This document shows positions 1-64,000 of a stretch of 64,000 nt of DNA, in pieces (the first letter of the stretch is position 1; each line of letters opens with the position of its first letter). The notes under the pieces were generated by a model. The model was not told the DNA's origin and ran no database searches. It worked only from the letters and a program-made list of their open reading frames with translations. The position numbers and the translations under genes are program-made. Origin of the DNA: Nesterenkonia aurantiaca (lineage in GTDB: Bacteria; Actinomycetota; Actinomycetes; Actinomycetales; Micrococcaceae); NCBI RefSeq assembly GCF_004364585.1, contig NZ_SOAN01000010.1, positions 1 through 64,000 on the forward strand. The letters are read 5' to 3'.

Positions 1-255
1 CTGCTGACCGAGGAAGCCGCGAACAAGCAGTCCGAGCTCGATGAGTCACTGCCCAACGCAGCGACCCTGCCAGCTGCCTGTGGCACGCTGACCGCTTCAC
101 AGATGGACGGGATGCCTGAAGGCGGCGCCGACACCGGCGTTGCCGGCGGGTCCCAGGGTGCAGGCATGGCCATGGCCGCCGGTGGCGGCGTGCTCGCCCT
201 CGGCGCGATCGGAGCCGGCGCGTACTTCATGCGCCAGCGCCCCACCGAGTCCTGA
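1..255 (+). CDS. Surface protein, C-terminal end (5' truncated)
   Basis: Only the last 84 codons lie in the window; the frame is open from base 1 to a TGA. The tail carries a sorting-signal-like arrangement: a Gly-rich stretch with PEGGADTG, then a hydrophobic Ala/Gly/Leu membrane segment, then a short RQR-containing basic end. This is the layout of a protein held at the cell envelope, either by a sortase acting on a non-canonical LPXTG-like motif or simply by a C-terminal membrane anchor. The family of the missing N-terminal part cannot be told. Confidence 0.6.
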   Translation: MLTEEAANKQSELDESLPNAATLPAACGTLTASQMDGMPEGGADTGVAGGSQGAGMAMAAGGGVLALGAIGAGAYFMRQRPTES

Positions 256-363
256 GCCTCACGCCCGCTGAAGGGCATGTAGGTTTCCAGCTCGGTCGCG
301 TCTCCACCTCAAGGGTGGCGACCGGCATCGCTGACCTGGCCTCGACTGAGGCCACAGCTTGAG

Positions 364-401
364 GGTGGCCCCGTGGATCCGAGAGGTTCCGTGGGGCCAC
401 C
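364..401 (+). terminator. Strong hairpin downstream of surface protein gene
   Basis: GGTGGCCCC at 364-372 pairs perfectly with GGGGCCACC at 393-401 around a 20-base loop. It sits about 110 bases after the stop of the first gene. No T-run follows, so it would be a hairpin-only terminator of the kind common in actinobacteria. The rest of the gap between 256 and 478 holds a second weaker nested stem (GCCTC-GACT-GAGGC) and no gene I can support. Confidence 0.5.
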
Positions 402-478
402 TGTATGTCCAGCCAGCAGATCGGGCACTCCGGCCCCGGCTGGGCGACGCAGACCCGGAAGGAAGATGAGCCCACACC

Positions 479-907
479 ATGACCTCCCCGCACTTACTTC
501 TCGTCCTCGTGCGAGGCTTGTGCCTGATCAATCTTGGAGCCCTGGGGCTCCTCTTCGGCTCAGCAGGGTTGTACATCCAGGACTTCCGCGGACTGGACGT
601 CCACGGCCTGGGGGCCATCGGGCTCCACGTCACCTCCGGATTGCTGGCGGTGGCGCTCCTGCTCATGGTCAAGGTTTCCAAGACTGGCCGCGTCCCCACA
701 GTTCTCGCGTTGGCCACCTTTGGGTTGTCGTTCCTGCAGGCTGCCATCGGCAGCACCATGACCCTCGCGGGGCACGTCAGCGGAGCACTGCTGCTCACGG
801 TGATGCTCACCTGGGTCACCGCCTGGGCCTTCTCGTCGCGGCGGCGCGGCGAGGAACACCGGAGAACCGAAACAAGAAATCACTCGCTAGAAGGAGCATC
901 CTCATGA
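479..907 (+). CDS. Four-helix membrane protein, DUF6220-like, possible haem-binding
   Basis: A 142-residue integral membrane protein with four hydrophobic segments at about 6-30, 45-65, 72-95 and 97-118, and a basic cytoplasmic tail. His50 (LHVTSG) and His99 (GHVSGA) lie in similar sequence contexts in helices 2 and 4, an internal pseudo-repeat that would suit axial ligation of a haem; this is inference. The size and pattern resemble DUF6220 proteins. GGAAGG lies upstream of the ATG. The gene ends 3 bases into the start of the next gene's region and is probably co-transcribed with it; the neighbour is a cytochrome b5-like lipoprotein, which supports a redox role. Confidence 0.6.
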   Translation: MTSPHLLLVLVRGLCLINLGALGLLFGSAGLYIQDFRGLDVHGLGAIGLHVTSGLLAVALLLMVKVSKTGRVPTVLALATFGLSFLQAAIGSTMTLAGHVSGALLLTVMLTWVTAWAFSSRRRGEEHRRTETRNHSLEGASS

Positions 908-1404
908 GCATCAACGATCAGAAGACCCTCCGGAGGAAGTTCCTCCTGGCTCCAGCAGCAACGGCAAGCCTGCTGCTGCTCGCCGCATGCGGCCAGAGTG
1001 AGAGCCCAGAGCCGGATGCCCCGGAGACCGAGGAGACCGAGGCTGTCCAGTCGGAGGAGACCGACGCCGGGGCGCCGGAGGACGCTACCGATGAGGAAGA
1101 TGCCGAGGCCGAGGCGCCGGAGGACGCGACCGATGACGAGGATGCCGAGGCCGGGGAATCCGCCGAGGGGGTTCTCACGATGGAGGAAGTCGAGCAGAAC
1201 GACTCCCCGGACTCGTGCTGGACCGTCATGAGCGGGACGGTCTACGACCTCACCGACTGGATCGACCAGCACCCAGGTGGAGCAGATCGAATCGAAGGCT
1301 TGTGCGGCACTGACGCGGCGGCCGCCTTCGAAGCACAGCACGGGGACCAGGACGGCCCCGAAGGACAGCTCGCCGAGTTCGAGATCGGCACCCTGGCCGA
1401 CTGA
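904..1404 (+). CDS. Cytochrome b5-like haem-binding lipoprotein
   Basis: A 166-residue secreted lipoprotein. Residues 1-28 form a signal peptide (LRRK, then a hydrophobic core) ending in the lipobox LAAC with Cys29 as the lipidated residue. Residues 31-95 are an acidic Glu/Asp/Ala spacer with near-repeats of EDATDEEDAEA. The C-terminal 75 residues are a cytochrome b5 fold: TVYDLTDWIDQHPGG contains the first axial His, and the His in EAQHG is the likely second. Two cysteines (SCWTV and GLCGTD) could form a disulphide outside the cell. AAGGAG lies upstream of the ATG, and the start overlaps the end of the membrane-protein gene by 4 bases. Probable extracytoplasmic electron carrier; its partner is unknown. 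Confidence 0.85.
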   Translation: MSINDQKTLRRKFLLAPAATASLLLLAACGQSESPEPDAPETEETEAVQSEETDAGAPEDATDEEDAEAEAPEDATDDEDAEAGESAEGVLTMEEVEQNDSPDSCWTVMSGTVYDLTDWIDQHPGGADRIEGLCGTDAAAAFEAQHGDQDGPEGQLAEFEIGTLAD

Positions 1405-1532
1405 GCAGCTCAGCGCGAGGGTGAAACGGGTCTGGCACCTGCTCGCCCGCTTCGGTCGGCAACCCATGAACTGAGGGCTTCTACGACAGGAAGACCCTAT
1501 GGCTGGCCCGTCAGGGGCCACTAGAATGAGTC

Positions 1533-2210
1533 ATGGCTCAGACCGGCCGGACCACTGTCGCGGCGGTGTTGCTCGTCCTGACGGCAGCACTGGCGCTGCT
1601 GGGGGTGCTGGTCCACCACAGTTTCCTTCTCGAGTACGGCGTCATCACCGATACTGCCTTCGAGGGCCTGGTCTGGGGTTTGACGGCCGGTTTCTCCGGT
1701 GTCGCTCTGGTTGTGGTCGGCGTCGTCGCGGTGTTCGTCCTGGTGCTCTCGCCGCGAATCTGGATTCGGTTCACCGCCATCGTGATCCCGGTGCTGATGC
1801 TCCTCGCGATGTTCGCTCTCAGCCCTGTGGCGCTCCGGCAGAAGATCGAGGCTCAGTACGACTCCGTTCCGCAATGCGTGACCGAAGGCTCGGGGGAGCC
1901 CGCGAGCACTGCGGAGCGTGAGTCGCAGCAGGCGTTCGACTCCATCGAGCACATCGGCCACTTCAGCCGGGGTGGCGCCAGCGGTGTCGATGGCTGTGAC
2001 CGCAGCCTGGAGGTCTCCGAAGAGATCGATGTGCTCGGGCACTACCGCGCAGCGCTCCCGGAGGCCGGTTGGGAAGTGGTCGAGGACGACGGGCGCCATC
2101 TCCGCGCCGAGCGGGAAGGCATGGCGTTCGAGGTCGCGCTCGGGCCCGGAGGCGGGGTCGTCTGGGCCGGAACAGACGAGGGTGCCAGCGCCCATAGGAT
2201 TGACCCATGA
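1533..2210 (+). CDS. Hypothetical membrane protein
   Basis: A 225-residue protein with three N-terminal membrane helices (about 9-30, 45-72 and 78-98) and a soluble C-terminal domain of about 120 residues. The soluble part contains two cysteines (PQCVTE and DGCDRS) that may be bonded outside the membrane. I do not recognise the family. The start follows a -10 box TAGAAT (1522-1527) by only 5 bases and there is no Shine-Dalgarno, so the mRNA is probably leaderless. The stop overlaps the ATG of the lipoate ligase by 4 bases, although that gene also has its own promoter. Confidence 0.7.
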   Translation: MAQTGRTTVAAVLLVLTAALALLGVLVHHSFLLEYGVITDTAFEGLVWGLTAGFSGVALVVVGVVAVFVLVLSPRIWIRFTAIVIPVLMLLAMFALSPVALRQKIEAQYDSVPQCVTEGSGEPASTAERESQQAFDSIEHIGHFSRGGASGVDGCDRSLEVSEEIDVLGHYRAALPEAGWEVVEDDGRHLRAEREGMAFEVALGPGGGVVWAGTDEGASAHRIDP

Positions 2211-3298
2211 CGGACACGCATCAGCAGCACGGGGAGTACAAGGTCGTGGGCGGCAAGCTCGTCGTCGTCGACCTGCACACCGACCTCGACCCCCGGATCC
2301 ACCCGCGCGAGGCGAAGATCACCGCCGCCTCGGTCAACGGTGACTTCTTCCTGGAGCCCGATGAGGCGCTGGGCTCGCTCAACGCCGCGCTGATCGGGCT
2401 GCCGACCCGGGCGACCCGGGAGGAGATCGCCGAATCCGTGCGCGCCCAGCTGCCCGCGGAGGCACAGATGTTCGGCTTCGACGAATACGCCATCGCCACC
2501 GCAGTGCGCCGTGCGCTGGGCCATGCCACCCGCTGGGAGGACCACGACTGGGAGGTCATGCCCGCGGTGCAGCTGCCCGTGGAGATGCACGTGGCGCTGG
2601 ATCAGGTGCTCACCGAGGAGGTGGGCCGCGGGAACCGCCCGCCGCTGATGCGGATGTGGGACTACTCCGGCCGCGCCGTGGTGATCGGCTCCTTCCAGTC
2701 CCTGGCCAACGAGGTGGATTCTGAGGCCGCGCAGCGGATGGGCGCCACGGTGGTCCGGCGGATCACCGGTGGGGGAGCGATGTACATGGACGAGGGCAGC
2801 TTCGTCACCTATTCGCTCTCGGTGCCGGCGTCTCTGGTGGACGGGCTCAGCTTCGCCGACTCCTATCCGTTCCTCGACGCCTGGGCGATGGAGGCGCTGA
2901 CCTCGATCGGGATCACCGCCTCCTATAAGCCGCTCAACGACATCGTCTCCACCGAGGGCAAGATCGGCGGGGCCGCGCAGAAGCGACTGGCCAGCGGCGG
3001 CATGGTGCACCACGTGACGATGAGCTACGACATGAATGCCGATGACATGCTCCAGGTGCTGCGCATCGGGCGGGAGAAGATCTCCGATAAGGGGATCACC
3101 TCCGCGGCGAAGCGGGTGGACCCGCTGCGCAGCCAGACCGGGCTGGCCCGCGCGGAGATCCTGGACGCTTTCGTGCAGACCTTCGCGACCAAATACGGGG
3201 CACGGGTCGCCGAGATCCGCCCCGAGGAGCTGGCCCGGGCCGAGCAGCTGGTGCAGGAGAAGTTCAGCACCCAGGAATGGACCGCCAGGGTCCCCTGA
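2207..3298 (+). CDS. lplA: Lipoate-protein ligase A family, permuted domain order
   Basis: Activates lipoate with ATP and transfers it to lipoyl domains of 2-oxoacid dehydrogenases or GcvH. The catalytic biotin/lipoate ligase domain covers about residues 115-360: RRITGGG at 184-190 is the substrate loop and Lys252 in the TEGKIGGAAQKR segment is the expected catalytic lysine, followed by HHVTM. Residues 10-100 (GGKLVVVD, GDFFLEPDEALGSLNAAL) match the accessory domain that sits at the C-terminus of E. coli LplA, so the order is swapped here. A -10 TAGGAT at 2195-2200 precedes the ATG by 6 bases, suggesting a second, leaderless promoter inside the upstream gene. Confidence 0.85.
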   Translation: MTDTHQQHGEYKVVGGKLVVVDLHTDLDPRIHPREAKITAASVNGDFFLEPDEALGSLNAALIGLPTRATREEIAESVRAQLPAEAQMFGFDEYAIATAVRRALGHATRWEDHDWEVMPAVQLPVEMHVALDQVLTEEVGRGNRPPLMRMWDYSGRAVVIGSFQSLANEVDSEAAQRMGATVVRRITGGGAMYMDEGSFVTYSLSVPASLVDGLSFADSYPFLDAWAMEALTSIGITASYKPLNDIVSTEGKIGGAAQKRLASGGMVHHVTMSYDMNADDMLQVLRIGREKISDKGITSAAKRVDPLRSQTGLARAEILDAFVQTFATKYGARVAEIRPEELARAEQLVQEKFSTQEWTARVP

Positions 3299-3406
3299 TC
3301 TGGGCGGATCCCGGGTTCGACGGCGAGTGCTGAAGCCCCCGATTCGCGGTCCCGTTCTGCGTCATGCTAATGTTTCTTGTCGTTGCCTTTGAGGCATAAA
3401 CACGAT

Positions 3407-3491
3407 GCGCGGGTGGCGGAATAGGTAGACGCGCTAGCTTGAGGTGCTAGTCCTCGTAAAGAGGGTAGGGGTTCAAGTCCCCTTCCGCGCA
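3407..3491 (+). tRNA. tRNA-Leu (anticodon GAG)
   Basis: The 85-base sequence folds as a class II tRNA. The acceptor stem is GCGCGGG with TCCGCGC (one G-T pair) and discriminator A3491; the D arm is GCG...CGC; the anticodon stem is CTAGC/GCTAG with loop TTGAGGT, anticodon GAG. A long variable arm typical of tRNA-Leu follows, then the T arm AGGGG-TTCAAGT-CCCCT. The 3' CCA is not encoded. A terminator follows directly. Confidence 0.97.
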
Positions 3492-3510
3492 CATCGGAGA
3501 ACGAAGCAGA

Positions 3511-3554
3511 GACCCCGGTCTGATCTGGAGCAATCCAGTCGGCCGGGGTCTTTT
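3511..3554 (+). terminator. Intrinsic terminator of tRNA-Leu
   Basis: GACCCCGG (3511-3518) pairs with CCGGGGTC (3543-3550) and is followed by TTTT. It lies 20 bases after the tRNA 3' end. Confidence 0.85.
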
Positions 3555-3580
3555 GCGTGCCCGGACTCACCCCCCTGCGT

Positions 3581-3648
3581 TGAGGGGCTGATTCTCCGAG
3601 CATCTCATGCGGATTCAGGGTGTAACTGCTCGGTACTTCCGCCCCTCA
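3581..3648. repeat. Palindromic repeat element, copy 1
   Basis: Imperfect inverted repeat with arms TGAGGGGCTGATTCTCCGAG and the complement ending GCCCCTCA. Inner arms CCGAGCA and TGCTCGG flank a core that includes CTCATGCGGATTCAGGG and GTAAC. It shares arms and core with copies at 5152-5233 and 6778-6844. It lies 28 bases beyond the 3' end of the mycothiol-enzyme gene (stop at 3677) and 26 bases beyond the tRNA terminator, so it could separate the two transcripts. Confidence 0.85.
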
Positions 3649-3676
3649 GCAGCTGTCTAGCGCGGTGACGCGATGC

Positions 3677-4465
3677 TTAGAACGGGACCTGGGTGGTGAG
3701 CAGTCCCGCAGCGGGTGCCCGACCGCTGGTGGCGCGGCAGAACTCGAACGGGTCCATTGAGATGGGCTCTCCGTCCCTGCGGTGGCCCCCGCCTGCGTTC
3801 CCACCGTGGCCGAACGCCCAGTGCCCTCCCGCGGGTCCGCTGAGCTCGAGGGCGACGGGCCTCCCGTGACGCTGGGCCCACTCGCGGACGACGTCGTCGA
3901 GGATGACCCCTTCGTGGTCGGCCGTGGCGACCATCGGCACGCCCGTGGCTCGGGTGATGTCGATCCGGTGCATGAACGGGTCGCGGGTCAGGATCACGTC
4001 GAACAGGTAGCCGAAGGTCCATCGCCCGTCGGTCTCCTCCTCCATGGTCTGGTTCCGCAGGAACCTCGGTGCGCGGAGTCGGTTGCGGACAGCCCGTGGG
4101 CTCAGCCTCCGGTATTCCCGGGCGACCTCCTCGGCGGTGAGTGCTGCATTCTTCTCGACCTGTAACGCGGTGAGTGCGTCGATCTGCAAGCCGCTGCGGC
4201 GTCTTGCACGCAGGGTGGCCGTCGCCTGCTGGCGGATCATCTCGGGCACCGAGGCCGCCATCTGGACCATCCCCAGCATGTGCCCGGCCATATCTCGGAC
4301 CTCCCAGCCGGGGCAGTCGGTCGGCGCCGCCCACTGCTCGGGCGTGAGGCGGTCCAGGAGATCGGCGACGCGCGCGTACTCGGCGGCGGCGAGCTGGGTC
4401 GCGAGGGTGCGGTCCAGCTGGGGGAGGCGGGCTTCCCGGGGCAACTCTTGCTGCTTGGTGCTCAT
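3677..4465 (-). CDS. Maleylpyruvate isomerase family mycothiol-dependent enzyme
   Basis: A 262-residue member of the MDMPI/DinB-like family, which use mycothiol as thiol cofactor; the reaction of this member is unknown. The N-terminal four-helix metal domain is marked by LTPEQWAAPTDCPGWEVRD followed by AGHMLG, whose His is a typical metal ligand. The C-terminal part ends in the usual DPFEFCR...GLLTTQVPF. AAGGAG precedes the ATG and overlaps the TAA of the TetR gene; the two genes are 9 bases apart and form one operon read from the TetR promoter. The mycothiol gene mshC lies at 11.5 kb. Confidence 0.85.
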   Translation of the reverse strand: MSTKQQELPREARLPQLDRTLATQLAAAEYARVADLLDRLTPEQWAAPTDCPGWEVRDMAGHMLGMVQMAASVPEMIRQQATATLRARRRSGLQIDALTALQVEKNAALTAEEVAREYRRLSPRAVRNRLRAPRFLRNQTMEEETDGRWTFGYLFDVILTRDPFMHRIDITRATGVPMVATADHEGVILDDVVREWAQRHGRPVALELSGPAGGHWAFGHGGNAGGGHRRDGEPISMDPFEFCRATSGRAPAAGLLTTQVPF

Positions 4466-4474
4466 GACTGCTCC

Positions 4475-5092
4475 TTAGGGCAGTGGGTGGTTGTGGACTC
4501 GAGGCAGACCGAGGTCGTCGGCCAGCATGTCGATGGCACGGTCGAGCAGTTGAGCCCAGCGGTCTCCGCCGGGATCGTTGGCGTGTTGAGAATCCACCAG
4601 GCCGCCTACCAGCGCGGTGAACAGGTCGAGGTCCTCCTGTGCCGTGAGGCCGTGACGAATGAAGATCTCGCGAGCGAGGTCCAGCGTTGCGACGGCGGGG
4701 GCGTAGTTCTGCGCGCTCGGGGTGAAGCCCGGGATCGTCCGCAGGTTCATCAATTGATGGCGGGGGAGGTCGCTCACGGCGAAGTCGAAGAAGCTGCGCG
4801 CGAGCAATCTGAGCGCCTCGCGTGCGTCGTCCGGGACCTGCTCCCGCATGGACTCGAACTGGGTGAGGCATTCGACCCAGGCCTGCCCGAACATGGCGTC
4901 GTAGATCGCGTGTTTGGATCCGAAGTGCGTATAGAGCGACGGCGCCCGCATGCCGACCCGCTCGGCCACCCCGCGCAGGGTGATCTCCGCAAGCCCCAGC
5001 TCACGCGCCATGGACCAGGCAGCAGCGAGGATCTCGAGCTGCGTGGCCTCACGCCGTTCGGCCTGCCTATCACGCGTAGTTCCACCTAACAT
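4475..5092 (-). CDS. TetR/AcrR family transcriptional regulator
   Basis: A 205-residue repressor. The helix-turn-helix is at about residues 18-62 (ILAAAW..., then ITLRGVAERVGM and SLYTHFGSK), followed by an alpha-helical ligand domain with the conserved-looking end LFTALVGGLVDSQ. It is the first gene of a two-gene operon with the mycothiol-dependent enzyme. A perfect inverted repeat CCTAAC-ATA-GTTAGG covers its start codon, the expected position for autoregulation. Ligand unknown; probably the substrate or inducer of the partner enzyme. Confidence 0.88.
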   Translation of the reverse strand: MLGGTTRDRQAERREATQLEILAAAWSMARELGLAEITLRGVAERVGMRAPSLYTHFGSKHAIYDAMFGQAWVECLTQFESMREQVPDDAREALRLLARSFFDFAVSDLPRHQLMNLRTIPGFTPSAQNYAPAVATLDLAREIFIRHGLTAQEDLDLFTALVGGLVDSQHANDPGGDRWAQLLDRAIDMLADDLGLPRVHNHPLP

Positions 5093-5099
5093 AGTTAGG
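5085..5099. promoter_or_regulatory. Putative TetR autoregulatory operator
   Basis: The perfect palindrome CCTAAC-ATA-GTTAGG overlaps the ATG of the divergent-facing TetR gene (start codon at 5092-5090). On the minus strand TGGACA and TTGAAT spaced 18 bases form a plausible -35/-10 ending 7 bases before the ATG, so a repressor bound here would cover the transcription start. Confidence 0.65.
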
Positions 5100-5151
5100 A
5101 TTCAAGCACCGGTGCGAGCGGACTGTCCAGGCTTCGGGTCCGCATCCCCAC

Positions 5152-5233
5152 CCCACGTTGAGGGGCGGATTCTCCGGGCATCTCATGCGGATCTAGGGCC
5201 CAACTGCTCGGTACTTCCGCCCCTCAACGTGGG
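5152..5233. repeat. Palindromic repeat element, copy 2 (most complete)
   Basis: Arms CCCACGTTGAGGGGCGGA and its perfect complement ending in CAACGTGGG enclose inner arms CCGGGCA/TGCTCGG and a core nearly identical to copy 1 (CTCATGCGGATCTAGGG). The right end is 11 bases beyond the stop codon of the broken lipoprotein gene (5245-5247). Confidence 0.88.
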
Positions 5234-5244
5234 AGGGGCTTGGC

Positions 5245-5886
5245 TCAGCCGTCGTTCGCGGCCCACTGCTCCGCGCAGGTGCCACCGGCCGGATTCTGCT
5301 CCCAGTCGGCGCGTGCCTGGGACTGCCGCCATAGCTGCTTGTCGACCTCTTCCTGGGACTGTCCGGTCCTCACAAGAGTCGAGGTCTCGTTGCCTTCCCA
5401 GCAGGCGGTGTGCGCCTCCAGGTCTTCCCACTCATCGATCTGCAGGTAATCGGGGTGGCATAACGGATCCGGCATCGTTCCGGTGCCGTCCCAGTCCTGC
5501 GGCCAGCCGATCGGTTCGGCGCCGTCGTTGTGCGCTGCCTTCGCGGCCAGCGCCTCGTCGTCCGCACAGTGCAGATGGAAGACTTCATCGCCGTCGTCAT
5601 CCTCGGGCGAGATTTAGAAGAACTCCACACCGTCGGTGCCAATGATGAGCTGCTGGCCCCCCGGGTGGTTCGCATCGGCATCCTCGGAGCCAGGCGCGTC
5701 AGCGGCCGGTGCAGCAAGCTCATCATCGCCCTCGCCCGCGGCTGCCTCCTCGGACTCGCTGGAACTCGACGCCGGCTCCTCCTCGGTGACCTCGGCGGCA
5801 GGATCCCCGGCCGCGCAGGAGGCGAGCAGCAGGGCCGCACCGAGGGCGGGAAATACAGGCATCCATGTTTTCTTCAACATGATCAC
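5245..5886 (-). pseudogene. Lipoprotein gene interrupted by an in-frame TAA
   Basis: The minus-strand frame runs from GTG at 5886 (or ATG at 5880) through a signal peptide with lipobox LLASC, an acidic Ser/Glu/Ala spacer and a short conserved-looking segment (HPGGQQLIIGTDGVEFF). It then meets TAA at 5616-5614. The same frame continues without shift for 122 more codons (ISPEDDDGDEV, then HLHCADDEALAAKAAHNDG) to TGA at 5245. The downstream part has several Cys and Trp and looks like a folded extracellular domain. One nonsense change, or a sequencing error, separates the halves. Family not recognised. Weak ribosome site. AT-rich upstream DNA is shared with the ftsW remnant. Confidence 0.7.
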
Positions 5887-5942
5887 ACCCTACGCAGTTA
5901 CAACTATTTAGTGAACAACAATCGCTAATCTATTGGTCCGGC

Positions 5943-6800
5943 TTGGACGGAAAGAATCTCAACGTGGCGCTGATGGTGTTGTCCTGCGTCCTGCTTGCCC
6001 TGATGGTGTTCACGCCGCTGGGGGCCGAAGCGGATGGCAGCACGAATAGGATCCTGTGGGGTCCCATCACCGGTCAGCCCTCCGAGGTGGCGCAGCTCGC
6101 GCTGGCCCTCTGGGGCTCGGCGGTGCTGGCGCGCAGAGTCCAGGGGGTTCCAGGTGTCACCCACTGGTTGTTCCCGTTGGTGGCTCCGGGGGTGCTGGTG
6201 GTGCTCTCGCTGGTCCTGCTGGGCGGGGATCTGGGCACAAGCTTGATCATCCTGGTGATCGTCGGTGGACTGCTGTTGACCGCCGGCGTCGCCGCACGCC
6301 GTCTACTGCTCACCGCCGGCGTCGCCGTGTCTGTGGTGGTCCTGTTGATGTGGACCACGCCCTACCGGATGATGCGCGTCTCTGCCTGGTAGCGCCTGAA
6401 CTGTGATCACCCTCCGGCGCCCTGCCAGCAGTGGGAGCGGGGCTTCGAGGCACTCACCGCAGGAGGATTCCGGGGCGTGGGGCTGGGCGAGTCCCAGCAC
6501 CGGTCGGACCTCCCAGAGGCAGAGCATGACTTCATTTCCAGCATCCTCGGCGAGGAGCTGGGTCTGCTGGGGGCGGCCGTCGCAGCCTGGATCGCAGGTC
6601 AGGCGTCTCTCAATATCGGCATGGTCACAGGCCTGCTTCCCGTGGCCGGAGTGCCGCGGCCCTTCATCTCCGCAGGCGGTTCGGCGCTGACCTGCGGGCT
6701 GCTCGGCGTCGGGGTCATCCTGAACTTTGCGCGCGGTCAGCTGATGTCCCGACACGCGGGAACACCCCCACACGCGCTGAGGGGCGGATTCTGCGAGTAG
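5943..6800 (+). pseudogene. FtsW/RodA-like gene remnant
   Basis: SEDS-family glycosyltransferase fragments in one frame. The first block contains QPSEVAQLALALWG and GGDLGTSLIILVIVGGLL, and reaches PYRMMRVSAW, where FtsW normally has PYR..R. It is followed by TAG at 6390-6392. The frame then continues (QQWERGFEALTAGGFRGVG, then GLGESQHRSDLPEAEHDF and IGEEL-like ILGEELGLLG) to FISAGGSAL near the end. The N-terminal helices of a complete FtsW are missing, so the gene is 5' truncated as well as stopped. The last codons and the TAG stop come from repeat copy 3. Not functional as a full flippase or polymerase. Confidence 0.8.
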
Positions 6801-6844
6801 ATCAGCCTGTTCAGGGCCTAACTAGTCGGAGAATCCGCCCCTCA
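6778..6844. repeat. Palindromic repeat element, copy 3
   Basis: Arms TGAGGGGCGGATTCTGCGA and TCGGAGAATCCGCCCCTCA with a core containing TTCAGGGCCTAAC. The core matches copies 1 and 2 less well, but the outer arms are the same. It overlaps the last 22 bases of the ftsW-like remnant and supplies its stop codon. Confidence 0.85.
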
Positions 6845-6864
6845 ACGTGAAGGGTGGAGAAGGC

Positions 6865-6984
6865 TCAGCGGGCGGTGCCTGCGCTGGGGTTGCCGGGGCT
6901 GCGGCCCGAGCGGTTGCGGACGGTGCGGAAGACTTTGCGGCCGAGCCACATGAGGACTGTTCTGATGATCATGTTTTGGAGCAT
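6865..6984 (-). CDS. Small basic protein of 39 residues
   Basis: The minus-strand ATG at 6984 opens a 39-codon frame beginning MLQNMIIRTVLMWLGRKVF and ending in TGA at 6865. It has a short hydrophobic N-terminal half and an Arg-rich C-terminal half. GGGAG lies 12 bases upstream. Very short membrane-associated basic proteins of this type are widespread in actinobacteria, but I cannot name the family. It lies between repeat copy 3 and the M20 peptidase. Confidence 0.45.
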   Translation of the reverse strand: MLQNMIIRTVLMWLGRKVFRTVRNRSGRSPGNPSAGTAR

Positions 6985-7087
6985 AGCCGAGGACACTCCC
7001 AAAGTGCGTATGCAACCTGAACAGGGCCTGGGAAGGTGAGACTCGCTAGGCTGGTGGCAGAAGATTCCCTACCCCAGGAGACGCCCT

Positions 7088-8422
7088 GTGAGCATCGCCC
7101 CCGGAACGAATCCCGCAGATCCCGCCGCCGCAGCCGAGACCGAGGTGATCGATTTCTGCCGCGACCTGATCCGCTTCGACACCTCCAACTGGGGCGAGGG
7201 CAAGTCCAACGGAGAGCGCGAGGCTGCGGAGTACTGTGCCGCAGTCATGCGCCAGGCCGGTCTCGAGCCGGAGATCTACGAATCCGCTCCCGGGCGCACC
7301 TCCGTGGTGGCCCGCATGAAGGGTGCCGACCCGGAGCTGGGCGCGCTGGTGGTGCACGGGCACCTCGACGTCGTCCCGGCCCAGGCGCAGGACTGGCAGG
7401 TCGACCCCTTCGCCGCCGAGATCCGCGACGGGATGATCTGGGGCCGCGGCGCGGTGGATATGAAGGACATGAACGCCATGATCCTGGCCGCGATGCTGCG
7501 GATGCACCGCGAGGGCCACCAGCCCCAGCGCGACCTGATCTTCGCCTTCTTCGCCGATGAGGAGGACAACGGCAACTTCGGCGCCAAGTGGATGGTCAAG
7601 CATCACCCGGAGGTCTTTGACGGCGCCACCGAGGCGATCAGCGAGGTCGGCGGGTTCTCCACCGACGTCGCGGGTCAGCGCGCCTACCTGATCCAGACCG
7701 GAGAGAAGGGTCTGCACTGGACCAAGATGACCGCCTCCGGCACCGCCGGGCACGGTTCGGCCATCCACAGCGACAACCCGGTGGTCCGGCTCGGCGCCGC
7801 AGTGGCGGCCATCGGTGAGCACGAGTGGCCGCTGGACTACACCAAGACCACCCGGGCGCTGATGGAGCAGCTCTCCGAGCTCACCGGGATCCCCTTCGAC
7901 GAGAAGGACCCCTCGAAGCTTCTCGAGGCCACCGGCAGCGCCTCGAAGTTCATCGCCGCCACGCTGCGCAACACCTCGAACCCGACGCTGCTGGAGGGTG
8001 GATATAAGCACAACGTGGTCCCCGGCTCCGCCTCGGCGCTGGTGGACGCGCGCACCCTGCCGGAACAGGATGACCAGGTCGCCGCGAAGCTCAAGGAGCT
8101 GGCCGGCGAGAAGGTCAGCTTCGAGCTGCTCAACGGCGGGCCCTCGCTGGAGGTCCCGTTCTCCGGGCTGCTGGTCGAACAGATGGTCGCCTCGCTCAAG
8201 GCCGAGGACCCCGAGGCCGTGGTGCTGCCCTACATGCTCGGCGGCGGCACCGACAATAAGCACCTGGCCTCGCTGGGCATCTCCGGCTACGGCTTCGCCC
8301 CGCTGCAGCTGCCTGCCGACCTGGACTTCACCGGCATGTTCCACGGTGTGGACGAGCGCGTGCCCACCGAGGCGCTGACCTTCGGGGTCCGGGTGCTGCA
8401 CCGCTTCCTCGCCGCCCAGTAA
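7088..8422 (+). CDS. M20/M25/M40 family metallopeptidase
   Basis: A 444-residue cytoplasmic zinc hydrolase, probably a dipeptidase or acylase. The metal site is complete: His92 and Asp94 in GHLDVVP, Asp124 in GRGAVDMKD, and the Glu158-Glu159 pair in FFADEED that provides the catalytic base and a ligand; GGGTDNKHL near the C-terminus provides the last His. CAGGAG lies 9 bases before the GTG start, and a -10-like TAGGCT lies farther upstream. It is followed by an acyl-CoA dehydrogenase-like gene 50 bases later with its own ribosome site, probably in one operon. The substrate cannot be read from sequence. Confidence 0.88.
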   Translation: MSIAPGTNPADPAAAAETEVIDFCRDLIRFDTSNWGEGKSNGEREAAEYCAAVMRQAGLEPEIYESAPGRTSVVARMKGADPELGALVVHGHLDVVPAQAQDWQVDPFAAEIRDGMIWGRGAVDMKDMNAMILAAMLRMHREGHQPQRDLIFAFFADEEDNGNFGAKWMVKHHPEVFDGATEAISEVGGFSTDVAGQRAYLIQTGEKGLHWTKMTASGTAGHGSAIHSDNPVVRLGAAVAAIGEHEWPLDYTKTTRALMEQLSELTGIPFDEKDPSKLLEATGSASKFIAATLRNTSNPTLLEGGYKHNVVPGSASALVDARTLPEQDDQVAAKLKELAGEKVSFELLNGGPSLEVPFSGLLVEQMVASLKAEDPEAVVLPYMLGGGTDNKHLASLGISGYGFAPLQLPADLDFTGMFHGVDERVPTEALTFGVRVLHRFLAAQ

Positions 8423-8472
8423 GCAGCCCGGAAGACACTCCCGACGACACCCACCCACCGCAGGAGCCCACC

Positions 8473-9633
8473 ATGGACCCCATCACCGCCGTGCTGACCC
8501 CGTCGCTGCTGTCGCGCATCGCGGAACGCGCCCCGGGCTACGACGCCCGCAACGAGTTCTGCCACGAGGACCTCGCCGAGCTCACCGAGGCCGGGTACCT
8601 GCGCGCCATGGTTCCGACCGAGCAGGGCGGGCTCGGCTGGGACCTGCCGATCCTGGTCGCCGCGCAGCGCCGGCTCGCCGCCGCCGCACCGGCCACGGCG
8701 CTCGCGGTGAACATGCATCACATCTGGGTGTCCGTGGCACGCAGCATGGTCAGCGGCGGGCACACAGCCTTCGAGCAGGTCCTGACCGAGGCCGCCGCCG
8801 GGGAGATCTTCGCCTTCGGCATCTCCGAGGCCGGCAACGACGCGGTGCTCTTCGACTCCACCACCCATGCCGAGGTGCACGAGGACGGCGCGGTCAGCTT
8901 CACCGGCACCAAGATCTTCACGACCCTGTCTCCGGTCTGGACCAGGCTGGGTCTGTTCGGCAAGGACACCTCCGCCACCGGGACAGAGGGGGAGACCCCG
9001 CTGATCTTCGGGTTCCTGGAGCGGGAGGCTCCAGGCTGGCGCACCCTCGAGAACTGGGACACCCTCGGGATGCGCGCCACCCAGTCCCACGCCACAGTCC
9101 TGGAAGGTGCCCGGATCCCGGCGGAGCGGATCGTGCGACGGCTCCCGGTGGGCCCGAGCCCGGACCCGCTGGTCTTCGCCATCTTCTCCTCGTTCCTGAC
9201 CCTGCTCGCCGCGGTCTACACCGGGATCGGAGACCGCGCGCTGAGCCTGGGTGCGGAGCTGGTCGCCCAGCGCCGCTCGCTGCTCAGCGGGGAGACCATG
9301 GATCGGGACCCCGACGCCCGGTACAAGCTCGCCGAGGCGCAGCTGGCCCAGCTGTCCCTGGACTCCCAGCTGCGCGGACTCGCCGCAGAGATCGAGGCCG
9401 GAGCCGAGCATGGCGCCTCCTGGTCACCTCGACTGGCCGCGCTGCGCACCAACGCCACCCGCACCGCCCGCAAGGTGCTGGACCTGGTGCTGGGCGTCAG
9501 CGGGGGAGCGCAGTACCACCGCGAGTCCGAGCTCAGCCGGCTCTACCGCGACGCCCTGGCCGGGATCCATCACCCCTCCGACGACGAATCGGCGCACCGC
9601 ACGCTGGCGAACTACACCCTCGGCCCGCTCTGA
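8473..9633 (+). CDS. Acyl-CoA dehydrogenase family flavoprotein
   Basis: A 386-residue protein with the order of the family: N-terminal helical domain (about 5-115), beta domain (about 120-220, with FGISEAGNDA at the flavin site and FTGTKIFTT) and C-terminal helical domain with SGGAQYHRESELSRLYRDA. The typical C-terminal catalytic Glu motif is not obvious, so it may be a monooxygenase-like relative rather than a true beta-oxidation enzyme. GCAGGAG precedes the ATG. It probably shares a transcript with the M20 peptidase. Confidence 0.8.
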   Translation: MDPITAVLTPSLLSRIAERAPGYDARNEFCHEDLAELTEAGYLRAMVPTEQGGLGWDLPILVAAQRRLAAAAPATALAVNMHHIWVSVARSMVSGGHTAFEQVLTEAAAGEIFAFGISEAGNDAVLFDSTTHAEVHEDGAVSFTGTKIFTTLSPVWTRLGLFGKDTSATGTEGETPLIFGFLEREAPGWRTLENWDTLGMRATQSHATVLEGARIPAERIVRRLPVGPSPDPLVFAIFSSFLTLLAAVYTGIGDRALSLGAELVAQRRSLLSGETMDRDPDARYKLAEAQLAQLSLDSQLRGLAAEIEAGAEHGASWSPRLAALRTNATRTARKVLDLVLGVSGGAQYHRESELSRLYRDALAGIHHPSDDESAHRTLANYTLGPL

Positions 9634-9646
9634 GCAGAGCCTCGCT

Positions 9647-9661
9647 GGGCCGGTCCGGCCC
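9647..9661. other. GC-rich perfect palindrome between convergent genes
   Basis: GGGCCGG-T-CCGGCCC lies 14 bases past the stop of the acyl-CoA dehydrogenase-like gene and before the end of the convergent DUF5703 gene. It may contribute to termination, but there is no T-run and almost no loop. Confidence 0.3.
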
Positions 9662-9717
9662 GGCAGAAGCGACCGGTCCGACACAGACCGCGCGAGCGCC
9701 TCGACCCCCGGCGGAAA

Positions 9718-9966
9718 CTACATCGTGCGCTGGACCCGCATCACCCGACGGCGCAGCCAGTATCGGCGCAGTCCGCCGGTGTAGATCATGGAGCGGCGCA
9801 GCTCCCATTTGCCGTACTCTGCGTGCTCGGTGACCCGGCGCCGAACCTCCTTCAGCGACTCCTGCGGCTGGCAGGTGATGACCATGTACTCCCAGGTGGG
9901 GCCGGCGTCGTCGGTCGTGGTGTAGAGCTCAGCCATGGGCTGGGACCACCAGTTCTGCTGGGTCAT
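9718..9966 (-). CDS. DUF5703 family protein
   Basis: An 82-residue protein with the conserved run WEYMVITCQPQESLKEVRRR, EHAEYGKWELRR and the basic end RRYWLRRRVMRVQRT characteristic of DUF5703, a small actinobacterial family without known function. It is convergent with the acyl-CoA dehydrogenase-like gene and divergent from the small acidic protein at 10080. Confidence 0.85.
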   Translation of the reverse strand: MTQQNWWSQPMAELYTTTDDAGPTWEYMVITCQPQESLKEVRRRVTEHAEYGKWELRRSMIYTGGLRRYWLRRRVMRVQRTM

Positions 9967-10044
9967 CAGGGGTTCACCTTCACTTTCGTGGGGAGGCTTC
10001 AGCCTACGTCGTAGCGAGTCTCCATCCGAGGTCTGAACCAGGAC

Positions 10045-10073
10045 TTACCGAAGTGGTCTCTCGTTGGTACGGT
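10045..10073 (+). promoter_or_regulatory. Promoter of the acidic protein gene
   Basis: TTACCG (10045-10050) and TACGGT (10068-10073) are 17 bases apart. The -10 lies 6 bases before the ATG at 10080, so the transcript is expected to be leaderless. Confidence 0.5.
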
Positions 10074-10079
10074 GAGCAT

Positions 10080-10424
10080 ATGACTATGGATCCTCGCGTG
10101 GCACTCAACGCGCTGACGAACGCTCTCGAAGAGCACCTCTCCGCCTCGATGAACCGCCGGGGGAACGAGGATCCCTCAGTGGAGTCCGCGTTCTACAACA
10201 TCTCCGACGCCTTCGAGGCCTACGAGGACGCGCTCTTCGCCGCCAGCGGCGAGGTCACCCCGCTGGACCTCTATGACGAGGACGACAGCGACGAGGACGA
10301 CAGCGATGACGACGGCGACTACGACGATGAAGACGAGAACAGCGACGACGAGACTGACGACGCTGACGAGGATGCCGACGGCTCGGATGAGAGCTACGAG
10401 GACGAGGACGACGAGGAGCGCTGA
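10080..10424 (+). CDS. Small acidic protein, Asp/Glu-rich tail
   Basis: A 114-residue protein. Residues 1-60 (MTMDPRVALNALTNALEEHL, FYNISDAFEAYEDALF) look like a short helical domain; residues 65-114 are almost entirely Asp, Glu and Ser with low-complexity repeats of DEDDSD. Related actinobacterial proteins are sometimes labelled primosomal protein, but nothing in the sequence shows a replication role. The start was set at the ATG 6 bases after the -10 box; the longer frame from 10053 would begin upstream of the promoter. Confidence 0.7.
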   Translation: MTMDPRVALNALTNALEEHLSASMNRRGNEDPSVESAFYNISDAFEAYEDALFAASGEVTPLDLYDEDDSDEDDSDDDGDYDDEDENSDDETDDADEDADGSDESYEDEDDEER

Positions 10425-10549
10425 GCTCAGCCACGCCTTCTTTTCTCAGAACACCCTCAGCCCGTTTCCAGGCCATTCCCAGCCATGAGTGATCCGCGCC
10501 ACTGAAGTCGGTGTCCGGGATCCAGACTCCGATGCTCTAAGCTCGGCCT

Positions 10550-11377
10550 GTGCAGTGGATAGAAGCGATCATTCTTGGCCTGGTGCAGGGTCTCACCGAG
10601 TTCCTCCCCATCTCCTCGTCCGCGCATCTGCGCATCGTGGGGGAGTTCCTGCCCGGAGCCGCCGACCCCGGTGCGGCGTTCACCGCCATCACCCAGCTCG
10701 GCACCGAACTGGCGGTGCTGGTCTACTTCTGGCGCGACATCGTCCGGATCCTCAAGGCCTGGTTCTCGGCCCTGACGGGCAAGCTGCCGCACTCCGACCC
10801 GGATGTGCGGATGGGCTGGCTGATCATCGTGGGCACCATCCCGATCGTGATCCTGGGGCTGCTGCTCGAGGACATGATCGAATCGGTCTTCCGCACCCTG
10901 TGGCTGACCGCCACGATGCTGGTCATCTTCGGGGTGCTGCTGGCCTTCGCCGACGCCTATGGCAAACAGCGCAAACCGCTGGACCAGCTCAGCGTCCGGG
11001 ACGGCATCATCTTCGGCTTCGCCCAGGCCATGGCACTGATCCCCGGAGTCTCCCGCTCCGGCGGCACCATCACCGCGGGCCTGCTGATGGGCTACACCCG
11101 TGAGGCGGCGGCCCGGTATTCGTTCCTGCTGGCGATCCCGGCGGTCTTCGGCTCCGGGTTCTACAAGCTCTTCGGCTCGCTGGGAGAGCAGACCGGCCCC
11201 TACACGATGGGCCAGACCTTGGTGGCGACGGCCGTCGGCTTCTTCGTGGCCTATCTGATCATCGGCTGGTTCCTGAAATACGTCTCCACGAACTCCTACA
11301 CCTTGTTCGTGAACTACCGGATCCTGCTTGGCCTGTTCGTCTACGTGATGCTGGGGTTCGGAATCATCAACGCCTGA
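10550..11377 (+). CDS. uppP: Undecaprenyl-diphosphatase
   Basis: Membrane phosphatase (BacA family) that converts undecaprenyl diphosphate to the monophosphate carrier for cell-wall synthesis; 275 residues, the usual length. Both signature blocks are present: [14 protein letters not shown] near the N-terminus and [17 protein letters not shown] at about residues 164-182. About eight membrane helices. The GTG start is 6 bases after a -10 TAAGCT (10538-10543), so it is probably leaderless. The synthase uppS that makes its substrate lies at 53.7 kb. A small hairpin AACGCC-TGATC-GGCGTT covers the stop codon. Confidence 0.95.
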
Positions 11378-11385
11378 TCGGCGTT
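11369..11385 (+). terminator. Small hairpin over the uppP stop codon
   Basis: AACGCC (11369-11374), TGATC loop, GGCGTT (11380-11385). The stem is only six pairs and no T-run follows, so termination here would be weak. Confidence 0.3.
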
Positions 11386-11480
11386 GCGTAAATAACGACT
11401 CTCCTCCGGCGGCGAGATCTGCGGCAGCTCGACGCCGGAGACCACCTGCCGGGCTGCCCCACTGGTGAAAGGACCTCTGC

Positions 11481-12854
11481 GTGAAATCGTGGACCTCCCC
11501 CGACGTGCCCACCCTGCCTGCGCTGCCGGAAACCCTGCAGCTGCACGACACCTCGGCGGACGCTCTGGTCCCGGTGGAGTCCACCGACGGCGTGGGGTCC
11601 CTCTACGTCTGCGGCATCACCCCCTACGACGCGACCCATCTGGGCCACGCCAACACCTACGTGCAGTTCGACCTGCTGGTGCGCTACTGGCGCGCCGCCG
11701 GGCTGCGGGTGAACTATGTGCAGAACGTCACCGACATCGACGATCCGCTGCTGGAACGGGCCAGCGCCACCGGTGTGGACTGGTTCGAGCTCGCCCAGGA
11801 CCAGACCCAGCTCTTCCGCGAGGACATGGCCGCCCTGGGCGTGATCGCTCCCGACACCTATCTGGGCGCGGTGGAGACCATCCCGGTGGTCGCCAAGGAT
11901 GTGGCCCAGCTGGTCGAGCTGGGCATGGGCTACCCGGTGCCGGTGCCTCTGGAGGAGCTCGCCGACGGCGTCACCCCCGGTGACCCCGAAGCCTTCGACA
12001 CCTACTTCGACACGACGGCGGCCCAGGCCAGCACGCCGTGGACCCTGGGCAGCATCGGAAACTACGACCGCGCCGAGATGGAAGAGCTCTTCCCGCAGCG
12101 CGGCGGAGACCCCGAGCGCGCCGGCAAGCGCGACCCGCTGGATCCGCTGCTGTGGCGTGCGCGCCGCAACGGGGAGCCGCACTGGGACGGCGGCAGCCTC
12201 GGTCAGGGCCGCCCGGGCTGGCACATCGAATGCTCGGTCATCGCCCGCCGGCATCTGCCCGCCCCCTTCATGGTCCAGGGCGGCGGCTCGGACCTGCGCT
12301 TCCCGCACCACGAGTTCAGCGCCGCCCACGCCACCGCTGCTGACGGTGTGGCGCTGGCCAAGACCTACCTGCACGCCGGGATGGTCGGGCTCGAGGGGGA
12401 GAAGATGTCCAAGTCCAAGGGCAATCTGGTGCTCTCCTCAAGGATGCGCGCCGAAGGCGTGGATCCACAGGTGATCCGGACGCTGCTGCTGGGCCACCAC
12501 TACCGAGCGGAATGGAACTACACCCCCGATCTGCTCGAGGCTGCGGCGCAGCGCTGGGAGCGCTGGAACGCCGCACTGGCCGCGGCTCCAGAGACCGACG
12601 GCCACGGGGAGCTCGGCACCGCCGATGCCCGGCCCGAGGACCTGCAGTACGCGCTGCACTCGGCGCTCTCCCAGAACCTCAACGCACCGGCCGCGCTGGA
12701 GACCCTCGACATGTGGGCCACCGGGAAGCTCGCCGGAGGTACCAGCCGGGGGCGGGTCATCGCGGTGGTCAAGGCGCTGCTGGGGATCGAGCTGCAGGAG
12801 ACGAGTCCCGCGCAGGGCGTGCCGGTGAGCTCGGTCAACACCGCCGCGGGCTGA
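11481..12854 (+). CDS. mshC: Cysteine:1D-myo-inosityl-2-amino-2-deoxy-glucopyranoside ligase
   Basis: Joins cysteine to GlcN-Ins in mycothiol biosynthesis, using ATP. It is a class I tRNA-synthetase-like fold related to CysS: the Zn-binding Cys in YVCGITPYD, the HIGH box as HLGHANTYVQFD, and KMSKSKGNLV at about residue 308. WHIECS and HHEFS provide further Zn and cysteine contacts. The length of 457 is slightly above the usual 410-420. GTG start with GAAAGG upstream. MshC is diagnostic of actinobacteria and fits the mycothiol-dependent enzyme at 3.7 kb. The uppP-mshC-PAC2 order is common in the phylum. Confidence 0.95.
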   Translation: MKSWTSPDVPTLPALPETLQLHDTSADALVPVESTDGVGSLYVCGITPYDATHLGHANTYVQFDLLVRYWRAAGLRVNYVQNVTDIDDPLLERASATGVDWFELAQDQTQLFREDMAALGVIAPDTYLGAVETIPVVAKDVAQLVELGMGYPVPVPLEELADGVTPGDPEAFDTYFDTTAAQASTPWTLGSIGNYDRAEMEELFPQRGGDPERAGKRDPLDPLLWRARRNGEPHWDGGSLGQGRPGWHIECSVIARRHLPAPFMVQGGGSDLRFPHHEFSAAHATAADGVALAKTYLHAGMVGLEGEKMSKSKGNLVLSSRMRAEGVDPQVIRTLLLGHHYRAEWNYTPDLLEAAAQRWERWNAALAAAPETDGHGELGTADARPEDLQYALHSALSQNLNAPAALETLDMWATGKLAGGTSRGRVIAVVKALLGIELQETSPAQGVPVSSVNTAAG

Positions 12855-12868
12855 GTCCTGCTGCGGAG

Positions 12869-13846
12869 CTAGCTCTCGGGACGCTTCCGGCGCCGCAGGT
12901 AACGCTCAAACTCCTGGGCGATGGCCTCGCCGCTCGCCTCGGGCAGGTTCGTGGTGTCGGTGGCCTCTTCGAGCCGCTTCACATAGTCGGCGATCTCGGC
13001 GTCCTCCTCGGCCAGGTCATCGACTCCGCGCTCCCAGGCCTCGGCGTCCTCGACGACCTCACTCTCATCCAGGGTCAGGCCCAGCAGGTCCTCGAGCTCT
13101 CGCATGATCGCCAGCTGCGCCTTCGGTGAGGGGGCCTGGCCCACGTAGTGCGGGACCGCCGCCCAGAGCGAGACGGCGGGCAGCCCGGCCTGCGCGGCCG
13201 TGTGCGCGAGCACCCCGACGATCCCGGTGGGACCTTCGTAGGTGGGCTCGTCGATGTCCAGGATCTCCTGCAATGCGGCGTCCTCACTGGAGAGCGAGGC
13301 CGGTATCGGGCGGGTGTGCGGCACGTCGGCGAGCAGCGCGCCGACCAGGATGATCCCGGAGACGTCGTTCTCTGCGGCGCGGGTCAGCAGGTCCGCGGTG
13401 AAGGCCTGCCAGCGGAAGCTCGGCTCCACGCCGTGGACCAGCAGCAGGTCCACCGCGGCCCGGGGCGGCCTGGCCCGGTAGATCTTGGTGGAGGGCCAGA
13501 TGATCTCGCGGTGCCCCCCGGTGCTGCGGATCTTGGGTCGGGAGAACTGGTAGTCGTAGTAGCCCTCGTCCTCGACCTTGCCGATCAGTTCGGCGCCGCA
13601 GGCCTGTCCCACCGCGCGCACCGCGGAGGAGGCGGCCGCGCCGGCGTCGTTCCAGCCCTCGAAGGCCATCACCATCACGGTGGGCCGTGAGCGTGGGGCG
13701 TCGGTCTCACCGGTGGCCGCAGCGGTCTGGATGGCGCTCAGGTGCTCGGCGAAGCGTTGGGCGAAGCCCTCGGGGAGCGCGGATGGCTCCCGGGGGTCGC
13801 CGGTGGCCTCGTCGGAGGAGTCCTGAGACGCTGTTTCGTCGCTCAC
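12869..13846 (-). CDS. PAC2 family protein
   Basis: A 325-residue protein of the PAC2 (proteasome assembly chaperone-like) family common in actinobacteria, function unknown in bacteria. MVMAFEGWNDAGAAAS opens the domain, followed by GVEPSFRWQAFT, GALLADVPHTRP, GPTGIVGVLAH and SLWAAVPHYV. The acidic C-terminal helices end in RYLRRRKRPES. The GTG start at 13846 was chosen because a -10 TAGTGT lies 7 bases upstream (leaderless); a GTG three codons earlier is preceded by GAGGG and is the alternative. Convergent with mshC (14 bases between stops) and divergent from the HAD gene. Confidence 0.88.
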   Translation of the reverse strand: MSDETASQDSSDEATGDPREPSALPEGFAQRFAEHLSAIQTAAATGETDAPRSRPTVMVMAFEGWNDAGAAASSAVRAVGQACGAELIGKVEDEGYYDYQFSRPKIRSTGGHREIIWPSTKIYRARPPRAAVDLLLVHGVEPSFRWQAFTADLLTRAAENDVSGIILVGALLADVPHTRPIPASLSSEDAALQEILDIDEPTYEGPTGIVGVLAHTAAQAGLPAVSLWAAVPHYVGQAPSPKAQLAIMRELEDLLGLTLDESEVVEDAEAWERGVDDLAEEDAEIADYVKRLEEATDTTNLPEASGEAIAQEFERYLRRRKRPES

Positions 13847-13899
13847 GCTTCTCACACTATCCCTCTTGGCGATCCCGCGGGAAGCGTACGATTGGGCCC

Positions 13900-14673
13900 A
13901 TGTCTTCGACGTCTTATGCCTCCGTCCAGCCCCTGACCTCCGCAGCTCGCACCGCCACCAGCTCCTCGGCTCGCGCCGCCGCGGAACCGCTCTCCGGGGA
14001 GCTCCAGGCCGTGTTCTGGGACATGGACGGCACCCTGGTGGACACCGAGCCATATTGGATCTCCGAGGAGCGTGCCCTGGTCGAGGCGCACGGCGGCACC
14101 TGGTCCCAGGAACAGGCGCACGGCCTGGTCGGACAGGCGCTGAGCTACAGCGCCTCGGTGCTGCGCGAGGCCGGAGTGGATATGACGGTACGTGACATCA
14201 TCGATCACCTGATCACTCGGGTCGCGGCACGCGCGGTCGCCGAGATGCCCTGGCGTCCGGGGGCCCGCGAGCTCCTCGCCGACCTCAACGCCGCCGGGGT
14301 GCGCTGCGCCCTGGTCACCATGAGCGAGAAGCCGCTGGCCGAGGCGATCGTCGCCGCACTGCCGGAGGGGCAGCTGGAGTTCATCGTCAGCGGCGACATG
14401 GTCAGCCGCGGCAAGCCGGACCCGGAGGCCTACCAGCAGGCGTTCAGCAGGATGTCGGGGGACCACGAACAGCGCAGCGGCGAGCCGCTGCGCCTGGACC
14501 GTTGCATCGCCATCGAGGACTCGGTCCCGGGAGTCACCGCCGCAGCGGATTCCGGGCTGGTCACCATCGCGGTCCCGCACTACACCCCGATCCCGGCGGA
14601 CCCGCGCTGGCAGAGCCTCGACGGGCTGGCAGGCGTCATCGCGGCAGACCTGGAACGGCGCCTGCCGCGATGA
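13900..14673 (+). CDS. HAD superfamily phosphatase
   Basis: A 257-residue HAD hydrolase with motif I as DMDGTLVDTE (nucleophile Asp), motif II in LVTMSEK, motif III Lys in GKPDPEAY and motif IV IEDSVPGV. The cap region is of the beta-phosphoglucomutase/CbbY type. Substrate unknown. The ATG is 7 bases after TACGAT (13887-13892) and has no Shine-Dalgarno. Its TGA overlaps the ATG of the M50 protease gene, so the two are translationally coupled. Confidence 0.88.
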   Translation: MSSTSYASVQPLTSAARTATSSSARAAAEPLSGELQAVFWDMDGTLVDTEPYWISEERALVEAHGGTWSQEQAHGLVGQALSYSASVLREAGVDMTVRDIIDHLITRVAARAVAEMPWRPGARELLADLNAAGVRCALVTMSEKPLAEAIVAALPEGQLEFIVSGDMVSRGKPDPEAYQQAFSRMSGDHEQRSGEPLRLDRCIAIEDSVPGVTAAADSGLVTIAVPHYTPIPADPRWQSLDGLAGVIAADLERRLPR

Positions 14674-15428
14674 CCTCACGCCCCGGCGGCCGGCCCAAGA
14701 AGGCGATGACCCTGATGCGGATCGCCGGGATCCCGGTGCGCTTCCGCGCCTCCTGGTTCCTGGTCAGCGCCGCCATCGTGGCGCTCTTCGGACCCCAGGT
14801 GCTCCGGATCTTCCCGGAGCTGGGCGCCCTGGCCTACCTGGTGGCACTGGGCTACGCGGTGCTGCTGATGTTCTCGGTGCTCGCCCATGAGCTGGCCCAC
14901 GCCCTGGCGGCACGCTCCTTCGGCTGGCCCGCCACCGAGATCGAGCTGAACCTCTGGGGCGGACACACCGAGTTCCACGCCCACCGGGCCACCCCGGCGA
15001 AGTCCCTCGCGGTCTCCCTGGCCGGGCCCGCCGCGAACCTGGTGATCGCCGGTCTGGGCCTCTACCTCTCCGGAGCGCTCGCGCTCACCGGGGTCACCGC
15101 CCTGCTGGTCGAGGTCACGGTGCTGGTGAACTTCTTCGTCGGGGTGTTCAACCTGCTCCCCGGGCTGCCGCTGGACGGCGGGCGGATCGTGGAGTCCGCG
15201 GTCTGGGCCGCCACCGGAGACCAGGACCGCGGGATGCGCGCCGCCGGATGGGCCGGGCGCCTCGTCGTCCTCGCGCTGCTGGCGGGCCTGGCGGTCCTGG
15301 TGGTCAGCGGGGTGCGGGAGGTCAGCCTCGTCGTCGTGGTGGTGGCGGTGATGGTCTCCTTCTTCATCTGGCAGGGGGCCTCGGAGAACGTGCGGGTGGC
15401 CAACGCCCGGCTGAGCCGACGGCGCTGA
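14670..15428 (+). CDS. M50 family (site-2) intramembrane metalloprotease
   Basis: A 252-residue membrane protein with the zinc site HELAH in FSVLAHELAHALAARSFG and the second metal motif as LPGLPLDGGRIVE, the standard pair of S2P proteases. Six or so membrane helices; no PDZ or CBS domain follows, so it is a minimal type. The ATG overlaps the preceding HAD stop (ATGA). Substrate unknown; such enzymes often cut membrane-bound regulators. Confidence 0.9.
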   Translation: MTSRPGGRPKKAMTLMRIAGIPVRFRASWFLVSAAIVALFGPQVLRIFPELGALAYLVALGYAVLLMFSVLAHELAHALAARSFGWPATEIELNLWGGHTEFHAHRATPAKSLAVSLAGPAANLVIAGLGLYLSGALALTGVTALLVEVTVLVNFFVGVFNLLPGLPLDGGRIVESAVWAATGDQDRGMRAAGWAGRLVVLALLAGLAVLVVSGVREVSLVVVVVAVMVSFFIWQGASENVRVANARLSRRR

Positions 15429-15636
15429 AGCGGCTGAGCCGAAGGCGCTGAAGCACAGCGCAGTCCCGCGAGCGATACCCGCGAATGTTCCGCGCAACTG
15501 TTACGTCGGGTCCGACGGAGGATCAGCCCCCGCTGAGAGTCACGGCCTGACAGGGATAGGCTGAATGCAGATGAAACGTCCGCCTGCACCGGATCCTGGT
15601 CGGCGGAGCCGCAGCACCTTGAGAGAGCGAGATTCA

Positions 15637-16701
15637 GTGACCACGAGCACCTCCGGCGAGTCCCCGGCGAGCACCCCAGGTCCCATCGGGTCCCATATGC
15701 GCACAGGTCCGCTGCGCGCGGGCCAGCGCGTGCAGCTCACCGACCGCAAGGGTCGGCCCAGCACCATCACGCTGCAGCCGGGCGGCGAATGGCACACCCA
15801 CCAGGGGGTGCTGCGCCACGACCTGCTCATCGGGGCCAGCGAAGGCATCCTGGTGGCCAACGACGCCGGCCACGAGTACCAGGTGCTGCGCCCGCTGCTC
15901 AACGACTTCGTGCTCTCCATGCCGCGCGGCGCCACCGTGGTCTACCCCAAGGACTCCGCCCAGATCGTCGCGGTGGCCGATATCTTCCCCGGCGCCCGCG
16001 TGGTCGAGGCCGGCGTCGGCTCCGGGGCGCTCTCGATCTCGCTGCTGCGCGCGGTGGGAGATCAGGGCGTGCTGCATTCCTTCGAGCGGCGCGAGGACTT
16101 CAGGGACATCGCCGTGGGCAACGTGGAGGCGTTCTTCGGTGAAGCCCACCCCGGCTGGGAGGTCTACCTCGGAGATATGCAGGAGGAGGTCCTCACCGTG
16201 GAGCAGCCCGGCAGCGTGGACCGGGTGGTGCTGGACATGCTCGCCCCCTGGGAATGCCTGGACGCGGTGAAGACCGTGCTGGCCCCGGGCGGGGTCTGGG
16301 TCAGCTACGTCGCCTCTGTGACCCAGCTGTCCCGGCTGGCCGAGGAGATCCGCGCCTCGGAGGGCTTCACCGAACCCGAGGCGCACGAGACCATGCTGCG
16401 CACCTGGCACCTGGATGGCCTCGCGGTGCGCCCGGATCACCGGATGGTCGCACACACCGGCTTCCTGCTCTCGGCCCGCCGGCTCGCCGATGACCAGACC
16501 CCGCTGCAGCTGAAGAAGCGCGAGAAGGTCTCGGTGGTCAGCGAGGAGGACCGCGCCGCCTGGCCGGCCAACGACCCGGACGCGGTCTGGGACGAGGCCA
16601 GCCTGAAGACCCGCACCGTCTCCGGGAAGAAGGCCCGCAAGGCCTCAGCTCTGTCGCAGAAGATCGCCGCCCAGGCCAAGGAGGTGTTCACCCGTGAGTG
16701 A
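15637..16701 (+). CDS. trmI: tRNA (adenine-58-N1)-methyltransferase
   Basis: A 354-residue SAM-dependent enzyme that methylates A58 in the tRNA T loop. An N-terminal beta domain (RAGQRVQLTDRKGR, GGEWHTHQGVLRHDLLIG) precedes the Rossmann domain with VVEAGVGSGALSISLLRAVG and LDMLAPWECL. The GTG at 15637 is preceded by GAGAGAGCGAG. An in-frame ATG at 15565 is rejected because it lies 3 bases after the -10 box TAGGCT (15557-15562), before any plausible transcript start. It is first in the pupylation operon and ends 7 bases past the start of arc, an order common in actinobacteria. Confidence 0.92.
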   Translation: MTTSTSGESPASTPGPIGSHMRTGPLRAGQRVQLTDRKGRPSTITLQPGGEWHTHQGVLRHDLLIGASEGILVANDAGHEYQVLRPLLNDFVLSMPRGATVVYPKDSAQIVAVADIFPGARVVEAGVGSGALSISLLRAVGDQGVLHSFERREDFRDIAVGNVEAFFGEAHPGWEVYLGDMQEEVLTVEQPGSVDRVVLDMLAPWECLDAVKTVLAPGGVWVSYVASVTQLSRLAEEIRASEGFTEPEAHETMLRTWHLDGLAVRPDHRMVAHTGFLLSARRLADDQTPLQLKKREKVSVVSEEDRAAWPANDPDAVWDEASLKTRTVSGKKARKASALSQKIAAQAKEVFTRE

Positions 16702-18544
16702 GCAGACCGACCATGAACAGAACCGGCTCGCCCAGGCGCACCGGCAGCTGGACACGCTGCGCAGCCGCGCCAAGCAGCTGGAGGCCCAGCTGCAGAGCGC
16801 CGGGCGGAACAACCAGCGGATGGCTGACCTGCTGGAGACCACCCGCAACGAGATCTCCCAGCTGCGCAACGCGCTGCAGGCCGACGGCCAGGCGCCGTTC
16901 ACCTTCGGCACCGTGCTGGGCTACCGGCCCGAACACCCGCAGGCCGAGGGGCGTGAGATCCAGGCCACCACCGTGGCCGGCGTCGACATCCTCCAGGCCG
17001 GACGCAAGCTCCGGGTCAGCCTGTCCCCGCTGATCAGCCCGGAGCAGCTGCAGGCCGGCGATGAGGTGCTGCTCAACGAGAACTTCACCATCGTCGCGAT
17101 CCTCGGTGCCGAGCGCACCGGGGAGCTGGCCCGGGTCAAAGAGGTGCTGCCGGATGCCCGGCTGGTGATCATCTCCCGCGGCGAGGACGAGCGGGTGGTC
17201 ACGCTCACCGCCGCCGCCTCCGCCGCCGCCCAGCGCGACGGGCTGCACAGCGCCCGGGTCGGCGACGCCGTGATGGTGGACCTGCGCACCGGCACCGCCA
17301 CCGAGATCGTGCCGCTCTCCGAGGTCGAGGACGTGGTGCTCGAGGAGTCCCCGGACGTCTCCTACGCCGACATCGGCGGGCTCTCCGAGCAGATCGAAGC
17401 CATCCGCGACGCCGTGGAGCTGCCCTTCCTGCACGCCGACCTCTACAAGGAGCACGGGCTGCGCGCGCCGAAGGGGATCCTGCTCTACGGGCCTCCCGGC
17501 TGCGGCAAGACCATGATCGCCAAGGCCGTGGCGAGCTCGCTGGCCGAGACCCGCCGAGCCTCAGCGGCAGCCGATGACGCCGGCCCGGGTACCGGCCCAG
17601 ACGCCGGCCCGGGTGCCGGGGCGAGCCGGGGCGCGTTCTTCCTCAACATCAAGGGCCCCGAGCTGCTGAACAAGTACGTGGGCGAGACCGAGCGGCACAT
17701 CCGGGTGATCTTCGCCCGGGCCCGCGAGCGCGCCTCCGCCGGGCAGCCGGTGGTGGTGTTCTTCGACGAGATGGAGGCGCTGTTCCGCACCCGCGGCTCC
17801 GGGGTCTCCTCAGATGTGGAGACCACCATCGTCCCGCAGCTGCTGGCGGAGATCGACGGGGTGGAATCGCTGGAGAACGTCATCGTCATCGGCGCCTCCA
17901 ACCGCGAAGACATGATCGACCCGGCGATCCTGCGCCCCGGACGCCTGGATGTGAAGATCCGGGTCCAGCGCCCCGGACGCGCGGGTGCCGCAGAGATCCT
18001 GGGCATCCATCTCGGTGGAGCCGTCCCGCTGCACGCCGAGCTGCTCGCCGCCCACGAGGACCGCGGCGCCGCCGTCGACGCCCTGGTGGACGCGCTGGTG
18101 GACCGGCTGTTCCCGGCGACCCCGCAGGCAAGGCTGCGCCTGATCCACGCCGATGGCACCCAGACCGCCTTCCAGGCGGCGGACTTCATGTCCGGCGCGG
18201 TGCTCAGCAATATCGTGGACCGGGCGAAGAAGGCCGCGATCAAGGACTTCCTGCGCTCCGAGAGCGACCCGGCGCAGAAGGGCCTGACCCGCGAGCACCT
18301 CTTCGCCGCCGCCGAGGAGGAGCTGCGCGACCAGGAGGACCTGGTCAACACCGCAGACCCACAGGCCTGGTCTCGGGTGGTCGGCGCGTCCACCGCCCCG
18401 GTGGTCCGGATCGAACGCCCCTCCGAGGCTGACCCGGCCGCGGCACCCTCCGGCCCCCCGGACCCCGCAGTCGGCTCGCCCGCAGTCGGCTCGCCCGCGG
18501 TCGGCTCGCCCGGCTCGGGCGCAGCCAACGAGGTGCGCGGATGA
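16694..18544 (+). CDS. arc: AAA ATPase ARC, proteasome-associated type
   Basis: Hexameric unfoldase that recognises pupylated proteins (Mpa in mycobacteria). An N-terminal coiled coil (about 5-60) binds Pup, two OB folds follow (about 65-220), then the AAA module with Walker A GPPGCGKT at about 265-272, the pore region FLNIKGPELLNKYVGE and Walker B VVVFFDEME. An Ala/Gly/Asp-rich insert lies between Walker A and the pore segment. The C-terminus is a Pro/Ala-rich extension with three 15-base repeats (VGSPA) ending ANEVRG; the QYL docking tail of proteasome-linked Mpa is absent. Start overlaps trmI, and the stop overlaps the dop ATG. Confidence 0.95.
   Translation: MSEQTDHEQNRLAQAHRQLDTLRSRAKQLEAQLQSAGRNNQRMADLLETTRNEISQLRNALQADGQAPFTFGTVLGYRPEHPQAEGREIQATTVAGVDILQAGRKLRVSLSPLISPEQLQAGDEVLLNENFTIVAILGAERTGELARVKEVLPDARLVIISRGEDERVVTLTAAASAAAQRDGLHSARVGDAVMVDLRTGTATEIVPLSEVEDVVLEESPDVSYADIGGLSEQIEAIRDAVELPFLHADLYKEHGLRAPKGILLYGPPGCGKTMIAKAVASSLAETRRASAAADDAGPGTGPDAGPGAGASRGAFFLNIKGPELLNKYVGETERHIRVIFARARERASAGQPVVVFFDEMEALFRTRGSGVSSDVETTIVPQLLAEIDGVESLENVIVIGASNREDMIDPAILRPGRLDVKIRVQRPGRAGAAEILGIHLGGAVPLHAELLAAHEDRGAAVDALVDALVDRLFPATPQARLRLIHADGTQTAFQAADFMSGAVLSNIVDRAKKAAIKDFLRSESDPAQKGLTREHLFAAAEEELRDQEDLVNTADPQAWSRVVGASTAPVVRIERPSEADPAAAPSGPPDPAVGSPAVGSPAVGSPGSGAANEVRG
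18467..18511 (+). repeat. 15-bp tandem repeat in arc
   Basis: Three head-to-tail copies of GCAGTCGGCTCGCCC (one base differs in the third) encode AVGSP x3 in the C-terminal extension of ARC. Confidence 0.9.
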
Positions 18545-20280
18545 CCGTGCGCCGACTGATCGGGATGGAGACCGAATACGGGATCCACGCCCCGGCCAAC
18601 CCGCGGGCCAGCCATATCGCGCTCTCCATCGAGCTGGTCAACGCCTACGCCGCCCACGTCACCGAGTCCGGCGGGGCGGTGGCCGGCACCGAATGGGACT
18701 ACCAGTCCGAATCCCCGCTGGTCGACGCCCGCGGCTGGGTGCTGCCCCGCTCGGCCGCGCACCCCTCCCAGCTCACCGACACCGGGGAGGCGCTGGCTCA
18801 CGCCAGCCACGAGGAGGGTCTCACCCACGCGACCGAGCAGGAACCCGGCCAGGGACCGGTGCGTGACGCGCTGGGCAACGTCAGCGCCGGTGACCCCAGC
18901 CCGGCCGACGTCGCCGGGTCCTTCCACGCCCCCGGGTCGCCGCACTGGCGCGGGGACTTCTTCCAGGCCGCCGAGGGTGCCCCGCAGCTGCTGATGAACC
19001 TGGTCCTGGGCAACGGGGCCCGGTTCTACGTGGACCACGCCCACCCCGAATACTCCGCACCCGAGGCGATCGGGGCGCGCCGGGCGGTGCTCTATGACGT
19101 GGCCGGAGACCGGGTCGCGCTCGCCGCCGCCCGCCGGCTCAGCCAGGAGCAGCACGCCCCACAGGTGCTGCTGTATAAGAACAACACCGACAACAAGTCG
19201 GTCTCCTACGGCGCCCACGAGAACTACCTGGTGCCGCGCAGCCTGGACTTCGACGCGATCGTGGCGGGCCTGCTGCCGTTCTTCGCGACCCGGCAGATCC
19301 TCTGCGGGGCCGGACGGGTGGGGATCGGGCAGACCAGCGGACGCCCCGGATACCAGATCTCTCAGCGTGCGGACTTCTTCGAAGAACAGGTCGGGCTGGA
19401 GACCACGGTGCGCCGCCCGATGATCAACACCCGCGACGAGCCGCACGCCGATCACGACCGGTTCCGCCGGCTCCACGTGATCATCGGCGACGCGAACATG
19501 AGCGAGTACTCCGCCTGGATGCGGGTGGGCAGCACCGCGCTGGTCCTGGACCTGATCGAATCCGGCCGAGCCCCGGAGCTGACCCTGGATGACCCGGTGG
19601 CGGCGCTGAAGACGATCTCCCATGACCCGACGCTGACCGCCACGGTGCCGACCTCCCGCGGAGCCCTCACCGCCCTGGAGATCCAGCAGCTCTACCTGCA
19701 GGCCGCGCTGGCCTGGGAGCAGGAGAAGACCCCGCCGCCGGGCACCGAGAACCTCCCGGACACCGAGACCGCCGAGGTGCTCGAGGCCTGGGAGGAGCTG
19801 CTGCGGGACCTGAGCACCGACCTCTACGCCGCGTCGGACCGGGTGGACTGGATCGCGAAGCTGACCCTGCTGGAGTCCTACCGCCGCCGCGACGGGCTGT
19901 CCTGGGATGCCCCGCTGCTGGGCATGGTGGACCTGCAGTACGCGGACCTGCGCCCGGAGAAGGGGCTGTACTACAAGCTCGCCCGCGCCGGCCGGATGCG
20001 CCGGCTCTTCACCGATGCGCAGCTCGACCGGGCGACAGAGCACCCGCCCGAGGAGACCCGCGCCTGGCTGCGCGGCCGGCTGATCAGCCAATACCCCGGC
20101 GTCGTCGTCGGCGCCAGCTGGGATCAGATCCTGCTGCGCGCGAACGACGTCGCGCCCGTGGTGCGCCTGGGGCTGCCCGATCCCTATACCGGGACCCGTG
20201 CGGCGGTGGAGAATACACTGGTCAGCGCGGCCACCCCGGAGCGCCTCATCACCGGACTCCAGCGGCTGCTGGGTCAATAG
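18541..20280 (+). CDS. dop: Deamidase/depupylase Dop
   Basis: Removes Pup from substrates (and deamidates Pup-GGQ where that form exists). It has the glutamine-synthetase-like fold shared with PafA: METEYGI near the N-terminus, FYVDHAHPEYSAPEA with the catalytic Asp, YKNNTDNKSVSYGAHENYL, and NTRDEPHADHDRFRRLHVIIGDANMSE. At 579 residues it is about 75 longer than the mycobacterial enzyme. The extra length lies mainly between LPRSA and NLVLGNGARFYVD, the place of the Dop-specific loop. ATGA overlap with arc; pup follows after 27 bases. Confidence 0.95.
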   Translation: MTVRRLIGMETEYGIHAPANPRASHIALSIELVNAYAAHVTESGGAVAGTEWDYQSESPLVDARGWVLPRSAAHPSQLTDTGEALAHASHEEGLTHATEQEPGQGPVRDALGNVSAGDPSPADVAGSFHAPGSPHWRGDFFQAAEGAPQLLMNLVLGNGARFYVDHAHPEYSAPEAIGARRAVLYDVAGDRVALAAARRLSQEQHAPQVLLYKNNTDNKSVSYGAHENYLVPRSLDFDAIVAGLLPFFATRQILCGAGRVGIGQTSGRPGYQISQRADFFEEQVGLETTVRRPMINTRDEPHADHDRFRRLHVIIGDANMSEYSAWMRVGSTALVLDLIESGRAPELTLDDPVAALKTISHDPTLTATVPTSRGALTALEIQQLYLQAALAWEQEKTPPPGTENLPDTETAEVLEAWEELLRDLSTDLYAASDRVDWIAKLTLLESYRRRDGLSWDAPLLGMVDLQYADLRPEKGLYYKLARAGRMRRLFTDAQLDRATEHPPEETRAWLRGRLISQYPGVVVGASWDQILLRANDVAPVVRLGLPDPYTGTRAAVENTLVSAATPERLITGLQRLLGQ

Positions 20281-20307
20281 AACCGCTGGGTCGATCAAGG
20301 AGAGATC

Positions 20308-20505
20308 ATGTCCACTCAACCGCAGAAGCGCCCCCAGGGCGGCAACGACGACGGCGCCCCCGAGGCGGCGGCCACGGCCGGCGCCAACGCGCAGGCCCAG
20401 AAGCGCGCCGGCGAGCTCGACAGCCTGCTCGACGAGATCGATTCGGTGCTGGAGTCCAACGCCGAGGAGTTCGTGAAGGGCTTCGTGCAGAAGGGCGGGG
20501 AGTAG
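20308..20505 (+). CDS. pup: Prokaryotic ubiquitin-like protein Pup
   Basis: A 65-residue disordered tag. The C-terminal half (ELDSLLDEIDSVLE, then SNAEEFVKGFVQKGGE) is the ARC- and ligase-binding helix. It ends in Gly-Gly-Glu, so the terminal Glu is ready for ligation by PafA and no deamidation by Dop is required. AAGGAGAG precedes the ATG by about 6 bases. It sits between dop and pafA; prcB and prcA, which follow pup in mycobacteria, are not here. Confidence 0.97.
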   Translation: MSTQPQKRPQGGNDDGAPEAAATAGANAQAQKRAGELDSLLDEIDSVLESNAEEFVKGFVQKGGE

Positions 20506-20510
20506 GCCCC

Positions 20511-22004
20511 ATGGATCGGCGCGTCATCGGGGTCGAGACCGAGTTCGGCATCACCCATACCGGCGGCACCCACCGCGGTCTGCCCCCGGACGAGGTGGCC
20601 CGCTACCTGTTCCGCCCGGTGCTGCGCTGGGGGAGAAGCTCCAACGTCTTCATCCCCAACGCCTCCCGGCTCTACCTCGACGTCGGCTCCCACCCGGAAT
20701 ACGCCACCGCCGAATGTGATGACCTGCTGGACCTGATCGCCTCCGACCGGGCTGGGGAGCTGATCATGCATGACCTGGCCCAGCGCGCCGAGGCCGCGAT
20801 GGCCCAGGACGGCTTCGACGGCAGCATCTACCTGCTGAAGAACAACGTGGACTCCCAGGGCAACTCCTACGGCAGCCACGAGAACTACCTGATCCCGCGC
20901 ACCACCCACTTCCGTCGGCTCTCCACCATCCTGCTGCCCTTCCTGGTCACCCGGCAGATCATGGTCGGCGCCGGCCGGCTGGTCCCGGCCACCGACGAGA
21001 CCCCCGCGCACTACGCGTTCTCCCAGCGCGCAGACCACATGTGGGAGGGCATCTCCTCGGCCACCACCCGCTCCCGGCCGATCATCAACACCCGCGACGA
21101 GCCCCACTCCGACGCCGCGGTGCACCGCCGGCTGCACGTGATCGTGGGCGACTCCAACATGTCCGAGACCACCAGCCTGCTGCGCTACGGCGCCACCGAC
21201 CTGGTGCTGCGCATGGTCGAGTCCGGGGTCCCGGTGGGGGACTTCGAGCTGGAGAACCCGATCGGTGCGATCCGGCACATCAGCCATGACATCACCGGGC
21301 AGGCCGTCGTGAAGATCCGCAACGGGGGCCAGCAGACCGCGGTGGAGGTCCAGGCGAGGCTGCTGGACCGGGCCCGACGCTTCGTCCGTGAGAACGGCGC
21401 CCACCACGACCGGGTGGATCAGATCTTCGAGCTCTGGGAGCGCACCCTGCAGGCCGTGGCCAGCGGCGAGCACGCTCCGATCGAACGCGACATCGACTGG
21501 GCGATCAAGAAGCGGCTGCTCACCGATGTGGCCGAACGCGGCGGCCTGCCCATGGGGCACCCGAAGCTGGAGCAGCTCGACATGGCCTATCACGACGTGC
21601 ACCCGACCCGCGGGGTGTTCAACCTGCTGGCCGCCCGCGGCCGGGCCAGCACCCAGTTGGAGCCCGAGCGGATCCAGCGCGCCATCGTAGACCCGCCGGC
21701 CACCACCCGTGCCGCGCTGCGTGGACGCTTCCTCTCCACCGCCCGGGCGGTGGGCGCCGAGCACACCGTGGACTGGGTGCACCACAAGCTGGTGGACCGG
21801 CCGCTGGACGCCCTGATGCTCAAAGATCCGCTCAGCGCGGAGGACCCGCGGGTGGACACCCTGCTGGACCGGCTGGGTGAGCGGGTCGCCTCGCTGCGTG
21901 AGCAGACCCTTGACGAGCGCCGCGCCCAGGAGCTCCCGCTGGCGCTCAGCGAGCGCTACAAGCTGGAGCATCCCAGGGAGCTTGCCGAGCCTCCGCTGAT
22001 CTGA
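20511..22004 (+). CDS. pafA: Pup-protein ligase PafA
   Basis: Forms the isopeptide bond between the Pup C-terminal Glu and substrate lysines with ATP. A 497-residue glutamine-synthetase-like enzyme: VETEFGIT, LYLDVGSHPEYATAEC (catalytic Asp region), LLKNNVDSQGNSYGSHENYL, NTRDEPHSDAAVHRRLHVI and GDSNMSET. The ATG is 5 bases after the pup stop, so the two are co-translated. No proteasome subunit gene separates pup from pafA. Confidence 0.97.
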   Translation: MDRRVIGVETEFGITHTGGTHRGLPPDEVARYLFRPVLRWGRSSNVFIPNASRLYLDVGSHPEYATAECDDLLDLIASDRAGELIMHDLAQRAEAAMAQDGFDGSIYLLKNNVDSQGNSYGSHENYLIPRTTHFRRLSTILLPFLVTRQIMVGAGRLVPATDETPAHYAFSQRADHMWEGISSATTRSRPIINTRDEPHSDAAVHRRLHVIVGDSNMSETTSLLRYGATDLVLRMVESGVPVGDFELENPIGAIRHISHDITGQAVVKIRNGGQQTAVEVQARLLDRARRFVRENGAHHDRVDQIFELWERTLQAVASGEHAPIERDIDWAIKKRLLTDVAERGGLPMGHPKLEQLDMAYHDVHPTRGVFNLLAARGRASTQLEPERIQRAIVDPPATTRAALRGRFLSTARAVGAEHTVDWVHHKLVDRPLDALMLKDPLSAEDPRVDTLLDRLGERVASLREQTLDERRAQELPLALSERYKLEHPRELAEPPLI

Positions 22005-22082
22005 CGAACCAGGTATCCGGCCTGTACAGTGCTGAGCAGGCCCAGGCCTTGTCAGGTCGCCATTCAAGTTGAAGGAAACACC

Positions 22083-23219
22083 GTGCATTCTCCGTTCCGC
22101 CGCACCTGCGTGGCATTGTCCATCCCGGCAGTCCTGCTGCTCAGCGCATGCTCCGACAACGGTCTGGGAGACACCGACGCGCTCTCCGGCGTGGACCTGC
22201 ATTTCACCGATGAAGGTACCCCGGAGGTCATCCTGCGCAGCCCGCTGGAGCTCGAGGAAGAGGCCTCCCGGGTGCTGGACCGCGGCGACGGCGAAGACAT
22301 CGACGAGGGACAGATCCTCGAGGTCTCCCACGCCGTGGCGGACCCCGAGTCCGGGGAGATCCAGGAGGAGAGCTTCAGCGCGGACAACCCCTCGATGATC
22401 TACCTGCCCCAGATGCAGGAGCAGAGCGAGTTCATCTATGACTCGCTCACCGACACTGACCTGACCATCGGCTCCGAGATTGCGCTCTTCGAACCCGCCA
22501 ACGCTGAGACCGGCGCCTCCGCGACGCTGCTGGTGCTGCGCGTGGAGGACCAGTCCCCGGCCTTCGCCGAGGGAGGGGTCCAGGAGCAGGACGGCGAGCT
22601 GCCCGAGATCGAGAACGAACAGGGCGTGCTCCCGGAGCTGCTCGGCGGCAACGACGGTGAGGAGCCCGAGGAGGTCAGCACTGAGGTGCTCATCCAGGGC
22701 GACGGCGAGGAGGTGGCCGCCGAGGACCAGGTCGTCGTGCGCTACTCCGGCTGGAAGTGGTCCGACGGCGAGCTCTTCGACTCCAACTGGCCCCAGGACG
22801 ACGAGGAGCCCGACGCCGGTCCGGCAGGCTTCCCACTGAGCAGCCTGGTGCCTGGCTGGGCCGAGGGCCTCGAGGGTGAGCAGGTCGGCTCCCGCGTGCT
22901 GCTGGTCATCCCGCCGGAGTCCGGCTACGGCGAGAGCGACGAGGACGCCGAGGAGGGCACCCAGCACGAGCTCGCCGGCGAGACCCTGATCTTCGTGGTC
23001 GACCTGATCGCCTCCGCCGAGGCGCCCGAGGCCGCGGCGCCTGCCCCCGAGTCGGGTCAGCCTGAGCTCTCCGAGGAAGACATCCAGGAGATGATCGAGC
23101 AGATGGAAGCCGAGCAGGGCGGCGCTGAAGACGGCGCCGAGGGCGAGGATTCCGGCAGCGACGATACAAGCAGTGACGAAGCAAACAGCGACGAAGCAAC
23201 TGATGAGGAGACCGACTGA
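22083..23219 (+). CDS. FKBP-type peptidyl-prolyl isomerase lipoprotein
   Basis: A 378-residue secreted lipoprotein; residues 1-20 are a signal peptide with lipobox LLLSAC. A divergent N-terminal FKBP-like half (about 45-180, with LRVED near its end) is followed by a clearer FKBP domain (about 185-330: VVVRYSGWKWSDGELFDSNW, LVPGWAEGLEGEQVGSRVLLVIPPESGYGE, LIFVVDLI). The tail of about 60 residues is acidic and low-complexity. AAGGAA precedes the GTG, and an upstream in-frame ATG at 22029 would place residues before the signal peptide. Its stop overlaps the next FKBP gene. Probably folds exported proteins. Confidence 0.9.
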   Translation: MHSPFRRTCVALSIPAVLLLSACSDNGLGDTDALSGVDLHFTDEGTPEVILRSPLELEEEASRVLDRGDGEDIDEGQILEVSHAVADPESGEIQEESFSADNPSMIYLPQMQEQSEFIYDSLTDTDLTIGSEIALFEPANAETGASATLLVLRVEDQSPAFAEGGVQEQDGELPEIENEQGVLPELLGGNDGEEPEEVSTEVLIQGDGEEVAAEDQVVVRYSGWKWSDGELFDSNWPQDDEEPDAGPAGFPLSSLVPGWAEGLEGEQVGSRVLLVIPPESGYGESDEDAEEGTQHELAGETLIFVVDLIASAEAPEAAAPAPESGQPELSEEDIQEMIEQMEAEQGGAEDGAEGEDSGSDDTSSDEANSDEATDEETD

Positions 23220-23623
23220 TGTCCTTCGGCCAGCGCAGCTATGACCGCACCCGCCCCGAGATCGACTTCCCCGGCGACACCCCGCCTGAGGAACTGGTCA
23301 TCGAGGAGCTCATCGCCGGCGGCGGACACGCCGTAGAGCCCGGCGATGCGATCTCCTGCCACTACGTGGGCGTCTCCTGGTCCACCGGCGAGGAGTTCGA
23401 CGCCTCCTGGAACCGCGGCGAGACCCTCGATTTCACCGCCGGCATCGGCCAGGTCATCCAGGGCTGGGACCAGGGCCTGATCGGGATGAAGGAGGGCGCC
23501 CGTCGCCGCTTCGAGATCCCGCCGCACCTGGCCTACGGGGAGCAGGGCGCCGGCGCCGCCATCGGTGCCAACGAGACCCTGATCTTCGTGGTGGACCTGG
23601 TCAGCGTCCGCAAGGCTTCCTGA
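23219..23623 (+). CDS. FKBP-type peptidyl-prolyl cis-trans isomerase, cytoplasmic
   Basis: A 134-residue single-domain FKBP without signal peptide: CHYVGVSWSTGEEFDASW, FTAGIGQVIQGWDQGLIGMKEGARRRFEIPPHLAYGEQG and ETLIFVVDLV contain the usual FK506-pocket residues. Translationally coupled to the lipoprotein FKBP by an ATGA overlap. FKBP genes between pafA and pafBC are common in actinobacteria. Confidence 0.95.
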   Translation: MSFGQRSYDRTRPEIDFPGDTPPEELVIEELIAGGGHAVEPGDAISCHYVGVSWSTGEEFDASWNRGETLDFTAGIGQVIQGWDQGLIGMKEGARRRFEIPPHLAYGEQGAGAAIGANETLIFVVDLVSVRKAS

Positions 23624-23632
23624 TCCGCCACG

Positions 23633-25786
23633 GTGACTGAGACGATCGACGACGGCGGGACGGATCAGCTCGCGGAGGAGGAGCAGGACGTCTTCGCCGA
23701 CTACGGCGTGGCGCGCGCCTTCTCCCTGGCCGCGAGCATCCTCGACGCCGGAACCGGTGGGCTCACCAAGGCTGAGATCCGGGAGCGGGTGGAGCACTAC
23801 CGGAGCCAGTCCCAGGAGCAGTCCCAGGACGCCTGGGAGCGGCTCTTCAGCCGCGACAAGGACCACCTGCGCAGCTGCGGCATCGCCATCGAGGAGCCCG
23901 CCGCCGACCGCGAGGACTATCGCTACCGGATCGACCCGGCCGACTACGGGCTGCCCCCGCTGTCGCTGAGCGAGACCGAGACGCTGGTGCTCTCCCGCGC
24001 CACCCAGCTCTGGGCCGGCAGCCGCACCCGGTCCTGGCTGGACCAGGCCAGCTGGGCGCTGGCCGGACCGGCCGAGCCCGCAGCGTCGTCCTTGCGTGCG
24101 TCACAGCCGGCGTCACAGCCGGCGTCACAGTCTGCGGCTCAGCCAGCGGCTCAGCCGGCCGGCCTCGGGGCGCTGAGCTTCAACCTGGGCAGCGACGAGG
24201 AGTTCGAACGGCTCACCGAGCTCGCCGCGCTGCCGGCGCGGCAGCCGATCAGCTTCGACTACACCGGCAGGGGAGCCCAGCAGCCGGCGGCCCGCCGCGT
24301 GGTGCTGCTGGACTTCGCCGCCCGGGGCCACTGGTATCTGATCGGTCACGATCTTGATCGAGGTGCCCGCAGGACCTTCCGGCTGGACCGCGTGCACGGC
24401 GCCATCACCGCGCTGCATCCGGCACCGGCGTTGACCGAGGCGGACCGCGCCGCCATCGAGGCGGCGGTCAGCAACGCGGCGGACGCCGGCTCCGCGCTGG
24501 ACGGACTCGCCGCCGAAGAGGACCCGAGAAGGCTGCTGCACGGTGTCCTGGAGGCCCACCAGGGCCCCGCCCCGAAACCACCCCGACTCGCTCCCGCCGG
24601 GTCCCCGCGCCGGGCCGATCCCGCGCACCGCAAGGTGGAGCGGGTGCTGGCCATGGCCGGCTATCTGCTCAGCGCCGACGGGGTCCGCCCGTCTGAGCTG
24701 CTCGCCCGGCATCAGATCACGCCGAAGCAGCTGCTCAAGGACCTGCTCTCGATCCAGCAGTCGGGCAGCTTCGGTCCCGGGCAGTACGGGGAGTTCATCG
24801 ACATCCACCCCGCGCCGCCGCTGAATCTGGAGAGCTTCACCCAGGACTACCTGGTCACCGATGCGCCGATCACCCTGGCGATGCCCTCGGAGCGCACCGG
24901 AGACGTCCTGGCCCGCCCGCTCACGCTGACCAAGCCCGGCGCGCTCTCGCTGCTGATCGCGCTGAACACCATGATCAGCGCGGCCGAATCCGGTCCTGAC
25001 GCGGCTGAGTCCGGTCACGGCACGGCTGAGTCCGGTCTCGGTACGGCCGAATCCGCTCCTGGCAACGCCGAACCTGGTCTCGGTTCGGCTGAATTCGGTC
25101 ACGAGTCGGCCGAATCCGGTCCCGAGTCCGCCGAAGGCTGGCTCTCCGCCGCCGAGTCGCTGCGCTCCAAGATCACCACCGTGCTGCCCGAGGGGCTGCA
25201 GGAGGCCGCGACGAAGGTCGCCGCCGGAGCCCAGACGCACAGCCCAGCCATGGCCGAACTGCGGGAGGCGGTGACCGGCGGCTACTGCGTCCAGCTGCGC
25301 TACGAGGACGCCTCCGGGACCATCACCGAGCGGGTGGTCGAGCCGACCCACATCTACCTCGACGGTCCCCGCACCTATCTCCAGGGCTGGTGCCGGGTGG
25401 CGCAGGGGCCGCGGAACTTCCTCAGCTCCCGGATCCGGGAGCAGCGCCCGCTGCCCGAGGAGCCGATCAGCGAGACCGCACGGCGGCTCGCGCAGGCACC
25501 CGCCGAGCCGCCGCGCCCACCCCGGGACAGCGGGGCCTTCGACGTCGTCCTGCGATTCTCCCCGGCCGCCGCCGCGCTGGCCGATCGCTATGCGCCCCGG
25601 CGCCAGCGCATCCAGCCCGACGGAGCCCGATTCATCAGCACCTGGTTCCAGAGCCGGGAGGCGCTGATCAGGCTGTGCCTCCAGCTCGGCGGGGATCTCG
25701 CCGTCCTGACCCCTGCCGAGATCCGGGAGCGGGTCACCGCTCGGGCCCGCGAGGAACTGTCGGCTCTGCCGGGGCGAGTGGCGTAG
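23633..25786 (+). CDS. pafBC: Fused PafB-PafC WYL-domain DNA-damage regulator
   Basis: A 717-residue fusion of what are two genes in mycobacteria. Half one: winged helix at about 15-100 and a WYL domain at about 190-290 (QPISFDYTGRG, RGHWYLIGHDLDRGARRTFRLDRV). Half two: winged helix at about 330-400 (LAMAGYLLSADGVRPSELL) and a second WYL domain at about 545-620 (YCVQLRYED, PRTYLQGWCRV), then the WCX end. PafBC activates LexA-independent repair genes; fused forms are known from Arthrobacter. Unusual are a Ser/Gln/Ala-rich insert near 140-170 and a 7-residue tandem repeat at about 451-499. GTG start 9 bases after the FKBP stop. Confidence 0.93.
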   Translation: MTETIDDGGTDQLAEEEQDVFADYGVARAFSLAASILDAGTGGLTKAEIRERVEHYRSQSQEQSQDAWERLFSRDKDHLRSCGIAIEEPAADREDYRYRIDPADYGLPPLSLSETETLVLSRATQLWAGSRTRSWLDQASWALAGPAEPAASSLRASQPASQPASQSAAQPAAQPAGLGALSFNLGSDEEFERLTELAALPARQPISFDYTGRGAQQPAARRVVLLDFAARGHWYLIGHDLDRGARRTFRLDRVHGAITALHPAPALTEADRAAIEAAVSNAADAGSALDGLAAEEDPRRLLHGVLEAHQGPAPKPPRLAPAGSPRRADPAHRKVERVLAMAGYLLSADGVRPSELLARHQITPKQLLKDLLSIQQSGSFGPGQYGEFIDIHPAPPLNLESFTQDYLVTDAPITLAMPSERTGDVLARPLTLTKPGALSLLIALNTMISAAESGPDAAESGHGTAESGLGTAESAPGNAEPGLGSAEFGHESAESGPESAEGWLSAAESLRSKITTVLPEGLQEAATKVAAGAQTHSPAMAELREAVTGGYCVQLRYEDASGTITERVVEPTHIYLDGPRTYLQGWCRVAQGPRNFLSSRIREQRPLPEEPISETARRLAQAPAEPPRPPRDSGAFDVVLRFSPAAAALADRYAPRRQRIQPDGARFISTWFQSREALIRLCLQLGGDLAVLTPAEIRERVTARAREELSALPGRVA
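24983..25129 (+). repeat. 21-bp tandem repeat in pafBC
   Basis: Seven 21-base units encode AESGPDA, AESGHGT, AESGLGT, AESAPGN, AEPGLGS, AEFGHES and AESGPES, in frame, between the second winged helix and the second WYL domain. Confidence 0.9.
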
Positions 25787-25814
25787 CATTGGCGACGAGG
25801 AAAGGATCCACGCC

Positions 25815-26129
25815 ATGAATATCACCGGCTGGCAGATCGCGATCATCGCGCTGCTCATCATCCTGCTCTTCGGAGCCCCGAAGCTGCCCAAGCTGGCCAA
25901 GTCCGTAGGCCAGTCGATGCGCATCTTCCGGTCCGAGGTGCGCACCATGAGCGAGGAGTCCAAGCGGAACTCCTCTGACTCTGATGCCCCTGACGTCGCG
26001 GCCGAGCCCAGCGACGACCCCCGCCGGGATGAGCGTGCTCCCGTGGAGGGCCGTGTGCTCAACCCGAATGACTCCACCGCCGAGCAGGCCCGCCGCACCG
26101 AGCGGGAGCAGCGGGGAGACCACCGCTAA
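25815..26129 (+). CDS. tatA: Twin-arginine translocase subunit TatA
   Basis: A 104-residue TatA: short N-terminal periplasmic end, membrane helix IAIIALLIILLFGAPKLPKLAKSVGQS with the conserved FGxxKLP hinge, amphipathic helix, then a polar Ser/Asp/Arg-rich tail. It multimerises to form the pore for folded proteins. GAGGAAAGG lies upstream of the ATG, and a -10-like TAGCAT overlaps the pafBC stop codon (25784-25789), so it may have its own leadered promoter. tatC follows after 5 bases. Confidence 0.96.
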   Translation: MNITGWQIAIIALLIILLFGAPKLPKLAKSVGQSMRIFRSEVRTMSEESKRNSSDSDAPDVAAEPSDDPRRDERAPVEGRVLNPNDSTAEQARRTEREQRGDHR

Positions 26130-26134
26130 GCAGC

Positions 26135-26938
26135 ATGGCCACCTCGAAGAAGCGGCGGCGCGACCCCGAGCGCACGATGGCGCTGAAGGAGCATCTCCGA
26201 GAGCTGCGCAATCGCCTGATCAAGGCGGCCATCGGAATCCTGCTGGGTGCGATCGCCGGCTTCTTCCTCTATGACTGGCTGTTCCGGCTGCTCGCCGAGC
26301 CGATCGTGGGCTACGAGGTGGAGGGCCGGCTCGCCGAGATCGCGTTCAACACCGTGGGCGGCCCGCTGGATCTGATGATCCGACTCTCGCTCTTCGTCGG
26401 CGTCGTGATCTCCTCACCCGTCTGGCTCTACCAGATCTGGGCGTTCATCATGCCGGGTCTGAAGAAGACCGAGAAGCGCTACGCCATCGGCTTCATCGCC
26501 GCCTCCGTGCCGCTGTTCCTCGGCGGAATCGTCGGGGCCTACAGCGTGCTGCCCCAGGCCATCAACTTCTTCTTCGCGCTGAACCCCGAGGGCACCTCGA
26601 ACCTGATCAACCCTGATGTGTACTTCACCTTCGTGCTGCACCTGTTCCTGGCCTTCGGCCTGGCCATGGTGATCCCGGTGGTGCTGGTCGGGATCAACAT
26701 GATGGGCCTGGTCACCGGCAAGCAGGTGCTCAAGGCCTGGCGCGGAGTGGTGATGCTCATCGCCGTGGTCTCCGCGCTGGCCGCCCCCGGAGGCGACGCG
26801 GTGAGCATGTTCTTCATCGCCCTGCCGCTGACCGTGCTCTTCGGGATCGCGATCCTGCTGTGCATGCTCAACGATCGACGCCGGTCCAAGCGCGAAGCCG
26901 CCCGCGAGACCGAGATCGACGAGCTCCTGCTCGACTAG
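26135..26938 (+). CDS. tatC: Twin-arginine translocase subunit TatC
   Basis: A 267-residue receptor for twin-arginine signal peptides with six membrane helices. The N-terminal LKEHLRELRNRLIKA, including the critical Glu, and the loop FIMPGLKKTEKRY are conserved. Last gene of the trmI-to-tat cluster; convergent with the ATP-grasp gene. A short stem CCTGG...CCAGG at 26941-26960 lies just past the stop. Confidence 0.96.
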   Translation: MATSKKRRRDPERTMALKEHLRELRNRLIKAAIGILLGAIAGFFLYDWLFRLLAEPIVGYEVEGRLAEIAFNTVGGPLDLMIRLSLFVGVVISSPVWLYQIWAFIMPGLKKTEKRYAIGFIAASVPLFLGGIVGAYSVLPQAINFFFALNPEGTSNLINPDVYFTFVLHLFLAFGLAMVIPVVLVGINMMGLVTGKQVLKAWRGVVMLIAVVSALAAPGGDAVSMFFIALPLTVLFGIAILLCMLNDRRRSKREAARETEIDELLLD

Positions 26939-26978
26939 GTCCTGGCTGAGTACAACCAGGCCGGGCCGGGCCCCTCGA

Positions 26979-28052
26979 TCACACGGTGGCCCGGATCGCT
27001 TCCCGGTTCCGGCCGAGAAGCTCCCACCCCAGTCCCGTGAAACACGGCCCGGAGGTCGCCTCGGAGAACTTGATGTCGTTATGTCCGCTGTTCCACTCCA
27101 GCACTTGAACCGAACCGTCGCGAGCAACGGTCAGATCCCAGCCGATGGACGGGACCACCGGGATTCGCCGGTGCAGCCGTTCGACCGCCTCGAGACATGC
27201 GGCGTAGTTCGGCACCTGGTTGCCGGCGAAGACGAAGCCAGAGTCGGGATGCCGGTCGATCTCGAGCCAGTCCACCGAGTATCCGACCGGGCTGAATACG
27301 CCGGTAGCAGTATCGAGAAGAACCCGGATGTTGGAATCTGAGATCACGTGGTCTTCGGTATCCCGGCCGAAGCGCAGGTAGGCGTCCCTGACGGTGATCG
27401 TCCCGTCAGGTTCGACTACGCTCGTCATCCGCAGCGTCCCGACCGAGCGGGACGCGACCTGGGCGAAGGTCTCGTGCTGGTCGATGAAGGGCTGAATCAC
27501 GCCGTCGGGAAGACTCGCCGCGGCCCGCGTGAACCCGTCTCGATCCAGGAGATGCACGCCCCGGCCGCGATCACTCGCGTCAGCCTTGAAGGCGATCTTG
27601 TCTCCGCCGGCAAAGATGAGGTCGGTGAACTCTTCCAACGAGGAGACCCGTTCGAGGGATGAATTGAACAGCCGACCCTTGGCCACGTATCCGCAGTCGG
27701 GAATCTCCTTCTCGTGCCCGAAGATGCGCGATGTCATCGAGCGCATGTCCGAGAGCTCGGCATACCGACCTTCGATGGCTGGAAGCACCACCGACATGTA
27801 GTAGTTGTCGGGGATCCATCCCTCGCGGAACTCACCGGCGATCGTGCCATAGACGTAGAGCCAGGGGGCATAGCTCTTGGAGCCGAGCACCTCCACGGCG
27901 TAGGCATCGGCCTGAGCCCTGAGATGCTTCGGGAGCGGACCCTTCGCCGCTTCGATCGATCTGAGCACCTTCGCGGCGTTCCGGCTGTTCAGACGTGAAC
28001 GGACTCGCATCCGCAGGTCATTCTCGGTCTGCTCTATCGTGTTCAGATTCAT
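26979..28052 (-). CDS. ATP-grasp protein, sugar-transfer-associated type
   Basis: A 357-residue ATP-grasp enzyme resembling the ATPgrasp_ST family found near polysaccharide or teichuronic-type genes. Helical N-terminus (about 1-110), then the nucleotide site: FKADASDRGRGVHLLDRDGF, QPFIDQHETFAQVASRS, GTLRMTSVV and the metal-binding end GWDLTVARDG then VLEWNSGHND. It probably ligates an amino acid or carboxylate to a sugar or peptide, but no glycosyltransferase or partner gene is next to it. GAGGAG lies 6 bases before the ATG. Upstream DNA is AT-rich and the gene stands alone between tatC and pepN, suggesting insertion. Confidence 0.8.
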   Translation of the reverse strand: MNLNTIEQTENDLRMRVRSRLNSRNAAKVLRSIEAAKGPLPKHLRAQADAYAVEVLGSKSYAPWLYVYGTIAGEFREGWIPDNYYMSVVLPAIEGRYAELSDMRSMTSRIFGHEKEIPDCGYVAKGRLFNSSLERVSSLEEFTDLIFAGGDKIAFKADASDRGRGVHLLDRDGFTRAAASLPDGVIQPFIDQHETFAQVASRSVGTLRMTSVVEPDGTITVRDAYLRFGRDTEDHVISDSNIRVLLDTATGVFSPVGYSVDWLEIDRHPDSGFVFAGNQVPNYAACLEAVERLHRRIPVVPSIGWDLTVARDGSVQVLEWNSGHNDIKFSEATSGPCFTGLGWELLGRNREAIRATV

Positions 28053-28204
28053 GCCGACTCCTCTGATTTCAGGTGCTGACAATATATGTTCATCTGGACA
28101 CAAAAGACAGGGTTCTGCTGAATCGGAGAAGAATTCACGGGGAGTCTTCTGCAGAAGGAGTCTGATCGCAGCCCTGGGCCCCTCTCGTACCCTCTCGAGC
28201 GATC

Positions 28205-28276
28205 TGTCGCATGCCCATGCCATGTCCCACGGCTATGGACGGAAATAGCGATGGGACATGGCATAGAGGTGCGACA
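28205..28276. repeat. 72-bp imperfect palindrome (long hairpin)
   Basis: Left arm 28205-28236 and right arm 28245-28276 pair over about 25 of 32 positions, including TGTCGCA, ATGCCATGTCCCA and GCTAT, around an 8-base loop GGACGGAA. It lies 59 bases past the 3' end of pepN and about 150 bases upstream of the ATP-grasp start. The remaining bases of the 28053-28334 gap hold the AT-rich ATP-grasp promoter region and GC-rich sequence with no gene I can support. Confidence 0.8.
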
Positions 28277-28334
28277 AACCCGTCGCGGGAGGCCCGGCCG
28301 GCTCGCCCACCCAGCCCCTGGCGGGAGGCCCCGC

Positions 28335-31085
28335 TCAGGCCTGGGCCGCCGCCTGGGCGCGGAGTCCGCGCAGCAGCTGATCCTGTTCCTCGATGAGCAG
28401 CCGGCGCAGCGCCGCGGGGGCCTCGGCGTTCGCCTCAAGCCAGGCCTGGGTGCGCAGCGCCACCGGGTGCTCGATCGGCTCTGCTCCGACCTCGAGATCC
28501 TGGGCCCCGGGGTAGAGCCCGGAGACCACCCGGGTGGCCTGTCCCTGGCTCATCCGTTCCCATACCTCGGTGAGCGCCTCGAAGTAAGCCTCGCTCTGGC
28601 GCTCGATCACCGCGGCAGTCTCCGGGTCACCGGCCACGGTGAAGCCCTCCACGGTCGCGGTGAGGTGGTCGTTGGAGAGCTCCTGGCCGGCGTCGTCCGT
28701 CCCGGCCAGCGCCTGCCCGAAGGCCCGCTCCTTGACCCGACGGTCAGGCCGCGCGGCGGCGGCGAGCCGGTGCGCGATCCGGGCCCGGGCGGTGGTCTTC
28801 GCGGTGAGCTCGGCATCCAGCTGGTCCAGGCTGACCCGGCCGTGCGCGGCCAGGGCCTGCAGGAACGCCCAGCGCAGCTCCTCGTCGATCCGGAGCCCGG
28901 AGATCCCGTGGTCTGCCGCGCCGCCGTCGAGCAGCGCCTCGAGCAGCTCCAGCTGCGAGCCTTCGCGGCGGGACAGCGTGGCCAGGGCGCGGGCGGTCGC
29001 GCGCTGGTGGTCCCCGCCGCTGCGCCGGGTCAGCTCCGCGGCGAGCCGGGCGGCGAGGTCACGCTGCAGCGTGCCCCGCTCCGCCACCGGGGTATAGCGC
29101 TCCAGCGCGGCCAGCGACTGGCGCAGCAGCCCTTGGACGACGACGATCTCTTCGATGTCCAGGCCCAGCTGTTGCACGGCGGCCAGGAAGCGGCGGGCGG
29201 GCAGCTCGCCGTCGCGCACCATCGACCACAGCGCGGCCCATACGGTGGCGCGCGCCAGCGGATCGGCCACCGGGTAGCTCAGCACGGCGGCGAGCGACTC
29301 CGCGTCCAGGCTGAGCTTGGCGTAGGTCAGATCATCCTCGTTGGGCAGCAGCAGCCGCGGCAGGTCCTCCGGGACGCTGAGCTCCGGCACCGGGGTCAAC
29401 CCCTCCGGAGCGGCGGGATCCAGGAAGACCTCCTGAGCGGCATGCAGCACCAGCGTCTGGCGCTCGGGATCCAGCACGTGGACCCCGACGTGGATCTTAT
29501 GCGGCCGGGACACCGACTCTCCGGTGGCCGGGTCGACGCCTTGCTCGCGGACCAGCACCTCTCCCGGCTTGAGCCCGGGCTCGAGCCCTGAGCCGAGCTC
29601 CGCGGAGAGCACCGGGACCCCAGCGGTCTGCAGCCAGGCTCGCGCCCAGTCGTCCATGTTGGCTCCGGTGACCTCCTCGAGCACCGCGAGGAAGTCCCCC
29701 AGCGAGGCGTTGCCGAAGGCGTGCCGGGCGAAGTAGCGCCGGGCGGCCTCGCGGAAGGCCTCGCGACCGGCGTAGGCGGCGAGCTGCTTGAGCACCGAGG
29801 CGCCCTTGGCGTAGGTGATCCCGTCGAAGTTCTGGTCCGCGGCCTCGAGGTCGCCGATGTCCGCGACGATCGGGTGGGTGGTGGGCAGCTGGTCCTGCAC
29901 ATACGCCCAGGCCTTGCGCCCGTTGGCGAAGGAGATCCAGGAGGTGCTCCAGTCGGTGGCCTCGTCCACGGCCAGGGACCCCATGTAGTCCGCGAAGGAC
30001 TCCTTCAGCCACAGGTCGTCCCACCAGTGCATGGTCACCAGGTCGCCGAACCACATATGCGCCATCTCATGCATCAAGGTGTTCGCCCGGGTCTCGTACT
30101 GGGCGTCGGTGGCGGCGGTGTCGAAGACGTACTTCTCGGTGAAGGTCACCAGTCCCGGGTTCTCCATCGCGCCGAGGTTGTACTCCGGGACGAAGACCTG
30201 GTCGTACTTGCCCCAGGGGTAGGGGTAGGCGAACTCGGCGTGGAAGAAGTCCAGGCCGCGCCGGGTCAGCTCCAGCAGCGCATCGGCGTCGAAGTGCTCC
30301 GCCAGGGAGGCCCGGCAGAGCACGCTCAGCGGGATCTCCACCTGCTCGCCCTCGGGCACCCCGCCGCGGTAGTGGCCCTCGACGTGGTGATACGGACCCG
30401 CCAGCAGCGCGGTGATGTAGGAGGACATCCGCGGGGTCTCGGCGAACTCCACCCGGACCAGCGGGCCGACAGCGACGCCGTCCTGTGCTGCGGCGCTGCG
30501 TGCCCCGGCGGCGCGCTCGGCCTCCGCGCCCTCCAGCGGCATCCGTGTGATGGCAGGGCTGTTGGAGCGCAGCTGCCAGTGCTGCGGACCGATGATCGAG
30601 AAGCTGAACCGGGTCTTGAGGTCCGGCTGTTCGAAGACCGGGAACACCCGGCGTGAATCGGCCGGCTCGTACTGGGTGTAGAGGTAGACCTGCTCATCCA
30701 CCGGGTCCACGAAGCGGTGCAGCCCTTCCCCGGAGCGGGAGTAGCGCGAGGTGGACCGGATCTCCACGGTGTTCTCGCCCTGCAGCCGGGGCAGCAGGAT
30801 CCGCGCCGGCCCCACATGGGTGCTCAGATCCAGCGTCTCACCGTTGAGCACCAGCGACTCCACCGAGGCGCCCAGGTGGTCCAGGAAGGTGCTGGCCCCG
30901 ACCTCGACGCTGGAGAAGTCGATGCTGGTCTGCACCGGGTAGGTCGCGGCCCCGGGGGCGGGCGCCCCGCGCAGATCCACCTCGACCCGGCAGCTCGTGA
31001 CCTCGAGCAGGGCGCTGCGCCGGGCGGCCTCCTCGCGGGTCAGGTTCTCGACGTCGGCACGGGGAAAGGGCAGCTGAGCAGTCAT
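28335..31085 (-). CDS. pepN: Aminopeptidase N
   Basis: An M1 zinc aminopeptidase of 916 residues. GAMENPGLV (about residue 305) binds the substrate N-terminus; HEMAHMWFGDLVTMHW at about 337, with the downstream Glu in LWLKESFADY, forms HExxH-x18-E. The N-terminal beta domain and the ERAP1-like C-terminal helical domain are complete. The ATG at 31085 is preferred over the TTG four codons upstream. Ribosome site is weak. The acyl-CoA oxidase gene lies upstream in the same direction with 66 bases between. Confidence 0.95.
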   Translation of the reverse strand: MTAQLPFPRADVENLTREEAARRSALLEVTSCRVEVDLRGAPAPGAATYPVQTSIDFSSVEVGASTFLDHLGASVESLVLNGETLDLSTHVGPARILLPRLQGENTVEIRSTSRYSRSGEGLHRFVDPVDEQVYLYTQYEPADSRRVFPVFEQPDLKTRFSFSIIGPQHWQLRSNSPAITRMPLEGAEAERAAGARSAAAQDGVAVGPLVRVEFAETPRMSSYITALLAGPYHHVEGHYRGGVPEGEQVEIPLSVLCRASLAEHFDADALLELTRRGLDFFHAEFAYPYPWGKYDQVFVPEYNLGAMENPGLVTFTEKYVFDTAATDAQYETRANTLMHEMAHMWFGDLVTMHWWDDLWLKESFADYMGSLAVDEATDWSTSWISFANGRKAWAYVQDQLPTTHPIVADIGDLEAADQNFDGITYAKGASVLKQLAAYAGREAFREAARRYFARHAFGNASLGDFLAVLEEVTGANMDDWARAWLQTAGVPVLSAELGSGLEPGLKPGEVLVREQGVDPATGESVSRPHKIHVGVHVLDPERQTLVLHAAQEVFLDPAAPEGLTPVPELSVPEDLPRLLLPNEDDLTYAKLSLDAESLAAVLSYPVADPLARATVWAALWSMVRDGELPARRFLAAVQQLGLDIEEIVVVQGLLRQSLAALERYTPVAERGTLQRDLAARLAAELTRRSGGDHQRATARALATLSRREGSQLELLEALLDGGAADHGISGLRIDEELRWAFLQALAAHGRVSLDQLDAELTAKTTARARIAHRLAAAARPDRRVKERAFGQALAGTDDAGQELSNDHLTATVEGFTVAGDPETAAVIERQSEAYFEALTEVWERMSQGQATRVVSGLYPGAQDLEVGAEPIEHPVALRTQAWLEANAEAPAALRRLLIEEQDQLLRGLRAQAAAQA

Positions 31086-31151
31086 CCTGCTATTCAAGCA
31101 GACCGCCGCTCAGCCGCCCATCAGCTGCGCATCAAGCGTCCCGAGGCACGC

Positions 31152-33239
31152 TCACTTCCGTCGTGCGTGGATCAGCTTCTCATCCACCGGCGCCTCGGGG
31201 GAGGCGCGCAGCGTCCGGTAGTACTCCATGGACTCGTCCTGGCGCCGCTGCTCGGAGCCGGAGGTGATCTCCATGCGCACGTGCTCGGGGGAGTAGCCGA
31301 AGGAGTCCACGATGTCCTGGGCGTGCGGGCGCAGCCGCGCCAGCAGCCGGTTCACGTACGGGCTCAGCGTGCGGGCGCGCTGGGCGGAGATCCGGCCGTG
31401 GAGCAGATACCAGTCCAGCGTGTCCTCGATCTTGGTCAGCGCGTAGAGGTCGCGCAGCCAGGTCATGATCTGCCGGGTGCCCGGATCGCTGACCTTCTCC
31501 AGGGCCTCGGTGAAGGACTCCCAGAGCAGCAGGTCCGCGTGGGCCTTGGCGGCGTTGATGATCTCGTACTGGTGTTCGTTGAAGATCTCCGCCTGCTTCG
31601 CCGCCGGCAGCTTCGAGGCCGAGCGCAGCTCGCCGGCCACGTCGATGACCATCTGCCGGGAACGGTCGGTGAGCAGCGCCCGCTGCACGTCGGGCTGCTT
31701 GAACCAGTTGGCGCTGCGGCGTTCATCTCCGGTGTCCTGGACGGACTGGAAGGCCCTGCGCAGCCCGAAGCGGTTCATCACGGTGCCTTGGGCCTGGTTG
31801 GCCACGTAGCGCGAGAGCACCCCGAAGTCGGCGCCCTTGAACTCCGCGGCGTAGTCGCTGAGCAGGCGCTTGGCCACCAGCTGGAGCAGCACGTTGTTGT
31901 CACCTTCGAAGGTGACGTAGACGTCGAGGTCCGCGCGCAGCGAGACCAGCCGGTTCTCCGAGATGAACCCGGCGCCGCCACAGGCCTCGCGGGCCTCCTG
32001 CAGGGTGTCCAGCGCGTGCCAGGTGGTCACGGACTTGATCGCCGCGGCCAGGGTCTCCAGCTCCTGCCGGTTCTCATCCGAGTCGTCCTTGCCGGAGAAC
32101 ACGTCATCGAGCTTGACCAGGAGGTTCTCGTGCGCGAAGTTCGCCGCGAAGGTGGTCGCCAACCGGGGCAACAGTCGGCGCTGGTGCAGCTGGTAGTCCA
32201 GCAGCACCTCTTCCTCGATGGTGGAGGAGGCGTTGAACTGGCGGCGCTGGTTGCCGTAGGTGACCGCGCCGATCAGCGCGAGCTTCGAGGCCGCCACCGA
32301 GGCGCCGGTGAGTGAGACCCGTCCCTGCACCAGGGTTCCCAGCATCGTGAAGAAGCGCCGGCCTGGGGAGTCGATCGGGGAGCTGTAGCTGCCGTCCGCG
32401 GCGACGTCGCCGTAGCGGTTGAGCAGGTTGGTCCGTGGGACCCGGATGTTGTCGAAGGTGAAGCAGCCGTTGTCGACCCCGTTGAGGCCGCCCTTCTGGC
32501 CCTCGTCGGTGATGGTGATCCCTGCCAGCGGCTGACCGTCCTCGCCTCGGATGTTGGTGTAGAGGCAGTGCACCCCGTGGTTGACCCCATTGGTGATCAG
32601 CTGGGCGAAGACCACGGCGTCCTTGGCGTCATTCGCGGCATTGCCGAGGTAGCGCTTGGTGGCCGCCGGGAACGGAGTGTTGAGGATGAACTCCTCGGTG
32701 TCCGGATCGTAGGTCGCGGTGGTGCCGATGGAGGCCACATCGGAGCCGTGCCCGAACTCGGTCATCGCGAAGGCGCCGGGGGCCCGGAGGTCCATGGTCG
32801 CGGGAAGGAATCGGCGGTGGTGGTCGGCGGAGCCCAGGTGCAGCACCGCGGCGGCGAAGAGCCCCCATTGGACACCGGCTTTGATCTGCAGCGAGGGGTC
32901 AGCGGTGACCAGCTCCTCGAAGGCCGCAATGTTCGCGCCATGGGCATCGGCGCCGCCGAACTCCTTGGGGAAGGCCCGGTGCACGGCGCCGTCCTCGGAG
33001 AGCTGGACCATCTGCTGAAAGACCCGCTCGCGGTGGTCCTCCTTAGAGAGCCCCTCGACCTTGTGGAAGGTGGAGTCCTTGAGCAGCTCACGGGCCTGGC
33101 GCCGGGTCTCGGCCCAGTGTCCGAGCAGCACGTCCTCCATCACCTGCTTGTCCACGCGGACCGCGTCGGCGGAATCGAGGGTCTCGATCGGGTCGGTGAT
33201 GGGGTGAGCGATCGGGTCGGTGACCGGGTGGTGTGACAT
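31152..33239 (-). CDS. Acyl-CoA oxidase/dehydrogenase (FadE5 position)
   Basis: A 695-residue acyl-CoA oxidase-type flavoenzyme for the first step of fatty-acid beta-oxidation. Key blocks: FAMTEFGHGSDVASIGTTATYD, EFILNTPFPAATKRYLGNAA, EACGGAGF and YVTFEGDNNVLLQLVAKRLL, where the Glu is the likely catalytic base. A His/Pro/Ile-rich N-terminal near-repeat (DPIAHPITDPIE) precedes the domain. GAGGAG precedes the ATG. It is divergent from thiolase-FabG4-MaoC, the arrangement of the M. tuberculosis fadE5-fadA2-fabG4-htdX region, so it supplies enoyl-CoA to that set. Confidence 0.88.
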   Translation of the reverse strand: MSHHPVTDPIAHPITDPIETLDSADAVRVDKQVMEDVLLGHWAETRRQARELLKDSTFHKVEGLSKEDHRERVFQQMVQLSEDGAVHRAFPKEFGGADAHGANIAAFEELVTADPSLQIKAGVQWGLFAAAVLHLGSADHHRRFLPATMDLRAPGAFAMTEFGHGSDVASIGTTATYDPDTEEFILNTPFPAATKRYLGNAANDAKDAVVFAQLITNGVNHGVHCLYTNIRGEDGQPLAGITITDEGQKGGLNGVDNGCFTFDNIRVPRTNLLNRYGDVAADGSYSSPIDSPGRRFFTMLGTLVQGRVSLTGASVAASKLALIGAVTYGNQRRQFNASSTIEEEVLLDYQLHQRRLLPRLATTFAANFAHENLLVKLDDVFSGKDDSDENRQELETLAAAIKSVTTWHALDTLQEAREACGGAGFISENRLVSLRADLDVYVTFEGDNNVLLQLVAKRLLSDYAAEFKGADFGVLSRYVANQAQGTVMNRFGLRRAFQSVQDTGDERRSANWFKQPDVQRALLTDRSRQMVIDVAGELRSASKLPAAKQAEIFNEHQYEIINAAKAHADLLLWESFTEALEKVSDPGTRQIMTWLRDLYALTKIEDTLDWYLLHGRISAQRARTLSPYVNRLLARLRPHAQDIVDSFGYSPEHVRMEITSGSEQRRQDESMEYYRTLRASPEAPVDEKLIHARRK

Positions 33240-33340
33240 GAGGTCTCCTCAGACTGGGGTTGAGCGTCAGGCGCACGGGATGATCGGCGCCGGTTCCTCG
33301 GCGCGGGGGTGATCAGTGATCCTGCACACAAAATAGTCTA

Positions 33341-33358
33341 TGATACTGACCAGTAACA
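33341..33358. promoter_or_regulatory. Putative TetR-type operator of the beta-oxidation locus
   Basis: TGATACTGACCAGTAACA contains the inverted repeat TACTG-AC-CAGTA with outer TG/CA. It lies between the divergent acyl-CoA oxidase and thiolase genes in AT-richer DNA (AAAATAGTCTATGATACT), where both promoters are expected. Such sites suit TetR-family fatty-acid regulators; no regulator gene is adjacent. Confidence 0.5.
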
Positions 33359-33437
33359 AATGCAAGACCTGCCGGACCCGCTGACCCAGCGGATATGCCG
33401 TCGGGTGCCTGCACCCCTCGACCCAGGAGTCAGTTCC

Positions 33438-34730
33438 ATGAGTGCACAGAACATCCGCGACGCCGTCATCATCGGCGGAAACCGCATCCCCTTCGCCCGG
33501 GCCCACACCGCCTACGCCACCGCAGGCAACCAGGACATGCTCACCTCGACGCTGAACGGCCTCGTGGCCCGCTTCGGGCTCCAGGGTGAACAGATCGGCA
33601 CCGTCGCCGCCGGTGCCGTGATGAAGCACTCCAAGAACTTCAACCTCACCCGCGAGTCGGTGCTGGGCACCCCGCTGGACCCCAAGACCCCGGCCTTCGA
33701 CGTGCAGATGGCGTGCGCCACCGGCATGGAGGCCATCGGTTCGATGGCGAACAAGATCAAGCTGGGCCAGATCGACTCGGCCATCGCCGGGGGAGTGGAC
33801 TCCATCTCCGACGCCCCGATCGTGGTCACCGACGAGCTGCGCGGGATCCTGATGGAGGCCAACCGGGCGAAGACGGTCAGCCAGCGGCTCAAGGCGCTGG
33901 CCAAGATCCGCCCAGGCCACCTGGCCCCGCAGGCCCCCGGAGTCAACGAGCCGCGCACCGGCATGTCCATGGGTGAGCACATGGCGATCACCGCCCACGC
34001 CTGGGGCATCACCCGGGCCGAGCAGGACGAGCTCGCGCTGGCCAGCCACAAGAACCTCGCCGCCGCCTACGACCGCGGCTTCTTCGACGACCTGGTCACC
34101 CCGTTCAAGGGCGTCAGCCGGGACAACAACATGCGCGCCGACTCCACCCTGGAGAAGCTGGGCAAGCTCTCCCCGGCCTTCGGGCGTGACCTCGGCAATG
34201 AGGCCACCATGACCGCGGCGAACTCCACCGCGCTGACCGACGGCGCCTCCGCAGTGCTGCTGGGCTCCGAGGAATGGGCCGATCAGCACGATCTGCCCAA
34301 GCTGGCGAACTTCATCGACTACGAGGAAGGCGCAGTGGACTTCGTCGACGGCGCCGAGGGCCTGCTGATGGCTCCCGCCTATGCCGCCGCCCGGATGCTC
34401 AAGCGCAACAACCTGAGCTTCTCGGACTTCGAATACCTCGAGATCCACGAGGCCTTCGCCTCCACGGTGCTGGCCCAGATCAAGGCCTGGGAGTCCGAGG
34501 AGTTCTGCAAGAACAAGCTCGGACTGGACTCAGCACTGGGCACCATCGACCGCAGCCGGCTCAACGTCAACGGCTCCTCACTGGCCGCCGGGCACCCCTT
34601 CGCCGCCACCGGCGGACGCATCGTCGCCACGCTGGCCAAGGCGCTGCACGGCAAGCCCGGCAAGCTCGGTTTCATCTCGGTCTGCGCCGCCGGCGGCCAG
34701 GGCATCACCGCGATCATCGAAGGACGGTAA
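33438..34730 (+). CDS. Acetyl-CoA C-acyltransferase (FadA2-like thiolase)
   Basis: A 430-residue thiolase that cleaves 3-ketoacyl-CoA. Nucleophile Cys93 in QMACATGMEA, then NSTALTDGASAVLL, EIHEAFA, the GHPFAATGGR loop and the second Cys in CAAGGQGITAI are all present. CAGGAG lies 8 bases before the ATG. It starts the three-gene operon with FabG4 and MaoC proteins (7 bases to the next start). Confidence 0.93.
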   Translation: MSAQNIRDAVIIGGNRIPFARAHTAYATAGNQDMLTSTLNGLVARFGLQGEQIGTVAAGAVMKHSKNFNLTRESVLGTPLDPKTPAFDVQMACATGMEAIGSMANKIKLGQIDSAIAGGVDSISDAPIVVTDELRGILMEANRAKTVSQRLKALAKIRPGHLAPQAPGVNEPRTGMSMGEHMAITAHAWGITRAEQDELALASHKNLAAAYDRGFFDDLVTPFKGVSRDNNMRADSTLEKLGKLSPAFGRDLGNEATMTAANSTALTDGASAVLLGSEEWADQHDLPKLANFIDYEEGAVDFVDGAEGLLMAPAYAAARMLKRNNLSFSDFEYLEIHEAFASTVLAQIKAWESEEFCKNKLGLDSALGTIDRSRLNVNGSSLAAGHPFAATGGRIVATLAKALHGKPGKLGFISVCAAGGQGITAIIEGR

Positions 34731-34737
34731 CCGCTCC

Positions 34738-36099
34738 ATGGCTCGAGACACCTACACCGAATTCGCCAACACCGGCTTCGGCCGCGCCCTGACCAAGAAC
34801 CTCGGCCTCCCGCAGCCGGCGAAGCTGCGTCGGCACCGACCCGGACGCCCGCTCATCGAGGGCCCCGTGGTCGTGCTGGGCAGCTCCGCGGCCGCCTCGG
34901 CGCTCGCGGACCGGCTGCTCGGCTGGAACCTAGACGTGCGTCGGCACGTCGGGCCCAAGGAGAAGGTGGCCGGCGTCGTCGCCTGCTTCGACTCCGCCTC
35001 CAGCCCAGCAGCCCTGAGCAGCACCGTGTTGGAGACCGGGATGCTGCTCAAGCAGCTCAAGCCCTCCGGCCGGGTCATCACCGTCTCGCGGGACCCGCTG
35101 GGCACCGGCGATCCCGCCGTGCGCGCGGCCCGCAGCGCGGTCCAGGGCCTGACCCGCTCGACCGCGCATGAGATGCGCGCCGGCGGCACCGCCAACGGCA
35201 TCGTGCTCGCCGAGGAGCTGGACCCCTCCGCGCCCGGTGTGGCCGGAGCGCTGCGCTTCCTGCTCTCCGGACGCTCGGCCTTCGTCTCAGGCCAGTTCAT
35301 CTCGGTGGACAGCGTCAACGGGGCGCTGCCGGGGAACTGGGACCGGCCGCTGCAGGGCCAGGTCGCGGTGGTCACCGGCGCCGCCCGCGGGATCGGCGCC
35401 TCCATCGCCCGGACGCTGCACCGCGACGGGGCCGCGCTGATCCTGGTCGACATCCCGGCCGCAGGCGAGCAGCTGGCCGGAGTCGCCAACGAGGTCTCCG
35501 GCACCGCGCTGCAGCTGGACATCACCGCGCCCGACGCGGGGGAGCGGATCCTCGCCCACGCCAAGCAGCATCACGGACGGCTCGACATCGTGGTGCACAA
35601 CGCTGGAATCACCCGGGACAAGCTGCTGGCCAATATGGACGAGTCCCGCTGGAACTCGGTCATCGCGGTCAACATCGAGTCGCAGCTGCGGATGAACCGG
35701 GCCTTCCTGGCCTCGGAGCTCTTCAACGCCGACGCCCACGGGGCCATGGGGCCGCGGATCATCTCGCTGGCCTCGACCTCCGGCATCGCCGGCAACCGCG
35801 GCCAGACCAACTACGCCGCCTCCAAGGCCGGTGTCATGGGCATGGTCTCCGCGACCGCCGCCCAGCTCGCCGCCCGGCACGGCACCATCAACGCCGTCGC
35901 CCCGGGCTTCATCGAGACCGAGATGACCGCGAAGATCCCGTTCGCCACCCGGGAGGTGGCCCGGCGGCTGAACTCGCTGAACCAGGGCGGACTGCCGGTG
36001 GACGTGGCCGAGACGATCGCGTTCCTGGCCTCGCCGCAGGCCGGAGGCACCTCGGGACTGACCCTGCGGGTCTGCGGACAGAATCTCGTGGGGGCCTGA
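34738..36099 (+). CDS. fabG4: 3-oxoacyl reductase, high-molecular-weight FabG4 type
   Basis: A 453-residue short-chain dehydrogenase with an extra N-terminal flavodoxin-like domain (1-200), the mark of FabG4. The catalytic domain starts at about 205: VVTGAARGIGAS binds NAD(P), NAG is in VVHNAGIT, and the triad ends in Tyr359 and Lys363 of YAASKAG. In this operon it most likely oxidises (R)-3-hydroxyacyl-CoA in beta-oxidation, or reduces it for synthesis. Lies between thiolase and MaoC hydratase with 4-8 base spacings. Confidence 0.92.
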   Translation: MARDTYTEFANTGFGRALTKNLGLPQPAKLRRHRPGRPLIEGPVVVLGSSAAASALADRLLGWNLDVRRHVGPKEKVAGVVACFDSASSPAALSSTVLETGMLLKQLKPSGRVITVSRDPLGTGDPAVRAARSAVQGLTRSTAHEMRAGGTANGIVLAEELDPSAPGVAGALRFLLSGRSAFVSGQFISVDSVNGALPGNWDRPLQGQVAVVTGAARGIGASIARTLHRDGAALILVDIPAAGEQLAGVANEVSGTALQLDITAPDAGERILAHAKQHHGRLDIVVHNAGITRDKLLANMDESRWNSVIAVNIESQLRMNRAFLASELFNADAHGAMGPRIISLASTSGIAGNRGQTNYAASKAGVMGMVSATAAQLAARHGTINAVAPGFIETEMTAKIPFATREVARRLNSLNQGGLPVDVAETIAFLASPQAGGTSGLTLRVCGQNLVGA

Positions 36100-36102
36100 C
36101 CC

Positions 36103-37083
36103 ATGAGGACTGAATCCATGATCACCGAGATCGAGATGCCCTCGCTGAGCAGCCTCTACGGCCGCGCCGCCCTGGGCGCCGCGCGCTCGAAGCTGCGTCC
36201 CGGGGCCGGGGCCCGCAGCCTGCCGGGGAAGACCATGCTGGCCCAGCACCCCGGGGTCAGCGCCGAGCAGGCCGAGAGCTACCGTCGACTCTTCGGCGGA
36301 GAGGCGTTCGACGGCGCCCACCGCACCGCGCTGCCCTCGGTGCTGGTCCACATCATCGGGTTCCCGGTGCAGATGGCCCTGATGAGCCAGGACGAGTTCC
36401 CGCTGCCGCTGATCGGACTGGTCCACGTGGCCAACGAGGTCGAGCACCTGCGTCCGGTACGGGTGGACCAGCCGGTGCAGATCCTGGTCGCCGCGGAGAA
36501 CCTGCGCCCGCACCGGCGGGGCACCCAGGTCGACATCACAGTCACCGTGCTCGAGGCCGGGGCCGACCCGGCGGGTGCCGGACGCGCGAGTTCGGGCGAG
36601 GCCTCAGTGCTGTGGCGCTCGGTCTCGACCTATCTGAGCAAGGGCGCCCAGCTCGGAACGGAGATCTCCCAGGCTTCCGGGGCTGAGCAGGTCGGATCCT
36701 CCGCAGTGACCCGGTCCGAAGAGCGTGAGTCCTTCGTCCCGCCGGTCAAGACCGCCTCCTGGCGGCTGGGCGCGGACGCGGGTCGGGCCTACGCCGCAGT
36801 GTCGGGTGACTACAACCCGATCCACGTCTCCCAGCTGGCCGCGAAGACGCTGGGGATGCCCGCCGCGATCGTGCACGGCATGTACTCGGCCGGCAGGATG
36901 CTCGAGGGCCGGGAGCCCGAGGGTGCCGGGCACCGCTGGTGGATCCGCTTCGAGGCACCGGTGACCCTGCCCGGCACCGTGGCCTTCGCCGCGGAGCCGC
37001 AGGGACGCAAGGTCGTGCGCTTCACGGGATGGAACCCACGCAAGGCGAAGCGCCACTTCAGCGCCGAGCTGCAGCTGCCCTGA
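36103..37083 (+). CDS. MaoC family enoyl-CoA hydratase (HtdX-like)
   Basis: A 326-residue double-hotdog protein. The hydratase motif is in the C-terminal half: SGDYNPIHVS gives catalytic Asp236 and His241, followed by GMPAAIVHGMYSAGRM. The N-terminal half is the non-catalytic hotdog. It makes (R)-3-hydroxyacyl-CoA, the isomer used by FabG4, so oxidase, hydratase, dehydrogenase and thiolase of one beta-oxidation cycle are encoded together. An ATG five codons downstream (36118) is an alternative start. Confidence 0.9.
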   Translation: MRTESMITEIEMPSLSSLYGRAALGAARSKLRPGAGARSLPGKTMLAQHPGVSAEQAESYRRLFGGEAFDGAHRTALPSVLVHIIGFPVQMALMSQDEFPLPLIGLVHVANEVEHLRPVRVDQPVQILVAAENLRPHRRGTQVDITVTVLEAGADPAGAGRASSGEASVLWRSVSTYLSKGAQLGTEISQASGAEQVGSSAVTRSEERESFVPPVKTASWRLGADAGRAYAAVSGDYNPIHVSQLAAKTLGMPAAIVHGMYSAGRMLEGREPEGAGHRWWIRFEAPVTLPGTVAFAAEPQGRKVVRFTGWNPRKAKRHFSAELQLP

Positions 37084-37154
37084 GCTGACCTGCCCGCCGA
37101 TCGGAGTCTGCGCGGCAGGTTCGCCGGGGGATCCGGGCCGCTAGAATGAGCCCC

Positions 37155-38201
37155 ATGGCTTCTCAGCGGACCGGGTCCTCGCGGACCGGCACACAGCGCA
37201 GCGGCGGCGCGGGCCGCGGCGCGAAGGCGGCCGAGGGGCTCGACTTTCGCAGCGTCGCCCCCGCCCCGCTGATCCTGCTCAAGGGCACCGAGGACTACCT
37301 CGCCAGCCGCGCGCTGGACAGGATCAAGCAGGCGCTGCGGGCGCAGCACCCGGACCTGGAGTTCACCCGGCTCGACGTCTCGGCCGCCGCTCCCGGGGAG
37401 CTGTTCACCGTCACCTCACCCTCGCTCTTCGGCGAGGCGCGCCTGGTCCTGGCCGAGGACCTCGCCGCGATGAACGACACCTTCCTCACCGATGCCCTGG
37501 CCTACCTCGAGGAGAAACCCGAGGACGTGACCCTGGTGCTGCGGCACAGCGGCGGCAACCGAGGCAAGAAGCTGCTCGACGCGCTGACCAAGCGCGCCGT
37601 CGTCGTGGACTGTGCCGGGGCCCGCAACGACAACGAGAAGCTCGACTTCGTGCGGCGCGAGTTCCGCGCCGCCGGACGCGAGATCCATGCCGACGGCGCC
37701 CGCGCCCTGGTCGCCGCGGCCGGCTCCACACTCTCGGACCTCGGCGGAGCCTGCCAGCAGCTCATGGCCGACGTCGCCGGGGACATCACGGAAGAACACG
37801 TGGACCGCTACCACGGGGGCCGTGTCGAGGCCTCGGCGTTCAAGGTGGCCGACGCCGCCTTCGAGGGCCGCCGGGAGGCCGCCACCCGGCTCTACCGCCA
37901 CGCCATCGCCACGGGCGTCTCTCCGATCGCCGTGACCGCCGCACTGGCGAGGAAGGGCCGGCACATCGCCGCTCTGGTGGATCACCGCGGCAGCCCCGCC
38001 GCGCTGGCCTCCACCCTCGGCGCGGCCCCCTGGCAGCTGCAGCAGGTGGCCGAGACCGCCCGGCGCTGGCACCCGCTGCGCGCGGCCGAGGCCATCGAGG
38101 CGATCGCCCGCGCCGACGCCGAGGCCAAGGGCGCCTCGCGGACCCCGGAATACGCCGTGGAGCGCGCCATCACGGCCATCGCCTCCTCGGTGGGCCGCTG
38201 A
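37155..38201 (+). CDS. holA: DNA polymerase III subunit delta
   Basis: A 348-residue clamp-loader subunit. After a Ser/Gly/Arg-rich N-terminus comes PAPLILLKGTEDYLASRALD, then LDALTKRAVVVDC, REFRAAGREIHADGARALV, and a C-terminal helical collar domain. The ATG at 37155 was chosen because the ATG at 37146 overlaps the -10 box TAGAAT (37142-37147). The mRNA is probably leaderless. The holA-rpsT-lepA-hemW order is conserved in actinobacteria. Confidence 0.92.
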   Translation: MASQRTGSSRTGTQRSGGAGRGAKAAEGLDFRSVAPAPLILLKGTEDYLASRALDRIKQALRAQHPDLEFTRLDVSAAAPGELFTVTSPSLFGEARLVLAEDLAAMNDTFLTDALAYLEEKPEDVTLVLRHSGGNRGKKLLDALTKRAVVVDCAGARNDNEKLDFVRREFRAAGREIHADGARALVAAAGSTLSDLGGACQQLMADVAGDITEEHVDRYHGGRVEASAFKVADAAFEGRREAATRLYRHAIATGVSPIAVTAALARKGRHIAALVDHRGSPAALASTLGAAPWQLQQVAETARRWHPLRAAEAIEAIARADAEAKGASRTPEYAVERAITAIASSVGR

Positions 38202-38296
38202 GCCCACGGCTGCCCCGCAGTCGAGCTCGCCGCAAGGCCCGGACACGGGCCGGCTCGGTGGCTGGAGTGCGGCTTCTCTGCTATCGTCTATAGGCA

Positions 38297-38407
38297 GTGT
38301 CTGGGGTTCGAAAGAGCCCCAAAACCCTGCGGCAGCAAGTCTCGCGCAGTCCTGGGCCCTCTACCTCAATGGGCTGCGCAATCGCTATGGCAACCCCACG
38401 CCACTGA
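38297..38407 (+). CDS. Possible short upstream ORF in the rpsT leader
   Basis: GTG at 38297 opens a 36-codon frame 9 bases after a -10-like TATCGT (38282-38287), beginning MSGVRKSPKTLRQQ and ending at TGA 38405. It could be a leaderless upstream ORF of rpsT or chance. A GGGG...GCCCC hairpin lies inside it. Confidence 0.2.
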   Translation: MSGVRKSPKTLRQQVSRSPGPSTSMGCAIAMATPRH

Positions 38408-38475
38408 AGTTTGTCTGCTGCCGGCCGACAGGGACGTATCCTCACGACCAGTGACCTCAGACAGAAAGACAACTC

Positions 38476-38736
38476 GTGGCAAACATCAAGTCTCAGAAGA
38501 AGCGCATTCTCACCAACGAGAAGGCGCGCCAGCGCAACCAGGGCGTCAAGTCCCAGCTGCGGACCGCCATCAAGAAGGTTCGCAACGCAGTTGCCGCCGG
38601 CGATAAGGATGCTGCGATCGCAGCGAACCGCGAGGCAGCCCGCAAGCTCGACAAGGCCGTCTCCAAGGGTGTTCTGCACAAGAACAACGCCGCCAACCGC
38701 AAGTCCGGTCTGGCCGCCACCGTCAACGCTCTGTGA
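38476..38736 (+). CDS. rpsT: 30S ribosomal protein S20
   Basis: An 86-residue basic protein with the S20 signature [20 protein letters not shown] and the three-helix pattern [13 protein letters not shown] and [25 protein letters not shown] start with AGAAAG upstream. The 274-base gap after holA contains two promoter-like boxes (TATCGT at 38282, TATCCT near 38430) and stem-loop-forming sequence; a strong hairpin terminator follows the gene. Confidence 0.97.
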
Positions 38737-38776
38737 GCTTGACTCTCTAGAACGTCCGCTCACCTCGCGAGCGAGC

Positions 38777-38809
38777 AACGGGGCCCTGCGCGCTGCGCGG
38801 GGCCCCGTT
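38777..38809 (+). terminator. Terminator of rpsT
   Basis: AACGGGGCCC (38777-38786) pairs perfectly with GGGCCCCGTT (38800-38809). Only short T content follows (CGTGT). It sits 40 bases after the rpsT stop and before lepA. Confidence 0.8.
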
Positions 38810-38919
38810 CGTGTAAGACCTGACCGCGCAGCCCCCGCATTCCTGCAGTCATGGAACAATGAAGAGCCAGATGCAGCACCATGCCCGGCGTCTCGACGAA
38901 GCAAAGGACCCCCACCACC

Positions 38920-40782
38920 GTGTCACCGAAGGCCCGCAGCTCGCAGGTGCCCGCCGCCACTGACCCCAGTGTCATCCGGAACTTCTGCATCATTGCGCAC
39001 ATCGACCACGGCAAGTCCACGCTTGCAGACCGGATGCTGCAGCTGACCGGGGTGGTGCAGGCCCGCAACATGAAGGCCCAGTACCTGGACCGGATGCCCA
39101 TCGAGCGCGACCGCGGCATCACCATCAAGTCCCAGGCGGTGCGGATGCCCTGGGAGCTCGACGGGCAGACCTACGCCTTCCATATGATCGACACCCCGGG
39201 CCACGTGGACTTCTCCTATGAGGTCTCCCGCTCGCTGGCCGCCTGCGAGGGCGCCCTGCTCCTGGTCGACGCCGCCCAGGGCATCGAGGCGCAGACCCTG
39301 GCGAACCTCTACCTGGCCATGGAGCACGACCTCAAGATCATCCCGGTGCTGAACAAGATCGACCTGCCCTCGGCCCAGCCGGAGAAGTACGCCGAAGAGA
39401 TCGCCTACCTGATCGGCTGCGAGCCCGAGGACGTGCTGCGCGTCTCCGGCAAGACCGGCGACGGGGTCGAGGAGCTGCTGGACAAGATCGTCGCCGAGAT
39501 CCCCGCCCCAGAGGGCGACGCCGAGGCTCCGGCCCGCGCGATGATCTTCGACTCCGTCTATGACACCTATCGCGGCGTGGTGACCTTCGTGCGCGTGGTC
39601 GACGGCAAGCTCGGGCACCGCGAGAAGATCAAGATGATGTCCACCGGCGCGACCCACGAGCTGCTCGAGATCGGGGTCTCCTCACCGGAGCCCGAGGCCA
39701 CCAAGGGCCTCGGCGTCGGCGAGGTCGGCTACCTGATCACCGGTGTGAAGGATGTGCGGCTCTCCAAGGTCGGAGACACCGTGACCTCACAGAACCGGCC
39801 CGCCGCGGAGATCATCGGCGGCTACGACGACCCGTCCCCGATGGTCTTCTCCGGACTCTTCCCGCTCGACGGCTCCGACTTCCCGGTGCTGCGCGAGGCG
39901 CTGGAGAAGCTGCAGCTCAACGACGCCGCACTGAACTTCGAGCCCGAGACCTCCACCGCGCTGGGCTTCGGCTTCCGCGTGGGCTTCCTGGGCCTGCTGC
40001 ACCTGGAGATCACCCGGGAGCGACTGGAGACCGAGTACAACCTCGACCTGATCTCCACCGCCCCCAACGTGGTCTACGAGGTCACCGCCGAGGACGGCGA
40101 GATCCACCGCGTGACCAACCCCTCGGAGTTCCCCGAGGGCAAGGTCACCGAGATCCGTGAACCCATCGTCGACGCCACCGTGATCGTTCCGGCCGAGTTC
40201 ATCGGCCCGGTGATGGAGCTCTGCCAGTCCCGGCGCGGCACCATGGAAGGCATGGACTACCTCTCCGCCGAGCGGGTGGAGATCCGCTACAAGATGCCGC
40301 TGGCCGAGATCGTCTTCGACTTCTTCGACCAGCTGAAGTCCCGGACCAAGGGCTACGCCTCGCTGAACTGGCAGGGCACCGGCCAGCAGGCCGCTGACCT
40401 CGTCAAGGTCGACATCCTGCTTCAGGGGGACCAGGTCGACGCGTTCTCCGCGATCACCCACCGGGACTCCGCCTACGCCTACGGTGTGAAGATGGCCTCC
40501 CGGCTCAAGGAGCTCATCCCGCGCCAGCAGTTCGAGGTCCCGATCCAGGCCGCCATCGGCTCCCGGATCATCGCGCGGGAGAACATCCGCGCGATCCGCA
40601 AGGACGTGCTCTCCAAGTGCTACGGCGGCGACATCAGCCGCAAGCGCAAGCTGCTGGAGAAGCAGAAGGAGGGCAAGAAGCGGATGAAGATGGTCGGCAC
40701 CGTGGAGGTCCCACAGGAGGCCTTCATCGCCGCGCTGTCCTCGGACGAGGACGCCGGCAAGGAGAAGGCCGGGAAGAAGTAG
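38920..40782 (+). CDS. lepA: Elongation factor 4 (LepA)
   Basis: A 620-residue ribosome-associated GTPase. G1 [10 protein letters not shown]3 [12 protein letters not shown]4 NKIDLP, then domain II and the LepA-specific C-terminus ([20 protein letters not shown]). The GTG at 38920 gives [16 protein letters not shown], matching the usual start in relatives, and AAAGGA lies upstream; an in-frame ATG at 38881 is less likely. hemW begins 3 bases after the stop. Confidence 0.96.
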
Positions 40783-40785
40783 GCC

Positions 40786-42072
40786 TTGCCTTCCACCCTT
40801 CCCCTCGGCGACCCGGTCCCGGCCGACGGCGGCTTCCCCGCAACCGTGGCGCAGGCGCTTCCCGCCCGCGCCGAGGCGCCCTTCGGCCTCTACGTACACA
40901 TTCCGTTCTGCAGCGTGCGCTGCGGCTACTGCGACTTCAACACCTACACCGCCGAGGACCTCGGCCCCGGGGCGTCCCAGGTGTCCTACCCGGACACGCT
41001 GATCTCCGAACTGGTCTTCGCCCGTGAGGTGCTCGAGAAGATGGGCGCCCCGGAGCGCCCCTTCTCCACGGTGTTCTTCGGCGGCGGCACCCCGACGCTG
41101 CTCCCGCCGGAGGAGCTCGCCCGGATCCTTACCCGGGCCCGTGAGCTCTTCGGCTTCCGACCGGACGCCGAGATCACCACCGAGGCAAACCCCGACACGA
41201 TCACCGACGCCACCGCGCAGGTCCTCGCCGAGGCCGGGTTCACCCGGCTGAGCCTGGGCATGCAGTCCGCCGTGCCGCATGTGCTGGGGACCCTGGACCG
41301 CACGCATGACCCGGCCAACGTGGAGCGCGCGGTCCACGCCGCTCGCGCCGCAGGCCTGCAGGTCAGCCTGGACCTGATCTCCGGGACTCCGGGGGAGAGC
41401 CTCGAGGACTGGCGCACCAGCCTGGAGCACGCGGTGGCGCTGGCGCCCGACCATATCTCGGCCTACTCGCTGATCATCGAGGAGGGCACCGCCATGGCGT
41501 CGAAGATCAAACGCGGCGTGCTGCCCGACATCGACCCCGATGACCAGGCCGATAAGTACCTGCTCACCGATGAGGTGCTCGGAGCCGCCGGGCTGACCTG
41601 GTATGAGGTCTCCAACTTCTCCACCAGCGTGGCCACCCGCTCGGAGCACAACCTGAACTACTGGCTGGACTCCGACTGGTGGGGCGCCGGCCCCGGTGCG
41701 CACTCGCATATGGCGGGGCTGCGCTGGTGGAACGTGAAGCACCCAGCCGCCTATGCCCAGCGGCTCTCCAGCGGCGCCACCCCCGGCCACGGCCGGGAGC
41801 TGCTCGCGGACGCGGACAAGACCCTGGAGCATCTGATGCTGCGGCTGCGCCTGGCCGACGGGCTCGACGTCGCCGGGTTCAATGCGCTGCCGGAGCTGCG
41901 CCGCAGCCAAGGTGAGAAGATCTCGCGCAAGAGTGTCCAGGCCTTGGTGCATGACGGGCTGATCGAGGAGGGCGCGGCCCAGCCGAGCAACGCGCATCCT
42001 CAGGGGCGGGCGGTGCTCACCCTGCGCGGACGGCTGCTGGCCGATGCGGTGACCCGAAGACTGGCGCCCTGA
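40786..42072 (+). CDS. hemW: Radical SAM haem chaperone HemW
   Basis: A 428-residue radical SAM protein with the cluster motif CSVRCGYCDFNTY (Cx3Cx2C), FFGGGTPTLL and the HemW_C domain at the end. Formerly annotated as coproporphyrinogen III oxidase, HemW proteins bind haem and lack that activity. The TTG start overlaps the spacer after lepA, suggesting translational coupling. Confidence 0.93.
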   Translation: MPSTLPLGDPVPADGGFPATVAQALPARAEAPFGLYVHIPFCSVRCGYCDFNTYTAEDLGPGASQVSYPDTLISELVFAREVLEKMGAPERPFSTVFFGGGTPTLLPPEELARILTRARELFGFRPDAEITTEANPDTITDATAQVLAEAGFTRLSLGMQSAVPHVLGTLDRTHDPANVERAVHAARAAGLQVSLDLISGTPGESLEDWRTSLEHAVALAPDHISAYSLIIEEGTAMASKIKRGVLPDIDPDDQADKYLLTDEVLGAAGLTWYEVSNFSTSVATRSEHNLNYWLDSDWWGAGPGAHSHMAGLRWWNVKHPAAYAQRLSSGATPGHGRELLADADKTLEHLMLRLRLADGLDVAGFNALPELRRSQGEKISRKSVQALVHDGLIEEGAAQPSNAHPQGRAVLTLRGRLLADAVTRRLAP

Positions 42073-42131
42073 GCCGAGCCTGAGGGCTTGGCGGGACGCA
42101 GGAGGATGTTCGGTGGATCAGATGAAGATTC

Positions 42132-42563
42132 TCAGTGGATCAGCCGAAGATTCAGCGGGTACCGGTAGGGGCGCCCCTTATTGCACTGGATGCCGGCGAC
42201 CAGGCCGGAGATGGTCATCGTGATCCAGATCAGCACCGCCAGCAGGCCGAAGATCCAGCCGATGGCGGGGATCAGGGCCAGGATATAGCAGCCCAGCATC
42301 ACGGCGGTCAGCGGCAACGTGAAGTTCAGCGCCTCTTTGGACTCCTGGGCCGTGAAGGGGCCGCGGTCGCGGTAGACCAGGTAGATCGCGAGTGCGGGGA
42401 AGCAGCCGATGAGCGCGCCGAAGTGGGACAGCGTCGCCCAGCGTCGATCCTCCGCCGGGGTCAGCGAGGCGGCGGCGGCAGAGGAACCCTTCAGGCGTGG
42501 CGCTGCGTCCGTTCGAGCGTCCTGTTCCGACTGCTCGCCCTGGGGTTTCTGATTATGCGTCAC
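42132..42563 (-). CDS. DUF4870 domain membrane protein
   Basis: A 143-residue protein: polar N-terminus of about 40 residues, then the DUF4870 block ATLSHFGALIGCFPALAIYLVYRDRGPFTAQESKEALNF in three to four membrane helices. Function unknown. GGAGG lies 4 bases before the GTG. Convergent with hemW. A 22-base near-duplication of its last codons (GTGGATCAG...GAAGATTC) spans 42113-42156. Confidence 0.88.
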   Translation of the reverse strand: MTHNQKPQGEQSEQDARTDAAPRLKGSSAAAASLTPAEDRRWATLSHFGALIGCFPALAIYLVYRDRGPFTAQESKEALNFTLPLTAVMLGCYILALIPAIGWIFGLLAVLIWITMTISGLVAGIQCNKGRPYRYPLNLRLIH

Positions 42564-42744
42564 TGCACCTCCGTGATCATGGTGCCGCCCTTGCGATACG
42601 CGGCCGTTCCCACTTTCGGATTCTATCCACTGACGCTGAACATCAACTGGCCGTCGCGGGCGTGTCGGCCTTCAAGTTCCGGGCGCTCCCGCGTGATGCA
42701 GTGTCCCTACTAGTCATTGCGTCATTGCGTTTCGGTGCTGCGGC

Positions 42745-43635
42745 TCATGGCTCCACCGTGACGAAGTCGATCAGCTCCTCCACGCGTCCGAGCAGCGAGG
42801 GCTCCAGGTCGGCGTAACTCGTGACCTGGGCCAGGATCCGCTTCCAGCCGTGCGCGATGTCTCGCTGGTTCGCGTGCGGCCAGCCCAGGGCCTGCAGCGT
42901 GCCGACCTTGATGTCCTGGCTGCGCGGGACCTCGGGCCAGCGCCGCAGCCCGAGCAGGTGCGGCTTCACCGCCTGCCAGACGTCGACGTAGGGGTGACCC
43001 AGCACCGCGATGTTGCCCCGTGCGCCCGGCTGCTGCATGACCTCGCGGGCGATGCGGGACTCCTTGGAGCCCGGGACGAGGTGATCAAGCAGCACCCCGA
43101 CCCGTCGCTGCGGACCGGGCCCGAACGCACGGATCGCCCCGAGCAGGTCATCGGCGCCGTGCAGCGGCTCCACCACGATGCCTTCGATCCGCAGGTCCTC
43201 GCCCCAGACCTTCTCCACCAGCTCGGCGTCGTGGGTGCCCTCGACCCAGATCCGCGAGGCCCGGGCCACGCGGGCCGGCGCATTGGCCACCGCCACCGAT
43301 CCGGAGGCGGTGCGGGTGGGCTTCGCCGCGACGGCCCGGGGGGTGGGGGGCGTCAGCTCCACCGGCTGGCCCTCGTGCAGGAATCCATGGCCCAGCGGGA
43401 AGGAACGGACCTTGCCGCGCCGGTCCTCGAGGCTCACCACGTGGACCCCGCCGGAGGCCTCCACCGAGATGATCGCGCCGACCCAGCCGGACTCCACCTC
43501 TTCGATCACGGCGCCGTAGTCGGCCGGCATCGTGGAGACCTTGCGGAGCTGGCTCTGGCGGAGCCGGGAGAGGTCCTGGGCACCCCAGTTCGGGGTGGAG
43601 GAGTTACGCCAGTCGGGGAGGTGCGGAGCGCTCAT
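42745..43635 (-). CDS. DUF3097 family protein
   Basis: A 296-residue actinobacterial protein with an N-terminal SH3-like region (WVGAIISVEASGGVHVVSLEDRRGKVRSF) and a Toprim-like part (RIWVEGTHDAELVEKVWG; VGVLLDHLVPGSKESRI; VLGHPYVDVWQAVKPHLLGL). The Glu and Asp of the latter suggest a nucleic-acid enzyme or decayed primase-type fold; function unknown. The ATG at 43635 was chosen over one eight codons upstream (43659) that would lie in the hrcA promoter and CIRCE site. Confidence 0.88.
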   Translation of the reverse strand: MSAPHLPDWRNSSTPNWGAQDLSRLRQSQLRKVSTMPADYGAVIEEVESGWVGAIISVEASGGVHVVSLEDRRGKVRSFPLGHGFLHEGQPVELTPPTPRAVAAKPTRTASGSVAVANAPARVARASRIWVEGTHDAELVEKVWGEDLRIEGIVVEPLHGADDLLGAIRAFGPGPQRRVGVLLDHLVPGSKESRIAREVMQQPGARGNIAVLGHPYVDVWQAVKPHLLGLRRWPEVPRSQDIKVGTLQALGWPHANQRDIAHGWKRILAQVTSYADLEPSLLGRVEELIDFVTVEP

Positions 43636-43647
43636 GATCACCCATTG

Positions 43648-43653
43648 TAGAAT
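43648..43653 (+). promoter_or_regulatory. -10 box of the hrcA operon
   Basis: TAGAAT immediately precedes and overlaps by one base the CIRCE operator, so HrcA bound there covers the transcript start. Confidence 0.6.
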
Positions 43654-43679
43654 TAGCACTTGTACTCGAAGAGTGCCAG
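43653..43679. promoter_or_regulatory. CIRCE operator for HrcA
   Basis: TTAGCACTT, nine bases, GAGTGCCAG. The consensus is TTAGCACTC-N9-GAGTGCTAA; 15 of 18 arm positions match and the spacing is exact. It lies between the -10 box and the hrcA ATG (43704). Confidence 0.9.
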
Positions 43680-43703
43680 AGGTTCAGGAGGCGCCAAGCT
43701 TAC

Positions 43704-44729
43704 ATGTCCGACACCCGTCGTCTGCAGGTTCTGCGTGCCATCGTGGAGGACTATGTCCACACCCGGGAGCCGGTCGGGTCCCGGGCCCTGGTGGAGCGTC
43801 ACGACCTGGAGGTCTCACCCGCCACGATCCGCAACGACATGGCCCACCTCGAGGAGGAGGGCCTGATCGCCGCGCCGCACACCTCCGCCGGGCGGATCCC
43901 GACCGATCTCGGCTACCGGCGATTCGTGGACAAGATCACCGAGGTCCGTCCGCTCACCTCCGCTGAGCGGCGCGCCATGGACACTCTGCTCGAGACCGCC
44001 GATGACCATGACGCGATGCTCGAACACACCGTGCGGCTGCTCGCGATGCTCACCAATCAGGTCGCTGTGATCCAGCATCCGCAGCGCTCCACCGCGAAGA
44101 TCCGGCACATCGACATCGTCTCGATGTCCTCGCACAAGGCGCTGGTGATCGTGATCCTCTCCTCCGGGAAGGTCGATCAGCGCATGGTCACCCTGGCCGA
44201 CGCGATCGGTGATGACTCGCTGCACCGGCTCGCCCAGGTGCTCTCCTCTGAGCTGCACCAGCGCTCCATCTCGGCGCTGCCGCTGCCCGCAGACACCCTG
44301 ATCAGCCGGGTGGAGCCGGTGCTGCGACCGTCCATGGCGATCCTCGCCCAGGCCGTGGAGACCATCCTGGAATCGTCTCGGGTGGATCGCATCATCATGG
44401 CCGGGACTGCTAACCTCGCCAGGTCGGGCCGCGACCTCGGTCCCTCCATCGGCCCCATTCTTGAAGCGCTCGAGGAACAAGTCGTGCTGCTTCGACTGTT
44501 GACAGAGATGGAGCAGGACCGGCGCGGTCTCTCCATCCGCATCGGTCACGAGACCAGCCATGATTCGCTGATCGAGACCGCTGTGGTCGCAGCGGAGTAC
44601 GGCAGCCATACGGGAGCCGAGGGTGCCAAGCTCGGCGTCGTCGGTCCGACCCGCATGGACTACGGCTCCACCATGTCCGCGGTGCGCGCAATGGCGCGCT
44701 ACCTGTCCCGAATTCTTTCCGAAGGGTGA
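43704..44729 (+). CDS. hrcA: Heat-inducible transcription repressor HrcA
   Basis: A 341-residue repressor of chaperone genes. Winged helix at the N-terminus (RRLQVLRAIVEDYVHTREPVGSRAL, VSPATIRNDMAHLEEEGLI, PHTSAGRIPTDLGYR), GAF-like dimerisation domain after it. AGGAGG precedes the ATG. Binds the CIRCE element just upstream, giving autoregulation of the operon with dnaJ2, 12 bases downstream. Confidence 0.97.
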   Translation: MSDTRRLQVLRAIVEDYVHTREPVGSRALVERHDLEVSPATIRNDMAHLEEEGLIAAPHTSAGRIPTDLGYRRFVDKITEVRPLTSAERRAMDTLLETADDHDAMLEHTVRLLAMLTNQVAVIQHPQRSTAKIRHIDIVSMSSHKALVIVILSSGKVDQRMVTLADAIGDDSLHRLAQVLSSELHQRSISALPLPADTLISRVEPVLRPSMAILAQAVETILESSRVDRIIMAGTANLARSGRDLGPSIGPILEALEEQVVLLRLLTEMEQDRRGLSIRIGHETSHDSLIETAVVAAEYGSHTGAEGAKLGVVGPTRMDYGSTMSAVRAMARYLSRILSEG

Positions 44730-44741
44730 ACGTCCACGAAG

Positions 44742-45866
44742 ATGACGACTGACTACTATGAGGCGCTGGGCGTCAGCCGCTCGGCGTCCACCGAAGAGAT
44801 CAAGAAGGCCTACCGCAAACAGGCCCGGAAGCTTCACCCGGACGTGAACCCCTCCGACGACGCCGCCGAGCAGTTCAAGGTGCTCGGCCGCGCCTACGAG
44901 GTGCTCGCGGACCCGCAGAAGCGGCAGAACTACGACGCCACCGGCGATGAGAACGGCCGCTCCGGATTCCCCGGCGGTGGAGCAGGCGGTGCCGGCTTCG
45001 GCGGGTTCGGCGACATCTTCGAGACCTTCTTCGGCGGGGGAGGCGGCGGCCCCGCCTCACGCACCCGCCGCGGCCAGGACTCGCTGATCCGGGTCCGGAT
45101 CGACCTGCGCGACGCCGTGTTCGGCACCACCAAGGAGGTGGAGCTGGAGACCGCGGTCACCTGCACCGTCTGTGACGGCTCCTGCACCCGCAAGGGCACC
45201 TCGCCCACCACCTGCCCGGACTGCCACGGCCAGGGCCAGGTCCAGCGCCCGATGCGCTCGATCCTGGGCACCGTCATCCAGACCCAGACCTGCGCGCGCT
45301 GCGCCGGCTTCGGCAACATCATCGAGGACCCCTGCCAGGAGTGCGACGGTCAGGGCCGGGTGCGCGAGCGTAAGTCCCTGAAGGTCAAGGTCCCGGCAGG
45401 CGTGGACCGGGGCAACCGGATCCACCTGGCCGGCGAGGGCGAGGCCGGGCTGGCCGGCGGACCCTCCGGGGACCTGTTCATCGAGGTCGAGGTCAAGCAG
45501 CACGAGGTCTTCACCCGCCGCGGCAACGACCTCCACGCCACCGTCTCGATTCCGATGACCGCGGCCGCCCTGGGCACCACGGTCGGGCTGGAGACCTTCG
45601 ACGGGGCCGAGGAGCTCAGCGTGAAGCCGGGCACCCAGTCCGGTGAGGTGCTCACGCTCAAGGAGCGCGGGGTGACCCACCTGCGCGGCGGCGGTCGCGG
45701 GGCGCTGAAGGTGCACCTGAAGGTGGAGACCCCCACCAAGGTCTCCGAGCGCGAGGCCCAGCTGCTGCGCGAGCTCGCCCTGGAGCGTGGCGAGGAGCGC
45801 GGGGAGTCCACCACCGAACACCGTGGCGTCTTCGCCAAGCTGCGCGAACGCTGGGACGCGCTCTAG
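44742..45866 (+). CDS. dnaJ: Chaperone protein DnaJ (DnaJ2 type)
   Basis: A 374-residue type I Hsp40: J domain 1-70 with HPD in [10 protein letters not shown], Gly/Phe-rich linker (about 75-105), four-Cys-pair zinc domain ([32 protein letters not shown]), then the client-binding beta domain. The first zinc repeat reads CxxCxGxC instead of CxxCxGxG. Lies in the HrcA-controlled operon, the usual place for DnaJ2 in actinobacteria. Confidence 0.95.
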
Positions 45867-45882
45867 AGATGCGCGAGGCGAG

Positions 45883-46725
45883 ATGACGGCACCGCTGTTC
45901 CACCTCGAACCGGGCGCGCTTGACCACGTTGGCGTGGCCGAGGTGATCACGCTCGCCGGGTCGGAGGGCCACCACGCCGCCACCGTGATGCGCCTGCAGC
46001 CCGGTGAGCCGGTGCTGCTCTCCGACACCGTGGGCCGGCGCGCCGAGGGTCGGGTCCGCTCCGCCGGAAGCGGGCAGCTCGAGGTGGAGATCCTTTCGCT
46101 GCTCCAGGAGCCGCGGCTGCTGCCACGTCTGGTGCTGGTCCAGGCGCTGGCCAAGGACCGCCGGGACCTTCAGGGCGTGGAGTCCGCCACCGAGCTCGGC
46201 GTGGACGCGGTGATCCCCTGGCAGGCCGAACGCTCCGTGGCCCGCTGGAAGGCCGGACGCGAGGCCAAGAAGCACGCCGAATGGGTGGCGATGGTGCGCA
46301 CCGCGGCGAAGCAGACCCGGCGCACCACAATCCCGGAGGTCCGCCCGCTGCACAGCACCTCCGGCTACCTGCAGGCGATCAAGGCGGCCGGCGCCGAGGT
46401 CGGCGTCGTGGTGCTGCATGAGACCGATGAGACCTCGCTGGCCCAGGCGATCGCCGCACTGCAGGCGCCAGGCGGGCACGCATCGCAGGCGCCCGGAGCA
46501 CCCGCGCACCAGCTGACCGAGCTGCATCTGATCGTCGGACCCGAGGGCGGGATCAGCGACCGCGAGATCGAGCTGCTCACCGGGGCAGGCGCGCGGATCG
46601 CCAGGCTCGGACCCACCGTGCTGCGCTCCTCCACCGCAGGGCCCGCAGCGCTGGCCGCCGCGCAGCTGCTGCTGGGCCGCTGGGACTGGGACACCGGGGC
46701 TGGTCACCCCGAACAGAGCGCATAG
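45883..46725 (+). CDS. rsmE: 16S rRNA (uracil-1498-N3)-methyltransferase
   Basis: A 280-residue SPOUT methyltransferase: PUA-like N-terminus (EGHHAATVMRLQPGE), ALAKDRRDLQGVESATELGVDAVIPW, and the knotted SAM site with LIVGPEGGISDREIELL and GPTVLRSSTAGPAAL. GAGGCG upstream of the ATG 16 bases after dnaJ. A short Ala/Gly/Pro-rich insert near 200 is not usual. Confidence 0.95.
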   Translation: MTAPLFHLEPGALDHVGVAEVITLAGSEGHHAATVMRLQPGEPVLLSDTVGRRAEGRVRSAGSGQLEVEILSLLQEPRLLPRLVLVQALAKDRRDLQGVESATELGVDAVIPWQAERSVARWKAGREAKKHAEWVAMVRTAAKQTRRTTIPEVRPLHSTSGYLQAIKAAGAEVGVVVLHETDETSLAQAIAALQAPGGHASQAPGAPAHQLTELHLIVGPEGGISDREIELLTGAGARIARLGPTVLRSSTAGPAALAAAQLLLGRWDWDTGAGHPEQSA

Positions 46726-46736
46726 ACTGAGGACCA

Positions 46737-47800
<1,064 letters not shown>

Positions 47801-47804
<4 letters not shown>

Positions 47805-48292
47805 CCGAGGTCCAGGTCACGGTCGAGGACAGCTCGGGCTCCGCGCTGATCTCCGGGGAACACCTGGCCGAGCTGCTGGACCTCACCGGGTTCCTCTACG
47901 CCAAGCTGCACCTGGGCCCGGAGGTGACGCTCTCGATCACCCTGGTGGACGAGGAGACCATCGAAGGGCTGCACCTGGACTGGATGAACCTGCCCGGACC
48001 CACCGACGTGATGAGCTTCCCGATGGACGAGCTGACCGCCGGCACCGCCGGGGACCCGGTCACCGAGGGCGTGCTGGGCGACATCGTGATCTGCCCCGGC
48101 GTTGCCGCCGCGCAGGCGAGTGCCCACGGGCACCCGCTGAGCGCCGAGCTCGCGCTGCTGGCCACCCACGGGGTGCTGCACCTGCTTGGACACGATCACG
48201 GCGAGCCGGCGGACCGTGAAGAGATGTTCACCCTGCAGCGAGTGCTCCTGGAGGAGTTCCTCGGCCACGCCGCACCGACGCCGACGGTCTGA
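47801..48292 (+). CDS. ybeY: Endoribonuclease YbeY
   Basis: A 163-residue rRNA-maturation metalloenzyme; the zinc motif His123-x3-His127-x5-His133 is in HGVLHLLGHDHGEPADREEM. PTDVMSFPMDE and GDIVICPGVA are the other family blocks. ATGA overlap with phoH; corC follows after 3 bases. Confidence 0.96.
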
Positions 48293-48295
48293 TCC

Positions 48296-49786
48296 ATGGT
48301 CCTCGGGATCCTCATCATCCTGGCGCTGGTCTGCGCCGTCCTGGCCTTCGCGCTCTCCGCGGCTGACTCCGCGTTCCTGCGGCTGAGCCGCCGCGAGGCC
48401 GAGGAGATCGCCGAGAAGCGCGGCTCCACTGCCGTGGAGAAGATCCTCGCCCAGCCGGTGGCGCACACGCTTGCGCTGCAGACCTGGCGCTGGCTCTTCA
48501 CCACCGCCGTGGTCGTGCTGGTGATCGTGTCCTCTGCGCTGGCACTGGACGGACTCGGCGCCGGCGCCGTGGCTGGCTCCGCGATCCTGCTCATCGGCGG
48601 GGTCATCGTCGCGGCGATCTCCCCGCGGCGCATCGGTCGCGGCCACCATCTGTTCGTCGCCGCGGCGACTGCCGCGCTGGTGCGCACCCTGCGGGTCGTG
48701 CTGGGACCGTTTCCGGAGGCTCTGAGCAGCATCGGCGCGCGCACCGTCCCGGGCACCGCGCACACCGATCAGGGCTTCTTCGACGACGAGGAGTTCCGGG
48801 AATTCGTGGCCCGCGCCTCGGAGAAGGACATCATCGAAGACACCGAGGCGGAGCTGATCCAGTCGGTCTTCGACCTCGCCGCCACCCGGGTCCGGGCCGT
48901 GATGGTCCCGCGCACCGATATGGTCACCGTGGAGTCCGGGACCAGCCTCGCCGAGGTCATGACGCTGTTCTTCCGCTCCGGCTACTCCCGGATCCCGGTG
49001 GTCCGAGGCTCCGCGGACGACATCACCGGCATGATCTACCTCAAGGACGCCGCCTTCCTGCACCATCGGCTGCGCAGCGGGGAGCTGCTCAGCTCCTACG
49101 GCGATCGCGACCCGGATTCGATCATCATCGACGAGCTCCAGCGCGACGTGCGCTACGTGCCCGAGTCCAAGCCGGTCTCGGAGTTCCTCTCCGAGCTGCA
49201 GCGCGAATCCACCCATGTCGCCATCGTGGTGGATGAATACGGCGGCACCGCCGGGATGGTCACCCTGGAGGACCTGATCGAAGAGATCGTCGGGGAGATC
49301 GTGGACGAATACGACACCGAGGCCGCCGAGACCGAAGATCTCGACGACTCACGACGCCGGATCTCCGCCCGGATGTCGGTGGACGACTTCGCCGAGCTCT
49401 ATGACCTCGACCTCGATGACGAGGAAGAGGTGGACACCGTCGGCGGTCTGCTCGCCAAGGCCCTGGGCCGGGTGGCGATCGCCGGATCCGAGGTCGAGAT
49501 CCCACGCCGCCACGGCCCCGGAGTCGTGTTGCGCGCCGACCGGCTCCAGGGCCGCCGCAACCGAGTGAGCCACGTGCTCGCCTGGGAGGCCGAAGATCGA
49601 CGCGGCGCCAGGGCCGGGCTGGGCACCGACGCCGAGCCCGACGCGCTGCACCGCACCGCGCACCGCACCCCAGCCGGGGTCGGGGCCGGAACCACGACAG
49701 AGACCACGGCACGAGAAGCAGCACCGTATGAGGATCGAGCCGCAGCCGCGGACTCGACGCAGGAGAGGATCAGGACACCACGATGA
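48296..49786 (+). CDS. Hemolysin-family CNNM/CorC-like membrane protein
   Basis: A 496-residue protein: DUF21 transmembrane domain (1-150, three to four helices), two CBS domains at about 205-330 ([52 protein letters not shown]) and a CorC_HlyC domain at about 345-425. The last 70 residues are low-complexity. Likely involved in Mg2+/Co2+ transport or tolerance rather than haemolysis. Its stop overlaps the era start. Confidence 0.92.
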
Positions 49787-50769
49787 GCCCCACACAGATG
49801 CCGCCGCAGCAGGAGGGCTTCGCCGCGTTCGACGAGAACTTCCGCGCCGGATTCGCCAGCCTTGTAGGACGCCCGAACGCAGGGAAGTCCACCTTGACCA
49901 ACGCGCTGGTGGGGGACAAGGTCGCGATCACCTCCTCCAAGCCGCAGACCACCCGGCACACCATCCGCGGGATCGTGCACCGCAGCGACTTCCAGCTGGT
50001 CCTGGTCGACACCCCCGGGCTGCACCGTCCACGCACCCTGCTCGGCAAGCGGCTCAACGGTCTGGTCATCGACACCCTCTCCGAGGTCGACGTGGTCGGG
50101 TTCTGCATCCCCGCCGACGAGAAGGTCGGACCCGGTGACCGGTTCATCGCCGCACAGCTCACCAAGCTTCCGCACAAGCGGGTGATCGCGCTGGTCACCA
50201 AGGTGGACAAGGTCTCCCGCGAGGACCTCGCCGAGCAGCTCATGGCGGTGGACCAGCTCGGCCGCGAGCACCTCGCCCAGGAGGGCAAGCAGGCCGGCGG
50301 CTTCGCCGAGATCATCCCGGTCTCCGCGCTGGAGGGGGAGCAGACCGAGGTGGTGGTGGAACAGCTTGCCGCCATGATGCCGAAGTCCCCGCCGCTCTAC
50401 CCCGAGGGTGAGCTCACCGACGAGCCTGAGGCGATCATGGTCGCCGAGCTGGTGCGCGAAGCCGCTCTGGAGGACGTCCGCGATGAGCTGCCGCACTCGA
50501 TCGCCGTGGTCGTCGAGGAGATGGTGCCCCGCGAGGGTCGCCCCGCGGACAAGCCGCTGCTCGACGTCCGGGTCTCGATCCACGTGGAGCGCGACTCGCA
50601 GAAGGCGATCATCATCGGCAAACGCGGCGCCCGGCTCAAGGCCATCGGCACCGATGCGCGGGCCGGCATCGTGAAGCTGCTGGGAACCCCGGTCTACCTG
50701 GACCTCCATGTGAAGGTCACCAAGGAGTGGCAGCGCGACCCGAAGAAGCTCGGTCGGCTCGGCTTCTGA
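49783..50769 (+). CDS. era: GTPase Era
   Basis: A 328-residue GTPase for 30S assembly. G1 GRPNAGKSTL, G2 around QTTRHTIRG, G3 DTPGLHRP, G4 TKVDK, and the C-terminal KH domain (QKAIIIGKRGARLKAIGTDAR). Last gene of the hrcA-to-era cluster. Confidence 0.97.
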   Translation: MSPTQMPPQQEGFAAFDENFRAGFASLVGRPNAGKSTLTNALVGDKVAITSSKPQTTRHTIRGIVHRSDFQLVLVDTPGLHRPRTLLGKRLNGLVIDTLSEVDVVGFCIPADEKVGPGDRFIAAQLTKLPHKRVIALVTKVDKVSREDLAEQLMAVDQLGREHLAQEGKQAGGFAEIIPVSALEGEQTEVVVEQLAAMMPKSPPLYPEGELTDEPEAIMVAELVREAALEDVRDELPHSIAVVVEEMVPREGRPADKPLLDVRVSIHVERDSQKAIIIGKRGARLKAIGTDARAGIVKLLGTPVYLDLHVKVTKEWQRDPKKLGRLGF

Positions 50770-50826
50770 GCAACCCGGCCTGGGACCGGTGCATCGGCGT
50801 CGTCCACATGATGAGAATCAGGGTGA

Positions 50827-52829
<2,003 letters not shown>

Positions 52830-52830
<1 letters not shown>

Positions 52831-52910
52831 CCCGGGCTCGCGCCGCAGTATGCCCGGGCATGCGCTGCAATATCCCCGGGCCTGCGCCGCGATATCCCCG
52901 GGCATGCGCC
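52830..52910. repeat. 22-bp tandem palindromic repeat
   Basis: About 3.7 head-to-tail units: GCCCGGGCTCGCGCCGCAGTAT (52830-52851), then 52852-52873, 52874-52895 and a partial 52896-52910. Each is S-CCCGGGC-NNGCGC-NGC-NNTAT-like with a CCCGGG core. It starts on the last base of the leuA stop codon and ends 11 bases before the recO -10 box. Confidence 0.9.
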
Positions 52911-52935
52911 CATGCCGCTGTAGTACTCTGCCACC

Positions 52936-53682
52936 ATGGCCGGCTCCACCTTCGCGTCCCGTTCCTATCGTGACGCCGCGATCATCCTGCGCACCCAGAA
53001 CCTGGGTGAGGCGGATCGCATCATCACCGCGCTGACCTCGGCGAACGGGCTGGTGCGTGCGGTGGCGAAGGGGGTGCGCCGCACCTCTTCGAAGTTCGGC
53101 GCCACCGTGGAGCCGTTCATGGTGGCAGACGTCCAGTTCGTGCACGGCCGGTCGCTGGACATCGTCACCCAGGCCACCTCGAAGAACACCTATGGGCCGC
53201 CGATCGTGGCCGACTACGACAAGTACATGGCAGCGAGCACCATGGCCGAGACCGCCGAGCGGCTGATGGACGTCGAGTCCGATCCGGCCTTCGGCGGTGC
53301 CCAGTTCCGACTGCTCCACGGCGGGTACTCCGCACTGGCACGCGGAGTCCATCCGGCCGACGTCGTGCTGAACTCCTACCTGCTGCGCGCGCTCTCCGCC
53401 GCCGGCTGGGCGGTCACCTGGACCGCCTGCGTGGCCTGCGGCAAGCCCGGGGCGCACACCGGCTTCCATCCCGCCGCCAGCGGTCCGGTCTGCACCGACT
53501 GCCGACCCCCGGGCACCCGAACCCTGGACCCGGCCACGGTGGAGCTGCTGCACGCGCTGCAGCACGGGCATTGGGAGCAGACCCGGTCCTTCCGCAGCGA
53601 TATTCGGCATGAGGCCACCAATGTGGTGATCAGCTATGCCCAGCACCACCTGGAGCGCCGGCTGAGCTCTCTGGGACTCTGA
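52936..53682 (+). CDS. recO: DNA repair protein RecO
   Basis: A 248-residue RecFOR mediator: N-terminal OB fold ([38 protein letters not shown]), helical domain, and zinc finger CVACGKPG...CTDC. A -10 TAGTAC at 52921-52926 lies 9 bases before the ATG and there is no Shine-Dalgarno, so it is probably leaderless. It is followed by uppS. Confidence 0.95.
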
Positions 53683-53747
53683 ACCCGCCGGCTCGCCACC
53701 GCGGGTACGGCGTTGGTCTGCCGACACGACATGGAAGAATGGGAGCC

Positions 53748-54554
53748 ATGTCCCGGCCCACGCATCAGGATCCCACCCCGCACCCCGACGACGTCTGCGC
53801 ACCGCGGCTGCCCCCGGAACTGGTGCCGGCCCATGTCGGGATCGTGATGGACGGCAACGGCCGCTGGGCGAACCAGCGCGGGCTCCCGCGCACCGAGGGT
53901 CATCGGGCCGGCGAGGCCGCACTGATGGACGTGATCGCCGGAGCCATGGAGATCGGCGTCCAACACATCAGCGTCTACGCCTTCTCCACCGAGAACTGGA
54001 AACGCTCACCCGATGAGGTGCGCTTCCTGATGGGCTACTCCCGCGAGGTGCTCCGCCGGCAGCGCGACGTGCTGAACTCCTGGGGCGTGCGGATCCGATG
54101 GAACGGACAGCCCGGACGGCTGTGGCGCTCGGTGATCAAGGAGCTGGAGATCTCTGAGGAGCTGACCCGGAACAACACCCGGTTCACCCTGACCATGTGC
54201 GTGAACTACGGAGGCCGCGCGGAGATCACCGACGCGGTCAAGCTGATCGCCGCCGAGGTCGCCGCCGGCCGGATGGACCCGCGCCGGATCACCGAGCAGA
54301 CCGTGGCGGCACACCTGGATGAACCCGACCTGCCCGACGTCGACCTCTTCCTGCGCAGCTCCGGGGAGCAGCGCATCTCGAACTTCCTGCTCTGGCAGTC
54401 TGCCTACGCCGAGCTGGTGTTCATGGACGTGCTCTGGCCGGATGTGGACCGCACCACCCTGTGGGAGGCGGTGGAGATCTACGCCCGCCGGGACCGCCGC
54501 TACGGCGCCGCGGTGGACAGTTTCTCGGCCGGCCGCTCGGCCTCGGGGGCGTAG
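53748..54554 (+). CDS. uppS: Isoprenyl transferase (undecaprenyl diphosphate synthase type)
   Basis: A 268-residue cis-prenyltransferase. [17 protein letters not shown] holds the catalytic Asp; [41 protein letters not shown] are conserved. Makes the polyprenyl carrier used in wall synthesis (uppP is at 10.5 kb). The ATG at 53748 is used because the in-frame ATG at 53739 overlaps the -10 AAGAAT (53735-53740). Its last 55 bases overlap the end of the convergent hydrolase gene. Confidence 0.93.
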
Positions 54555-55603
54555 GCCCGCAGCCAGCGCTGAACCTCGTCCAGCGCCCGGTTGCGCACAG
54601 CAGCCTCCGAGGCGAAGACGTCATGGATCGCCCCGTGCACCCGCACCACGGTGACCTGATCGCCGAGCTTCACGGCCCGGCGAGCCAGCAGCTCCACATC
54701 GAGCACCGAATCTGACTCCTGCAGCTCCTGCGTCCAGTGTCGCCGGTAGGCGGTCGCCGTCGAGAGCAGCACCAGGATCGGCAGCTGCAGCCCCAGGCCT
54801 TCGTGGACCTTCCGGTGACCCACCAGGACCGCGCGCATCCAGCCCACCCGGATCGGAAACGACGTGCGCGGACGCCACTTCGGATGCAGCGTCCATTCGC
54901 CCCGGGCCTGATCCGAGAGCGTCTGCCAGTAGTTGTCGATGGCCGGAAGCTTCAGCGCCCGAGTGGGGGCGAACTGGCCCAATGGGGCAAGGATGCCCTC
55001 GGTGGCGGTGCGCGCGGCGACGTCGCCGGAGAGCTCCAGCCAGGGGCTGTTGAGCACCAGCGCGCTGATCCGTCCGGGATTGCGCTGTGCCCAGAGTGCG
55101 GCGACCAGGCCGCCGGTGGAGTGGGCTTCGATGATCGGGGGCGGGGCCTGCGGGTGCATGGCGCGGATCTCGACCAGCGCGGCGTCGATGTCGGCGTCGT
55201 AGGTGCCCAGGTCATCGACGTAGCCCGGGGTCTGCCAGCTGCGCAGACTCCGGCCGTACTTGCGCAGATCCAGCGCGTAGAACGGGCGACCCCAGCTCTG
55301 CCAGCGGCGAGCCATCGGGATGTTGTAGAAATAGTCGGCCCAGCCGTGGATATGCAGCACCGGAGCCAGTTCCGGCGGGTGGTCCGGCTCCGCCGGGGTG
55401 TTGCGCGCAGCGGCCACGGCTTCGGCCTCTCCCGGGCGCTCATCCTGGACCGCCTGCTGTTCCGGGTCGGGGGAGTAGCTGACCAGCGTCGCGCTGACCG
55501 GCCCCTCCTGATCCTCACCGAGCGGAAGCGTCAGCCGCTTGCAGCCCTGGAGGTGATCAGGAGACCAGACACCCACCGGGGAGTCTTCGAGCAGTTCGTT
55601 CAT
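54500..55603 (-). CDS. Alpha/beta hydrolase (lysophospholipase-like)
   Basis: A 367-residue serine hydrolase: [20 protein letters not shown] (oxyanion region), [14 protein letters not shown], nucleophile Ser in [15 protein letters not shown], acid in the region before [11 protein letters not shown] with the catalytic His. The ATG at 55603 lies 7 bases after a minus-strand TAGGAT (55616-55611) and is probably leaderless; promoters of this gene and pyrD lie back to back. The C-terminal end overlaps uppS by 55 bases. Substrate unknown. Confidence 0.88.
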
Positions 55604-55657
55604 AATTCCCATCCTATGAGCCAACGTTGCGCGGACCGGCATCCTAGGATGGGAGCC

Positions 55658-56731
55658 ATGTACCGCTTCGTCTTCAAGACCGTGTTCACCCGGATCGATC
55701 CCGAGCAGGCCCACCACCTGGTCATCTCCGGGCTGCGGCTCGGCACGCGCATCGGGGCCGGCAGGGTGCTGGAGCGGCTCTGCCGCCCGGCGGAGTCGCT
55801 GCAGGTCCGAGCGCTGGGCCTGGTCTGGCCCTCACCCTTCGGCCTGGCCGCAGGCTTCGACAAGGGCGCCACCTCGGTGCTCCCGCTGGCGAACCTGGGA
55901 TTCGGGCATATCGAAATCGGCACCGTGACCGCCGCCGCGCAGCCGGGAAACCCGAGGCAGCGGCTGTTCCGACTGGTCAGAGACCGCGCGCTGATCAACC
56001 GCATGGGATTCAACAACGACGGCGCCGCCGCGGTCCGCCCGCGTCTGGAGGAGATCCGCTCTCAGATCGCCGAGTTGAAGCGGGCCGGACGCCACGTTCC
56101 GGTGATCGGGGTCAACATCGGCAAGACCAAGGTCACCCCGCTCGAGGAGGCCACCGAGGACTACCTGATCTCCACTCGGACCCTGGCGCCGGTGGCGGAC
56201 TACCTCGTGGTCAACGTGTCCTCGCCGAACACCCCCGGGCTGCGCCAGCTCCAAGACATCACCTCGCTGCGCCCGCTGCTCGCCGCGGTGGGCGCCGCCG
56301 CCGATGAGGCTGCGCAGCGCCACGTGCCGCTGCTGGTGAAGATCGCCCCCGATCTGGCCGACGCCGACGTCGACGCGGTGGCCGAGCTGGTGAGCGATCT
56401 GGGACTGGACGGAGTGATCGCGACGAACACCACGATCTCCCGGGAAGGGCTGCAGAGTGACCCGGCGCAGGTGCAGGCCGCCGGGGCCGGCGGGCTCAGC
56501 GGTCCGGTGCTCGCAGAACGGTCCAAACAGGTGCTGATCCGACTGCGCGCCGCGCTGCCGCGCACCACCACGATTATCTCCGTCGGTGGTGTGAGCACCG
56601 GGGCAGAGGTCGCCGAACGGCTCGCACTCGGAGCCGACCTGGTCCAGGGCTACACGGCCTTCGTCTACGAGGGCCCCTTATGGGTCCGGCGGATCAACCG
56701 TGACCTGCGCTCCGCGCTGCGAAGCGGCTGA
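55658..56731 (+). CDS. pyrD: Dihydroorotate dehydrogenase (quinone), class 2
   Basis: A 357-residue FMN enzyme of pyrimidine synthesis, membrane-associated through its N-terminal helices. PFGLAAGFDKGAT, NRMGFNNDGA, VNVSSPNTPGLRQLQ with the catalytic Ser, and IISVGGVSTGAE are present. The ATG is 7 bases after TAGGAT (55645-55650). A 14-base direct repeat TGCGAAGCGGCTGA includes the stop codon and recurs at 56765-56778. Confidence 0.95.
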   Translation: MYRFVFKTVFTRIDPEQAHHLVISGLRLGTRIGAGRVLERLCRPAESLQVRALGLVWPSPFGLAAGFDKGATSVLPLANLGFGHIEIGTVTAAAQPGNPRQRLFRLVRDRALINRMGFNNDGAAAVRPRLEEIRSQIAELKRAGRHVPVIGVNIGKTKVTPLEEATEDYLISTRTLAPVADYLVVNVSSPNTPGLRQLQDITSLRPLLAAVGAAADEAAQRHVPLLVKIAPDLADADVDAVAELVSDLGLDGVIATNTTISREGLQSDPAQVQAAGAGGLSGPVLAERSKQVLIRLRAALPRTTTIISVGGVSTGAEVAERLALGADLVQGYTAFVYEGPLWVRRINRDLRSALRSG

Positions 56732-56799
56732 TGTTGCCGCTGATGTCGCCACTCATGTTGCAGTTGCGAAGCGGCTGAAGTCCCGCCGAGGCTGCAGGC

Positions 56800-57408
56800 T
56801 CAGGCGGGGAAGTGGCCCCGGGAGACCAGAGGCTTGGGCAGGCGGAGCCGACGGATCTGCAGTGAGCGCATTGCGGCGTAGAACGGAAGACCGCGTTCGC
56901 GGTTCTCGACACCGAACTTGGCGTCGATCTTCTTACGCACGACGCGCCCGACCCACACGGCCTCCACGAGCACGGCGAGGACGAAGAGCCACAGGATCTG
57001 GCTGACGATGATGCGCATCTCTTGGTTCATGACGAAGGATGCGAAGAGGAAGACCAGCACCAGGACGAGCATCCACTCACCGATGCCGAATCGTGCATCG
57101 ACATAGTCCCGGACGTAGCGACGCTGCGGACCACGGTCACGGGCCGGAAGATACTTCTCCTCACCGGTCTCCATCGCCCGGCGCATCTTCACCCGCTGAT
57201 CGGCCATCTGCTGGCGCTGCGCGGCGCGGGCGACCTTCCGGTCGTTCTGCACCAGCGGCCGTTTGCGGGCCGCCTGCTGCTGGCTGCGCTTTGGTGTCGG
57301 CACACCCTTCTTCTCAGGCTGGCGCTTGGTGGTCTGGGCCTGCTCGCGGGCAGCCGCGGCCTCGGCTTCGGCAATATTCTCGGCGGAGTTTCTCTTACGT
57401 CCTAGCAC
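56800..57408 (-). CDS. DUF3043 domain membrane protein
   Basis: A 202-residue actinobacterial protein: basic, Gln/Ala/Lys-rich N-terminal half (KGVPTPKRSQQQAARKRPL is the family mark), then RRYVRDYVDARFGIGEWML and two membrane helices (about 115-160). Function unknown. GTG at 57408 lies 6 bases after a minus-strand TACACT (57420-57415), so leaderless; an in-frame extension to 57627 would run through this promoter and erpA. Confidence 0.88.
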   Translation of the reverse strand: MLGRKRNSAENIAEAEAAAAREQAQTTKRQPEKKGVPTPKRSQQQAARKRPLVQNDRKVARAAQRQQMADQRVKMRRAMETGEEKYLPARDRGPQRRYVRDYVDARFGIGEWMLVLVLVFLFASFVMNQEMRIIVSQILWLFVLAVLVEAVWVGRVVRKKIDAKFGVENRERGLPFYAAMRSLQIRRLRLPKPLVSRGHFPA

Positions 57409-57538
57409 CCTGCCAGTGTAGCGGGAATAATGGGGCCGGACCCTGCAACGTGCTGGGCCGACGGGAATGAACCTCGTGGCCCCTGGCGTTGTTACCGTAG
57501 AGCACAGGCCTGCCGCTACAACGAGAGAGGTGTATTCC

Positions 57539-57955
57539 ATGAGCACCACCACCCAGGACACCGCCGCCGGATCCGCTGCTGAGTCCGCATCAGCCGAGAT
57601 CACCGGATCCGCCGTCGATGGCTTCAAGACCCACCAGGTCGAACTCAGCGGTACTGCCGCTGAGAAGGTCTCCTCGCTGCTTCAGCAGGAGGGACGTGAA
57701 GATCTCCGGCTGCGCGTGGCCGTGCAGCCCGGAGGCTGCTCCGGATTGATCTATCAGCTCTACTTCGACGAGCGCGTGCTCGATGGAGACGCACTGCGCG
57801 ACTTCAGCGGTGTCGAGGTCGTCGTGGACAAGATGAGCGTGCCCTACCTCGAGGGCGCGAAGATCGACTTCGAGGATTCGATCTCCAAGCAGGGGTTCAC
57901 CATCGACAACCCCAACGCCGGCGGCTCCTGCGCCTGCGGCGACTCCTTCCACTGA
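57539..57955 (+). CDS. erpA: Iron-sulfur cluster insertion protein ErpA (HesB/IscA family)
   Basis: A 138-residue A-type carrier that delivers Fe-S clusters. The three ligand cysteines are present in GGCSGLIYQLYFDE and GSCACGDSFH. The Ala/Ser/Thr-rich first 40 residues are an unusual extension. GAGAGG lies 9 bases before the ATG. Confidence 0.93.
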   Translation: MSTTTQDTAAGSAAESASAEITGSAVDGFKTHQVELSGTAAEKVSSLLQQEGREDLRLRVAVQPGGCSGLIYQLYFDERVLDGDALRDFSGVEVVVDKMSVPYLEGAKIDFEDSISKQGFTIDNPNAGGSCACGDSFH

Positions 57956-58084
57956 TCGAGTTCCGCAGCACCCCGCTGGGCGCCGCGATCAGGGTCTGAG
58001 GCTGGACTCCTGCCCGGTCAGCTGGGTCACAACGTCACAAAGCAGTCATATCGGCGGCGGATTCACTGTCTGCCGGCCCGAGCG

Positions 58085-58132
58085 AAACTCCGCTTCTCCC
58101 GTTTTCTACACGGGGTAGAAGCGGAGTTTTCT
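58085..58132. terminator. Long terminator after erpA
   Basis: AAACTCCGCTTCT-CCCG pairs with CGGGG-TAGAAGCGGAGTTTT around TTTTCTACA, with a one-base bulge, and ends in TTTTCT. It is flanked by A-rich and T-rich ends, so it can work in both directions. It lies in the 374-base gap between erpA and ctaC. Confidence 0.85.
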
Positions 58133-58200
58133 CGTCTCCAGGGCTCGGTGGGGGACTCGAAGGAGCAGATCAGTTGCGCCGGCCGCGGGTGTCCGTCCTC

Positions 58201-58227
58201 CCTGTCCTCTACAGGACGTAGTAGTCT
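58201..58227 (+). promoter_or_regulatory. ctaC promoter region with inverted repeat
   Basis: CCTGT-CCTCT-ACAGG (58201-58215) lies where a -35 would be, and TAGTCT (58222-58227) is a -10 candidate. The resulting leader is about 95 bases and carries GAGGAAGGG before the ctaC GTG. The rest of the gap holds no gene I can support. Confidence 0.45.
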
Positions 58228-58329
58228 GGAGCGCGAAGCGTCCATGGTGGTTCGATCTCTGCGCACAGCGCGGTCAGCGGGTCACGGAGAACGCAACATT
58301 CGCACATCGAGATAGAGGAAGGGCCGTCT

Positions 58330-59205
58330 GTGAGTTCGCATAAACGAACCGGCAGCCGAGGCCGTGCATTGAAGTCAGTTGCACTGGCCAGCGCGGCGGC
58401 ACTGGTGTTCAGCGCCTGCTCGGAAGAGCAGCCTGTACAACGAGGATGGCTCCCGGGCAGCCGGGACACCACCAGCAACACGGCCGAGATCACTGACCTG
58501 TGGGTCAACTCTTGGATCGCGGCGCTGATCGTCGGCCTGATCACCTGGGCATTGATGCTCTGGTGCATGGTGGCCTACCGCCGTCGCAAGGGGGAGACCG
58601 GCTACCCGCGTCAGCTCGCGTACAACGTGCCGCTGGAGATCATGTACACCATCGTCCCACTGGTCATGGTGGGCGTGCTGTTCTTCTACACCAACGAGGT
58701 CCAGCGCTCGGTCGATGAGCCCTACACCGATCCTGATCTGGTCGTCGATGTCCGAGGCAAGCAGTGGGCCTGGGACTTCAACTACAACTACGACGGCGAG
58801 GAGCGCTACTTCGCCGGCGTCCAGGCCGAGCTCACCGGTGAGGAGGGTGTGCGCGAGACGCTGCCCACCCTCTACCTCCCGGTGGACCAGCCCGTGACCT
58901 TCGAGCTGAACGCCCGCGACGTCATCCACTCCTTCTGGATCCCCGCCTTCCTGCAGAAGCGCGACATGATCCCGGGTCGCACCAATGAGATCCACCTGAC
59001 CCCTCAGGAGCTCGGCAGCTTTGACGGCAAATGTGCCGAGCTCTGCGGCGAGTACCACTCGGAGATGCTCTTCAATGTGGAGGTCGTCACCGAGGAAGAG
59101 TTCCGTGACTACCTCGAGACCCTGCCCGAGGGTCAGCTCGGCGACGAGTATGACCGCAATCCAAACCTCCACGAAAATGTGGCCGGAACTGAAGGGGACG
59201 ACTGA
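58330..59205 (+). CDS. ctaC: Cytochrome c oxidase subunit II
   Basis: A 291-residue subunit II of the aa3 oxidase. A lipoprotein signal with FSAC, two membrane helices (about 52-80 and 98-122), and the periplasmic cupredoxin domain with the CuA ligands: His in [12 protein letters not shown], and Cys-x3-Cys-x3-His-x2-Met in [12 protein letters not shown]. Glu in the same motif is standard. First gene of ctaC-ctaD-ctaF. Confidence 0.96.
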
Positions 59206-59207
59206 CA

Positions 59208-60932
59208 GTGGCGACCCTCGAATACACAGCCGACGAAGCGCGTGAGGTCTCGCGCGTCGTCCCCCGCTCCAAGGGGAAGATCGTCGTCAGCTGGCTGACG
59301 ACCACCGATCACAAGGTGATCGGTTACATGTACCTGATCACCTCCTTCCTGTTCTTCTGCGTCGGCGGCGTCATGGCGCTGCTGATCCGTGCGGAGCTCT
59401 TCGAGCCCGGCATGCAGCTGCTGCAGACCAAGGAGCAGTACAACCAGCTCTTCACCATGCACGGCACCGTCATGCTGCTGATGTTCGCGACGCCGCTGTT
59501 CGCCGGCTTCGCCAACGTGATCATGCCGCTGCAGATCGGCGCACCCGACGTCGCGTTCCCGCGGTTGAACGCGCTGGCCTTCTGGTTCTTCCTCTTCGGC
59601 GCCCTGGTCGCCATGGCAGGCTTCCTCACCCCACAGGGTGCGGCCTCCTTCGGCTGGTTCGCCTACGCTCCGCTCTCGGACACCACGTATTCCCCGGGCG
59701 TCGGTGGAGACCTATGGGTCTTCGGTCTGGCGCTGACCGGCTTCGGCACGATCATGGGTGGTGTCAACTTCATCACCACGATCCTGTGCATGCGCGCACC
59801 GGGCATGACCATGTGGCGGATGCCGATCTTCGTGTGGAACACGCTGATCACCTCGATCCTGGTCCTGATGGCCTTCCCGCCGCTGGCGGCAGCGCTCTTC
59901 GGACTCGGCCTCGACCGGCGGTTCGGCGGTCACATCTTCGATCCCGAAGCCGGTGGTGCGGTCCTCTGGCAGCACCTGTTCTGGTTCTTCGGACACCCGG
60001 AGGTCTACATCATCGCGCTGCCGTTCTTCGGCATCGTCTCCGAGATCCTGCCGGTCTTCAGCCGCAAACCGATCTTCGGCTATAAGGGCCTGGTCTACGC
60101 CACCATCGCCATCGCCGCCCTCTCGGTGACCGTGTGGGCCCACCACATGTATGTCACCGGGGCCGTGCTGCTGCCGTTCTTCGCGCTGATGACCATGCTG
60201 ATCGCGGTGCCCACAGGGGTGAAGTTCTTCAACTGGATCGGCACGCTCTGGCGAGGGTCGCTGACCTTCGAGACGCCGATGCTCTGGAGCCTCGGATTCC
60301 TGGTGACCTTCCTCTTCGGCGGACTCACCGGCATCATCCTGGCCGCCCCGCCGCTGAACTTCCACCTCTCGGACACCTACTTCGTGGTCGCGCACTTCCA
60401 CTACGTGGTCTTCGGCACCGTGGTCTTCGCGATGTTCGCAGGCTTCTACTTCTGGTGGCCCAAGTGGACCGGCAAGATGCTCAACGAGCGTCTGGGCAAG
60501 ATCAACTTCTGGATGCTCTTCGTCGGCTTCCACGGCACCTTCATGATCCAGCACTGGCTGGGCGTCATGGGCATGCCGCGTCGTTACGCGGACTACATGG
60601 TCGAAGACGGGTTCACCACCATGAACCAGTTCTCCACCGTGTTCTCGATGCTGCTCGGCGCCTCGCTGATCCCGTTCTTCTGGAACGTCTGGATCACCTC
60701 ACGCAAGGGCAAGAAGGTGCTGGTGGACGACCCGTGGGGCTTCGGCGGCTCGCTCGAGTGGGCGACCTCCTGCCCACCGCCGCGGCACAACTTCTATTCG
60801 CTGCCGCGCATCCGCTCCGAGCGTCCTGCGCTGGATCTGCACCACCCTGAGCTCGCTGACCGGCACACGCTGCAGACGCCTGCGGGCAAGATCTTCGGCC
60901 CGGCAGATCAGTCGGACAAGGAAGGCGTCTGA
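59208..60932 (+). CDS. ctaD: Cytochrome c oxidase subunit I
   Basis: A 574-residue catalytic subunit with 12 membrane helices. Haem a and a3/CuB ligands are in [40 protein letters not shown] and [15 protein letters not shown]; the Tyr cross-linked to CuB-ligand His is in the GHPEVY motif. GTG start 2 bases after the ctaC stop; the stop overlaps the ctaF ATG. Confidence 0.98.
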
Positions 60933-61333
60933 TGAAGGCAAATATCGGATTGTTCCTGGGCCTGGGCATCTTCGTGTTCATCGTGGCCTTCATCTACGGC
61001 TTCTGGAGCGGATGGTCAGACATGGCCGGATTCCCGCTGCTGCTGCTCACCGCGGGCATGGGCTTCATGCTCTGGTTCTACCTGCGCATGGTGGCGAAGA
61101 ACCATGACGTGCTCGACGGGGACAACCCCGAGGGCGAGATCGAGCACATGGCCGGCAACTACGGGGAGTTCGCTCCGTGGAGCTGGTGGCCGCTGGGCCT
61201 CGGCTTCTCCGCAGCGTTCGCATTTTTCGGGCTGGCCATCGACTGGTGGGTGTTCTTCCTCGCCCTGATCCCGGGCCTGTTCTTCATCACCGGCTGGGTG
61301 ATGGAGTTCAACCGGAAGCGCTACGCGCACTGA
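60932..61333 (+). CDS. ctaF: Cytochrome c oxidase subunit IV
   Basis: A 133-residue actinobacterial subunit IV with four membrane helices and the conserved YGEFAPWSWWPLGLGFSAA stretch. Found only in the actinobacterial oxidase supercomplex. TGATG overlap with ctaD; a strong terminator follows. Confidence 0.93.
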   Translation: MKANIGLFLGLGIFVFIVAFIYGFWSGWSDMAGFPLLLLTAGMGFMLWFYLRMVAKNHDVLDGDNPEGEIEHMAGNYGEFAPWSWWPLGLGFSAAFAFFGLAIDWWVFFLALIPGLFFITGWVMEFNRKRYAH

Positions 61334-61353
61334 TCCACACCGACACACGTCTC

Positions 61354-61395
61354 AGGAAGGCCCGCCGTGAGCATCGACTCGCGGCGGGCCTTCCT
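61354..61395 (+). terminator. Terminator of the ctaCDF operon
   Basis: AGGAAGGCCCGCCG (61354-61367) pairs perfectly over 14 bases with CGGCGGGCCTTCCT (61382-61395) around a 14-base loop, 20 bases past the ctaF stop. Confidence 0.88.
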
Positions 61396-61462
61396 GTATC
61401 CCGGAGCAGGACGTGGCGGGCCTCGTCTCTCGGCGCACGAGGTGATGCGTAGAATTCTGGCT

Positions 61463-62182
61463 ATGACGATCCGCCCCATCACGATCCACGGTGAACCAGT
61501 CCTGCATCGACGCGCGCAGGAGGTCGAGCGCATCGACGACTCCATCCGCGAGCTCGTGGCCGACATGATCGAGACCCAGGACGCCGCCCACGGTGTCGGG
61601 CTGGCGGCCCCGCAGGTCGGCGTCGGGCTGCGCATCTTCACCTACAGCTTCGCCGACTCCGGGGATCAGCCCTCCCGCGCAGTGATCATCAACCCGCGGC
61701 TGCGCCTGATCGGCAAGGTCTCCAAGGAGTCGGCTGACCCGGAGGAGGAGTCCGAGGGCTGCCTGTCAGCCCCGGGGTACAACTACCCGCTCAAGCGCAG
61801 CGAGCACGTGGAGATCACCGGCCTCGACCTGCGCGGGGAGCCGCTGCGGTTCGAGGCCACCGGCTGGTTCGCCCGGATCCTGCAGCACGAATACGACCAC
61901 CTCGACGGCTATCTCTACGTCAACCGGCTCGACCCGAAATGGGCTCGGCGCTGGAAGAAGGCCGTGAAGAAGGAGGGCTGGAACCAGCCCGGGCTGACCT
62001 GGCTGCCCGGGGTCGACCCCGACCCGTTCGGCCATGACGAGCCCGAGGACCTTGCCGAGCCGGAGGGACTGGTCGAGCCGGAGAACCTTGCCGAGCCGGA
62101 GGGGCTGGTCGAGCACGACGGCGCAGGTCAGTCGAAGGGCACCGGCTCTGCGGAGCGGGGTTTCAGCTCATACCCTGGCTGA
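61463..62182 (+). CDS. def: Peptide deformylase
   Basis: Removes formyl from new proteins; 239 residues. Motif 1 GVGLAAPQ, motif 2 EGCLS with metal ligand Cys100, motif 3 HEYDH (His142, Glu143, His146). An unusual C-terminal tail of about 40 residues carries the acidic tandem repeat EPEDLAEPEGLV then EPENLAEPEGLV (36-base units). The ATG is 7 bases after TAGAAT (61450-61455), leaderless. Its end overlaps the convergent trpD gene by 20 bases. Confidence 0.95.
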   Translation: MTIRPITIHGEPVLHRRAQEVERIDDSIRELVADMIETQDAAHGVGLAAPQVGVGLRIFTYSFADSGDQPSRAVIINPRLRLIGKVSKESADPEEESEGCLSAPGYNYPLKRSEHVEITGLDLRGEPLRFEATGWFARILQHEYDHLDGYLYVNRLDPKWARRWKKAVKKEGWNQPGLTWLPGVDPDPFGHDEPEDLAEPEGLVEPENLAEPEGLVEHDGAGQSKGTGSAERGFSSYPG

Positions 62183-63245
62183 ACGCCACCCAGCGGCGCA
62201 GCACCTGCGCGGCGGCGCCGGAGTCGAGGGCCTCCTCGGCCCGGCGCATATTGGCCCTCAGCCGCTCCACCAGCGGCCCGCCAGCCTGTTCATCGAGACT
62301 GGTGAGTCCTCCCGCGGCATTCAGGACGACGGCGTCGCGCACAGGCCCAGGCTCCCCGGAGAGCAGGCGGTGCACGATCTGCGCGTTCTCGGTGCCGGTG
62401 CCCCCGCGCAGGTCTGCCACCGCGACCCGGGGGAGTCCGACGTCCTCGGGCTCCAGGACGGTGTGCGAGACCTCTCCGGAGCGGACCTCCCAGATATCGG
62501 TGGCCGCCGAGGTGGTGATCTTGTCCCGCCCGTCGCGCCCGCGGAACACCAGGCCGCGGGTGCCGCGCATGGCGAGCACCTGGGCCATCTTCGGTGCCAG
62601 CGTGGGACTGGCGCAGCCCAGGGCCTGGGCGGTGACCCGTGCCGGGTTCGAGAGCGGCCCCAGGAAGTTGAACACCGTCCGGATGCCCAGCTGACGCCGG
62701 ACAGGTCCCACATGGCGCATCGAGGGATGGAAGCTCTGCGCGAAGAGGAACGTGATGCCGACCTCCTCGGCGGCCCGGGCCACCTGCTCTGCGCTCAGGC
62801 TCAGATTCACCCCGAGCGCCTCGATCACATCGGCGGCGCCGGCCGTGCTGGAGGCCCCGCGATTGCCATGCTTGACCACTCGAGCCCCGGCGCCGACCGC
62901 GGTCAGCGAGGCCATCGTCGAGATGTTCACGGTGCCCAGCATGTCCCCACCGGTGCCCACGATGTCCAGGGTGGGTCCGGGGATGCGGAGCGGCACCGCC
63001 TTGTCCATCATGGTGCTGCTCAGCCCGACGAGCTCCTCCGCGACCTCGCCCTTGGCGCGCAGCGCGACCAGGAAGGCCGCGACCTGCCCGTCGCCCAGGG
63101 CGCCGCTCATCAGATGCTCCATCGCCCAGGCAGAGGTGGCGGCCGTGAGGTGCTCCCCGGCGAGCAGAGTCTCGAGCAGCTCTGACCAGCTGGCCGGCAA
63201 CGCAGGGCTGAGGGGAAGCGGATCAGGGGAGTGTGGAGGTTTCAC
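62163..63245 (-). CDS. trpD: Anthranilate phosphoribosyltransferase
   Basis: Second step of tryptophan synthesis, 360 residues. GTGGDMLGTVNISTMAS binds PRPP, KHGNRGASS follows, and FAQSFHPSMRHVGPVRRQLGIRTVFNFLGPLSNP is the anthranilate region. GTG start at 63245 with minus-strand -10 TAGTCT (63257-63252), 6 bases away. The gene stands apart from other trp genes, as is usual in actinobacteria. Confidence 0.95.
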   Translation of the reverse strand: MKPPHSPDPLPLSPALPASWSELLETLLAGEHLTAATSAWAMEHLMSGALGDGQVAAFLVALRAKGEVAEELVGLSSTMMDKAVPLRIPGPTLDIVGTGGDMLGTVNISTMASLTAVGAGARVVKHGNRGASSTAGAADVIEALGVNLSLSAEQVARAAEEVGITFLFAQSFHPSMRHVGPVRRQLGIRTVFNFLGPLSNPARVTAQALGCASPTLAPKMAQVLAMRGTRGLVFRGRDGRDKITTSAATDIWEVRSGEVSHTVLEPEDVGLPRVAVADLRGGTGTENAQIVHRLLSGEPGPVRDAVVLNAAGGLTSLDEQAGGPLVERLRANMRRAEEALDSGAAAQVLRRWVAFSQGMS

Positions 63246-63288
63246 AGCCCCAGACTATCGGCCGATTCCGCGTGGAGTCCGTCCAATT

Positions 63289-63314
63289 TCGACACGCTGT
63301 AGAAATATTGTCGA
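63289..63314. promoter_or_regulatory. Spaced inverted repeat between trpD and ctaE
   Basis: TCGACA (63289-63294) and TGTCGA (63309-63314) are separated by 14 AT-rich bases (CGCTGTAGAAATAT), one side of a T6 run. It lies between divergent trpD and ctaE; possible regulator site, unproven. Confidence 0.3.
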
Positions 63315-63445
63315 CTTTTTTGACCGGCTCCACCTTGGCGGATCCTGGGAATGGCGCGGAATCCGCCCCCTGACAAGGATCTGGAACCACGCCATAGTGG
63401 TCAACGGTGTCGCAAATCGCTGGGGTTTCAGGACATAATGAATGC

Positions 63446-64000
63446 GTGACGTCTGCAACCCAAGCCCCAATCGCTCCGGCGCGAACCTTGCCGAACCGCC
63501 CGAACATGGTGTCCGTGGGCACCATGGTCTGGCTCACCAGCGAGCTCATGTTCTTCGCCGGCCTGTTCGCCATGTTCTTCACACTGCGTTCCACGCAGTC
63601 TGAGATGTTCGCCGAGGGTGCCAGTGAACTGGACATCCCGTTGGCCACCACGATCACGGTGATCCTGGTTGCCAGCTCGGTGACTGCTCAGTTCGGTGTC
63701 TTCGCGGCCGAGCGGCACCAGCCGCGCCGCACCGGAGGCACGTTCCAGATCCAGCACTGGGGCATGGTCGAGTGGTACATCCTCTCGTTCATCATGGGTG
63801 CGATCTTCATCGGCGGCCAGGCCTACGAGTTCGCGGTGATGGTCTCCCATGGGATCACCGTCTCCTCGAACGCCTTCGGCTCCGCCTTCTACATCACCAC
63901 CGGCTTCCACGGGCTGCACGTTATCGGTGGACTGATCGCCTTCCTCTACGTGATCGCGCGGGCGTACTTCAGCGTGAAGTTCACCCATAAGGAGGCTCAC
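63446..64000 (+). CDS. ctaE: Cytochrome c oxidase subunit III (3' truncated)
   Basis: The GTG at 63446 opens a frame that runs to the window edge (185 codons seen). It has NMVSVGTMVWLTSELMFFAG, IQHWGMVEWYILSFIMGAIFIGGQAYEF and the end GFHGLHVIGGLIAFLYVI, the conserved helices of subunit III with the usual Glu. A -10 CATAAT (63434-63439) lies 6 bases upstream, so the mRNA is leaderless. Separate from ctaCDF, as in other actinobacteria. Confidence 0.95.
   Translation, partial: MTSATQAPIAPARTLPNRPNMVSVGTMVWLTSELMFFAGLFAMFFTLRSTQSEMFAEGASELDIPLATTITVILVASSVTAQFGVFAAERHQPRRTGGTFQIQHWGMVEWYILSFIMGAIFIGGQAYEFAVMVSHGITVSSNAFGSAFYITTGFHGLHVIGGLIAFLYVIARAYFSVKFTHKEAH

Follow-up and report, generated by a model that had tools for sequence, protein, structure and literature searches.

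Palindromic repeats lying between bacterial genes have mostly been viewed either as mobile DNA in decay or as hairpins indifferent to sequence. The hairpins of ordinary terminators have, to our knowledge, no sequence common to different loci, and hairpin terminators without a U-tract have been described in mycobacteria. The attC sites are imperfect palindromes past a gene stop, with a variable centre and the ends RYYYAAC ... GTTRRRY in that order. Among dispersed repeats, the GTAG-tagged REP/REPIN and the CGTC-tagged REP are hairpins of 20-40 bp with the tag at one end; the GTAG families possess RAYT transposases, and REPs are found for the most part at 3' ends and in the gaps of convergent gene pairs, in many cases with <20 bp separating them from the stop codon (PMC3733652). 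The YPAL/RU-2 and ERIC repeats of enterobacteria are dispersed palindromes, 127-168 bp in length, which lie between genes and can form stem-loops; YPAL shows target duplications of 3-26 bp, recent empty and filled sites, and targets that span or adjoin dyad symmetries (PMC2229807). Bacterial MITEs, such as Correia/NEMIS and RUP, carry terminal inverted repeats, which measure 24 bp in Correia/NEMIS (PMC2229807).

The window analysed here is a stretch of 64,000 nucleotides from Nesterenkonia aurantiaca (contig NZ_SOAN01000010.1, positions 1 to 64,000), in which the first-pass annotation had noticed three copies of a palindromic element with shared arms. We recovered all three, with the limits first given for them off by a few bases and those of copy 2 including flanking stem (Table 1); the flanks of this copy lengthen the palindrome by CCCACG/CGTGGG. 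All six arms fit the pattern TGAGGGGCGGA with at most one mismatch and are its only six matches in the window, where, as first remarked, there is no further copy. As single strands, copies 1, 2 and 3 fold far better than shuffled sequences (z -3.4, -6.3 and -7.3, respectively), with none of 200 shuffles folding as well. An Rfam search of the window recovered tRNA only, the element having no match above the gathering score.

Table 1. Positions of the three element copies and adjoining features in the window
Feature	Position	Strand	Context
Element copy 1	3578..3651 (74 bp)		between tRNA-Leu terminator and MPI-like gene (- strand)
Element copy 2	5156..5229 (74 bp)		15 bp past stop (5245) of lipoprotein gene
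Element copy 3	6775..6847 (73 bp)		orthologue in 9/9 clade genomes
Inserted gene pair (MPI-like, TetR-like)	3677..5092	-	bounded by copies 1 and 2
Spacer, copy 2 to stop codon of - strand gene	5230..5244		G-rich on + strand, i.e. C-rich in sense, family-typical

The gene names used throughout (MPI-like, TetR-like, lipoprotein, FtsW/RodA-like and so on) come from by-eye recognition of translations. The MPI-like/TetR-like pair is present in the related genome G018 too and missing at this locus in G020 and deeper relatives. Six relatives (G011, G015, G020, G021, G022 and G042) hold one element where the window has copies 1 and 2, and these two copies are 88% identical; hence, they are probably descendants of a single ancestral element. 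Of the gene ends first named for the copies, the stop inside copy 3 is an unsound one, because it is part of an apparently degenerate FtsW/RodA fragment. This FtsW/RodA-like gene (5943-6800, + strand) is interrupted both by a stop near 6392 and by a shift of frame, and is apparently a pseudogene; it has a paralogue elsewhere in the window's own genome (G000:C5:124700-125567), and G018 carries a longer version. The lipoprotein gene (5245-5886, - strand), whose stop at 5245 is the gene end given for copy 2, is cut short in the window's genome by an early stop near 5614, and its orthologues in G020, G011, G042 and others are uninterrupted, with about 200-230 aa. In G017, the stretch from the tRNA-Leu gene to copy 3 (G017:C36:4536-5990) comprises about 1.4 kb devoid of any called gene, without similarity to the content of other species.

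The whole genome (2.95 Mb in 25 contigs) contains 22 full copies, including the three in the window, and searches of relatives upheld the suggestion of a dispersed family: about 15-27 copies occur in each of nine Nesterenkonia genomes of one clade, i.e. the window's own genome and eight sister species (seven of the 23 other Nesterenkonia covered by one search, and G042). These nine are each other's nearest relatives by nucleotide identity of the window genes. The element is a 74-bp imperfect palindrome with arms of about 26 bp, the consensus CGTTGAGGGGCGGATTCTCCGAGCATCTCATGCGGTTTTCGGCCCCAACTGCTCGGAGAATCCGCCCCTCAACG and the ends CGTTGAG ... CTCAACG. Two inverted half-sites, of approximately the form GTTGAGnGGCkGAwTCTnCGrsYA, flank a small hairpin of variable sequence, the spacing between them being fixed. 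The arm spacing is exactly 66 bp (74 bp in total) in 68 of 77 matches from several species and 65 bp in seven; the two matches with other lengths are false. None of 14 genomes from the order's other families holds a copy, and when 84,980 species were scanned with the pattern, matches came from Nesterenkonia and one Streptomyces contig, and from nothing else. The Streptomyces match (L083) differs in its ends and core and looks like chance or an ordinary hairpin. No match to the element was found among phages, plasmids and the viral contigs of IMG/VR, and a phage or plasmid origin was rejected on this ground; a search of papers on Nesterenkonia or Streptomyces for similar repeats yielded none that fits.

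Gene context was established with a home-made codon-usage gene caller (a simple script) run on stretches of the genomes. The claimed association with gene 3' ends holds across the family, the element lying 7-31 nt past the stop codon. A gene 3' end falls within 60 bp (median 17) on 84 sides of distinct copies, as against 12 sides with a gene start (p 2e-14), and 34 of 74 elements lie in convergent junctions versus 42 of 260 background gaps measuring 80 bp or more (p 4e-7); these counts pool orthologues, which are not independent, and the p-values are therefore optimistic. At least one copy departs from the 3'-end rule: that at G000:C3:237935-238008 (L117) has a called gene start on either side, at distances of 36 and 38 bp. 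At tandem sites the orientation of the core agrees with transcription in a ratio of 21:7. The spacer from stop codon to element contains 56% C and 14% G, compared with 37-39% C and 30-36% G in control post-stop sequence; as it is C-rich and G-poor, the left flanks abound in C and the right ones in G (56% G in the first 10 nt of the latter), such that the stem can lengthen.

Flank searches showed most sites to be common to G017, G018 and G020, and the positions of the element reflect mostly vertical inheritance, not new insertion. In 45 orthologous pairs, the arms are identical at fractions of.93,.89 and.89 against G017, G018 and G020, respectively, as compared with.85,.74 and.75 for the cores and.80,.77 and.69 for the flanks, and the length (74 bp, rarely 73) is altered in just two pairs. 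Across these alignments, the arm sequence and the length of the element are shown to be under purifying selection. Among 178 half-sites, positions 5, 9, 10, 11 and 13 are invariant, and positions 8, 12, 15, 19 and 22-24 variable. Variation in the left arm is nearly independent of that in the right (21.38 versus 21.09 matches of 26), with a weak coupling (permutation p 0.0135), and covariation in the alignment (A1) barely exceeds that of shuffles. Since the arms vary almost independently, each is kept as a sequence half-site and not merely as a stem; a purely RNA-paired stem was rejected on account of this near-independence and of the covariation close to that of shuffles. The central 22 nt fold better than shuffled versions (mean z -1.9, with 57% of cores passing the 5% level), and this could result from selection or from template-switch correction of quasi-palindromes.

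At three junctions (L116, L111 and L123b), where the clade carries the element, the element-free genomes G003 and/or G009 have ordinary GC hairpins, specific to each locus, flanked by the same genes. Within the clade, most sites without the element still hold part of an arm (L110 in G018 and G020; L112 and L118b in G018), and a shrunken element, CGTCGAGGGGCGGTGCCCCTCAACG, lies between convergent genes at G000:C6:205027-205051 (L121, L223), where G017 and G018 have a full one. These remnants and the shrunken copy indicate that loss proceeds, at least often, via internal deletion. In some cases the outer arm, together with the spacer, is repeated in tandem (units of about 20-23 bp) at the border of the element, on either side and in different species (L148, G017:C2:~142200; L167, G017:C1:~132000; L004, G000:C5:183250-183280), and slippage, stalled forks or a nuclease may be their cause.

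Like REP/REPIN, the element is an intergenic palindrome of 3' ends and convergent pairs, and is likely transcribed as a hairpin; unlike them, it has 74 bp, a fixed length and CGTT at both ends, and there is no conserved hairpin within each half. The Y1 (IS200/IS605-like) transposase, PF01797, is absent from all nine element-bearing genomes and was found in one of 30 genomes of the genus; membership in the RAYT/REP families was rejected for want of this transposase in the clade. With YPAL/RU-2 and ERIC, the element shares a dispersed, long, intergenic stem-loop palindrome, yet it is half their size, occupies old shared sites without clear duplication, and belongs to another phylum, with no sequence relation found. 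It would work like the intergenic palindromes of the REP/YPAL type (PMC3733652, PMC2229807). By the tests that define them, it is neither a REP/RAYT element nor an attC site nor a canonical intrinsic terminator; it constitutes a new family, limited to one clade and under unusually strict constraint, outside every family tested.

It is unlikely that the family represents MITEs, i.e. non-autonomous transposons with 26-bp terminal inverted repeats, mostly fixed and in some cases exapted as terminators. The inverted arms (the only one seen of three MITE hallmarks tested), uniform length, dispersed intergenic copies with homologous cores, patchy losses between species and want of coding capacity agree with such an origin, and recall Correia/NEMIS and RUP; unlike these, however, neither a TA duplication nor a partner transposon was found for the element, which is kept in place by selection. 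In this genome, exact arms are confined to the 74-bp units, a single border repeat and a single shrunken copy; it therefore has no element of greater length with these ends, and no autonomous relative sharing them was found in it. Filled sites show no visible target duplication, and as the sites without the element mostly keep arm remnants there is no clean empty site; the closest paralogues are only 88% identical, near-identical ones being absent; and orthologous copies are constrained long past any insertion. The initial idea of REP/MITE-like mobile DNA is therefore the weaker one, given the missing RAYT and autonomous copy, the want of a clear target duplication or of near-identical paralogues, and the mostly vertical sites. 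The original copying mechanism seems largely inactive today, and traceable gains of copies adjoin old ones, together with gene inserts. Such inserts bear on a further and rather improbable explanation, under which a recombinase or homologous recombination moves single genes bounded by the element, making it a functional counterpart of attC. Indeed, like attC it is an imperfect post-stop palindrome with a variable centre that sometimes bounds single genes: copies 1 and 2 enclose a gene pair where relatives have one element, those at C3:74563/75121 enclose a TfoX-like gene where G017, G018 and G020 hold one, the window's genome has one element behind a certain tRNA gene where G017 and G020 have two around different genes, and a 1.67-kb insert touches the element in G017/G020. 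Nevertheless, its ends, GTT...AAC, reverse the box order of attC, its length is fixed, and it is found at core gene junctions; no match to the integron integrase (TIGR02249) exceeded the cut-off in 30 genomes of the genus, and integron cassettes were rejected for the missing IntI and the wrong box order. Gene turnover affects 8 of 20 element junctions versus 3 of 21 control junctions (p 0.09), by which a turnover hotspot is rejected; the excess is suggestive, and a role as a recombination port is possible while non-significant against controls. Homologous recombination or plain intergenic insertion would also look similar. In G011 (L224, G011:C4:182400-185500), a tRNA-type terminator plus element occurs twice at a distance of about 2.4 kb, which looks like duplication of the two as one unit.

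An equally improbable proposal casts the copies as sites for a chromosome-organising protein, on the principle of MatP/matS or ParB/parS, tolerated only at gene ends. Two half-sites conserved independently in sequence at a fixed spacing, about 20 copies per genome, and the location of 19 of 21 copies at 0.55-1.25 Mb from dnaA (G020 co-ordinates) are in line with it; however, the regional clustering, suggestive by eye of an ori/ter-linked distribution, is non-significant once neighbours are merged (p 0.23) and was rejected as such, no binding protein is at hand, and the core hairpin and 3'-end placement would be left unexplained. Least probable is a combination in which a putative clade-specific protein, docking on the two half-sites at their fixed spacing, would end transcription at gene borders and also open a port for gain and loss of single genes: a dispersed cassette system in the manner of attC, with no known integrase, on an actinobacterial chromosome.

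We favour, at roughly even chances, a reading in which the element is a bidirectional terminator or 3'-end hairpin; within one clade it would have taken the place of ordinary terminators, and a putative sequence-specific factor would also read its arms. The transcript of the element would fold into a long hairpin that ends or protects the mRNA of one or both flanking genes, and the half-sites, as DNA or as a stem, would additionally be bound by the factor. The terminator role is suggested by the 3'-end position, the C-rich spacer and the replacement of outgroup terminators; the earlier proposal of exapted bidirectional terminators agrees with position and replacement, and the role itself is an inferred one. 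A GC-rich hairpin does follow the stop codon, as in canonical intrinsic terminators and in the U-tract-less ones of mycobacteria, and it would suit both strands; no U-tract was found directly after the stem, where the flank is G-rich, and a terminator scan did not flag the elements, although the outgroup hairpins are likewise poor in U. Also counting against the favoured reading, besides the copy between two gene starts, two copies follow tRNA genes already equipped with their own terminators, and some relatives lost copies by deletion without obvious replacement. Unlike ordinary terminators, the element is conserved in sequence and length across loci and species, and this strict conservation of the half-sites and length is explained neither by the terminator nor by the REP/MITE idea. 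As the arm letters and the fixed length are conserved far more strictly than a terminator needs, a putative protein probably reads the element too.

What emerges is an element family that is old, inherited in place, and under selection for both its sequence and its precise length at about twenty loci together, a constraint that points to a trans-acting reader. It also offers a tractable small-genome case of a repeat family taking over from ordinary terminators across a lineage.
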